Source: Planctomycetota bacterium (GTDB taxonomy: Bacteria > Planctomycetota > UBA8742 > JACQVU01 > JANLHZ01). Taken from it: DNA of 37,112 nucleotides. Position 1 is the first letter of the stretch; every line of letters starts with the position of its first letter. Where the stretch lies: NCBI GenBank assembly GCA_024653775.1, contig JANLHZ010000009.1:1-37112 (forward strand), in the 5' to 3' direction. Of the stretch, positions 1-37,112 are shown piece after piece. The notes below the pieces were generated by a model. It was not told the origin of the DNA. It was given only the letters and a program-made list of their open reading frames with translations, and searched no databases. A program made the translations under genes and the position numbers.

Positions 1-132
1 CTCCTTGCAATTCCGGAAAGGGGCGTAGATACCTCCTCCGTTGCAAAGTTCGCGCCTTGGGTATTTTTATTTCCGCCTATCGTGAATAACGCGGGATAAA
101 CGACCAATAAGCGCATCATATTCTCTAAATTC

Positions 133-1275
133 ATGAACTACCGAAGTTATCTCGCCGACCTCGAATCGCGCGACCTGAAACGCTCGCTGCGATACGTCCG
201 GCATATTTCGCCGGTCGAGATCGAGGTTGACGGGCGCAGGCTGGTGAACTTCGCGTCCAACGATTACCTCGGACTTTCCTTCGATCAGCGAATAGCGGAA
301 GCCGCGTTCGAGGAAGCGAAGAAGAGCGGCGTCGGCGCGGGCGCTTCGAGACTGATTTCCGGTAGCGACGTAATCCACCGCGAGTTCGAGGAGCGATTCG
401 CCGACTGGAAGGGATTCGAAGCTGCGCTGATGTTTCCCTCCGGCTGGATGGCGAACACGGGGCTTTTGCAGACAGTCTTCCGCGAAGGCGACGTTGTTTA
501 CAGCGACCGCCTCAACCACGCGAGCATCATCGATGGACTCAGACTTTCGAGAGCGACGGTGCGCATTTACGATCATAGGGGCGAGGGAGATTGTAGGGGC
601 GCACTGCGTTCGCCCTGTGCGCTCGGGAATGTCCGCGGTCCTATGCTGACTGGAATCGTCAGCGAGACGCTTTTTTCTATGGACGGCGACGTTCCCGACC
701 TCGTCGCGCTCGCGAGCTTTGCTGCGGAACGCGGTGCTGAACTCGTTCTCGACGACGCGCACGCGACCGGCGTTCTCGGTCCGGATGGACGTGGGCTTTC
801 CAGCGTCGGCGGAATCCGCGAGCACGTAGCGTTCAGCGTCAGCACCCTCGGCAAAGCGTTCGGCGTCAGCGGCGGGATCGTGTGCGCGTCGCGCGAGCGA
901 ATCGAATTCCTCGTGAACACCTGCCGGTCGTTCATTTATTCGACCGCGATGCCGACGTTCGCGGTAGCGGCGTGTTTGAAAGCGCTCGAAATCGTGCAGG
1001 CGGAGCCGGAGAGGCGGGAGCGGGTGCTTGTGATCGCGCGCCGGGTTCGCGAAGCTCTCGGACTCGCGGGAGAGTCGCCAATAATCCCTGTGATTCTCGG
1101 TAGCGAAGCGGCGGCGCTCGCGAAAGCTAAGCAGCTCGACTCGGCGGGGATTTTCGTCCCCGCGATCCGTCCGCCGACGGTTCCCGCGGGGGAATCGAGA
1201 CTGCGCGTCACCGTGAGCGCAGCGCACTCAGATGAGCAGGTCGAAAGGCTGCTCGAAGCGCTTACTTCTTCGTAG
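133..1275 (+). CDS. bioF: 8-amino-7-oxononanoate synthase (BioF-like alpha-oxoamine synthase)
   Basis: A PLP enzyme of 380 aa, close to the usual length of about 385, that would condense pimeloyl-ACP/CoA with L-alanine in cytosolic biotin synthesis. Visible family motifs are ASNDYLGL (residues 41-48), the substrate-site NHASIIDG (128-135), DDAHATGVLG (207-216) and the PLP lysine K241 in STLGKAFGVSGG. The start has no clear Shine-Dalgarno, but the N-terminal region aligns with the family. Residues about 148-170, between YDH and the SETLFSMDGD block, are atypical: Cys- and Arg-rich and encoded by a hairpin-forming stretch (about 588-640). No other biotin gene is present, so related enzymes (2-amino-3-ketobutyrate CoA ligase, serine palmitoyltransferase) cannot be excluded. 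The 3' end overlaps the convergent small gene by 14 bp. Confidence 0.85.
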   Translation: MNYRSYLADLESRDLKRSLRYVRHISPVEIEVDGRRLVNFASNDYLGLSFDQRIAEAAFEEAKKSGVGAGASRLISGSDVIHREFEERFADWKGFEAALMFPSGWMANTGLLQTVFREGDVVYSDRLNHASIIDGLRLSRATVRIYDHRGEGDCRGALRSPCALGNVRGPMLTGIVSETLFSMDGDVPDLVALASFAAERGAELVLDDAHATGVLGPDGRGLSSVGGIREHVAFSVSTLGKAFGVSGGIVCASRERIEFLVNTCRSFIYSTAMPTFAVAACLKALEIVQAEPERRERVLVIARRVREALGLAGESPIIPVILGSEAAALAKAKQLDSAGIFVPAIRPPTVPAGESRLRVTVSAAHSDEQVERLLEALTSS

Positions 1276-1492
1276 GCTGCCCGCGAGTCTTGCGTTTCGA
1301 CTGTTCCACCGCCGCGATCGATTCGAGATCGAGAAGCGCGATGCGTCCGTCAGACTCGAGCACCGCGACGAGGCTCTCGCCTATGACGATTTCAGGTGAA
1401 GGGCAGCGGTATCGATCGCCACTGTTCATCACGATATCGAGTGGCCGATACGGTTTCGTGCGAAACGCTTTTCTGAGATCGTCGGCTTTCAT
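1262..1492 (-). CDS. Small conserved hypothetical protein (76 aa)
   Basis: A 76-residue protein that resembles, from memory, a family of short proteins common in planctomycetes and other large-genome bacteria. They open with a helix-plus-PFRP-like motif (here KPYRPLDIVMNSGDRY, residues 14-29), followed by a P-E-(F/I)-V block (PSPEIVIGE, 32-40) and a beta-strand LESDGRIALLDLESI (46-60). Function is unknown; the short beta-rich form suggests a small regulatory or structural domain. A Shine-Dalgarno (GAGG, 7 nt upstream) supports the start. The 3' end overlaps the bioF stop convergently. Confidence 0.7.
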   Translation of the reverse strand: MKADDLRKAFRTKPYRPLDIVMNSGDRYRCPSPEIVIGESLVAVLESDGRIALLDLESIAAVEQSKRKTRGQPTKK

Positions 1493-1623
1493 ATTCGATC
1501 CTCGTGACGGACTTCTCGATTTACGGTATCACCGGCTAAACACTACGACAAGCGGCAAAGTGAGAGGAGCGTCGAAACTCGCGGAGCGCGGGGTTACACT
1601 TTCTTTCAATGCATGCGGATCAA

Positions 1624-2709
1624 ATGAATATTCTCGTCGTCCGGCTGTCGTCCCTCGGCGACGTCGTGGACTCGCTGTGGGCGCTATCGATAATGCGGGA
1701 ATACTATCCCGCTGCACAGATTGACTTCGTGGTCGAGGATCGCTTCGCGGACGTTCTGGCGAATCACCCGCACATCGATAACGTCATCGTGTTTCCCCGC
1801 GGCGAGATGAAACGCGCGGGGATGTTCGCGAAGCCTTCGAAGCTGCTGCGTTTCATCGGGAAGCTGCGCGCGGCGAAGTACGACGCAGTCTTCGACCTTC
1901 AGCACAACCTGAAGTCAGGCGCGATTTCGTGGCTCACAAAATCGAAACGCCGGGTTGGGTTCGACAGCACTACGGGCAAGGAGAAGAACTGGATTTTCCA
2001 GACCGAACGGTACAAGGTTTTCCACGAAGGTCGGCATCGCGCGGAGACTTTCGAAGCGTTCATCCACGCGGCGGGGGTCGACGAGGAACGCCGGTCCACG
2101 GCGAAGCCTTTGATTTTCGAGGACGCGAAGCTCGCGGCGGAGGTGCGGAAGAGTGTCGAGTCGAAGAAGACGCGCGCGGGGCCCGTGATCATTAGCCACC
2201 CGACGGTGTCGAAGTATAACTCCTACAAACAGTGGGATCTCGCGAAGTTCGCGCAGGTGTATGATCGTCTCATCGACGAGTTCGGCGCGAACGTGATCCT
2301 CAGCCTCGGACCCCGCGAAGAAGATGACGAGCGCGCGATACGCGAAGCGATGAAAAACGATCTGCCAGAGGCGTGCTATCTCTCGATCCGCGGCGAAACC
2401 GAACTCCTGCGCGCGTGCGACATGTTCCTCGCGTGCGACACGGGAAGCGTCCACATCGCAAGCGCCACCAAAACGCCCACCGTCGCGATTTTCGGTCCGA
2501 AGGACAGCGTGCTCCATGGTCCGCACGGGGTTCTGTCGCGGGTCGTCGAGCTGCGCGAGCTTTCATGCAAACCCTGCCGGGACCGCGCGTGCGTTGACCC
2601 GGTCTGCATCCGCGGAATCAGCGCGGGGATGGTGTTTAACGCGTGCGCGTCCCTGCTTGCGGAACTCAGATTCGTTCCCGCAGCCGAGACGCGAGTGGAG
2701 GCTGGATGA
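1624..2709 (+). CDS. Glycosyltransferase family 9 (heptosyltransferase-like)
   Basis: A GT-B fold glycosyltransferase of the ADP-heptose:LPS heptosyltransferase family, 361 aa from the preferred start. The N-terminal nucleotide-fold signature MNILVVRLSSLGDVVDS begins at this methionine; an ATG five codons upstream (1609) would add only an unconserved tail. The C-terminal donor-binding motif CDTGSVHIASATKTPTVAIFGP is typical of GT9, as is the Cys cluster near the end (CKPCRDRACVDPVC, also seen in heptosyltransferases). The likely role is adding a sugar to LPS core or another surface glycan at the cytoplasmic face. Its TGA overlaps an ATG (ATGA, 2706-2709) that opens a 32-codon remnant identical at its start to the dpdA gene at 7250, so GT9 was probably once translationally coupled to dpdA. 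Confidence 0.88.
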   Translation: MNILVVRLSSLGDVVDSLWALSIMREYYPAAQIDFVVEDRFADVLANHPHIDNVIVFPRGEMKRAGMFAKPSKLLRFIGKLRAAKYDAVFDLQHNLKSGAISWLTKSKRRVGFDSTTGKEKNWIFQTERYKVFHEGRHRAETFEAFIHAAGVDEERRSTAKPLIFEDAKLAAEVRKSVESKKTRAGPVIISHPTVSKYNSYKQWDLAKFAQVYDRLIDEFGANVILSLGPREEDDERAIREAMKNDLPEACYLSIRGETELLRACDMFLACDTGSVHIASATKTPTVAIFGPKDSVLHGPHGVLSRVVELRELSCKPCRDRACVDPVCIRGISAGMVFNACASLLAELRFVPAAETRVEAG

Positions 2710-2795
2710 AAAACGGTCCGCCGAACAGATTGCCCGAGAGGTGCGCGTACATAATTCCGGAGTGGGACGATCTCGTGGATCCGGCGTACGATTTC
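2705..2795. repeat. Direct repeat, left copy (91 bp, partner 7249-7339)
   Basis: Left copy of a 91-bp direct repeat with two adjacent mismatches against 7249-7339. The homology begins one base before the ATG of both copies and ends inside codon 30. No terminal inverted repeat is visible beside it, so this is not a classical short transposon target-site duplication. Confidence 0.92.
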
Positions 2796-2804
2796 GAGCG
2801 CTAA
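2705..2804 (+). pseudogene. Truncated 5' copy of dpdA (duplicated 91 bp)
   Basis: A 32-codon reading frame (2706-2804) whose first 30 residues match the DpdA N terminus at 7250 except at one residue, with R in place of K. At DNA level 2705-2795 matches 7249-7339 at all but two adjacent bases. Homology stops abruptly after the GATTTC, and the frame closes two codons later with TAA. The ATG overlaps the glycosyltransferase stop as ATGA. This is the left end of a direct repeat flanking the 4.5-kb segment that carries the subtilase and lipoprotein genes. Confidence 0.9.
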
Positions 2805-2851
2805 AACACAAGTCCCGCCTGCAATCCAAAATGATACCGGCTGCTGCGTCC

Positions 2852-5800
2852 TTACTGAACGGTGAATCCCCTGGAAGAGGAGGTAGTAAGTCCAGTAAAA
2901 GCCTGATCCACGTCTGGGAAGTTGAAATTATTATAGTCGAAATTCGGGACGAAGCCGTTTGTTATATCCCATTTATAAGAAGAACCGCTGCTGAGTCCGC
3001 CAGTCGGTATGGAAGGAAGAGTAAACGACGTGGTAGTTCCAGGAAAATTAACCTCCCATACGGTATTGACGGGAGTTGTAGCGTCTTTGATTTCAAGCGT
3101 TCCGAGGTCGGCGCTGGAGGAATTCGTCCAGGAAAAAGTCAGGGCAGAAGTAGCGACTGAAGCACTCGCGGCAGGCTGCGAGAGAGCGGGTACGTCATGC
3201 AGTGCCGCTGTATACGAAGAAGATAGCGAGCTGTAAGGCGCGATAAGTTGGAGAATGGACGTTTGTCCGGACGCGGATATTGCGCCGAATGCCAGTCCGT
3301 AGCGACTGGAATTCGGAAACGCCATTGTTTTGAAAGAAAAAGCGGATGGATTCGCAACGCTGGCGTCGAGACCGGCAAATCCATCTCCCCGCGTATAGTC
3401 ATAGTAATGATAACCGAAGCCCAAATACGTCGGCGCAGTCGTCATATCGAATACCCCACCGGCTGGAGGAGTGATCGCGCCCGAAACTGTTACTAGCGAT
3501 ACGCTCTGAGTCGCAAAGTCCACAACAACGGAGCCGGCCGCCGAAATTGGCGAATTAAGATAAGTCGACTCATCGATTGACGCTGCGGTAGTCGCTCCTG
3601 ACGCATCGCGAGAAAACACGGAAATTGAAAACTGCGCTCCCTGTTGGATCTGAAGGTTGACTGTCGGGTTTGAGGTGCCGTTATAGTTCGCTGAACTCCA
3701 TTCTCCGTTGGCGCTCACAAGAACGCTTTTGTCCGTGGTGGGGTTAAGGCCACTAACGGTTACGGCTACCTGGTACTTCGTGGGATTGGTTTCGCAGAGT
3801 TCAAACCGCACCTGGCTTGCATTGAGATTTAAAAACGTCGTCGTTGAAAACCCTGTCGCGGTCGCGGAGATAGTCTGCGCGCCGGAAAAGTTTCCGACAA
3901 GAGTTGCGATACCTTCTTCGTCGGTTTGAGCGGACAGAGTTCCGTTTCCGAGATATACGTTCGCTCCTACGATCGGTTTATAGGTCACGTCGTCAACTAC
4001 TTGCGCTATGATGGCATTGTTGATTGCGCCACCCCCCGTGCCTGGAGGGATGGTATCGCGACCGATCTGTTCAACCGCGAAATGCTTGCCGTTAACAGTC
4101 GCGCCATCGCTGACCGGAACAAGGTCTGGAGAATCGTATCCGAGGAAGCCGAGAAATTCTCCGATGGCGGATCCTGGATTACCGTCGTTATCTACGTTAT
4201 CGGATCCTGCCACGATCAGGTAATTCCCAGCCGCGACACTTGAAAACGTATAGCGATATTGCGATGCGCGGTTAGTTGTCGTTGTTGCAACAGGGTTATC
4301 CGGGTTCGAGTCGTCGAAGAGATACACGTCCAGCGAGCCAATATCCGGAATGGTTATCGCCGAAACCTGCATTGTGCATAGAACCGGTCTTGAACTTCCG
4401 GAAGAATCGGAAACCGTAATCAGCGCTGCGTAAAGACCGTCCGAGAGACCCGTTCGCGAAACCGTCGCTGTCAGCTTCGCTGGTGTCGTAGTTGTGTCAA
4501 GCGAGGTTGTAAGCCAGTTCCCTCCGGAAGCTTCCTGATCGATAGCTGAAAGTCCCGAAATTTGAGTCGCTCCTGTAGAAACGAGCTTTACCTCCAGCGA
4601 GGACACTCCCTCCGCGAAAGAAATAGCGCTTACACCGGACGTAACCTCGGGGACAATTCGTAGTGCGCTGAAGGACGGAGTGAGTCCTTTAGCGGATAAA
4701 ACAGCCTGAAAAGCGTCGATGAGGCCGTCACCGAACAAGTCGTCGCGTCCAGGCGATCCAAGATCGGTTGCAGTGTTTTTCAGGATCTGCTCGATCTGAT
4801 CCGGAGTCAGATTCGGCGCGGCGGATTTTATTAGCGCCGCTACACCAGCCACATGAGGCGAAGCCATCGATGTTCCCGGCATTCCGATGTACCAATATAT
4901 TCCGCTTGTCCGGACCGAACTTACGACATCCTTTTCGACTTCATAAGCTCGATTTCCATCAGAGAGAAAAAAGTCCAGGCTGCCTCCGCCGCCGGGAGCG
5001 GCGACGTCTATCCAGGATCCGAAATTAGAAAACTCCGACTTCTGAGCATTGCGATCTACCGCGGACACCGCGATGACGTGATTTAGCGCAGCGGGAATAG
5101 ATCGCGTACTCGTGTTGTCGTTTCCCGCGGCAGCGACGATTGTCACGCCTGCAGCCCATACTTGGTCAACTATGGACTGCCATTGTGTCTCCGATGCTGT
5201 ATCCGTTGAAGATCCGCCAAGGCTCATATTGATAATATCGGCTTTCTTCGCGGGGACAGTGCCTGATGCGTTGGCAAGGCTAGCGGCATAGAGCATGCCA
5301 TCCCAGATGTCCGTGTCAGCGCCTCCGGCACCACCTAACACACGCACCGGCATGACTTTACAACCCCACGCGATTCCCGCTACACCCTGGCTGTTGTTGG
5401 AAACCGCCGCTATGGTTCCCGCTACGTGGGAGCCGTGAAAGGATTGCGGAATTTTTGGGTTCGACAAAATCGGGTCGGAAGGATCTGAATCGATGCCGTT
5501 TCCATCCCCGGAATTTTGCGCGTCGGACACGAAATCGTATCCAGTCGAAGTGAGATTCGCCGAGAGATCGGGATGGTTTGTCAACACCCCTGTATCGAGC
5601 ACTGCGACGATCACCGACGGTTGCCCGGTTTCTTCCTTCCATGCCCTCGGAAGATCGATCATTCCATAATGCCATTGAGTGGCATATAAGGTGTCGTTTG
5701 GGATACGTTCGGATGAGGAAGGAGCCTGCTGGGATCGCTGAAAGTAGTTTGGCGAGACGGCTTCAATTACCGAAGCGTTTCGCAAACGCGCGATTACTTC

Positions 5801-6241
5801 CAGGGTTTTTGGAGGCGTCACACCGTCCGCCGAGCTATAGACGATAAGAAACGGACCCCTCGCGCCATAAGTTCGGGTTTGGACGAAAGATATTCCTGAA
5901 TATTCGCTGCCGCAAAATTTCATTAACTCGTTTATCGTGTAACCCTGATTGACGGTGGCAACGAATTCTCCTTCGCGGTATTCGGGCTCCGCTTCCACTT
6001 CTGAGTCTTTTCCTTCGTCCTGAACAAGAAGCGAAGAATATGGTCGTCGCTCGCCGGGCACCCTGATCGTTCCGGAAATCGTTGCGCTTCCACCATTTCC
6101 GGAGCCACCGCCGCCACCAACAGCAGCCGCGTTCGAGGTAGAATCACCACCACCGCCGCCACCAACACAGGCGAGTGCTGAAACGATGAGTAGACTAAGC
6201 GTGATAAGGACATTCAGTTGTGATGAACTTCTTCGCGACAT
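2852..6241 (-). CDS. Secreted S8 subtilisin-like serine protease (lipoprotein-like N terminus)
   Basis: A large exported protease, 1129 aa from the ATG with a GGAG Shine-Dalgarno 7 nt upstream; a GTG six codons earlier (6259) is less likely. The N terminus has two Arg, a hydrophobic stretch and ALAC followed by a Gly-rich linker, so it may be a lipoprotein. A prodomain-like region comes first, then the S8 catalytic domain (about residues 190-520) with Asp216 in VAVLDTGV, His269 in FHGSHVAGT, the oxyanion Asn in AAAGND and Ser458 in GTSMASPHVAG. The C-terminal half is beta-rich and includes a segment resembling a carboxypeptidase-regulatory/prealbumin-like domain (IVGANVYLGNGTLSAQTDEEG). Base composition is less GC-rich than in flanking genes and the gene lies inside the repeat-flanked 4.5-kb segment, which suggests acquisition by transfer. 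Substrate unknown. Confidence 0.92.
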   Translation of the reverse strand: MSRRSSSQLNVLITLSLLIVSALACVGGGGGGDSTSNAAAVGGGGGSGNGGSATISGTIRVPGERRPYSSLLVQDEGKDSEVEAEPEYREGEFVATVNQGYTINELMKFCGSEYSGISFVQTRTYGARGPFLIVYSSADGVTPPKTLEVIARLRNASVIEAVSPNYFQRSQQAPSSSERIPNDTLYATQWHYGMIDLPRAWKEETGQPSVIVAVLDTGVLTNHPDLSANLTSTGYDFVSDAQNSGDGNGIDSDPSDPILSNPKIPQSFHGSHVAGTIAAVSNNSQGVAGIAWGCKVMPVRVLGGAGGADTDIWDGMLYAASLANASGTVPAKKADIINMSLGGSSTDTASETQWQSIVDQVWAAGVTIVAAAGNDNTSTRSIPAALNHVIAVSAVDRNAQKSEFSNFGSWIDVAAPGGGGSLDFFLSDGNRAYEVEKDVVSSVRTSGIYWYIGMPGTSMASPHVAGVAALIKSAAPNLTPDQIEQILKNTATDLGSPGRDDLFGDGLIDAFQAVLSAKGLTPSFSALRIVPEVTSGVSAISFAEGVSSLEVKLVSTGATQISGLSAIDQEASGGNWLTTSLDTTTTPAKLTATVSRTGLSDGLYAALITVSDSSGSSRPVLCTMQVSAITIPDIGSLDVYLFDDSNPDNPVATTTTNRASQYRYTFSSVAAGNYLIVAGSDNVDNDGNPGSAIGEFLGFLGYDSPDLVPVSDGATVNGKHFAVEQIGRDTIPPGTGGGAINNAIIAQVVDDVTYKPIVGANVYLGNGTLSAQTDEEGIATLVGNFSGAQTISATATGFSTTTFLNLNASQVRFELCETNPTKYQVAVTVSGLNPTTDKSVLVSANGEWSSANYNGTSNPTVNLQIQQGAQFSISVFSRDASGATTAASIDESTYLNSPISAAGSVVVDFATQSVSLVTVSGAITPPAGGVFDMTTAPTYLGFGYHYYDYTRGDGFAGLDASVANPSAFSFKTMAFPNSSRYGLAFGAISASGQTSILQLIAPYSSLSSSYTAALHDVPALSQPAASASVATSALTFSWTNSSSADLGTLEIKDATTPVNTVWEVNFPGTTTSFTLPSIPTGGLSSGSSYKWDITNGFVPNFDYNNFNFPDVDQAFTGLTTSSSRGFTVQ

Positions 6242-6296
6242 TTTTGACTCCGTGGCCACCCAATACCGGTTTCCTGAGATGAAATTACAACTTTAG

Positions 6297-6767
6297 CTAC
6301 CATCCGCTTTGGCGACCGGTTTGTCCCGGTCCGCCGTACCCTGGCGATTGTGTGTAACCCCCGCCCGCGGGTCCGTAACCGCCGCCACCGCCTGCGCCAT
6401 ATCCTCCTGTGGGAATAGCGGGGTCCGTAACCACTTTGTCGAGCTTCCACACGGCGCCCGTAAGAAGATCGACAACCCAAGGTATGAGGCCGATCAAGTT
6501 GAACAGCGCGACTGGATTAAAATGCTGATTGACCGTTGCAGTGCTGGTCTGCCCACCCGGATGCTGAAACGTTACGGAGTGAGTATTACCGGTATCGAGC
6601 GTTATTGTCGTAGGCGTAGGCCACCACTGCCCGCCGTCGACCTGCACTTGCGCTCCCTGAATTTGAGATTCGAATCGAACCTCCCGGTCGCTCCCGGAAA
6701 AAATCGTTGCGCAGCCAGAGCACAGAAACAGCAGCGGAAGAAAGCTTGTCAACGCACATCGAACCAT
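6297..6767 (-). CDS. Small lipoprotein with Gly-rich tail
   Basis: A 156-aa protein starting at an ATG with a perfect AGGAGG 5 nt upstream. The open frame continues a further 65 codons upstream, but that extension has no signal peptide and is rejected. A signal peptide ends in LCSGC, so Cys19 is the likely lipidation site. The mature start CATIFSGSDREVRFES is a pattern seen in small bacterial lipoproteins with a PEGA-like domain, and AQVQVDGGQWWPTPTTITL fits it. A hydrophobic segment (FNLIGLIPWVVDLLTGAVW) follows, then a Gly/Tyr-rich, probably disordered tail. Function unknown; envelope-associated. Same strand and just upstream of the subtilase (55 bp gap), so possibly co-transcribed with it. 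Confidence 0.78.
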   Translation of the reverse strand: MVRCALTSFLPLLFLCSGCATIFSGSDREVRFESQIQGAQVQVDGGQWWPTPTTITLDTGNTHSVTFQHPGGQTSTATVNQHFNPVALFNLIGLIPWVVDLLTGAVWKLDKVVTDPAIPTGGYGAGGGGGYGPAGGGYTQSPGYGGPGQTGRQSGW

Positions 6768-7249
6768 TTTACCCTCCTGCGGAAGCGCTTGGCGATGGAT
6801 ACGGTCCACGAAAGAGGGCGCGTACCCTAAGCCGTAAACGCAGGTCCTGGCAAGACCCTCCTCACGAGCTTTACGAGCAGCGCCCAAAACGGACGCCGCT
6901 CCTTTCTGCTCCACTCGTGAGGAAAAACAAACTGCCAGGTTTGCGTCTACAATGAAAGCCAATCGGAGCGGATTGCTTTCTGTTCGGAGCCTTTCTCATA
7001 GGCTCCTGATGATCAGCTTATTTAATCGCGTGACCTCCTGTAACTGAAACCTTGAATGAAGATGGAATTTCTCTAACCTGACGCCATGCAATCAAGATGT
7101 ACAATAAACTGCAAACGAAAATTTTGAAAAGCGAAATTTTTATGCCCGAACGGGCACACTACAAACACCGCGACAGCTTGCAGGCTCGGGGCCGGGTGCG
7201 TATTACAAGCAAGATTGCATCCTGTGTCGGAGGTTTATATAAATCCTCG
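6768..7249. other. Gene-free stretch between lipoprotein and dpdA
   Basis: 482 bp. It holds the leader of the lipoprotein gene, a 7-bp hairpin (GGAGCCT at 6986-6992 pairing with 7000-7006) without a T-run, the half copy of the 53-bp repeat (7143-7166) and, just before the dpdA start, TATATAA (7236-7242), which could be a -10 box. An open frame runs in phase into dpdA from 7097, but it has no family similarity and spans the repeat, so I treat it as non-coding. Confidence 0.6.
7143..7166. repeat. Half copy of 53-bp twin-hairpin repeat
   Basis: TGCCC-gaac-GGGCA followed by CACTACAAAC equals the right half of the complete element at 27213-27265, with one change in the arm and different loop bases. 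The left half is missing. Confidence 0.75.
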
Positions 7250-7339
7250 ATGAAAAACGGTCCGCCGAACAAGTTGCCCGAGAGGTGCGCGTACATAATT
7301 CCGGAGTGGGACGATCTCGTGGATCCGGCGTACGATTTC
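7249..7339. repeat. Direct repeat, right copy (91 bp, partner 2705-2795)
   Basis: Right copy of the 91-bp direct repeat. Here it forms the functional start of dpdA. The two copies enclose about 4.5 kb. Confidence 0.92.
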
Positions 7340-8587
7340 AAGAACGACGAATATTCGCGGTCGAGCGATCGAAGGAGTGACACTCGAAGCGTTGACGTGT
7401 ACGCCCACGAGCTTTACGGTGCGTTCAACTACGACGGCATTCTCGTCTCGAAGATCATCATCGACAGCACGAAGCGCAAACGAAAGGAGATCGAAGCGCG
7501 CGGCGTGCATGAGTACCTGCGCCTGCCCGCGGACTATCCGACCATGGGCGACTGCGGCGCCTTCGGATACATTAACGATCGCGAGCCGCCGTTCGGGACG
7601 GATGAGATCATCGCGTACTACGAAGCCGCGGGTTTCGATTACGCGGTATCGATCGATCATCTCTGCGTTCCGGGAGCGGTCAGCCGCACGATGCTCACCC
7701 ACGAAGGAGTGGAAGTTTCCGAGATGGAGGCGAGGAGACTCAAACAGCTTGGAGTGAAGATCGATTCAGAAACAGTCATCGACGAGGACGCGCTGAAATT
7801 CCGCTACGAGCTCACGCTCAGAAACGCGCAGGAATTCTTCGAAAAAGCGGGCGGAGCAAAGAAGCCGTTCGTGGCGGTCGGCGCGGCGCAGGGATTTTCG
7901 CCGGAGTCGTACGCGGACGCAGTGCGGGAACTCACCAGCTACGGCTACGATCACATCGCGCTCGGGGGGCTCGTTCGCTCCAAGACGCACCAGATCGTCG
8001 AAATCCTCGATGAAATCCAGAACGTCCGCAAACCAGGCGTGCGCATTCACCTATTTGGCGTCGCACGGGACGAAGCGATCGCGCGGTTCGTCAAGCTCGG
8101 CGTGACGAGTTTCGACAGCGCGAGTCCTCTCCGCAGGGCGTGGCTCTCGACCGACAACAACTACTTCCTGCCGGAGGAGCGGTTCGCCGCGATCAGGATT
8201 CCACAGACCGCGCGCGGCAGGACCGCGAAGAAGATCGTGGAGAAATCGGGAAGGTCGATAGCGGAGATAGAGAGGCTCGAGGCAGCGGCGCTCTCGGCGC
8301 TACGGGACTTCGCGCGGACGAATAAAGGAATAGAGCGCACGCTTGAAACCCTGATCGAATTCGACAGCGTGCTCGGGGATGCTCGCGAGGCGCACCAGAA
8401 TGCTTACCGCCGGACGCTCGAGGCGCGTCCGTGGGAGCGCTGTCCGTGCAGGATCTGTAAAGACGTCGGCGTCGAGGTGATCATTTTCCGCGGGAACAAC
8501 CGCAACCGCAGGCGCGGATTCCACAACACGCACGTGTTCTACGAGTCGTTCAAGCGAACCATCGAGACGACTAATTCCGGCGGATGA
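7250..8587 (+). CDS. dpdA: DNA 7-deazaguanine transglycosylase DpdA (TGT superfamily)
   Basis: A 445-aa protein with the hallmarks of DpdA, the TGT paralogue that exchanges guanine in DNA for a 7-deazaguanine base (preQ0). Visible residues: general-base Asp101 in MGDCGAFGYI, Asp136 in SIDHLC, the substrate-site GVAQG-equivalent GAAQG (211-215), ALGGLVRSKT (237-246), nucleophile Asp289 in SFDSASPLRRAW, zinc ligands C398/C400/C403 in CPCRIC and His425 in RGFHN. The block RGNNRNRRRGFHNTHVFY is diagnostic of DpdA rather than bacterial tRNA TGT. The start at the repeat boundary is chosen because the duplicated 2706 copy begins at exactly this ATG. No other dpd restriction/modification genes and no queC/D/E or folE are in the window, so either preQ0 comes from elsewhere or the role differs. 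The 3' end overlaps the convergent metalloprotease gene by 17 bp. Confidence 0.9.
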   Translation: MKNGPPNKLPERCAYIIPEWDDLVDPAYDFKNDEYSRSSDRRSDTRSVDVYAHELYGAFNYDGILVSKIIIDSTKRKRKEIEARGVHEYLRLPADYPTMGDCGAFGYINDREPPFGTDEIIAYYEAAGFDYAVSIDHLCVPGAVSRTMLTHEGVEVSEMEARRLKQLGVKIDSETVIDEDALKFRYELTLRNAQEFFEKAGGAKKPFVAVGAAQGFSPESYADAVRELTSYGYDHIALGGLVRSKTHQIVEILDEIQNVRKPGVRIHLFGVARDEAIARFVKLGVTSFDSASPLRRAWLSTDNNYFLPEERFAAIRIPQTARGRTAKKIVEKSGRSIAEIERLEAAALSALRDFARTNKGIERTLETLIEFDSVLGDAREAHQNAYRRTLEARPWERCPCRICKDVGVEVIIFRGNNRNRRRGFHNTHVFYESFKRTIETTNSGG

Positions 8588-11492
8588 AGCTGAACGCGAG
8601 CAGCACAAAGATGACAAGCAACACCACGCCGGCGGGACTTTCATTCTTGTGCGAAGTGTCGCAGCCGCCGCAGCCGCCGCCCGACGAGGAACCGGAACTG
8701 AACCCCGTCGCAACGCCGCCGACGAACTGAACCTGCGCGGTTTCCGCAACTTCGTTTCCGCCGATGGTCGCGCTGACCGTGATGGCGCTCGCGGTGGTCG
8801 GCGCGCGGATCGTCTGTAGATACGCCCCGCTCGACGCGTCGTAAACGACGGCTCCGGAGAGATTCGCGCCGGGCGCGGAGAACGCGACCACGAGATTCGG
8901 ATCGATCACCGGAAAATCGTTTCCGTCGCGAGGACTCAGCGTGATCGTGACGCTGTCCGTGCCGTTCGCGTTCGCGACAGCCTGGCTTGCCTCGAGTTTC
9001 GTTTTGGTGAGATCGACCGCGCCGGAGAAGGTTATCAGCGCGGGAGCGCTCACAAGGAGCGATCCGATTCTCGCGGAAACCCGCTGCTGCTGCGGAGTCG
9101 GGACGCTCGTTATCGTCGCCGCGTAGACTCCCACGGTGGATGTCGGCGCGGCCTGATTTCCTCCGATGTTCGGCTCGTTATCGCTGACGCCCGCGTTCGG
9201 GGTCACTTCCGCGCCGTTTTCGTCGACGAAGACGATCGTCACCACCGGACTCGACGTCAGGAACGTGCCCGCTGAATTTTTCGCCTGCACCGTCACTGTG
9301 AGGGTGCTCGATCCGTCCGCGAATATACTCGCGGGGGACGCGGTGATCGTCGAGTTGTCCGAATCCGCAAGAAGCGACGGGTCCGCACTGAACGTCACCT
9401 GCACGCTTCCCGCGAGCGAAGTCGAGTTCGCGGTGGCGGTGATCGTCGCGACTACGTCGACGGCGGTCGACTCCGACAGAAGCTGCTGCGTGACCTTGCC
9501 CGTGTTCGCGTCGAAAGCCGGAACGCCGAGGAGCGTCCCTCGGTCCGTGCTGAAAACTACTGCCCCGTTAAGCGACGCGTCGAACACGGGGAATCCGTTC
9601 GCGTCCTTAGGCGTAAGCGTGATCGTCGCGACTGAGTTTCCGTCGCCCGCGATCGCGCTCGCGCTCGTGCTCAGCATGCTCTGGCTCGACGGATCGAGCG
9701 GTCCGGTGAAGTACACGACCTTAGGCGTCAGCGCGACTCCGCCGGCGGTGACGCTGATCGTCACCTGCGATTGCCCCGCGCCTGCTGGACTGAGGCTTGC
9801 GGTGTATACTCCAGTGCCGACTGAGGTTTCAGCGAGGGTTACGTTCGACGTCCCCTGGGCGGAGCCGCTCGTGATCGTACCCGCGCTCGTCGTCATCGTT
9901 ACCGTGGGCGAATTCGAAACCGTCTCGCCGAGAAGGTTTTTCAGCGTGACCGTCAGCGCGATCGTGTCCGCTCCGGACGCGAGCACCGAACCGGGCGTAG
10001 CTAGGGTGGTGCTGAGCGTCTGACTCGGAGCTTCAAGCCCGGCGGTGTCGAGCACCGCGATCAGGTAGTAGCCCTTGGTGCTCGAGTTGTACGCGCGAAC
10101 GCGAACGAAGGTCTCTTCGCCCGCGCCGACGACCTCCGGACTCGTAAACGTCCCGATGCGCGGGTCGCGATTCTCGCCGCTGAGGTCGAAGCCGACGTCG
10201 TCGCGATCGTCGTTCGACGCGCGAGGCGTGGTAAGATTGCCCGCGTCGTACCAGTCGATTTTCGCGTCGAGCGAGGAGCCGATGCCGCGCGCTTCGACCG
10301 TGATCACCACGTTACGGTCCGCGCTGGGCGCCGCGATGCGATACCAGTCCACGTCGGTCTTCGTCTCGATGCGCGACGAGATGAACCTCCCGATCGGGAG
10401 TTCCTGCGCGCTTGAAGAAGTGTCGTCGCTCTCGCCGGGCGAACCAGTAAGCGCGACGTCGAAGTTGACGTTCGTTACCGTCTGGCCCGCTGCGATCGAC
10501 ACTATCTGAGGCGTCGCGGCGGGAACCGTGATATCCGGATAAAGCTCGGTAATGAAAGTCTGCTGGATCGTTCCGTAGTACGAGTTTCCAAGTTCGGAGG
10601 AGCGCATCTGCCCGCAGTAGACGTAGTAGTTCCCAGGCGGAACTCCTTCGATCGTGTACACGCCCTGTTTGTCGGTATGAGTGCCGATGACGGGTTCGAG
10701 GGTGGTCGCGTCTATCAGATTGACGTGCGCGCCGAAAATGACGTCGCTGTTCGAGGTCACGATGCCCTGCACCTTGCCGAAGGTGGTGAAGAACGACGAG
10801 GAAGGGTAGACCGCGCTGACGAGTCCGACGTCGTCCGCTTCGAGCGTGCGAAGACTGATGAACCCGGTGTCGCTCGAGGCGTACATCGTTCCCTTGCCGA
10901 TGAAAGTGTGGTCGAACCCGATGAAGTGCCCGATCTCGTGGGTTGCGATGTTTTCGATGTCCGCGCGGCCGACGGTTCCCCGCGGCTCCGGATTCGCGCC
11001 GATGGCGTCGGACGTCGCCCAGTGGAAGCTCTCGTTGAAAAGAAGGTCCGCGTCGGTGATGGTCGTGTCCTCCTGGAAAGTCGTCCACGTCACCGCGAAA
11101 ACGCCCGCGGAGAGATCGTTCGTCCACTTAAGGATGTTCGTCTCGTCCGCCGCCGCGTTCATTCCCGAAACCTTGCCGTTATACTGGAACGCGACGTTCG
11201 ATGTTCCGACCTGCTCCCAGCGCTGGAAACTGTTCTGGATCGCCTGGAACTCGTCGAACGGCATGCCGGAGAGATCGTCCGCGGTGCCGCCCGTGTCGAT
11301 CTGATAAATCACCCGCCCGGCTTCGACGTTCGTAAGCTGACGAATGTTCTCGTCGAGATCCCAGATTGCGGGTTTCGAGTCGCTTCCGCGAATCTGCGTA
11401 TACGAAAGCGCGTAAGGCGCGATCGCGATGCACGCAAGCAGCGAGATCGCAATCGAAGCGTGAACGACCAGGTGATTTTGTCTTCGTTTCAT
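8571..11492 (-). CDS. Secreted matrixin-like metzincin with Ig-like repeats and C-terminal anchor
   Basis: A 973-aa exported zinc protease. A signal peptide (about 1-30) is followed by an M10-type catalytic domain with HEIGHFIGFDH (185-195) and the Met-turn GTMYAS (Met203). Next come a carboxypeptidase-regulatory-like domain (about 234-300, FGAHVNLIDATT), a pre-peptidase C-terminal (PPC) domain (about 350-485, DVDWYRIAAP) and several invasin/Ig-like repeats (about 490-920). The end is an anchor-like tail: Ser/Gly-rich linker, CGGC (941-944), hydrophobic helix VVLLVIFVLLAFSF and a terminal RRN. This tripartite end resembles GlyGly-CTERM/MYXO-CTERM sorting signals and suggests processing and surface retention. 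The ATG follows only a weak GGGA. Probably degrades extracellular protein or mediates adhesion. Confidence 0.9.
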   Translation of the reverse strand: MKRRQNHLVVHASIAISLLACIAIAPYALSYTQIRGSDSKPAIWDLDENIRQLTNVEAGRVIYQIDTGGTADDLSGMPFDEFQAIQNSFQRWEQVGTSNVAFQYNGKVSGMNAAADETNILKWTNDLSAGVFAVTWTTFQEDTTITDADLLFNESFHWATSDAIGANPEPRGTVGRADIENIATHEIGHFIGFDHTFIGKGTMYASSDTGFISLRTLEADDVGLVSAVYPSSSFFTTFGKVQGIVTSNSDVIFGAHVNLIDATTLEPVIGTHTDKQGVYTIEGVPPGNYYVYCGQMRSSELGNSYYGTIQQTFITELYPDITVPAATPQIVSIAAGQTVTNVNFDVALTGSPGESDDTSSSAQELPIGRFISSRIETKTDVDWYRIAAPSADRNVVITVEARGIGSSLDAKIDWYDAGNLTTPRASNDDRDDVGFDLSGENRDPRIGTFTSPEVVGAGEETFVRVRAYNSSTKGYYLIAVLDTAGLEAPSQTLSTTLATPGSVLASGADTIALTVTLKNLLGETVSNSPTVTMTTSAGTITSGSAQGTSNVTLAETSVGTGVYTASLSPAGAGQSQVTISVTAGGVALTPKVVYFTGPLDPSSQSMLSTSASAIAGDGNSVATITLTPKDANGFPVFDASLNGAVVFSTDRGTLLGVPAFDANTGKVTQQLLSESTAVDVVATITATANSTSLAGSVQVTFSADPSLLADSDNSTITASPASIFADGSSTLTVTVQAKNSAGTFLTSSPVVTIVFVDENGAEVTPNAGVSDNEPNIGGNQAAPTSTVGVYAATITSVPTPQQQRVSARIGSLLVSAPALITFSGAVDLTKTKLEASQAVANANGTDSVTITLSPRDGNDFPVIDPNLVVAFSAPGANLSGAVVYDASSGAYLQTIRAPTTASAITVSATIGGNEVAETAQVQFVGGVATGFSSGSSSGGGCGGCDTSHKNESPAGVVLLVIFVLLAFSFIRRN

Positions 11493-11901
11493 CTAGATCC
11501 CGTGTGACATAGTTTTTAACGCGCTCTTTGAAAGTTCGTTTGCGCCAATCCGAGTCGAATAGTTTAACTAAGACGGGCCGCGCTGTACATCTTCACTTTC
11601 CGGGTGGCGTTGACTGCCGAAAGTTGGAAAACGCGAAGGATTGTCGGCGGAAGTTCATTGGACAGAATTCACAGGATGAACAAGATTTATTTATTTTAGC
11701 CTCCTTAGATTCCAATCCCGACAATCCTGTGAATCCTGTCTATTTCCCTTTGAGGTTGTGCGCTAGAAAATAACTCCTGCACCGCGCAAATTTGAAGACA
11801 CAGCCAAGCGCAGCCTGAACCAAAAATAATCAGCGCGGAGAATTTAACGCTGACAGTGAATGGAGAGCGACACTTGCTTTTTGTCCGCGTGCGCACCCTG
11901 C
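11493..11901. other. Gene-free stretch between metalloprotease and def
   Basis: 409 bp without a supportable gene. It contains the metalloprotease leader and a 17-bp inverted repeat (annotated separately). The remainder is of mixed composition with no recognised motif. Confidence 0.6.
11661..11740. repeat. 17-bp inverted repeat, ACAGGAT-type
   Basis: Arms GACAGAATTCACAGGAT (11661-11677) and ATCCTGTGAATCCTGTC (11724-11740) pair with one mismatch across a 46-bp spacer. The ACAGGAT wording is, from memory, frequent in dispersed repeats of environmental bacterial genomes. It lies between two minus-strand genes, so it could fold in the metalloprotease-def intergenic transcript. Confidence 0.75.
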
Positions 11902-12456
11902 CTACAGGTTGCCCTTGAATTCCTTTTCCATATCCCTGAGCGCTTTTTTGTACTTGGTGCGCTCGTCCTTTGGCATGCGGTCTGGGAGCAAGTCGCCGTT
12001 CAGATGGTCGAGTTCGTGCTGGATGCACCGCGAAAGCAGGTCCTCGGCTTCGAGTTGGAAGAATTCCCCCGCGAGGTTTTGTGCGCGGACCATTACCTTC
12101 GCCGAGCGTTTGATCTGCGCGTAAATCTTCGGGAAGCTGAGGCAGCCTTCCGAATCGACGACGCTCTCGTCGCTGTGCACGGTGATCTCCGGATTAATGA
12201 AGACGTGTGCGCCCTCGGTGTTTGCGTCGATGCGTTTGACCTCTTCGGGATCGTAGCCGCAGCACGCGACGAACACCCGTTCCAGCCACCCGACCTGCGC
12301 CGCGGCGAGTCCGACGCCGCGCTGCTCGCGCATCAACTCGAAAAGCCGGTCGACTTTTTCACGGAGTTCGTCGTCGAAAACCTCGACGGGTTTCGAAACC
12401 TCGCGGAGCCTAGGGTCCGGGAATTTCAGGATGGTCCATTCGGATACTTTAGTCAT
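11902..12456 (-). CDS. def: Peptide deformylase
   Basis: A 184-aa metalloenzyme that removes the N-terminal formyl group from nascent proteins at the ribosome. All three signature motifs are present: GVGLAAAQVG (47-56), EGCLSFP (103-109, metal ligand Cys105) and QHELDHLNG (146-154, ligands His147/His151 and catalytic Glu148). Length is normal and the N-terminal opening ILKFPDPRLR is typical. A GGAG Shine-Dalgarno lies 2 nt before the ATG, directly next to a heptamer tandem array (12468-12495) that makes up the upstream leader. No fmt gene is adjacent. Confidence 0.96.
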   Translation of the reverse strand: MTKVSEWTILKFPDPRLREVSKPVEVFDDELREKVDRLFELMREQRGVGLAAAQVGWLERVFVACCGYDPEEVKRIDANTEGAHVFINPEITVHSDESVVDSEGCLSFPKIYAQIKRSAKVMVRAQNLAGEFFQLEAEDLLSRCIQHELDHLNGDLLPDRMPKDERTKYKKALRDMEKEFKGNL

Positions 12457-12467
12457 TGCTCCAGAAT

Positions 12468-12495
12468 AGTAGTCAGTAGTCAGTAGTCAGTAGTC
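12468..12495. repeat. Tandem heptamer AGTAGTC x4
   Basis: Four perfect 7-bp units beginning 12 bp upstream of the def start codon on the side of its promoter/leader. Read on the def strand the unit is GACTACT. A related array lies upstream of the GT4 gene (18611-18638). A length change here would alter the def leader. Confidence 0.92.
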
Positions 12496-12636
12496 GGAAT
12501 TTCGTCATTGCCTGGGCAAAACTCGAAACATGAAACTCGAAACCGCCGACGTCCGTAAATAAACTCCTTCAAAAAACTATAACCCGAAACCCGAATTAGT
12601 TATTGCCTGCCAAACGCTGTTTCAATATCTTAGCCT

Positions 12637-12670
12637 TTGACTTTCATTTACAAACATACGAAAATATAGT
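12637..12670 (+). promoter_or_regulatory. Possible promoter of the TPR gene
   Basis: TTGACT (12637-12642) is followed by AT-rich DNA with candidate -10 boxes (GAAAAT at 17 bp spacing or TATAGT at 22 bp). It lies in a short AT-rich patch about 50 bp before the TPR start. Weak, by eye only. Confidence 0.3.
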
Positions 12671-12717
12671 CCAAAGAAAAATCTGAAGAAGTTCCTGAAG
12701 GGGGATGTTGCAAAGTA

Positions 12718-14130
12718 ATGTCCAGAGCTGAAGATTTCTATAAAAAAGGCGCGGATGCATTAAAACGTGGGCAGATCGATCTTTGTGTGAAAACGCTGCT
12801 GATGTCCCTGAAGGTCGATCCGAATCACGAGGGGTGCAGGCAACTCCTCCGCGCGGCGGGACAAAAAAAAGGCGGCGGCAAAAAAGGCGGCTTCCTCGGC
12901 TTCGGAGGCAAGTCGGTTCCGCTGAAGGCGCAGCTCGCGCAGTCTCGCAAGAAGTGGTCCGACGTCGATTACGAGTGCGAATCCGAGCTTGCCGCGAATC
13001 CGGACAACACCGCCGCGCTGAAGGCGTCCGGCGAGGCGCTGATCGAACTCGGAGCGTTCAAAAGCGCGTCGGTCCAGTTCGAAACCGCGATGGCGCTCGA
13101 TCCCACGAACATCGACGTCATGCTCACCTACGGCAAAGCCCTCGAAGGTCGCGGGGATCTGCTCAAGGCGCGGGAAGTCTACGGCAGGGCGCGCAAGGCG
13201 GACCCGAACAACCGCGAGGCCGCTTCGGCCTACAAGAACATCGAAGGACGAATCTCACTCGAGAATGACGGCTGGCAAGCGGGCAGCAAGGCGCTCGATA
13301 TGGTCAAGGACAAGGACCAGGCCCGGGACCTAGAGCAGAAGACAAAGATCATCAAAAATGAGGACCATCGCCTTTCGCAGATTCGCGAGATGAAAACCGA
13401 ACTCGACGGCGGGCCGGGAGATCGCGTGGTTCTGCGAGACCTCTGGCAGCTTCAGCGCGACGCGAAGGACTGGAAAGGCGCTCTCGAAAGCCTTGCGAAG
13501 CTGCAGAAGCTCGAGCCGGATCAGTTCGAGTACACGGAAAACGAAGCCGACGTGCGGATGCAGTATTACGAGGAACGCATCGCGGCGAACAAGGAGAAGG
13601 CGGACGCGGGCGACGATGACGCGGCTGCGAAGATGGCCGAGGATCAGGTGAAGCTCGTCAAGTTCCAGATCAAGGAGTATTCGCGGCGCGCCGATCATTA
13701 TCCGAACGATCTCGCGCTTAAGTTCAACGTCGCGAAATACACCATCATCGACGGCGACTACGACAAAGCCGTCAGCTTCCTCCAGCATGCGCGAAAGGAC
13801 GCCATCTTCGGATTCAAGGCGGAGGTCTCGCTCGGGATTCTGTTCTACCTGAAAAGCAGGTTCTCGATGGCGGTGAAGCAGTTTGCCAAGGTGCGCGAGG
13901 GTCTCGAGGGAACGCTAGACGAAAAAGGTAAGGAAGTCACGTACTGGCACGCCCGCTCGCTCTACCAGAACGGCGAGACGGATTCCGCACGGGACCTCGT
14001 CGAGACGCTTTACATGGAGGACGAGAGCTTCAAGAACATCGCGGACCTTATGAACACCATCGAGTCCGGCGAAGGTCTTGACGATTCCGACGTCGAAGGG
14101 CAGCTCCGCGCTCTCCTCGGCGTGAGGTAA
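12718..14130 (+). CDS. Tetratricopeptide-repeat protein
   Basis: A 470-aa protein without signal peptide or membrane helix. An N-terminal helical pair (AEDFYKKGADALKRGQIDLC) is followed by a Lys/Gly-rich linker (about 49-65) and then TPR units, for example NTAALKASGEALIELGAFKS, NIDVMLTYGKALEGRGDLLK and the C-terminal pair around ARSLYQNGETDSARDLVETL. The middle is highly charged and may be coiled-coil. TPR proteins of this type act as interaction scaffolds; the partner is unknown. The window gives no operon partner: the upstream gene is divergent, and a 142-bp repeat separates it from the ClC gene. Confidence 0.85.
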   Translation: MSRAEDFYKKGADALKRGQIDLCVKTLLMSLKVDPNHEGCRQLLRAAGQKKGGGKKGGFLGFGGKSVPLKAQLAQSRKKWSDVDYECESELAANPDNTAALKASGEALIELGAFKSASVQFETAMALDPTNIDVMLTYGKALEGRGDLLKAREVYGRARKADPNNREAASAYKNIEGRISLENDGWQAGSKALDMVKDKDQARDLEQKTKIIKNEDHRLSQIREMKTELDGGPGDRVVLRDLWQLQRDAKDWKGALESLAKLQKLEPDQFEYTENEADVRMQYYEERIAANKEKADAGDDDAAAKMAEDQVKLVKFQIKEYSRRADHYPNDLALKFNVAKYTIIDGDYDKAVSFLQHARKDAIFGFKAEVSLGILFYLKSRFSMAVKQFAKVREGLEGTLDEKGKEVTYWHARSLYQNGETDSARDLVETLYMEDESFKNIADLMNTIESGEGLDDSDVEGQLRALLGVR

Positions 14131-14155
14131 GGACGCGCGTCCTCAGGAGTCGATT

Positions 14156-14297
14156 CGTAACTGTTCACGGGGTGGCTCGCGGTATATAGCGGGATTCTGT
14201 AGTAGTGTGCTCGTGAGAGCATATTTTCGCGGTGTGGTGGATCAAAGAAACGCCTTACAGACCACTACGAACGCGATCTACCCCGTGAACAGTTACG
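14156..14297. repeat. Long MITE-like element (142 bp, 18-bp terminal inverted repeats)
   Basis: Perfect 18-bp termini CGTAACTGTTCACGGGGT (14156-14173) and its complement (14280-14297). Inside are TGCTC-gtga-GAGCA and a segment ending in CACTACGAAC that matches the 53-bp family. The internal block (GTGGATC-AAGAAACGCCTTAC) recurs in the element at 35478-35605. It has no coding capacity and sits between the TPR and ClC genes. Confidence 0.9.
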
Positions 14298-14387
14298 TCG
14301 ATTCAACCTCAAAAATTCCTTACGGGTCCGTGAAATGTTCCTCCAGCGGTCATACGATAGCCGCGGAAAGGAAGACCGATAACCGCC

Positions 14388-16292
14388 ATGGCATTGGAAG
14401 GAACAGGACTCAGGAGGAGAATCGCGAATCTGTTTTCCTTCTCCGCCGACGGTCTGTCGATCGTTCTCGCCCTGATCGTAGGCTCGCTTGTAGCGCTGTG
14501 CGCGCTCGCGTTTTCGTGGCTGACCTTTGTCATCAACAACTTTTTCTACAGCGACTACGCGGATTCGATCCTGGGCGCGATTTCCATCGGGGACGCGCCA
14601 TCGAGCCTCGTCATAGGAATCTGCCTCGTAACAGGCGCGATACTGACCTACATCGCGACGCAGTTCTCGCCGGAAACGAAGGGTCACGGCATCCCGAACG
14701 TCCTTCGCGCGGTGATTACCGATGGCGGGAAGATCAAGCCGAGGGTCGCAGTGGTGAAGACCATCGCGAGCGCGTTCACCATAGGCGCGGGCGGAAGCGC
14801 CGGATCGGAGGGCCCGATCGTCCAGATCGGAAGCGCCATCGGAAGCGCGGGCGGAATGCTTGCGGGATTCAAGTACGATCGAATCCGGATTCTGGTCGGC
14901 TGCGGCGCTGCCGCGGGAATCAGCGCGACCTTCAACGCCCCCATCGCGGGCGCGTTCTTCAGCGCGGAAATCATCATGAAGGACATTCACCTCCGTTCGC
15001 TTTCGCCGATAATATGCGCGAGCGTCGCCGCGAACGTCGTCAGTTCGAAGCTCCGCGGAAACGAGCCTGCGTTCCACCTTCCCGAGAATTACAAACTCGT
15101 CGACTTCGCGATAGAAATCCCGCTGATCGTGGTTCTTGGGGTTCTGTGCGGGCTTGCGGCTGCGTTTTTCATTTTCGCGATGCATAAAGGCGAGGATTTC
15201 TTCGGAAGGCTCAAAATCCACGGCGTAGCCAAGATCCTCGTCGGAGTCGCGCTTCTTCTCGTCGTCGCGTACATCCTTCCGGGAGTCCTCGGCTCTGGCT
15301 ACGGCCATCTGACGTATCCCGGATGGCACGAGGCTCCGCCAGGGACGGGTGCGGGTCCGATAGACGATATTCTAGGCGCGAAGACCGTCGGCGATCTGAG
15401 CGCGCTCAATTACTCGCTGATTGCTCTTGTCGGGCTCGTTTTCGCGAAGGCTATCGCGACGAGTCTCACGCTCGGCTCCGGAGGTTCCGGCGGCGTGTTT
15501 GCGCCGGCGCTGTTCATCGGAGCCGCGACGGGAGGCGCGTTCAACGTCGCGGTGGTCAGCGCGGTTCCGTCCCTCGGAGGAGGTTCCATCGCGGGACCAG
15601 CGGCGTACGCGCTCCTCGGTATGGGTGCAACCGTCGCAGCCGCGACTCACGCGCCGCTGTCCGCGATAATCATTCTGTGGGAGATGAGCAAGGACAACGA
15701 ACTTATCGTGCCTTCGATGGCGGCGTGCGTGGTCGCGACGATGATCGCGCGCAGGATCAATCCGCTTTCGATCTATCTCGACGCGCTTTCCCAGAAAGGC
15801 GTCCGCATAGGCCACGGATTCGACCTCTCGGCTCTCGAGGAGGTTCGCGTCGAGCAGGTGATGGCGAGAGACTTCTACAGCCTCGAACTTGGCGCCGACG
15901 TCCGGGACTCGCTCCTATTGCTGCGGGAAAGCGAACTAGAGGACTTCCCCGTGACGAGCGGCGAGGAGTTCGTCGGAATGGTTTTCGTCGCGGACCTTCG
16001 GAACGAACTGCAATCCGCGGGCGATTCCACGGACCCGATACTCGTCGATTCGCTCGTGCAGAGCAACGCGCCCGTCGCCCACCGCGACGACAACCTCGCG
16101 GAAGCCCTCGCCAAGCTGGTGCGGTCCGACGTCAAAACCCTTGCGGTCGTCGACAGCGCGAGAGGAAAAAGAATCATCGGCGTGCTTACAGACGCGGCGC
16201 TGCTTCGGTACTATCAGCGGGAGGCTTCGTTCCTGGTTCCGGAAGATCAAAGAAAATCGACGAGAGTGGCGCCGGTGCAGAAGTCGAAGTAA
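14388..16292 (+). CDS. ClC-type chloride channel/transporter with C-terminal CBS pair
   Basis: A 634-aa integral membrane protein. ClC signatures are in order: GHGIPNVLRAV (99-109), GSEGPIVQIG (139-148) with gating Glu141, and GSGGSGGVFAPALFIG (363-378). About ten hydrophobic segments cover residues 20-460. The C-terminal 487-610 region is a CBS pair (VEQVMARDFYSLE and DSLVQSNAPVAHRDDNLAEAL), which commonly binds adenine nucleotides and gates transport. By eye, the internal proton glutamate of E. coli ClC (Glu203) aligns to Ile in SAEIIMKD, which would favour channel-like or altered coupling, but that alignment is unverified. No close Shine-Dalgarno precedes the ATG. Confidence 0.92.
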   Translation: MALEGTGLRRRIANLFSFSADGLSIVLALIVGSLVALCALAFSWLTFVINNFFYSDYADSILGAISIGDAPSSLVIGICLVTGAILTYIATQFSPETKGHGIPNVLRAVITDGGKIKPRVAVVKTIASAFTIGAGGSAGSEGPIVQIGSAIGSAGGMLAGFKYDRIRILVGCGAAAGISATFNAPIAGAFFSAEIIMKDIHLRSLSPIICASVAANVVSSKLRGNEPAFHLPENYKLVDFAIEIPLIVVLGVLCGLAAAFFIFAMHKGEDFFGRLKIHGVAKILVGVALLLVVAYILPGVLGSGYGHLTYPGWHEAPPGTGAGPIDDILGAKTVGDLSALNYSLIALVGLVFAKAIATSLTLGSGGSGGVFAPALFIGAATGGAFNVAVVSAVPSLGGGSIAGPAAYALLGMGATVAAATHAPLSAIIILWEMSKDNELIVPSMAACVVATMIARRINPLSIYLDALSQKGVRIGHGFDLSALEEVRVEQVMARDFYSLELGADVRDSLLLLRESELEDFPVTSGEEFVGMVFVADLRNELQSAGDSTDPILVDSLVQSNAPVAHRDDNLAEALAKLVRSDVKTLAVVDSARGKRIIGVLTDAALLRYYQREASFLVPEDQRKSTRVAPVQKSK

Positions 16293-16363
16293 AGTCCGTT
16301 TTCTTAATCGACCCACACAACCGTCAGGTTGTAGACGTTACTTGAATCTGGAATTAAAGCCCG

Positions 16364-17344
16364 ATGCCCGAAAAATTCATACGAATCTGCACTCACGAGG
16401 AACCCGACATCGATGGACTCGTCGGTATGTGGATTTTGAAGCGCTTCGGCGAAATGAAGTTCCCGGGCGTTAAAGACGCGGAAATCGGATTCGTCAGCGC
16501 GGGCGACGAAGTCGACGGCAAATCCGGAGATCAGCTATTCGAAGAGGGCGTCATTCTCGTCGATACCGGAGGCGGAATATTCGATCACCACGTCCGCGAT
16601 ACCGGTGCGAAGGAGGAGCGCCTCGACGACTGCACAACGACCCTCGCCGCGAAACATGTCGGCGTCGCGAACGACAAGGCCCTCGCAAAACTCCTGCGAT
16701 GGGTCAAGCGGCATGATCTCGAAGGCAAGGGTCTTTCGTCCAAGGATCCCGCGGAACACCTGATCGCGCTGCCAAACATCATCACGGGTCTGAACCTAAT
16801 CTGCGAAGGCGAGTACGTAAAGACCTGGGAGACTGTCGCAACGATTCTCGACGCGATCTACGCCACCGAGGTCGACTGGTTCAAAGCGGTCGAGGACGTC
16901 AGCCACGGCTACTGCGTGAAACTCGAAGGCGGACTTTCAGTCATCGCGGTGCTTTCGGATTCGCGCAAGATAATGAAGGCCGCGAGATACCTGCAGCACG
17001 ACCTCATCATCGCGCAGGACAACCAGAACCGCATCGGGATCACGCCTAAGATCCAGCCGAATCTGAGCGAGGTCGATTTTTCGCGGCTGGTGGAGGCGCT
17101 TCGGAAACTAGAGTGCAATATGCGCGGAATCGAATTCGAACGTCTCGAAAGCCAGATCGGCGAAAAGTTCTACTGGTTCCTCCACGACAGCCGGAGAATC
17201 GTCGCGTCCGGAAGCCGCAAGAACACGAAAGCGCAGCCGACGATAATCCCGCGCAATCTGATCTGCGAAGTCACGGCGCGGGTGTTCGATCCGGAGTTCC
17301 GCTTTTCGAAGGAATTCGAATTCGCCGAGGAGATCATCGCGTAG
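16364..17344 (+). CDS. DHH/MYG1-like hypothetical protein
   Basis: A 326-aa soluble protein of no certain family. The N-terminal third shows metal-binding-like motifs arranged as in DHH or MYG1 phosphoesterases: THEEPDIDG (Asp15, Asp17), VDTGGGIFDHHV (Asp67, Asp74, His75, His76) and, further on, VKRHDLEGKG. The C-terminal half (about 180-320) has a beta-strand/acid pattern (GYCVKLEGGLSVIAVLSDS) and ends in FDPEFRFSKEFEFAEEIIA. Conservation of the D-x-D and DHH motifs suggests a manganese-dependent phosphoesterase or nuclease, but no substrate can be named. The downstream 53-bp repeat separates it from the convergent GT4 gene. Confidence 0.7.
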   Translation: MPEKFIRICTHEEPDIDGLVGMWILKRFGEMKFPGVKDAEIGFVSAGDEVDGKSGDQLFEEGVILVDTGGGIFDHHVRDTGAKEERLDDCTTTLAAKHVGVANDKALAKLLRWVKRHDLEGKGLSSKDPAEHLIALPNIITGLNLICEGEYVKTWETVATILDAIYATEVDWFKAVEDVSHGYCVKLEGGLSVIAVLSDSRKIMKAARYLQHDLIIAQDNQNRIGITPKIQPNLSEVDFSRLVEALRKLECNMRGIEFERLESQIGEKFYWFLHDSRRIVASGSRKNTKAQPTIIPRNLICEVTARVFDPEFRFSKEFEFAEEIIA

Positions 17345-17366
17345 AACTTTCCCGAGTCCGCGGCAA

Positions 17367-17419
17367 GTTCGTAGTGACGCCGTCAGGCGTTTATATGCCC
17401 TTACGAGCGCGGTACGAGC
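17367..17419. repeat. 53-bp twin-hairpin repeat, degenerate copy
   Basis: Left arm GTTCGTAGTG and hairpin ACGCC-gtca-GGCGT match the complete copy at 27213 apart from one loop base. The right hairpin (TGCCC-ttac-GAGCG) and right arm CGGTACGAGC have drifted. It lies between the convergent DHH-like and GT4 genes. Confidence 0.85.
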
Positions 17420-17432
17420 ATCGCGCCCCTGC

Positions 17433-17460
17433 TTCTAACTTCTGACTTTTGACTTCTGAC
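17433..17460. repeat. Tandem heptamer TTCTGAC x4 at the GT4 3' end
   Basis: Four 7-bp units (TTCTAAC, TTCTGAC, TTTTGAC, TTCTGAC). They overlap the last codons and the stop of the GT4 gene, so the stop codon (17435-17437 on the minus strand) falls inside the first unit. The repeat therefore encodes the C-terminal SQKSKVRS. Confidence 0.88.
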
Positions 17461-18592
17461 TTTCGTAGAACGTCTCGACGTCCTCCCGAAGTTCGTTCTT
17501 GAAGCGTTCGCGGCTGAAGGACTCGGCGTGTTTCCGGAGCACTCCGGGGACGAAGCGCGATTCGAGTTCTTCGAAACGCAGAATCGCGTCCGCGCAGCTA
17601 TCTTCCGTTTGCTCGCCGAAGAAGACTCCGGTCGCACCGTTTTCGGGGCTGAGGCCCGCGGCTACGCCTTTGATCGTCTCGAGCGCGCCGCCTTTACCGA
17701 GCGCGATTACTGGCCGTCCGCTCGCCATCGACTCCAGCGGCGTGATGCCGAAGTCCTCGATGCCGGGGAAGATCATCGCCCGCGCGTTTTTGTAGTAGCC
17801 GACGAGTTCCTCGTCGGTCGCGCTCCCGCGGAACTCCACCGTAGGCCCGGCGACCTTGCGCAGGTTCTTCTCGTCCTGGCCGCTTCCGACGACGACTAGC
17901 CTGCGACCGAGTTTGTTACAGGCGCGTATCGCGAGGTCCACCCGCTTATACGGCGCAAACGCCCCGATGCTCAGGTAATACTCGCCTTTGCCGCTTCCGA
18001 GCTCGAACTTGTCAACGCTCACGGGAGGATAGATCACGTGGTAGTCGCGCTGATAATATTTCTGTACCCGCGCGCCGATGTGGTGGCTGATCGCGACGTA
18101 GCGGTCGACGCGGTCCGCGGTGCGGATGTCCCACTTCCGCAGTCGGCGCGCGACGAGTCCGATCGCAGCGCGCTTCAGAAACCCGCTCTTGCCGAAGTAA
18201 TCGTCGAACATCTCGTAGACGTAGCGCATAGGCGTGTACAGATAGCAGTAGTGCGGAGTCCCCGGCGTTCGCTTGACTCCCTTCGCTACGCAGTGGCTCG
18301 AGCTGACGATGAGGTCGAATCCCGACACGTCGAACTTCTCGATCGCCCGCGGGAACAGCGGCAGGTAGTAGCGGTACTTCGTCTCCACCTTCGGCAGGTT
18401 CTGCACGAAGGACGTGCGGATGTCCATCTTCTCGATGGTTTCGCTCATCGCGCCTTTTATATGGAGCAGGGTGAAAAGCGTCGCGTCCGGGAACAGCTCG
18501 CACATTACTTCGAGCACCTTCTCGCCGCCGCGCATGCCGGTGCACCAGTCGTGTACGATCGCGATTTTCTTTCCGGCGAGAGGGTTCATCAT
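17435..18592 (-). CDS. Glycosyltransferase family 4
   Basis: A 385-aa GT-B glycosyltransferase. The N-terminal acceptor domain begins KKIAIVHDWCTGMRGGEKVLE, of the type found in GT4 mannosyltransferase-like enzymes. The C-terminal donor domain has the lysine motif GAFAPYKRVDLAI, the VVVGSGQDEKNL strand and the EX7E motif EDFGITPLESMASGRP. It probably adds a hexose in O-antigen or exopolysaccharide assembly at the cytoplasmic membrane. The start is one of two consecutive ATGs with no clear Shine-Dalgarno; a heptamer array lies 19 bp upstream. The final residues are encoded by another heptamer array, a sign of recent 3'-end change. Confidence 0.9.
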   Translation of the reverse strand: MMNPLAGKKIAIVHDWCTGMRGGEKVLEVMCELFPDATLFTLLHIKGAMSETIEKMDIRTSFVQNLPKVETKYRYYLPLFPRAIEKFDVSGFDLIVSSSHCVAKGVKRTPGTPHYCYLYTPMRYVYEMFDDYFGKSGFLKRAAIGLVARRLRKWDIRTADRVDRYVAISHHIGARVQKYYQRDYHVIYPPVSVDKFELGSGKGEYYLSIGAFAPYKRVDLAIRACNKLGRRLVVVGSGQDEKNLRKVAGPTVEFRGSATDEELVGYYKNARAMIFPGIEDFGITPLESMASGRPVIALGKGGALETIKGVAAGLSPENGATGVFFGEQTEDSCADAILRFEELESRFVPGVLRKHAESFSRERFKNELREDVETFYESQKSKVRS

Positions 18593-18610
18593 CGCGGCAT
18601 TTTAGGGATA

Positions 18611-18638
18611 GTAGTCGGTAGTCGGTAGTCGGTAGTCA
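18611..18638. repeat. Tandem heptamer GTAGTCG x4
   Basis: Three perfect GTAGTCG units and a terminal GTAGTCA, 19 bp upstream of the GT4 start codon on the minus strand. The unit is close to the def-proximal array (AGTAGTC). Confidence 0.92.
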
Positions 18639-18655
18639 GAAAAGGATCGAGGATC

Positions 18656-18708
18656 GACCGTGGCACGTCCGCCATCGTCCGTGAAATCACGGTCAGGATG
18701 CCCGTGCC
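18656..18708. repeat. Second palindromic repeat family, degenerate copy
   Basis: Contains GTGGCACG and CACGGTCAGGATGCCCGTG. The latter matches the CACGGTCA-gga-TGACCGTG hairpin of the fuller element at 29532-29646, with the right arm changed. Confidence 0.65.
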
Positions 18709-18898
18709 TCGGGCGCACGCGGCGCGTTGAAACGATAATCGGGCTACGTTCTTGATCGTCACTCGTTGCTTGACCACAATCGGGGTAAGGGATCGTAAAT
18801 AGCGATCGAACGGCGACGCTTTCATGAAAGTTCAGAGTATGATTTTTTTTTCAGGACGCGGCGAAGAGCTATATCGACGTGCGGGAGGAGGTGGCTTC

Positions 18899-19657
18899 AT
18901 GACATCGGATGAAAGCAAATCATTTGTTCCGCAGCCGCCGAAGCCGGGATTGAAAGACAAGATATACCACTTGGGTAAAATTGCAGTTGCTGCTGGCTCA
19001 TCCATGCTTGGACTGTCGGTAGTCGGAGGAACCGCCAATGAAGTGATCGAGATGGTATTCGGTTCGCCGTTTCAAAGGAAGCAGATGAAGTGGTGTGGGG
19101 ATGTCGCGGAAACCCTCGAATACCTCGTAAATCGAAGGGGTGTGAGCATCGAGGAGTTACAGGAAGATGAGGAGTTCATTTCTTTCGTAGCTACCACCGC
19201 TCAAATCGCAATGAGGACGCATCAAGAAGAAAAGCGGGAAGCGCTCCGAAACGCGCTTTTGAATAGCGTCATTTCGGTCACTCTCGACGACAGTCTGAAG
19301 TTCCAGTTCCTGCACTACATCGACACGCTGACCGTCTGGCATATCAGGATGCTGAAAACCTTCTCCGATCCGAGAACAAGAACGGAAGAAGAGTTAAGCA
19401 AATACGGAGCGATTAACGCATCTCCATTCAGAGTTCTCGAAGTGGACTTCCCGGAACTCAAAGGGAAACGAGACTTCGTCGATCCGTTCTGGAAAGACCT
19501 TTTCATTCGCGGACTTGTAGGCATCGAATCCCTTCACGGAATGATGACAAGGGAAGGAGGGGTCGCGAAGCGAACAACGGTGCTTGGAGACGAGTTCATC
19601 AAGTTTATAAGGCAGCCGGACGAACTGAATGACGAGGAAAAGCCTCTCAGGGTTTGA
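18899..19657 (+). CDS. Uncharacterised protein upstream of a toxin-antitoxin pair
   Basis: A 252-aa protein starting at the ATG after GGAGGAGG; an in-frame ATG 25 codons upstream has no such site. No enzyme motif is visible. A short glycine-rich weakly hydrophobic segment (about 26-45) is followed by a helical charged body. From memory it resembles a loose family of bacterial proteins with a hydrophobic N-terminal segment and the pattern TAQIAMRTHQEEKREALRNA, then a FLHYIDTLTVWHIRMLK helix. Such proteins turn up in accessory and defence-type regions, but their function is not known to me. It lies 66 bp before the HTH-peptidase gene on the same strand, so it may be part of that operon. Base composition is lower in GC than the surrounding genes. 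Confidence 0.7.
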   Translation: MTSDESKSFVPQPPKPGLKDKIYHLGKIAVAAGSSMLGLSVVGGTANEVIEMVFGSPFQRKQMKWCGDVAETLEYLVNRRGVSIEELQEDEEFISFVATTAQIAMRTHQEEKREALRNALLNSVISVTLDDSLKFQFLHYIDTLTVWHIRMLKTFSDPRTRTEEELSKYGAINASPFRVLEVDFPELKGKRDFVDPFWKDLFIRGLVGIESLHGMMTREGGVAKRTTVLGDEFIKFIRQPDELNDEEKPLRV

Positions 19658-19723
19658 AAATTCGCTCCGATTATCAGTAAGCCAAGTTATACTGAACTAC
19701 CGGGAAGAGAAGGAGATCGTAAA

Positions 19724-20884
19724 GTGCCGCGCGTAACGGTAAAACCAGAGCTGCTCCGGTGGGCGATGAAGCGATCGGGAAAGACCGCGGAGGAGTTGAG
19801 CGCCAGACCCAAGCTCAAGAAGCTAATGGAGTGGGAGCGGAAGGATTCGGACGCGAAGCCGACATTCAAGCAGCTTGAGGACTTTGCGAACGCGACCTAC
19901 ACGCCTTTCGGGTATTTTTTTCTCGATGAACCGCCGGAGGAAAAGCTCCCGATTCCCGACTTTCGCACGGTCAGTGGCAATGATGTCTCCCATCCAAGTC
20001 CAAATTTGATAGATACCATCTACGCGATGCAGCGCCGTCAGGATTGGCTCAGGGACGAGCGGATTGAATGCGAGATTGAGCCTCTTTACTTTGTGGGAAG
20101 CGCCGGACTATCTGACGATCCGGAGGCTGCTGGTCGCGAGATGCGCCGCGTAGTCGGCATAAGCGACGGATGGGCAACGAATGTCAGAACCTGGGAGGAA
20201 GCTGTCAGCAGACTGCGCAGCGAAATCGAGGAATTAGGAGTCATCGCGGTGATAAATGGCGTAGTCGAGAACAATACAGGCAGAAAGCTCGACGTCGAGG
20301 AATTCCGAGGATTTGCCATGTGCGATTCGCACGCTCCGCTGATATTTGTTAATGGAGCCGATGCGAAATCCGCGCGGATGTTCACGCTTGCCCATGAGCT
20401 TGCTCATATCTGGCTAGGGGAAAGCGCCCTTACGGACGTTGGACTGATTTCGAAGGCAACGCAAAAGATTGAAGTGTGGTGCGACAAAGCCGCTGCTGAA
20501 TTTCTCGTTCCAGCGCGCGAGCTGGAAGAGTACTGGTGGGAAATCCGTAATAAGGAATCGCCGTTCGAGGCAATAGCCAGACGTTTCAAGGTCAGCCCGA
20601 TAGTCGCTGGTCGTCGCTTGGTGGACACGAGGCTTGTTGATCGCGAAGTTTTCTTCGATTTCTATCATGAGTACATAAAACGGGAAAACAGAGGCAAAAA
20701 GGGTAGCTCTGGTGGCGATTTCTACAACAACCAGAATACGCGAATAGGCAAGCTTTTCGCGACGCAAGTTATCCATGCCGCGAAGGATGGTCGGCTAAGT
20801 TTCAAGGAAGCCTATGACCTGACTGGACTGAATGGCGGTTCGTTCCAGGAATACGCCGACCGACTGGGGATATACCTGCCATGA
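19724..20884 (+). CDS. XRE-like HTH plus ImmA/IrrE-family metallopeptidase (probable antitoxin)
   Basis: A 386-aa protein with a GTG start and AGGAG Shine-Dalgarno. The N-terminal 1-70 is an HTH-like region typical of this class (LRWAMKRSGKTAEEL, then FANATYTPFGYFFLDEPPEE). The middle carries the ImmA/IrrE zinc peptidase motif FTLAHELAHIWLGE with HELAH at 224-228. Members fused or linked to HTH domains act as regulators or antitoxins, and pairing with DUF4411 genes is a recurrent two-gene arrangement. The stop overlaps the start of the next gene (ATGA), so the two are translationally coupled. Its likely role is autorepression and neutralisation of the downstream PIN-like protein. Confidence 0.88.
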   Translation: MPRVTVKPELLRWAMKRSGKTAEELSARPKLKKLMEWERKDSDAKPTFKQLEDFANATYTPFGYFFLDEPPEEKLPIPDFRTVSGNDVSHPSPNLIDTIYAMQRRQDWLRDERIECEIEPLYFVGSAGLSDDPEAAGREMRRVVGISDGWATNVRTWEEAVSRLRSEIEELGVIAVINGVVENNTGRKLDVEEFRGFAMCDSHAPLIFVNGADAKSARMFTLAHELAHIWLGESALTDVGLISKATQKIEVWCDKAAAEFLVPARELEEYWWEIRNKESPFEAIARRFKVSPIVAGRRLVDTRLVDREVFFDFYHEYIKRENRGKKGSSGGDFYNNQNTRIGKLFATQVIHAAKDGRLSFKEAYDLTGLNGGSFQEYADRLGIYLP

Positions 20885-21435
20885 AGAAAGCGCGCCCATA
20901 CATCCTGGATTCGGACGTGTTTATCGCGGCCAAAAACAGCTACTACGCCTTTAAAATTTGTCCGGGATTCTGGGATAGCTTAGTTCACCACCTCGGCAAA
21001 GGAAACATCAGCAGCATCGACAAAATAAAAAGCGAACTGCTCGCCGGACAGAAAACCAAAAAACAACTAAGTGAAGGGGAAAAGGATGAGGATCTTGTTC
21101 AATGGGTAAAACACGATCTGCCTGCCGACTTCTTCGCTTCTACGGACGATGAGGCTGTGACCCGTGCGTATACGGAAGTCATGCTATGGGTGCAAAGGAA
21201 TCCGCAGTATTACGATCAAGCGAAAGCGAAGTTCGCGACTGAAGCCGATGGATGGTTAGTCGCATACGCGCTAGTTCATAAGCTGACTGTCGTTACTAAT
21301 GAACAACCTCGTCCACTGTCAAGGAATCGAGTTTTACTTCCAGATGTTTGCGATCAGTTCAAAGTGGCTTACAAGGACACGTTCGCGATGTTGAGAGATT
21401 TATCCGTTCGATATGAATGGAAAGACGGGAGTTGA
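20881..21435 (+). CDS. DUF4411 PIN-like ribonuclease (probable toxin)
   Basis: A 184-aa protein. The opening YILDSDVFIAAKNSYYAF with KICPGFWD right after it is diagnostic of DUF4411, a PIN-domain-like family. Conserved acids that could bind metal are Asp10 and Asp12 (LDSDVF), an acidic residue in IDKIKSELL and the C-terminal ATEADGWLVAYAL / VVTNE blocks. The family is regarded as a toxin partner of ImmA/IrrE-HTH proteins, presumably an RNase. The start is coupled to the upstream gene by ATGA. It ends before the convergent mtnA gene. Confidence 0.88.
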   Translation: MKKARPYILDSDVFIAAKNSYYAFKICPGFWDSLVHHLGKGNISSIDKIKSELLAGQKTKKQLSEGEKDEDLVQWVKHDLPADFFASTDDEAVTRAYTEVMLWVQRNPQYYDQAKAKFATEADGWLVAYALVHKLTVVTNEQPRPLSRNRVLLPDVCDQFKVAYKDTFAMLRDLSVRYEWKDGS

Positions 21436-21455
21436 TGCGGGGATAAAACTGAACC

Positions 21456-22541
21456 TCACCCTATTTCTGGCACACGGCAATGCGAGATAATCTTGCGCAC
21501 GTTCCCCTCGTTCACCGGGCTGATGACTCCCTTCTCCGTGACGATCGCGGTTATGAGTTCCGCGGGGGTGACGTCGAAGGCTGGAGCGAAAGTCTTCGCG
21601 TCCGCTGGCGCGGTGAGCTTCCCGAAGCCGCGGACGATTTCGTCCGAGCTACGTTCCTCGATCGGGATTTCGTCCCCGGACTTTATCGAAAGATCGAAGG
21701 TGCTCGACGGCGCGGCCACGATGAACTGCACTTCGTGGCGTTTCGCGGAGATCGCGAGCTGGTAGGTGCCGATCTTGTTCGCGGTGTCGCCGTTCGCGGC
21801 TATGCGGTCCGCGCCGACCACCGCGACGCTGATCCCCTGCGTCCGCATCGCGTGCGCCGCGGCAGAGTCGACGATGACCGTCGTGTCGATTCCGCTCCGC
21901 ATAAGCTCGAACGCGGTCAGCCTGGAGCCCTGCAAGAGCGGACGCGTCTCGTCCGAGAACACGCGAATCGTCTTCCCTTGCTCCTTCGCGGCGTAGAAAA
22001 GCGAGAGCGCGGTGCCCGTGCCACCTGTCGCGAGCGCTCCGGCGTTACAATGCGTGATGCACGCCGCGCCGTTTGGAATCAGGTCCGCTCCGAAGCGTCC
22101 GATCGCGCGTCCCATCTCGCGGTCCTGCTCGAGGATTTCGTGCGCCCGGGAAAGAAGCGCCTCCTTGAACGCGCTCTCGCCTTCACCTTCGAAGCCGTCC
22201 GCGACCTTGCGCATTTCACCCAGCGCCCAGAAAAGATTCACCGCGGTCGGACGCGAAGTCGCGAGGTAATCGCAGACCTCGTGCGCGGTTTTACTGAGCG
22301 CTTTCAAGTCACCCCGTGCGCCCTTCATCCCGAGAACGACGCCGTACGCCGCGCTGCATCCGATAAGCGGCGCGCCCCGGACGCGAAGAACCTTGATCGC
22401 CTCCCACATGTCTTCCTTGGTCCGGATGCTTTTAATAACGAATTCGTCCGGCAGAAGCGTCTGATCGATTATTCTTGCCTCGCCGTCGATACCACCCTGC
22501 CAGGAAATCGTTTCGATCATGGAAATACCCGGTTTGTCCAT
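21456..22541 (-). CDS. mtnA: S-methyl-5-thioribose-1-phosphate isomerase
   Basis: A 361-aa enzyme of the methionine salvage pathway that isomerises methylthioribose-1-phosphate to methylthioribulose-1-phosphate; homologous to eIF2B subunits. Visible signatures are VRGAPLIGCSAAYG (54-67), ITHCNAGALATGGTGTAL (162-179) with catalytic Cys165, DETRPLLQGSRLTAFEL (197-213) and GADRIAANGDTANKIGTY (243-260) with catalytic Asp245. Neither the first ATG nor an alternative Met8 has a good Shine-Dalgarno; Met8 begins at the usual IETISW core. No other salvage gene is adjacent. Confidence 0.95.
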   Translation of the reverse strand: MDKPGISMIETISWQGGIDGEARIIDQTLLPDEFVIKSIRTKEDMWEAIKVLRVRGAPLIGCSAAYGVVLGMKGARGDLKALSKTAHEVCDYLATSRPTAVNLFWALGEMRKVADGFEGEGESAFKEALLSRAHEILEQDREMGRAIGRFGADLIPNGAACITHCNAGALATGGTGTALSLFYAAKEQGKTIRVFSDETRPLLQGSRLTAFELMRSGIDTTVIVDSAAAHAMRTQGISVAVVGADRIAANGDTANKIGTYQLAISAKRHEVQFIVAAPSSTFDLSIKSGDEIPIEERSSDEIVRGFGKLTAPADAKTFAPAFDVTPAELITAIVTEKGVISPVNEGNVRKIISHCRVPEIG

Positions 22542-22662
22542 TATTAACCCATTTCAGAGCCAAACGAGATTAAGAAACTTCGTAAACGAAATTTTTAGAG
22601 AAATGCGCCCGGAAATAGCTTAGCATACTCTGTAACAGGATTTAAGGTACCTTCCGAGAAAC

Positions 22663-24969
22663 ATGGGTTCCACGGACGAACATAAGAACGATAGAAATAC
22701 GGATTCGAAACCACGGAAGACGACCGTAGCTCAATCCGCAACCATAAAGCGGAAACTGAAACGAGTGTCTTTTCTGGCTGCGGACCTGACGCCCGCGTTT
22801 CGTCGAGAGTTCGAGGAGGTTTTGCAGCCTCTCGGGTTCGACCTCATCGGCTTCAACGAACTCGAAGAGATCAAGAAATTCTGCCTGAATGTATGCCCGC
22901 CGGCAATCCTTCTCCACTGGAGAATGAACAACACGCTTCCGAGGCAGGTTCTGAAGTTCGTCCAGACGACTCAGCTTCAGGAGCAAATCCCGACGTTCGC
23001 GGTGATCACCCGCGGAGATCGCGGCATCGTGAATAACGCGGAGCAGGCTGGGGTGAATTCGTTCGTGCTCTATCCGCTCGACGTCCGCGATTTCCTGACC
23101 AAGCTCGCGAAGCACACGAAGATCAAGGGACTCGACACTTACCTCAGCGAAGTCGATTCGAAGGATCGTCGCATCTGCGTGCTGGGTCAGGACGAAAAAA
23201 GCGCTGACATTCTAGCGGTCTATCTGCAGGATCGCGGGTTCGAAGTGGACGTCGCAATCGATCTCCGTGAAGGCGTGACGATGCTCTCGAGGAAGCGCTA
23301 CAACGTCGTGTTTCTCGACCAGGGTTTCGCGAACCGCGACGCAGCCTCGCTTATCGCGAGCTTCCGACAGCACGAGCGTCTCAGCACGGTGCCGTTCATT
23401 TATCTTCTGCGCAAACCCGATCGGGAGCACGTTCAGAAAGTCATAAACGCCGGCGCGTTCGACCTTATACTGTATCCGCTATCCTGGGACGTGGTTCTGA
23501 ACAAGGTCAACAAGATAATGAACGACCCGAACCTCGAGGAGGAACTGAAGCGCAAGCAGACTCCGTCGGGCAACTGGCAGGCGCCGTCGACTCGGGAAAT
23601 CGATCTGAAGGCGTCACGCGTTATCGACAAGGAGACGGGTAAGGTCGACAAGGCGAAGCTGATGAAGAACCTCGGCGATCTCGGAACGCTTCCCGTGATG
23701 GTCACGAAGATTCTAGAGACTGTCAACGATCCGGATTCCAGCGCAAAAAGCCTCGCGAAGGTCATCAGCGGCGATCAGGCCCTCGCCTCGAAGATCCTGA
23801 AGTACGCGAATTCCTGCTTCTACGCGAGGAGGAACACCGTCGCAAGCATCGATCAGGCTGTCGTCACTCTCGGCTTCGAGGCGGTGAAAAGCCTCGCCTT
23901 CGCGCTGAAGACCCTGCAATTCGTCGCGGGAAAGGGAAACTCCACGACTTTCGACCGCAACCAGTTCTGGTACCACGCTCTCGCCACCGGGATCATATCG
24001 AGGATCATCTCCGCGAAAATCCGGTATCCGGAGCCGGAGGAGGCTTTCGTCGGCGGACTGCTCCACGACGTCGGACTCGTTATCATCGACGAAATGATTC
24101 CCGGCGTGCTCGATCAGATTCAGTGGGAAACCCAGGAACAGATGACATCCTTCCGCGAGCAGGAACGCAACATCCTCGGAATGCTCCATACGGACATAGG
24201 CGTCGATCTCGTCGAAAAGTGGAAAATCCCTCAGCGCCTCGGCGAGACGATCGAATACCACCACCACAGCGCGAGGAATCTCGAAAGCCGCGGCCTTCAG
24301 GATCCGAAACTCGCGAGCATCGTACACGTCGCGGACAAGCTCGCCATCGCGATGAACCTCGGGTTCGAGGGGGATCATATTCTTGGCGCGGTGGACGGTT
24401 CGACTACCGAGGCTCTCGGACTCAAGGAAGTCGACGCCGAATTCATCAGAGAGGTCCGAAGGGCCTACAACGAACTTTCCAGCTTCATTTTCCAGGATAT
24501 CGACGACGGCGTACAGTCGACCAAAACCGCGCCCAGCAGGAAGCGCCTTTCCGCGACCGCCGCGGTGGCGGTGATCACTTCGAGGCCTAACAGTATTTCG
24601 CTAGCGTCGGTGTACCTCGAATCGACAGGCTGGGAAATTCATCGTTTCGCGCTTTCGGACGAAAAGTGGCCGGAAAAGACTCTGATGGTCCGAAATCGCG
24701 CGTTCACCTTCGTCGAGACCGATTCCGCATCGGAAATTCCTATGGTTCTTTCGAAAGTCCAGACGTACTCCGACTTGACGGAAGGAAATCTCATTATCTC
24801 CGGAAACCAGAACATGGTTTCGAAGGGCGAAGGCTACACCGTTTTGAACAATCCCTACGACGGCTACGCGCTGATGAACCATCTCGCTACCAGGGGCGTA
24901 GTTGAAACCGTCGAAATCGGGAGGCCCGGAGGCGCTGGCGGCAAATCCAGTGGCGGCAATAACGGTTGA
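22663..24969 (+). CDS. Two-receiver HDOD regulator with novel C-terminal domain
   Basis: A 768-aa cytoplasmic regulator. Receiver domain 1 (about 35-150) lacks an obvious phosphoacceptor (ILLHWRM at the expected position). Receiver domain 2 (about 168-285) has Asp219 in VVFLDQGF and a lysine-bearing LLRKP strand. The HDOD domain (about 335-550) shows GTLPVMVTKILETVNDPDSS, LASKILKYANS, a YHALATGI helix and the partial HD motif LLHDVG. The last 150-160 residues match no domain I recognise, contain alternating strands and helices, and end in a Gly/Ser-rich tail. HDOD proteins of this type integrate signalling, often c-di-GMP- or development-related. It is transcribed alone, with an AT-rich leader. 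Confidence 0.88.
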   Translation: MGSTDEHKNDRNTDSKPRKTTVAQSATIKRKLKRVSFLAADLTPAFRREFEEVLQPLGFDLIGFNELEEIKKFCLNVCPPAILLHWRMNNTLPRQVLKFVQTTQLQEQIPTFAVITRGDRGIVNNAEQAGVNSFVLYPLDVRDFLTKLAKHTKIKGLDTYLSEVDSKDRRICVLGQDEKSADILAVYLQDRGFEVDVAIDLREGVTMLSRKRYNVVFLDQGFANRDAASLIASFRQHERLSTVPFIYLLRKPDREHVQKVINAGAFDLILYPLSWDVVLNKVNKIMNDPNLEEELKRKQTPSGNWQAPSTREIDLKASRVIDKETGKVDKAKLMKNLGDLGTLPVMVTKILETVNDPDSSAKSLAKVISGDQALASKILKYANSCFYARRNTVASIDQAVVTLGFEAVKSLAFALKTLQFVAGKGNSTTFDRNQFWYHALATGIISRIISAKIRYPEPEEAFVGGLLHDVGLVIIDEMIPGVLDQIQWETQEQMTSFREQERNILGMLHTDIGVDLVEKWKIPQRLGETIEYHHHSARNLESRGLQDPKLASIVHVADKLAIAMNLGFEGDHILGAVDGSTTEALGLKEVDAEFIREVRRAYNELSSFIFQDIDDGVQSTKTAPSRKRLSATAAVAVITSRPNSISLASVYLESTGWEIHRFALSDEKWPEKTLMVRNRAFTFVETDSASEIPMVLSKVQTYSDLTEGNLIISGNQNMVSKGEGYTVLNNPYDGYALMNHLATRGVVETVEIGRPGGAGGKSSGGNNG

Positions 24970-25037
24970 AGCGTTCAACTTCCACGACTGCCCGCGGAGT
25001 TAGTAAATCGTGCAATTCACAGGAATTAATGAATATG

Positions 25038-25070
25038 TATCATCAAATTTTGAATTAAAATTTGATGATA
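25038..25070. repeat. Perfect 14-bp AT-rich inverted repeat
   Basis: TATCATCAAATTTT (25038-25051), loop gaatt (25052-25056), AAAATTTGATGATA (25057-25070). There is no T-run after it in either direction beyond the stem, so it is either a bidirectional terminator-like hairpin or a binding site. Confidence 0.85.
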
Positions 25071-25177
25071 AAGTTGTAGATAAAGCTTATTTTATTCGCT
25101 TTTATGACGTTATAGCGTGATTTTGTATGGCTTATTGTTTTGCGCCTCCTAAGAAACTATCGTGGGCACCTGGGACC

Positions 25178-25220
25178 GCGGACGTCCTCGTCCGCAAAAG
25201 CCGTCAAACGTCTCGTTTGA
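25178..25220. repeat. Paired short palindromes
   Basis: GCGGACG-tcct-CGTCCGC (25178-25195) and TCAAACG-tct-CGTTTGA (25204-25220), two 7-bp stems eight bases apart. The layout of two hairpins side by side recalls the other repeat families, but the sequence differs. Confidence 0.6.
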
Positions 25221-25393
25221 TGGCTCCGAATTATCGATGTCGCTTGCTTATACGTATCACCAGCAGTTATTCACAGCCGGAGCCAGAAGACTTGAGATAG
25301 TTTCTAAGAGAGCCGATCACGGGGAAAAGTTTCTTGGGCACGCTGCTTGCGACTTAAGTCACACGTACCCGAATCGGACGGTTTTCGCAACGA

Positions 25394-25414
25394 GTAACGT
25401 TTCCGGAAGGTTAC
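25394..25414. promoter_or_regulatory. Possible dyad operator upstream of phosphatase gene
   Basis: GTAAC and GTTAC flank a TTCCGGAA palindrome within 21 bp, about 50 bp before the start codon. Speculative; no regulator is assigned. Confidence 0.25.
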
Positions 25415-25465
25415 ATTGTCGCAAATTCGATACATGTTTAGTTTGGTTTAGTGTAGGAGGCATTG

Positions 25466-26488
25466 ATGTCCAGCAATCGATTTTTTGTCGCGGGAGTATC
25501 TGTTTTTTTGCTCGTAATCGCGATGACTGTATCCAATTGTAAGCAAAAACAAACGCCGGACGATGGAACTCCCGAAGCCGACGAGTCGAACAATGGTGAA
25601 TCGAATCTCGTCGTCGATTTCGACGTGCCCGAGACCGGGGCGACTGCGCCGACAGAGGCGCCGGGTCTTCACAATCTGTTTCGTCTCGACGAAAACGTCT
25701 ACGCCGGAAGTCAGCCCCACGGCGAGGAAGCGTTCCGCGCCCTCGCGGCCATGGGAGTGAAGACCATTATCTCCGTCGATGGCCACCCGACTGACGTCGA
25801 CCTCGCGGAAAAGTACAGCATGACCTACGTGCATGTTCCAGTCAAATACAGCGCGATCAGTCACGAAGAGCAGATCAAGATCTGCGCCGCGGGAGAAGCG
25901 AACGAAGGACCGTTTTTCGTGCATTGCTTCCACGGGAAGCACCGCGGTCCCGCCGGAGCTGCGGTGCTCCTCGAAGGCGTTTACGGCTGGTCCGCGGACG
26001 AGGCGCGCACAGTACTCGAGCGTATGGGAACCAGCACCGGCTACCCCGGCCTCTGGTCGAGCGTTGCGAATTTCGAGCAGCCGGACGAAGACGACGTCGA
26101 GAACGCGAAGGAAACGCTTCAGAGCCGCTTCGAACCGCAGGGCATCATCGGCATAATGACGCCGACGACCGACTCGCACGATTTCCTGAAAGACGCGCAG
26201 AAGATCGGCTTCGCAGTCGATCCCGAGCACCCGGACGTCCTCCCTTCGCACGAAGCGGACATGCTCGCTAACAACGCGGACAAGCTCGCGGAGAACGAGG
26301 ATTTCTGGCCGGAGAACGACCGTGACGACTTCCGCGCGTTTGTGGCGAAGTACGTCGAGGCAACCCACGCGCTCCGCGACGCGCTTGCGAACTTCGAGGA
26401 AGGCGGCGATACCTTCGAGGCTGACGACGCGCTCGACCTCGTGAACAGGGCCTGTAGCGATTGCCATAAGCAGTTCCGCAACGAATAA
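25466..26488 (+). CDS. Exported protein: tyrosine/dual-specificity phosphatase fused to C-type haem domain
   Basis: A 340-aa protein with AGGAGG 5 nt before the ATG. Signal peptide (about 1-24) with Cys25 (VSNC; Asn at -1 is unusual for a lipobox) and an acidic linker. The phosphatase domain (about 66-200) starts LHNLFRLDENVYAGSQP and carries the catalytic loop HCFHGKHRG (153-161; CX5R with Cys154 and Arg160). The C-terminal 230-340 region is helical and ends CSDCHKQFRNE; CxxCH at 330-334 is a covalent haem site placed as in cytochrome c'/c556. This C-terminal half aligns with the neighbouring 26621 gene. Such a phosphatase-cytochrome protein could link redox state to dephosphorylation in the periplasm; that is inference. 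A rho-independent terminator follows. Confidence 0.88.
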   Translation: MSSNRFFVAGVSVFLLVIAMTVSNCKQKQTPDDGTPEADESNNGESNLVVDFDVPETGATAPTEAPGLHNLFRLDENVYAGSQPHGEEAFRALAAMGVKTIISVDGHPTDVDLAEKYSMTYVHVPVKYSAISHEEQIKICAAGEANEGPFFVHCFHGKHRGPAGAAVLLEGVYGWSADEARTVLERMGTSTGYPGLWSSVANFEQPDEDDVENAKETLQSRFEPQGIIGIMTPTTDSHDFLKDAQKIGFAVDPEHPDVLPSHEADMLANNADKLAENEDFWPENDRDDFRAFVAKYVEATHALRDALANFEEGGDTFEADDALDLVNRACSDCHKQFRNE

Positions 26489-26517
26489 GGAACGAGCATC
26501 GACTGCCCGCTTTTGAA

Positions 26518-26549
26518 TCCCCGGCGACCACGAATCGCCGGGGATTTTT
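26518..26549 (+). terminator. Rho-independent terminator
   Basis: A 9-bp stem TCCCCGGCG (26518-26526) pairing with CGCCGGGGA (26536-26544), a 9-nt loop and a TTTTTC tract. It sits between the phosphatase-cytochrome gene and the next gene, so the two are probably separately controlled or only partly co-transcribed. Confidence 0.85.
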
Positions 26550-26620
26550 CATTTTTAGAAGGGAATGCAAACTCGTTTTGTGTAGAACTCGATCCGGATT
26601 TCAACCCGAAGGAGTTTTCT

Positions 26621-27196
26621 ATGCCAGGCTGTCGTTTCCTGCTGGTCCTTACCTGCGCTTTGATTTTGTCTGCAACCGCGCTCATTTCTTCCTGCGTGAA
26701 GAAAGAGCCGGCGCCGGTGAATCCGGCGCCGGAGTCCGAGGTCGAAAACATTGAGCCGGAATCCGATGAGGAAAGCGAGACCACCGGGGACGTCGAGGCT
26801 GACAAGCACGCTTCGGCGGAGGAGGAGCACGAGCACGAGGAAAGCGGCATCGGGCGGTATATGCACAAGGTCAAGGATTCGATTGGAATCGTCAAGGCGG
26901 GCAAGGATCGAGGATACGCAGCCGATACCGCGAACCCGGCTTCTAACCTCGTCGACGCGGCGAACACGCTGCGCGACAGTTTTTCCGGATTGCAGGAAGA
27001 CGTGGCGATTTGGCCCGACCACGACCAGAGCGACTTCGCGGGGTTTGTGGCGACCGCGGTCGAGCGCGCGACTAATCTCGCGAACCTGATGGCTAGCTTC
27101 GAACAGGGCGCGGATACTCTCGATCTCGACGACGCCGTCGATATGGCGGGACGCTCCTGCGGCGGCTGCCACCGTCAGTTCCGCGAAGAGCATTGA
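26621..27196 (+). CDS. Lipoprotein with C-terminal CxxCH (cytochrome c'/c556-like)
   Basis: A 191-aa lipoprotein starting at the ATG with GGAG 7 nt upstream. Signal peptide ends LISSC, with Cys25 as lipid anchor, followed by a highly acidic and His-containing linker (residues 27-75). The remaining half is helical and ends RSCGGCHRQFREEH, with CxxCH at 180-184. The segment IWPDHDQSDFAGFVATAVE and the terminal DLDDAVDMAGRSCGGCHRQF are parallel to WPENDRDDFRAFVAKYVE and ADDALDLVNRACSDCHKQF in the upstream gene. It is therefore a paralogue of that gene's cytochrome domain without the phosphatase. Probably a periplasmic membrane-bound haem protein; electron partner unknown. Confidence 0.85.
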   Translation: MPGCRFLLVLTCALILSATALISSCVKKEPAPVNPAPESEVENIEPESDEESETTGDVEADKHASAEEEHEHEESGIGRYMHKVKDSIGIVKAGKDRGYAADTANPASNLVDAANTLRDSFSGLQEDVAIWPDHDQSDFAGFVATAVERATNLANLMASFEQGADTLDLDDAVDMAGRSCGGCHRQFREEH

Positions 27197-27212
27197 GCTT
27201 TCGTAGTTCGTA

Positions 27213-27265
27213 GTTCGTAGTGACGCCGTAAGGCGTTTATATGCCCTTACGGGCACACTACGAAC
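27213..27265. repeat. 53-bp twin-hairpin MITE/REP-like element (complete copy)
   Basis: Perfect 10-bp arms GTTCGTAGTG (27213-27222) and CACTACGAAC (27256-27265) enclose two hairpins: ACGCC-gtaa-GGCGT (27223-27236) and TGCCC-ttac-GGGCA (27242-27255). It lies between the convergent cytochrome and LpxL-like genes and ends two bases before the latter's stop codon. Reference copy for the family seen at 7143, 14156, 17367 and 35478. Confidence 0.93.
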
Positions 27266-27266
27266 T

Positions 27267-28196
27267 TCAGCGCTGTTCCGCCGGAGCCTGCGTTTTCCAT
27301 CTTCTGTGGAACCAGACCCAGAGGTGCGGGTATTTTTCGATGTACTTCTCGAAGATGCGCGTCCAGCGTTCCGTCGCTTCCTGGACCGCCTCCTTCTTCG
27401 GCTTGTCCCGGTCCACGAAAAACGGCTCCTCGAACACCAGAATCAGCCGTCCCGAGTTCGCGCGGATGCAGAAGCACGGAACCAGCGGCGCCCGCGCGCT
27501 CAGCGCAAGAGAAACCGGACCCACCGGAGTCCACGCGGGCACGCCGAAGAAGTCGACGAAGATTGAAATGAGGTCTTTGATGTCCTGGTCGGGCAGGAGT
27601 CCCACCGCACCGCCCGACTTCAGTTGTTCGAGAAGTTTCCGAGGCGATTCGTCCGAATAGATCGTATCGAGTCCGTTCGCGCGCCGGATTTCCTCGATCA
27701 GATTTCCAAGGTCGTCCGACACCTGCCTGCGCGCGACGACTTTCAGGTTCGATCGCATCGCGCAGGTCGCGGCGAGAAGTTCCCAGTTCCCGAAATGCGG
27801 GGTTATCGGGACGAGACCCTTCCCCGCGTCCCTCACGGCATCGTAGTTCGCGAAGTAGCCCGAAATGTAGCGCGTCTCGAGCCAGCGTTCCTTCCACCGC
27901 GCGAAGTGAATGAACTCCATCATCGAACGCGAAAGATTCCAAAGTATCCTCTTCGTCACGAGTCGCTTCCCGGCTTCGCTGAACTTCCCCGGAAACGCGA
28001 TTTCAAGATGCTCGCTCACCCTGCGCGAGAGCCGCGGGAAGAAAAGGTACGCGATCCACGCGATGACTTTAGCGACGTCGAAGCAGAACGCGGGATGCAG
28101 CCTGGCGATAACGTCCCGCGCGGCCCTCGCGATTCGCGCGATGATCGCCCTCCGGCTGTGCTTTATTTTTCGCTTTAGTTCCTTCGAAGGTTCCAC
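27267..28196 (-). CDS. Lysophospholipid acyltransferase of the LpxL/HtrB family
   Basis: A 309-aa membrane-associated acyltransferase that would add a secondary acyl chain to a lipid A-like or phospholipid acceptor. The catalytic motif HFGNWE (134-139; H-x4-E) is clear, followed by GLLPDQDIKD and the family block FFGVPAWTPVGPVSLALS. An N-terminal hydrophobic helix (about 37-54) precedes it, and the length is normal. Together with the heptosyltransferase-type gene it supports a lipid A-containing outer membrane. Start is GTG with a weak ribosome site. The 53-bp repeat abuts the stop codon. Confidence 0.9.
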   Translation of the reverse strand: MEPSKELKRKIKHSRRAIIARIARAARDVIARLHPAFCFDVAKVIAWIAYLFFPRLSRRVSEHLEIAFPGKFSEAGKRLVTKRILWNLSRSMMEFIHFARWKERWLETRYISGYFANYDAVRDAGKGLVPITPHFGNWELLAATCAMRSNLKVVARRQVSDDLGNLIEEIRRANGLDTIYSDESPRKLLEQLKSGGAVGLLPDQDIKDLISIFVDFFGVPAWTPVGPVSLALSARAPLVPCFCIRANSGRLILVFEEPFFVDRDKPKKEAVQEATERWTRIFEKYIEKYPHLWVWFHRRWKTQAPAEQR

Positions 28197-28242
28197 CCCG
28201 TAAGTATCGAAGATTCAAAGCCCCAGAAACATATCTCGAAAC

Positions 28243-28269
28243 AAAAAAGGGCGGAAGTATATCCGCCCT
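28243..28269 (-). terminator. Rho-independent terminator of the XRE-S24 gene
   Basis: Read on the minus strand: an 8-bp stem AGGGCGGA/TCCGCCCT with a 6-nt loop, followed by TTTTTT. It lies 100 bp past the XRE-S24 stop. Two more hairpins (28285-28309 and 28322-28339) stand between them without T-runs. Confidence 0.8.
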
Positions 28270-28369
28270 CCAACCTGGAGCATCTGGCGTGATTTGCATA
28301 GTCACGCCATCGTTTCGCAGAGGGGACCCCGGGATCCCCCCATCTTCCACCACGCCCAAAGAATGCGTT

Positions 28370-29065
28370 CTATGCTTCGCCGAAACCTTCGCCGACGACG
28401 AGGACGACCGAGAACAGCGCGCGGATTTCGGTCTTCGCCTTCGTGATGGTCGGGAACGCGCGGTTCGCCGGCGTGAACTGATGCTGCCTGCCGCGGCGCG
28501 CGAGCACGCGGATCATCACGTCGCCTTCGTTCGTCAGCGCGAGTACCACGCCTTCGTCCTTCGGCTCGAGCTTCGTGCTGACGATGACGGTCTCGCCCTG
28601 ATTGATCTTCGGCTCCATGCTCTCGTCAGGCATCACGAACGCGAACGCGTCGTGAGTATGCACGTGGCTCGGAGCGACGATGGTCGTATCGTGGCGCATG
28701 ATCTGCTCTAGCATCCTTGCACTGATCGCGTACGCCGCGATGTCGCGGGACGTCAGAAGCGGAAGCCTCGTAAGCTCGATTCTCTCGATTCCGTCCAGCC
28801 CGCGCCGGCGGTTCGAGAAGTAATAAAGCAGGTCGAGGTCATCCTTGATGTGCGGAATCGCGGGTGAACCCGGCTCGTGCTCGAAATAGTCCACATCCAC
28901 GTCCAGGGCGTCCGCTATCACGCGGAGCAGCTTTTTCGTCGGCGGGTTGTGGCCGTTTTCGACGCTCGAAAGATATGGCCTCGTCCGGTCGATGAGTTCC
29001 GACAGACCTTCGCAAGTCAGTCCTCGGAACCCTCTTAACCTCTTGATTTTTTCCCCGATGTTCAT
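28370..29065 (-). CDS. XRE HTH regulator with S24 (LexA/CI-like) C-terminal domain
   Basis: A 231-aa repressor-like protein with a GAGGAG Shine-Dalgarno just before the ATG. Residues 1-60 are an XRE helix-turn-helix (RLRGFRGLTCEGLSELIDR, YLSSVENGHNPP). The C-terminal S24 fold has MPDESMEPKINQGETVIV with the nucleophile-position Ser149. The lysine expected in the GDVxxKxL block is replaced, since the sequence reads GDVMIRVLAR (Arg186). It may therefore not self-cleave, and it could act as a non-cleaving regulator. No phage or SOS gene is nearby. It is followed by a strong terminator. Confidence 0.9.
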   Translation of the reverse strand: MNIGEKIKRLRGFRGLTCEGLSELIDRTRPYLSSVENGHNPPTKKLLRVIADALDVDVDYFEHEPGSPAIPHIKDDLDLLYYFSNRRRGLDGIERIELTRLPLLTSRDIAAYAISARMLEQIMRHDTTIVAPSHVHTHDAFAFVMPDESMEPKINQGETVIVSTKLEPKDEGVVLALTNEGDVMIRVLARRGRQHQFTPANRAFPTITKAKTEIRALFSVVLVVGEGFGEA

Positions 29066-29735
29066 TTCTCCTCTTTTCGTTATTGTTTGCCTCTGAACTG
29101 AAGAAGTCCAATGAATGATGTAACTGGTTTACTATTAGCAAGCACAATGCCAAAGCGTGCAATAATGCTTAAAGTGCTCTAGAACGCATCTACAGTCCGA
29201 TTCTCCAATAAAGCAAATGGTTCTATACCATACGATTGAAGAAATATTGTTGATTGGATTATACACATTTGATCACGTATGTAAACAGTCTTGAACACAA
29301 AAGATTGAACAAATTTCAATAAACAAAACGTGACGATCAATTGGCGACCAGAACCACTGGGAGCCTTCGAATCGTCGCCGTCCTAAATTAGATCAATTAG
29401 GCAACATATTTCAATGTCGGACCTTGATTTTGAGTTTTGTAAAAGTCTGTACGAATCCTGCTGAATCGGTCTACGTGATACATAATCTGTTTTGGTTCGG
29501 TTAACCACGCCTTATTGAAGCGTCTACCTGGATTTCTGGGTGTGGCACGGGCATCTTGCACGTGGAAACACGGACGAGACGTCCGTGCCACGTGGTTCTC
29601 GTCCCTCAGCTCAGTCTCCGGCTCACGGTCAGGATGACCGTGCCACGCCATAGTTGTCTGTCGCCAGATGCAAATTGAAGCCGCCCGACGATCGATCGAA
29701 AGCCGGGCGGTTTCGAGGGAAAAGGAAAGACTCTC
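29066..29735. other. Gene-free stretch, AT-rich then repeat-bearing
   Basis: 670 bp between the XRE-S24 start and the vWA stop. The half next to the XRE gene is clearly AT-rich and should hold its promoter/operator, but I see no convincing symmetric operator. The other half has a 115-bp palindromic element (29532-29646). No frame has a credible start or family similarity. Confidence 0.6.
29532..29646. repeat. 115-bp palindromic repeat element (second family)
   Basis: Termini GTGGCACGG (29532-29540) and CCGTGCCAC (29638-29646) form a 9-bp inverted pair. Inside are hairpins CACGGACG-aga-CGTCCGTG (29569-29587) and CACGGTCA-gga-TGACCGTG (29624-29642). A shorter degenerate copy lies at 18656-18708. 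Confidence 0.85.
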
Positions 29736-32318
29736 TCAGCGCGCGTTCAGATCGGCGCTTCTAACGCTACCTTCGCGTGAGACGCGCACCGGAACGACTT
29801 CGCCAGGCTGTAAATTGTTGTGAACGTCGCGAACGTCGGTCAGCCCCGTCACTCTCCGATTACCGATTTCGGTGACGGTATCCCCGACCCTGAGTCCCGC
29901 CGCCGCCGCGGCGCCCTGAGGATCGATTCCGGTGATGACGACTTCGCTCGAAGACTGCTGTTCAAGCGTTAGTCCGAGGCGCGTCGCGTCGAGCGTCATC
30001 GCGCCGTCGTTCGGAACGCCCGGAACGCCGTGGCCTTCGTACGTGACTCCCTCCGGCATTTCGACGGGCTGGTCGATCCGAGTCGAAGGCATATCCTGCC
30101 TGCCGCCTTCCGAATCGATCGCAACGAAAGACGTGAACTGACTGACGATCTGGAAATCGAGCGCGGTTTTAGTGATCTCCTCGATCAGCAGGGACGATTC
30201 GACCGGGGCCTGCCTTCCGTAGCGCTGTGCGAACTGATTCTTCGTGAGCTGCGTCGAAAGGTCGGCGATCTTGTCCCGCGCCCAGATGTACGCGATCGCG
30301 TGGGCGCGGGCGTCTCCGGTTTCGTTGATTTCGACGCGGCGACTCCAGCGCTCTCCGCGCATTTGTCCGCTGATCGTAAGCTGCGGCGGGTTCCGGGTTA
30401 CGCCGAGGTTTTCCGCGCGACCCGTGATTACGATCGGCTGTCCGACGAAGAGGTCCGGGATTCGGCTTGGGTAGACGTCGGTCGCGCCGCCTATGCCGCG
30501 GAAGTCGACTTCGACTTTGTACAGCACGGGCGAATGGATCTTCTCGTAGAAGCGGTTTACCGCGCTTTCCGATGGCTCGTCCGGGCGGACGTACGTGACG
30601 CTTCCGCGGCCGACGTTCGCCATTTCGTCGAGGAGGTAGCGGTTGACGCTCGAACCGATGCCGAAGCTGAAGAGCCGCGTATCGCCCAGCCTGGCGTCGA
30701 TGGCGCCGAGGATTTCATTGTCGTTTCCGATGTAGCCGTCGGTGAAGAAGCATACGATGCGCATCTTGGCCGAATCGTGTGGGAAGTCGAGCGCGGCTTT
30801 GATTCCTTCGATCATCTCGGTGCCGCCCAGGCCTTCGAGTCGGGAAAGATACCTTCCCGCCGCGACTCTGTTTTCGCGACTATTCGGTACGGGGCGATTT
30901 CGAAACCCGTCGGCGCCGTCGCTGAAGCGAATGATGTTGAAGGTGTCTTGCGGGTTCATTTCGTCGAGCGCGTGGCGGACGGCTTCCTTGCTTTTTTCGA
31001 GCGGAGCGCCTTCCATGCTTCCAGAGCAGTCGAGGACGAAAATCATTTCCCGTCCGACCGCGACGTCTCCGCTGATTTCCACGGGCGGCTCGATCGTGAT
31101 CATGAAGAAGCTGCCTTCGTCGCCTTTGTACGTAAGCATCGACGCTTCCGCCTCGGGCTGCGCGGTTACGAAAAGAAAATCGAAGTCGGAGTTCGCCACG
31201 ACTCCCTCGCGGTTGGCAAGCCGGACGCTCATCGTGGGCGATCCGTCTTCGTGGGTCGCTTCGATCAGATGACTTTTGCACTCGAACTTCTGTATCGGAA
31301 GCCCGGCGTCGATTTCAAGGCTCAGGCTGACTTCGTTCGCGCTCCGCATTCCCGGCGGCATGATCGGCGGCGTGATTCGATCAGCGTCCGGCACGCGGCT
31401 AGTCGGTTCGCGTCCCCCTGCGAGGACGTCGTTTCCTCCGGTTTCGCCGCGGGGGGAGTTGTCATCCCGTATCGCGACTGGCATCGCTTCCGGATGGTAG
31501 TTCGGACTGATGTAGCGCGGGCCAACGACCATCGGAAAATGGAAACGGTACTCGCCGTGATCGTAAACGAGACGTTCGACGTAGCGGATTTCCACGATGA
31601 CCTCCTGTAGCGGCGGGATGTTCGCGACGCTCTGGGTGAAAATGTTCGGTCGCTCCTGCTCAAGGAGACTCGCGGTGTATCCCTGAGCGCGCGCTTCCTC
31701 GTACATCCGTCGGGCTTCCTCTCGCTCTTTAACGATGCCGTGGATGCGGCGTTCGCCTATGTGCATTATGAATTCGTTTATCGCGGCGCTGTTCGACAGC
31801 GGGAACACGTAGACGGCTTCGATCGGGAAACGGAAATCGTTGACGTACTGCTGCTTCACCGACACGGCGGCGAGAGGTCCGGATACGAACCCCTGTACGT
31901 CGGTATGCTTCAGCGGGAACTCCGCGATGGTTTCGCCTTCTTCGTTTTTTGCGAAAAGATTTCCGCTCGTGACCTTCGGGCGATCCGTCGATTCTGCAAG
32001 GTTGCTGTTTTCGAGCGCGTCACGGGGAATGAACAGAAGTTCCTCGCCTTCGAGGATGTCCAGGTCCTTCGATTCCGCTTCGTGGAACGCGCCTGCGTTT
32101 GCGAAGTCGCCAGGAGCGCGGGATTCAAACTCCGGAGACATCGGCGCGGAGGACGATGCGGACGGATCCGGCGCGACCGAGCTGCTGGCATCAGCTCGTT
32201 CTGCCTGAGGTTGGTTGCCCTTTAGACCATCATAACCTTTGCACTGCGTAAACAGCGCGGAGATCGCCGCGAGAGCGATAAGCGTCAAAATTGACGAACG
32301 CAAAAAATATTTCGACAT
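29736..32318 (-). CDS. VIT-vWA-PDZ lipoprotein
   Basis: An 860-aa exported protein. The signal peptide ends ALFTQC, so Cys26 may be lipidated although Gln at -1 is not a standard lipobox. After a Ser/Ala/Pro-rich linker come a VIT domain (about 133-265; FPIEAVYVFPLSNSAAINEF), a vWA domain (about 424-600) with MIDAS DxSxS in FVLDCSGSME (Asp430, Ser432, Ser434), and a C-terminal PDZ domain (about 775-855; VVITGIDPQGAAAAAGLRVGDTVTEIG). VIT-vWA proteins are usually envelope adhesion or complex-assembly proteins; the added PDZ suggests binding of a peptide tail or protease. Shine-Dalgarno GAGGT sits 5 nt upstream. Neighbours give no operon partner. Confidence 0.93.
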   Translation of the reverse strand: MSKYFLRSSILTLIALAAISALFTQCKGYDGLKGNQPQAERADASSSVAPDPSASSSAPMSPEFESRAPGDFANAGAFHEAESKDLDILEGEELLFIPRDALENSNLAESTDRPKVTSGNLFAKNEEGETIAEFPLKHTDVQGFVSGPLAAVSVKQQYVNDFRFPIEAVYVFPLSNSAAINEFIMHIGERRIHGIVKEREEARRMYEEARAQGYTASLLEQERPNIFTQSVANIPPLQEVIVEIRYVERLVYDHGEYRFHFPMVVGPRYISPNYHPEAMPVAIRDDNSPRGETGGNDVLAGGREPTSRVPDADRITPPIMPPGMRSANEVSLSLEIDAGLPIQKFECKSHLIEATHEDGSPTMSVRLANREGVVANSDFDFLFVTAQPEAEASMLTYKGDEGSFFMITIEPPVEISGDVAVGREMIFVLDCSGSMEGAPLEKSKEAVRHALDEMNPQDTFNIIRFSDGADGFRNRPVPNSRENRVAAGRYLSRLEGLGGTEMIEGIKAALDFPHDSAKMRIVCFFTDGYIGNDNEILGAIDARLGDTRLFSFGIGSSVNRYLLDEMANVGRGSVTYVRPDEPSESAVNRFYEKIHSPVLYKVEVDFRGIGGATDVYPSRIPDLFVGQPIVITGRAENLGVTRNPPQLTISGQMRGERWSRRVEINETGDARAHAIAYIWARDKIADLSTQLTKNQFAQRYGRQAPVESSLLIEEITKTALDFQIVSQFTSFVAIDSEGGRQDMPSTRIDQPVEMPEGVTYEGHGVPGVPNDGAMTLDATRLGLTLEQQSSSEVVITGIDPQGAAAAAGLRVGDTVTEIGNRRVTGLTDVRDVHNNLQPGEVVPVRVSREGSVRSADLNAR

Positions 32319-32469
32319 TTTTACCTCACCTTGTTTGCGGTCACCCTCCCGGCGCGACGGCGTTTCGGGATTCCATTCTAACCTGCTTGCTACCTGTGTT
32401 TAGAAGCCGCGGCGTGAACCCGTTCACAAGTTGCGAATTTTTCTTTTCGAAAGTTTCGTGGGCGGTCGA

Positions 32470-33567
32470 TCATTCGATGGAATCGAGGAGTTTCTGAAAT
32501 TCTTCAGCGGTAGCCGCCTTTTTGATCGCGCGCTTTATCGCGATCAATTGTTTTTCCGATTTGATTCTGTCCAGCCCGGTTATCTTTCGCGCCGATGTCG
32601 CGCCGAATTTGAATTCCGCGAGCAGTTTGACCCCGTCGAGGAGTCCTTCGATCTTTCCTTCGATTTTTCCTTCGCGCTTCCCTTCGCGCTTTCCTTCCCG
32701 CTTTCCTTCCCGAATTCCTTTTTTGAAGAATTCGCGTTTTTCAGCTTCCCAGTATTTGTTCAGTGTTTTCATTCCGATTTCCCCCACTTTTTTCGTCAAT
32801 TTCTTTTTCGCGAGCGTTCTGAGCGTCTCCTTCTTCAAATGCATCGCAGAGTAAGCGTACTTCAACGCCATCGAGATCGCGCGTTCGTCCTCGATTCCCT
32901 TCAGACGATCAATGCCGATCCCGGCAGCTTTCATTTTATCCGGAAACGAGTGTCCTTTCAATAGGGACAGGCACGCGGCGGCTTCCGGAGTTCCTTTTAT
33001 CTCTTCAAACCGCATTTTGGGGAGATTCAGGAGTATCGGGATAGATTCATCAAGATATTCGATCAGTTTTCTGTCCTCGTCCGGAAAAAGTTTCGAAAGT
33101 CGTAAATCGCCGGCGATCTTTCGCTTCCCGTTATAAACGATGAAAACATAAATTCGCGGGAGCTTCTTTACCCGAACTCCCTTCGCGAGCATCTCGCTTA
33201 CGTGTCGATCCCATATTCTAATCTTGTACTTCAGAATCCTTAGCATGACCAGGACTTCAAGCTGACTGCTGAACTCGAACAGAAAGTAGATCAGCGCTTT
33301 TTCTTTCTTCCCCTCCGCGGAATATAGAAGGTCAGACTCCGAACCGCGTAGTTCCTTGTCCACAAACGATCCCTGCTCGAGCTTGAAACTCGATCTCCTG
33401 ATGGTTTCCGCGAGCCCCTTCGGTCCGTAGTTCTCGACAAGCGACCATGCGTTCTCATTCACCTCGAACACGCCTTTCGCGTACAGATCGTGAATCTTGT
33501 GGACGGATTCCTCTCCGCCTTCCTCCGGATTCCCGTGCTCGGCTTCTTCTGGCGTTTCGTCGGGCAT
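32470..33567 (-). CDS. Rpn family PD-(D/E)XK nuclease / putative transposase
   Basis: A 365-aa protein whose ATG overlaps the pyrE stop (TAATG), so translation is coupled; a further in-frame ATG lies upstream inside pyrE. The N-terminal 40-200 region is of the Rpn/PD-(D/E)XK type: KGLAETIRRSSFKLEQGSFVD, then ESDLLYSA (Asp79) and YFLFEFSSQ (Glu98). The usual E-x-Q third position reads S100, which may weaken catalysis. At 285-308 is a run of REGK/IEGK tetrapeptides in tandem, a typical charged tail of this family. Rpn proteins promote RecA-independent recombination and in some cases abortive infection. Its place in a housekeeping operon is odd. Confidence 0.85.
   Translation of the reverse strand: MPDETPEEAEHGNPEEGGEESVHKIHDLYAKGVFEVNENAWSLVENYGPKGLAETIRRSSFKLEQGSFVDKELRGSESDLLYSAEGKKEKALIYFLFEFSSQLEVLVMLRILKYKIRIWDRHVSEMLAKGVRVKKLPRIYVFIVYNGKRKIAGDLRLSKLFPDEDRKLIEYLDESIPILLNLPKMRFEEIKGTPEAAACLSLLKGHSFPDKMKAAGIGIDRLKGIEDERAISMALKYAYSAMHLKKETLRTLAKKKLTKKVGEIGMKTLNKYWEAEKREFFKKGIREGKREGKREGKREGKIEGKIEGLLDGVKLLAEFKFGATSARKITGLDRIKSEKQLIAIKRAIKKAATAEEFQKLLDSIE
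32644..32715. repeat. 12-bp tandem coding repeats in the Rpn gene
   Basis: Codes for about six tetrapeptide units (REGK, IEGK). On the plus strand the pattern is TTCCTTCGCGCT-like and runs of it are nearly identical. Copy number could vary by slippage without a frame change, since each unit is 12 bp. Confidence 0.8.
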
Positions 33568-34154
33568 TACTTCTTCATGTCCCTCGACCCCGGCTTGACC
33601 GCGGGAAGGTGCCGGACGTGTTCGGGCGGCTCGTCCTCCGGATTCCATGTCAGCGGGCTGACGTGCGCGAGGTACGTGTAGCGGATGTCCTTGAAAGGCA
33701 CTTCGTCCGCACGGAATATGATCGACGCGAAGCCGCGGATGTCCGCCTTCCTGCCTCTGACGAAAGTCGCAACCTCGAGCGCGCTTTTGCCGGTGGTCAC
33801 GACGTCTTCCACTATAAGCACCCGCTCGCCTTCCAACAGCGTGAATCCTCGGCGGAGCTGCATTTCTCCGTTTTCGCGCTCCGAAAATATCGCCCGGCAG
33901 CCTAGCGCGCGCGCGACCTCGTACGCGATAATAATCCCTCCCATCGCGGGTCCGACGACAACCTCGATGCCTTCGTCTCTGTAGTCCTCCGCAATGGATT
34001 CCGCCAGCTTGCGCGTGACGTCCGGAAACGAACAGACTATCGCGCTTTGCAGATACGTGTCCGAACGTTTCCCGGAGGACAGAATGAAGTGGCCGGAGAG
34101 AAGCGCCCCGGTGTCACGATAATGCTGAAGCACTTCATCCGGGCTGAGCTTCAT
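33567..34154 (-). CDS. pyrE: Orotate phosphoribosyltransferase
   Basis: A 195-aa enzyme of de novo pyrimidine synthesis that makes OMP from orotate and PRPP. The PRPP-binding loop VLIVEDVVTTGKSALEV is plain, as are GHFILSSGKRSDTYLQ and VVGPAMGGIIIAYEVARALG. I choose the ATG that has GGAGG 9 nt upstream and lies one base after the secG stop; a Met five codons earlier (34169) overlaps secG. The gene sits in tpiA-secG-pyrE-rpn, and the stop overlaps the rpn start. Confidence 0.95.
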   Translation of the reverse strand: MKLSPDEVLQHYRDTGALLSGHFILSSGKRSDTYLQSAIVCSFPDVTRKLAESIAEDYRDEGIEVVVGPAMGGIIIAYEVARALGCRAIFSERENGEMQLRRGFTLLEGERVLIVEDVVTTGKSALEVATFVRGRKADIRGFASIIFRADEVPFKDIRYTYLAHVSPLTWNPEDEPPEHVRHLPAVKPGSRDMKK

Positions 34155-34155
34155 T

Positions 34156-34545
34156 TCAGTTTCCTCCATCTTCGCCGCCGTCGGTCGGGATTTCGAGGTC
34201 TTCCTCGGTAATCGGGCCTTCCTGGCTGACGTGCCGGCCCGCAGCGCCGGCTTCGGAGTTCGTCCGCGTCTCGTACGCGATAAAGATGCAGCTAAACAGC
34301 GCGATCAGCGCCAGCGTCGCGATGATTCGATCCACCGTCTGAACGCTGCGAACGCCGTAATTCGGCGCGACCATCCCTCCGCCGAACGCGGTGGAAAGCC
34401 CTTCGCCCGCTGTGGGTCTTGCGAGTATCAGAAAGACGAGAATTATCGAAATCGGGAAAATCAGCACCCATGAAACCCACGCGAGAATGCTAAGCATCGT
34501 GTCGAAGAACGCGAGCGAATTGATAGCGAGAAGCTCTGTAATCAT
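34156..34545 (-). CDS. secG: Preprotein translocase subunit SecG
   Basis: A 129-aa two-helix membrane protein of the SecYEG translocon. Helix 1 covers about 14-42 (LSILAWVSWVLIFPISIILVF without the rest), helix 2 about 74-91 (IIATLALIALFSCIFIAY). The hinge AFGGGMVAPNYG is the usual SecG motif. The C-terminal tail is acidic and Gly-rich. It lies 27 bp after tpiA and directly before pyrE, an arrangement (tpiA-secG) that is common in bacteria. Confidence 0.92.
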   Translation of the reverse strand: MITELLAINSLAFFDTMLSILAWVSWVLIFPISIILVFLILARPTAGEGLSTAFGGGMVAPNYGVRSVQTVDRIIATLALIALFSCIFIAYETRTNSEAGAAGRHVSQEGPITEEDLEIPTDGGEDGGN

Positions 34546-34572
34546 AATCTGCCTTACTTTACTTGTTGATCC

Positions 34573-35331
34573 TTACTTTGCAGCTTTCACGATGGCGGCA
34601 AACTCGTCCGCCGAAAGACTCGCGCCGCCGACGAGCGCGCCGTCGATGTCCGTCTGCGATAGAAGCTCCCTGGCGTTCGACGCCTTCACGCTTCCGCCGT
34701 ACTGAATCCGCATCTGCTGAGCGATGCCCTCGTCCCACATCCTCCCGATGACGCCGCGGATGAACGCGTGCGCGCCCTCTGCCATCTGCGGAGTCGCCGT
34801 CTTGCCCGTCCCGATCGCCCACACCGGTTCGTACGCGATAACCACGTCGATCGTCCGCTCCGCAGAAATCCCCGCAAGCGACTGCCTCAGTTGTCCGCCG
34901 AGAACGTCGTTGGTCCTCCCGGCTTCGCGCTCCGCGATGGTTTCGCCTACGCAGAGAATCGCCTTCAGCCCAACGCCGAGCGCATGGGTCAGTTTTGCGT
35001 TGATCCATGAACTCGACTCGCCCCAGCCGTCGTGATACGCCCTTCGCTCCGAGTGCCCGAGGAGAACGTAGTCCGCCCCCGAGTCCTTCAGCATCTCCGC
35101 ACTGATTTCGCCCGTGAACGCTCCATCCGGCTCACTGTGGCAGTTCTGGCCGCCGACGTGCACTCCGGAACCTCGGACCGCGTCCGCGACGTCCTTCAGA
35201 TAGACGAACGGAGGGAACAGCACGACCTCGCAATCCCCCGACCCGAGCGGACGTAAAGCCGATGCAAGCTCCTTTGCAGAACTCGCGCGCATGTTCATTT
35301 TCCAGTTGCCGCCGATAATTGATTTTCGCAT
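34573..35331 (-). CDS. tpiA: Triosephosphate isomerase
   Basis: A 252-aa glycolytic enzyme interconverting DHAP and glyceraldehyde-3-phosphate. Motifs: GGNWKMN (7-13; Asn9 and Lys11), YVLLGHSERR (88-97; catalytic His93), AYEPVWAIGTGKTAT (166-180; catalytic Glu168) and the phosphate-binding IQYGGSVK and DGALVGGASL. The chosen start gives the canonical RKSIIGGNWKMN opening; a longer frame from 35439 has an unrelated leader. First gene of a minus-strand operon with secG, pyrE and rpn. Confidence 0.97.
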   Translation of the reverse strand: MRKSIIGGNWKMNMRASSAKELASALRPLGSGDCEVVLFPPFVYLKDVADAVRGSGVHVGGQNCHSEPDGAFTGEISAEMLKDSGADYVLLGHSERRAYHDGWGESSSWINAKLTHALGVGLKAILCVGETIAEREAGRTNDVLGGQLRQSLAGISAERTIDVVIAYEPVWAIGTGKTATPQMAEGAHAFIRGVIGRMWDEGIAQQMRIQYGGSVKASNARELLSQTDIDGALVGGASLSADEFAAIVKAAK

Positions 35332-35616
35332 AGAACGACCTGTGTCCAGACTTTTGACAAAAGCCTGTAACAAGATACTTTCGCGAAAAGCGGGTGTACA
35401 CAGAGAATTACAACTTTCCACGAAACCGATAGGTTTCAATCATAATCCGTTGTAACCAGTTAGTTTTCGCGTATTTGTTCACGGGGCGTTTCGCGGTCTA
35501 CAACCGAATTCAGTTCGTAGTATGCTCGTCAGAGCATATGTTTGCCATGTGGTGGATCGAAGAAACGCCTTACGGCGCCACTACGAACGCGAATTACACC
35601 GTGAAGGGCTACCGAA
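35332..35616. other. Intergenic region with long MITE-like element
   Basis: 285 bp between tpiA and the methyltransferase, both on the minus strand. It holds the tpiA promoter region and the 128-bp repeat at 35478-35605. Confidence 0.65.
35478..35605. repeat. Long MITE-like element, second copy (128 bp)
   Basis: Outer 7-bp TTCACGG/CCGTGAA arms; inside, TGCTC-gtca-GAGCA and the GAAACGCCTTACGGCGCC segment followed by CACTACGAAC. It is clearly homologous to 14156-14297 through much of its length but with diverged termini. Confidence 0.88.
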
Positions 35617-36360
35617 TTACAACTTTTGAGAAAGCAGAATCATCCGCCTCGAATCGATCGAAAGCGGCGATTCATCGAACCCTCCGAAGGACGCAATAAC
35701 CTTCATCCCCGCGGCTTCGATCATCTTTCGCATCTCTGGCGGCGTATAGAATCTTACTTCGTGATACGTCTCTACTTTTTCCCCGCTATCGTCGACGTTA
35801 ATTTCCTTTACGCGCATTTTTCCCTCGAAACAATCGAAAAAACGCTCAGAAAAGAAAATAGACCCATCTTCGAGGTATTTCCAGTCGTGGGGCCTGAGGT
35901 TCCGTATAACGTTGTCGCGATTGATGAAGTCGATAAGGAACCTGCCGCCAGGTTTGAGGGCCTTGCCGACGTTCTGGATGACCTTTGCGTCTTCCTCGTC
36001 GGACTCGAGGAACGCGAACGCGGTGAACATGTTGATGCAGGCGTCGAACTCCGCGGCGAACTGGATTTCGCGCATATCGCTGCGAATGAATTCAACCTCG
36101 ACGCCTTCCTTCTGCGCCAGGAGTCTCGCTTCGCTGAGCAGGAACTCGGATAAATCCACGCCGGTGACGTCGCAGCCGAGTTTTGCGATCTCGACCGAAT
36201 GGCGTCCCTGGCCGCAGCAGAGGTCGAGAACTTTCGCGTCCTTCACGAGGCTCAGGTACTTCGAAAGGAAGACGACCTCCGCGCGAGTCCGCTCCAACGT
36301 CAGATAGTCGCTGCGACCCTTCAGATAGCTTTCAGTGAAAAAGTCGTGATACCAGCTCAT
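35617..36360 (-). CDS. SAM-dependent class I methyltransferase
   Basis: A 247-aa Rossmann methyltransferase. Motif I is LDLCCGQGRHS (45-55), followed by the acidic GVDLSEFLLSEA strand, then SDMREIQF, FDACINMFTAFAFL and the GKALKPGGRFLIDF block. The family covers small-molecule and cofactor methylations, so no substrate can be named. The start is the ATG at the Tyr/His-rich N terminus (MSWYHDFFTE) preceded by GGGGAT; the longer frame above it has no similarity. A divergent HD-domain gene starts 108 bp away. Confidence 0.88.
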   Translation of the reverse strand: MSWYHDFFTESYLKGRSDYLTLERTRAEVVFLSKYLSLVKDAKVLDLCCGQGRHSVEIAKLGCDVTGVDLSEFLLSEARLLAQKEGVEVEFIRSDMREIQFAAEFDACINMFTAFAFLESDEEDAKVIQNVGKALKPGGRFLIDFINRDNVIRNLRPHDWKYLEDGSIFFSERFFDCFEGKMRVKEINVDDSGEKVETYHEVRFYTPPEMRKMIEAAGMKVIASFGGFDESPLSIDSRRMILLSQKL

Positions 36361-36468
36361 TTCATCCCCGGCTGAATTTGAAACAAAGTAATACAAGTGA
36401 CTGGTGAAACAGAATATTCTTCCTCTCGTGCAGAATTTGCAGTTTTGGTCTTCAACCTGAGAATAACA

Positions 36469-37005
36469 ATGTTTACCGACAGTTTTTTGAGAACCGCAAT
36501 GGAGGCGATATGCTTCGCCGCGGATATGCACAAGGATCAGCGCCGAAAGGGAACGAAAGCGCCGTATATCATTCATCCGCTGCGGGTGGCGAAGCACGTC
36601 GTCAATTTTAGACCGGATAACGAAATCGACCTCGAAACCGCCTACATCGCCGCGATCCTGCACGACACGGTCGAGGACACCGACACCTCGAAGGAAGACC
36701 TTATCGAGCTATTCGGGGAGAAGGTGACGGGCGTCGTGCTCGAACTCACCCAGGACAAGAGTATGGTGAAAGAGGAACGGATCGAACTGATGATCGAGCA
36801 CGCTCCGGATATGAGTCCGGAGGCGAAATTCGTTAAACTCTGCGATCGCTACGACAACGTCCGCGAACTGCGCGTGATGGGCGAAGCCTTCATCCGCAGG
36901 TATCTTTCGGAGTCGAAACGACTCCTCGCGAACCTCCGCGGCACCTGTGCTGAACTCGAGATCAGGATGGAGAAACTCATCGCCGACGTCGAGGCAGAGA
37001 CCTGA
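36469..37005 (+). CDS. HD-domain hydrolase (MESH1/SpoT-like)
   Basis: A 178-aa single-domain protein. The HD pattern is HKDQRRKGTKAPYIIHPLRV (His36 in IIHP), AAILHDTVEDTD (His65, Asp66) and LCDRYDNVREL (Asp126), as in the (p)ppGpp hydrolase domain of SpoT and MESH1. Short length without a synthetase or ACT domain suggests a small alarmone hydrolase, though other nucleotide substrates are possible. The start chosen is the ATG giving the canonical length; the frame remains open 24 codons upstream without similarity. A truncated transposase follows within a few bases of the stop. Confidence 0.88.
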   Translation: MFTDSFLRTAMEAICFAADMHKDQRRKGTKAPYIIHPLRVAKHVVNFRPDNEIDLETAYIAAILHDTVEDTDTSKEDLIELFGEKVTGVVLELTQDKSMVKEERIELMIEHAPDMSPEAKFVKLCDRYDNVRELRVMGEAFIRRYLSESKRLLANLRGTCAELEIRMEKLIADVEAET

Positions 37006-37007
37006 TT

Positions 37008-37112
37008 GCGAATAGAGAACCTCGCGTACCTCCGCAAGAGAGGCGCGTTATACGTTGTCGGCACGCCGAAGTCGAGCCTGAAGAAGTTCGAAAGGGAACT
37101 CCTCGACAAGAG
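37008..37112 (+). pseudogene. Transposase fragment (IS1634/IS4-like DDE), partial at window edge
   Basis: Open frame from just after the HD gene stop to the window end, encoding ENLAYLRKRGALYVVGTP followed by KSSLKKFERELLDK. From memory this is the conserved segment of IS1634-type transposases (NLxFLRxRGxxYxVGTPKS). The portion upstream of ENL is missing, so the 5' part of the transposase is truncated by the HD gene end. It continues beyond the window. Confidence 0.75.

Follow-up and report, generated by a model that had tools for sequence, protein, structure and literature searches.

A predicted envelope lipoprotein of Planctomycetota joins a PTP-type phosphatase domain to a class II c-type haem domain

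We found that a gene in the 37,112-nucleotide stretch of planctomycete DNA analysed here (the window) encodes a predicted lipoprotein, P0001, in which a phosphatase domain with the CX5R loop HCFHGKHR is joined to a C-terminal haem domain with a CxxCH motif. A first-pass annotation of the window had reported this pairing in one polypeptide; it is confirmed by matches to the Pfam families PTP-SAK and Cytochrom_C_2 and by relatives in more than 100 genomes, and the finding is larger than that annotation reported. The best explanation of the data, to which we give a probability of about 0.48, is that P0001 is an envelope lipoprotein and a TpbA/Siw14-like phosphatase controlled by a covalent c-type haem in a four-helix bundle. 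The fusion gene has the following features:

25455-25460, forward strand: Shine-Dalgarno-like AGGAGG of the fusion gene, read in the sequence.
25466-26488, forward strand: fusion gene P0001, 340 aa, a predicted lipoprotein with a PTP/DSP phosphatase domain and a class II c-type cytochrome domain.
25538-25540, forward strand: Cys25, the predicted lipidation site, in the lipobox VSNC; Cys in 30 of 30 aligned relatives.
25655-26080, forward strand: phosphatase domain, residues 64-205, from Pfam, sequence and fold matches and AlphaFold2.
25922-25945, forward strand: phosphatase loop HCFHGKHR (CX5R), residues 153-160, from sequence and alignment.
26141-26476, forward strand: four-helix haem domain, helices at residues 226-246, 260-276, 287-311 and 316-337, from AlphaFold2, Pfam and a profile match.
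26453-26467, forward strand: haem attachment motif CSDCH, residues 330-334, with Arg338 after it, from sequence and alignment.

We place the start codon of the fusion gene at ATG 25466, with AGGAGG upstream. The −1 residue of the lipobox VSNC is atypical; Cys25 is invariant in all 30 proteins that were aligned in full, and residues 10-22, in the signal-peptide region, are helical in the AlphaFold2 model. P0001 is therefore predicted, with near certainty, to be an exported lipoprotein. Export signals had been proposed for both P0001 and the product of the next gene, P0002, and both do look like lipoproteins (Cys25 in VSNC for the former, ISSC for the latter).

The phosphatase part of P0001 matches PTP-SAK (PF22784) above the Pfam cut-off, at 7.3e-9, and the C-terminal part matches Cytochrom_C_2 (PF01322) at 2.8e-5, with 25.5 bits, slightly below the cut-off of 26.5. 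An AlphaFold2 model built with 30 relatives (mean pLDDT 87, pTM 0.79) contains a PTP fold and, at residues 226-337, the C-terminal four-helix bundle on which the first-pass annotation had staked its haem domain. Foldseek returned TpbA first, with a TMt of 0.74, followed by Siw14/PFA-DSP and DUF442 structures; by sequence, the phosphatase part is nearest to TpbA and the C-terminal part to cytochromes c' among solved structures. P0001 thus has the CX5R loop and, in the model, the fold of the PTP/DSP superfamily, together with the CxxCH near the C-terminus (in the stretch CSDCHKQFR) and the modelled four-helix bundle of a class II c-type cytochrome. The haem is predicted to be covalently attached; the source genome encodes two cytochrome c assembly proteins (PF01578).

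The survey across planctomycetes that had been suggested for the fusion shows that it is widespread. P0001 has matches in 197 of 392 Planctomycetota genomes, and by a count of listed rows these span both domains in about 115 of the 391 genomes other than the source. Within the source genome's own class the fusion is rare, being found in G247, the other genome of the same order, and in G226. Relatives of P0001 are encoded on 481 stretches among GTDB contigs, the best 80 of which are labelled Planctomycetota, Verrucomicrobiota or unnamed bacterium. Among 145 Verrucomicrobiota genomes, the full fusion occurs in the seed genome alone and phosphatase-only matches occur in about 30. The fusion is common yet patchy in Planctomycetota and sporadic in Verrucomicrobiota. 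One fusion lies on a contig labelled as an Akkermansia muciniphila MAG (CAMCWI010000260.1); this label is probably wrong, the contig coming from another verrucomicrobial MAG.

The fetched loci yielded 152 distinct family members, 137 of them full length, and both HCX5R and CxxCH are kept in 134 of the 137. Contig ends truncate two of the other three, and the third is P0002, the haem-only paralogue, such that no complete fusion among the 137 full-length relatives lacks either motif. Since the 134 non-redundant fusions collected were chosen for having both motifs, invariance inside the motifs is partly due to selection, and the informative figure is the absence of any complete full-length relative without one. 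Residues invariant in 134 of 134 fusions are Pro84, Asp105, His123, Pro125 and Tyr128 in the N-terminal half, His153, Cys154, Gly157 and Arg160 in the phosphatase loop, and Tyr193, Gly195, Leu196, Met231, Cys330, Cys333 and His334 in the remainder. Conservation across the 134 fusions rules out a chance CxxCH or CX5R, and a frameshift or assembly error joining two genes is ruled out by the occurrence of fusions in many genomes, including complete chromosomes. We found no description of this architecture in the literature searched, which consisted mostly of papers available without subscription; the family, an old one that combines two known domains, is apparently undescribed. To our knowledge, haem-controlled PTP-type phosphatases have not been described.

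The strongest evidence that the two domains belong together comes from loci where they are encoded separately. Two phosphatase-only relatives, L177 and L178, score nearest to the fusions and have an HR-type loop, and a same-strand gene downstream of each encodes a lipoprotein whose C-terminal domain is cytochrome c'-like. The two L178 genes, for the phosphatase (1767-1216, reverse strand) and the cytochrome (1219-773), share 4 bases; the L177 cytochrome gene begins no more than about 100 bases downstream of its phosphatase gene. Both cytochromes match Cytochrom_C_2 below the Pfam cut-off, one at 5.7e-5 and one at 0.0012, and both are matched in a five-sequence search by a profile built from the fused haem domains. 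In a tree of phosphatase domains, L177 and L178 are the basal branches of the fusion clade, and a second clade holds 41 of the haem-free relatives; this was a quick tree from few columns, with moderate support of 90-94 and with L177 on a long branch. Phosphatase-only rows within the fusion clade are either contig-cut copies or L063, which carries CVACH and was missed by the stricter motif pattern. The domains are partnered in both fused and split forms, which supports the view that phosphatase and haem work together; fusion and adjacency are evidence of linkage and not of the direction of control.

Two further features lie in the phosphatase domain:

25778-25780, forward strand: Asp105, invariant in 138 of 138 fusions and in 2 of 2 split pairs; Arg in 42 of 42 haem-free HCxHGxDRT relatives.
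25847-25852, forward strand: Tyr128 (invariant) and Ser129, the latter aligned with the TpbA general acid Asp105.

Residue 159 is His in 135 of 138 members of the haem-linked clade and Asp in 42 of 42 members of the haem-free HCxHGxDRT clade, and the signature of the haem-linked clade is therefore D105/Y128/H159, against R105/D159 in its haem-free relatives. Because the residues swap between the clades (R105/D159 versus D105/H159), the alignment suggests that positions 105 and 159 touch. It is possible that the family's Asp105 is a catalytic acid, but the swap with residue 159 suggests that it is rather one of a structural pair. The haem-free HCxHGxDRT proteins (L181, L183-L193 and L195-L223) are a large family of exported PTPs from Planctomycetota and Verrucomicrobiota, present as a tandem pair in one genome (L209). 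Further PTP-like proteins with the loops HCQSGIHRT and HCQAGMHRT (G042:C14 and G013:C22; L229 and L230) form a branch of their own.

The CX5R phosphatase loop had been called complete, and it is; for the site as a whole, however, the residue of P0001 that aligns with Asp105 of TpbA, the proposed general acid of that enzyme (PMC4409338), is Ser129, and hence the TpbA acid is not retained. Position 129 is Asp in 66 of 134 fusions, Ser in 20 (as in P0001) and Lys in 18. A general-acid Asp is usual but not universal in the PTP/DSP superfamily and is not decisive for membership; PTPs that lack it include AtPFA-DSP1, which acts on inositol pyrophosphates (PMC9038691). With Ser at the aligned position, catalysis by P0001 may be Siw14-like or may use another residue.

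The same position bears on the possibility that P0001 is a Siw14/PFA-DSP-like phosphatase of small molecules, such as inositol polyphosphates or pyrophosphates, with the haem serving as a non-regulatory redox or docking part. Siw14 and AtPFA-DSP1 rank high among the fold matches and, like P0001 at its aligned position, are of the type without the usual general acid (PMC9038691); the Lys/His-rich loop HCFHGKHR is also consistent with such a substrate. However, TpbA, a periplasmic phosphotyrosine phosphatase, ranks first by both sequence and fold, about half of the family has Asp at position 129, and a passive haem fits poorly with the co-conservation of the domains and with the split gene pairs. 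We consider a small-molecule phosphatase unlikely.

One further residue bears on the type of haem:

26156-26158, forward strand: Met231, invariant and located five residues into helix A; a candidate for the distal ligand of the haem.

In cytochrome b562 and low-spin cytochrome c556, the axial ligand is a Met at the start of helix A, whereas cytochrome c', which has no such ligand, normally carries a non-ligating residue at that position. Helix A of the fusion pairs with the helix that bears the CxxCH, and its Met is invariant in the 134 fusions and aligned with Met81 of P0002. For this reason we favour a six-coordinate His/Met haem (His334/Met231) with a role in electron transfer rather than gas sensing, on the strength of the alignment. 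A third lipoprotein with a Cytochrom_C_2-like domain is encoded in the source genome (G000:C89; L003:1309-1851) and likewise has a Met close to where the bundle begins.

Gas sensing, which the first-pass annotation had put forward alongside redox sensing, is weakened by the invariant Met, as expected for a His/Met haem. In a gas-sensing phosphatase, the haem would be five-coordinate, as in a true cytochrome c', or its Met would be displaced by NO or CO, and gas would control the phosphatase. By sequence the haem domain indeed matches cytochromes c' best, a family that binds NO and CO, and gas can also gate a six-coordinate His/Met haem by displacing the Met. Against this, in addition to the Met, no NO-metabolism gene recurs beside the fusion in the repeated gene clusters, which were the only ones inspected. 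We regard control by gas as quite unlikely.

Downstream of the fusion gene lies the gene for P0002. The features that bear on it, the first of them within the fusion gene, are as follows:

26306-26311, forward strand: Trp281-Pro282 insertion of the fusion, also in P0002 and a gap in nearly all other fusions.
26515-26557, forward strand: intrinsic-terminator-like hairpin with T-rich tail, between the two genes.
26609-26614, forward strand: Shine-Dalgarno-like AAGGAG of P0002, read in the sequence.
26621-27196, forward strand: haem-only paralogue P0002, a 191-aa acidic lipoprotein with a class II c-type cytochrome domain.
26693-26695, forward strand: Cys25 of P0002, predicted lipidation site in ISSC, from sequence.
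26861-26863, forward strand: Met81 of P0002, aligned with Met231 of the fusion.
27158-27172, forward strand: haem attachment motif CGGCH of P0002, from sequence and alignment.

We place the start of P0002 at ATG 26621, after AAGGAG, and not at TTG 26513 of the mechanical ORF. The earlier description of its product as an acidic lipoprotein with the same haem domain stands: Cytochrom_C_2 is matched in both proteins, and in P0002 the match is above the 26.5-bit cut-off (1.1e-5, 26.8 bits). The AlphaFold2 model of the P0002 haem domain has a pLDDT of 92.5 and matches cytochromes cb562 and c' with TM-scores of 0.6-0.7 and a probability of 1.00; the best E-value is 4e-3, and none of the structures matched by this isolated domain reaches 0.001. 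Within the source genome, P0002 matches the P0001 haem domain best (35% identity, 1.9e-20), whereas identity to the haem domains of other fusions is 12-25%. No strong match to P0002 was found in 19 other genomes of the class. From the nearest match and the shared Trp-Pro insertion, P0002 is most simply read as a lineage-local partial duplication.

The hairpin between the genes has 13 pairs, with −27.1 kcal/mol for 26505-26565 and a z-score of −4.3. Since it separates the genes, P0002 may be transcribed from a promoter of its own; a consensus search found none. This bears on the proposal that the two genes are a single module, and specifically on a two-gene redox relay in which P0002 would be dedicated to giving the fusion electrons or taking them from it. 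The genes are in tandem on the same strand and their products share 35% identity in the haem domain as well as the Trp-Pro insertion. However, they are separated by the terminator-like hairpin, and beside the other fusions, many of which have short flanks, no P0002-type gene was detected, which argues that a dedicated partner is not a feature of the family. With P0002 looking locally duplicated, the two genes need not form one module, and we think a dedicated relay decidedly unlikely.

Just 3′ of P0002, at 27212-27266, lies a dispersed palindromic repeat of about 54 bases (TTCGTAGT...GACGCCGTAAGGCGTTTATATGCCCTTACGGGC...), found also at 17366-17426; the genome has 64 listed matches, and contigs C238, C301 and C164 carry some of them in tandem. 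The next gene (27267-28196, reverse strand) is convergent with P0002 and encodes a lipid A biosynthesis acyltransferase. Elsewhere in the window, an IrrE-like peptidase M78 gene overlaps a DUF4411 gene by 4 bases (19724-21435), a pair that looks toxin-antitoxin-like; 29736-32318 (reverse strand) encodes an 860-aa protein with VIT, von Willebrand A and C-terminal PDZ domains; and 32470-33648 (reverse strand) encodes a YhgA-like putative transposase family protein. Clustering of 64 non-redundant fusion loci with a crude ORF caller revealed no conserved operon partner beyond generic ABC ATPases. Hence the fusion is a stand-alone gene, and its neighbours give no clue to the substrate.

It is very improbable that P0001 is a thiol redox or sulfur enzyme in which the PTP-fold Cys carries a persulfide, as in DUF442/Blh sulfurtransferases, and the haem takes the electrons: periplasmic sulfur enzymes typically pair a reactive Cys with a c-type haem, and P0001 has weak matches to BLH_phosphatase/TIGR01244/Blh and to the DUF442 structure 3gxh, but the profiles are below cut-off (NF040641, 16.7 bits versus 625; TIGR01244, 14.3 versus 85.85; PF04273, 16.3 versus 26.1), the PTP-SAK and TpbA matches are stronger, and every fusion has the canonical phosphate-binding CX5R loop, the Blh/DUF442 loop being shorter.

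In the preferred reading of P0001 as a haem-controlled phosphatase, the haem would be six-coordinate through His334 and Met231, would exchange electrons with periplasmic redox partners, and would report how oxidised or reduced the envelope is. Activity of the catalytic Cys154 on a phosphorylated envelope substrate would depend on the oxidation state of the haem or on a slight shift of the bundle; P0002 may pass electrons to the fusion or compete with it. More tentatively, the family could be a widespread, so far undescribed class of envelope signalling enzyme in which a c-type haem switches a dual-specificity phosphatase by redox, so that Planctomycetota read respiratory or redox conditions outside the cytoplasm through dephosphorylation of an envelope phosphoprotein or phospho-ligand.

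Little is understood of how proteins are phosphorylated in the periplasm and how this is controlled. The fusion suggests that Planctomycetota couple a periplasmic phosphatase to envelope redox state, and a haem-phosphatase lipoprotein conserved in a large share of one phylum is a testable candidate for redox control of envelope dephosphorylation. Cultured sources of the fusion are Singulisphaera acidiphila, Tautonia and Pla163, and the loci with two separate genes are a natural means of comparing each domain with and without its partner.

Among known proteins, the best Pfam matches of the phosphatase domain, PTP-SAK (PF22784) and Tc-R-P (PF22785), are models named from conflict or toxin contexts; the fusion locus holds no pointer to such a system, and we rejected a toxin or conflict role. 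The haem-free HCxHGxDRT PTPs have a homologous phosphatase domain, often with a lipobox, but form a separate clade with R105/D159 rather than D105/H159, and no cytochrome is fused to them or found within their short flanks. Siw14 and AtPFA-DSP1 share the PTP fold and the lack of a canonical WPD-loop acid at the aligned position, but are eukaryotic and haem-free, with 15-17% identity over the fold alignment. The class II cytochromes (c' and c556) and b562/cb562 likewise carry a C-terminal CxxCHxxxR in the last helix of a four-helix bundle, but are stand-alone proteins, whereas in P0001 the domain is joined to a phosphatase; in its invariant helix A Met the fusion resembles b562 and c556, not c'. 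The closest comparison is with TpbA (PA3885), the periplasmic dual-specificity tyrosine phosphatase of Pseudomonas aeruginosa, which is the best sequence match (6e-6; profile match to 2m3v, 1e-10), is likewise exported, and has an HCxHGxxR loop with identical CX5R spacing. TpbA differs in being a soluble, single-domain protein with no haem domain, where P0001 is a two-domain lipoprotein, in its loop (HGNNRT versus HGKHRG), and in having Asp105 where P0001 has Ser129. TpbA removes phosphate from the periplasmic portion of TpbB and thereby lowers c-di-GMP (PMC2691606). By analogy with its action on TpbB/YfiN, we take TpbA as a possible working analogue of the fusion, which is not a claim of membership.
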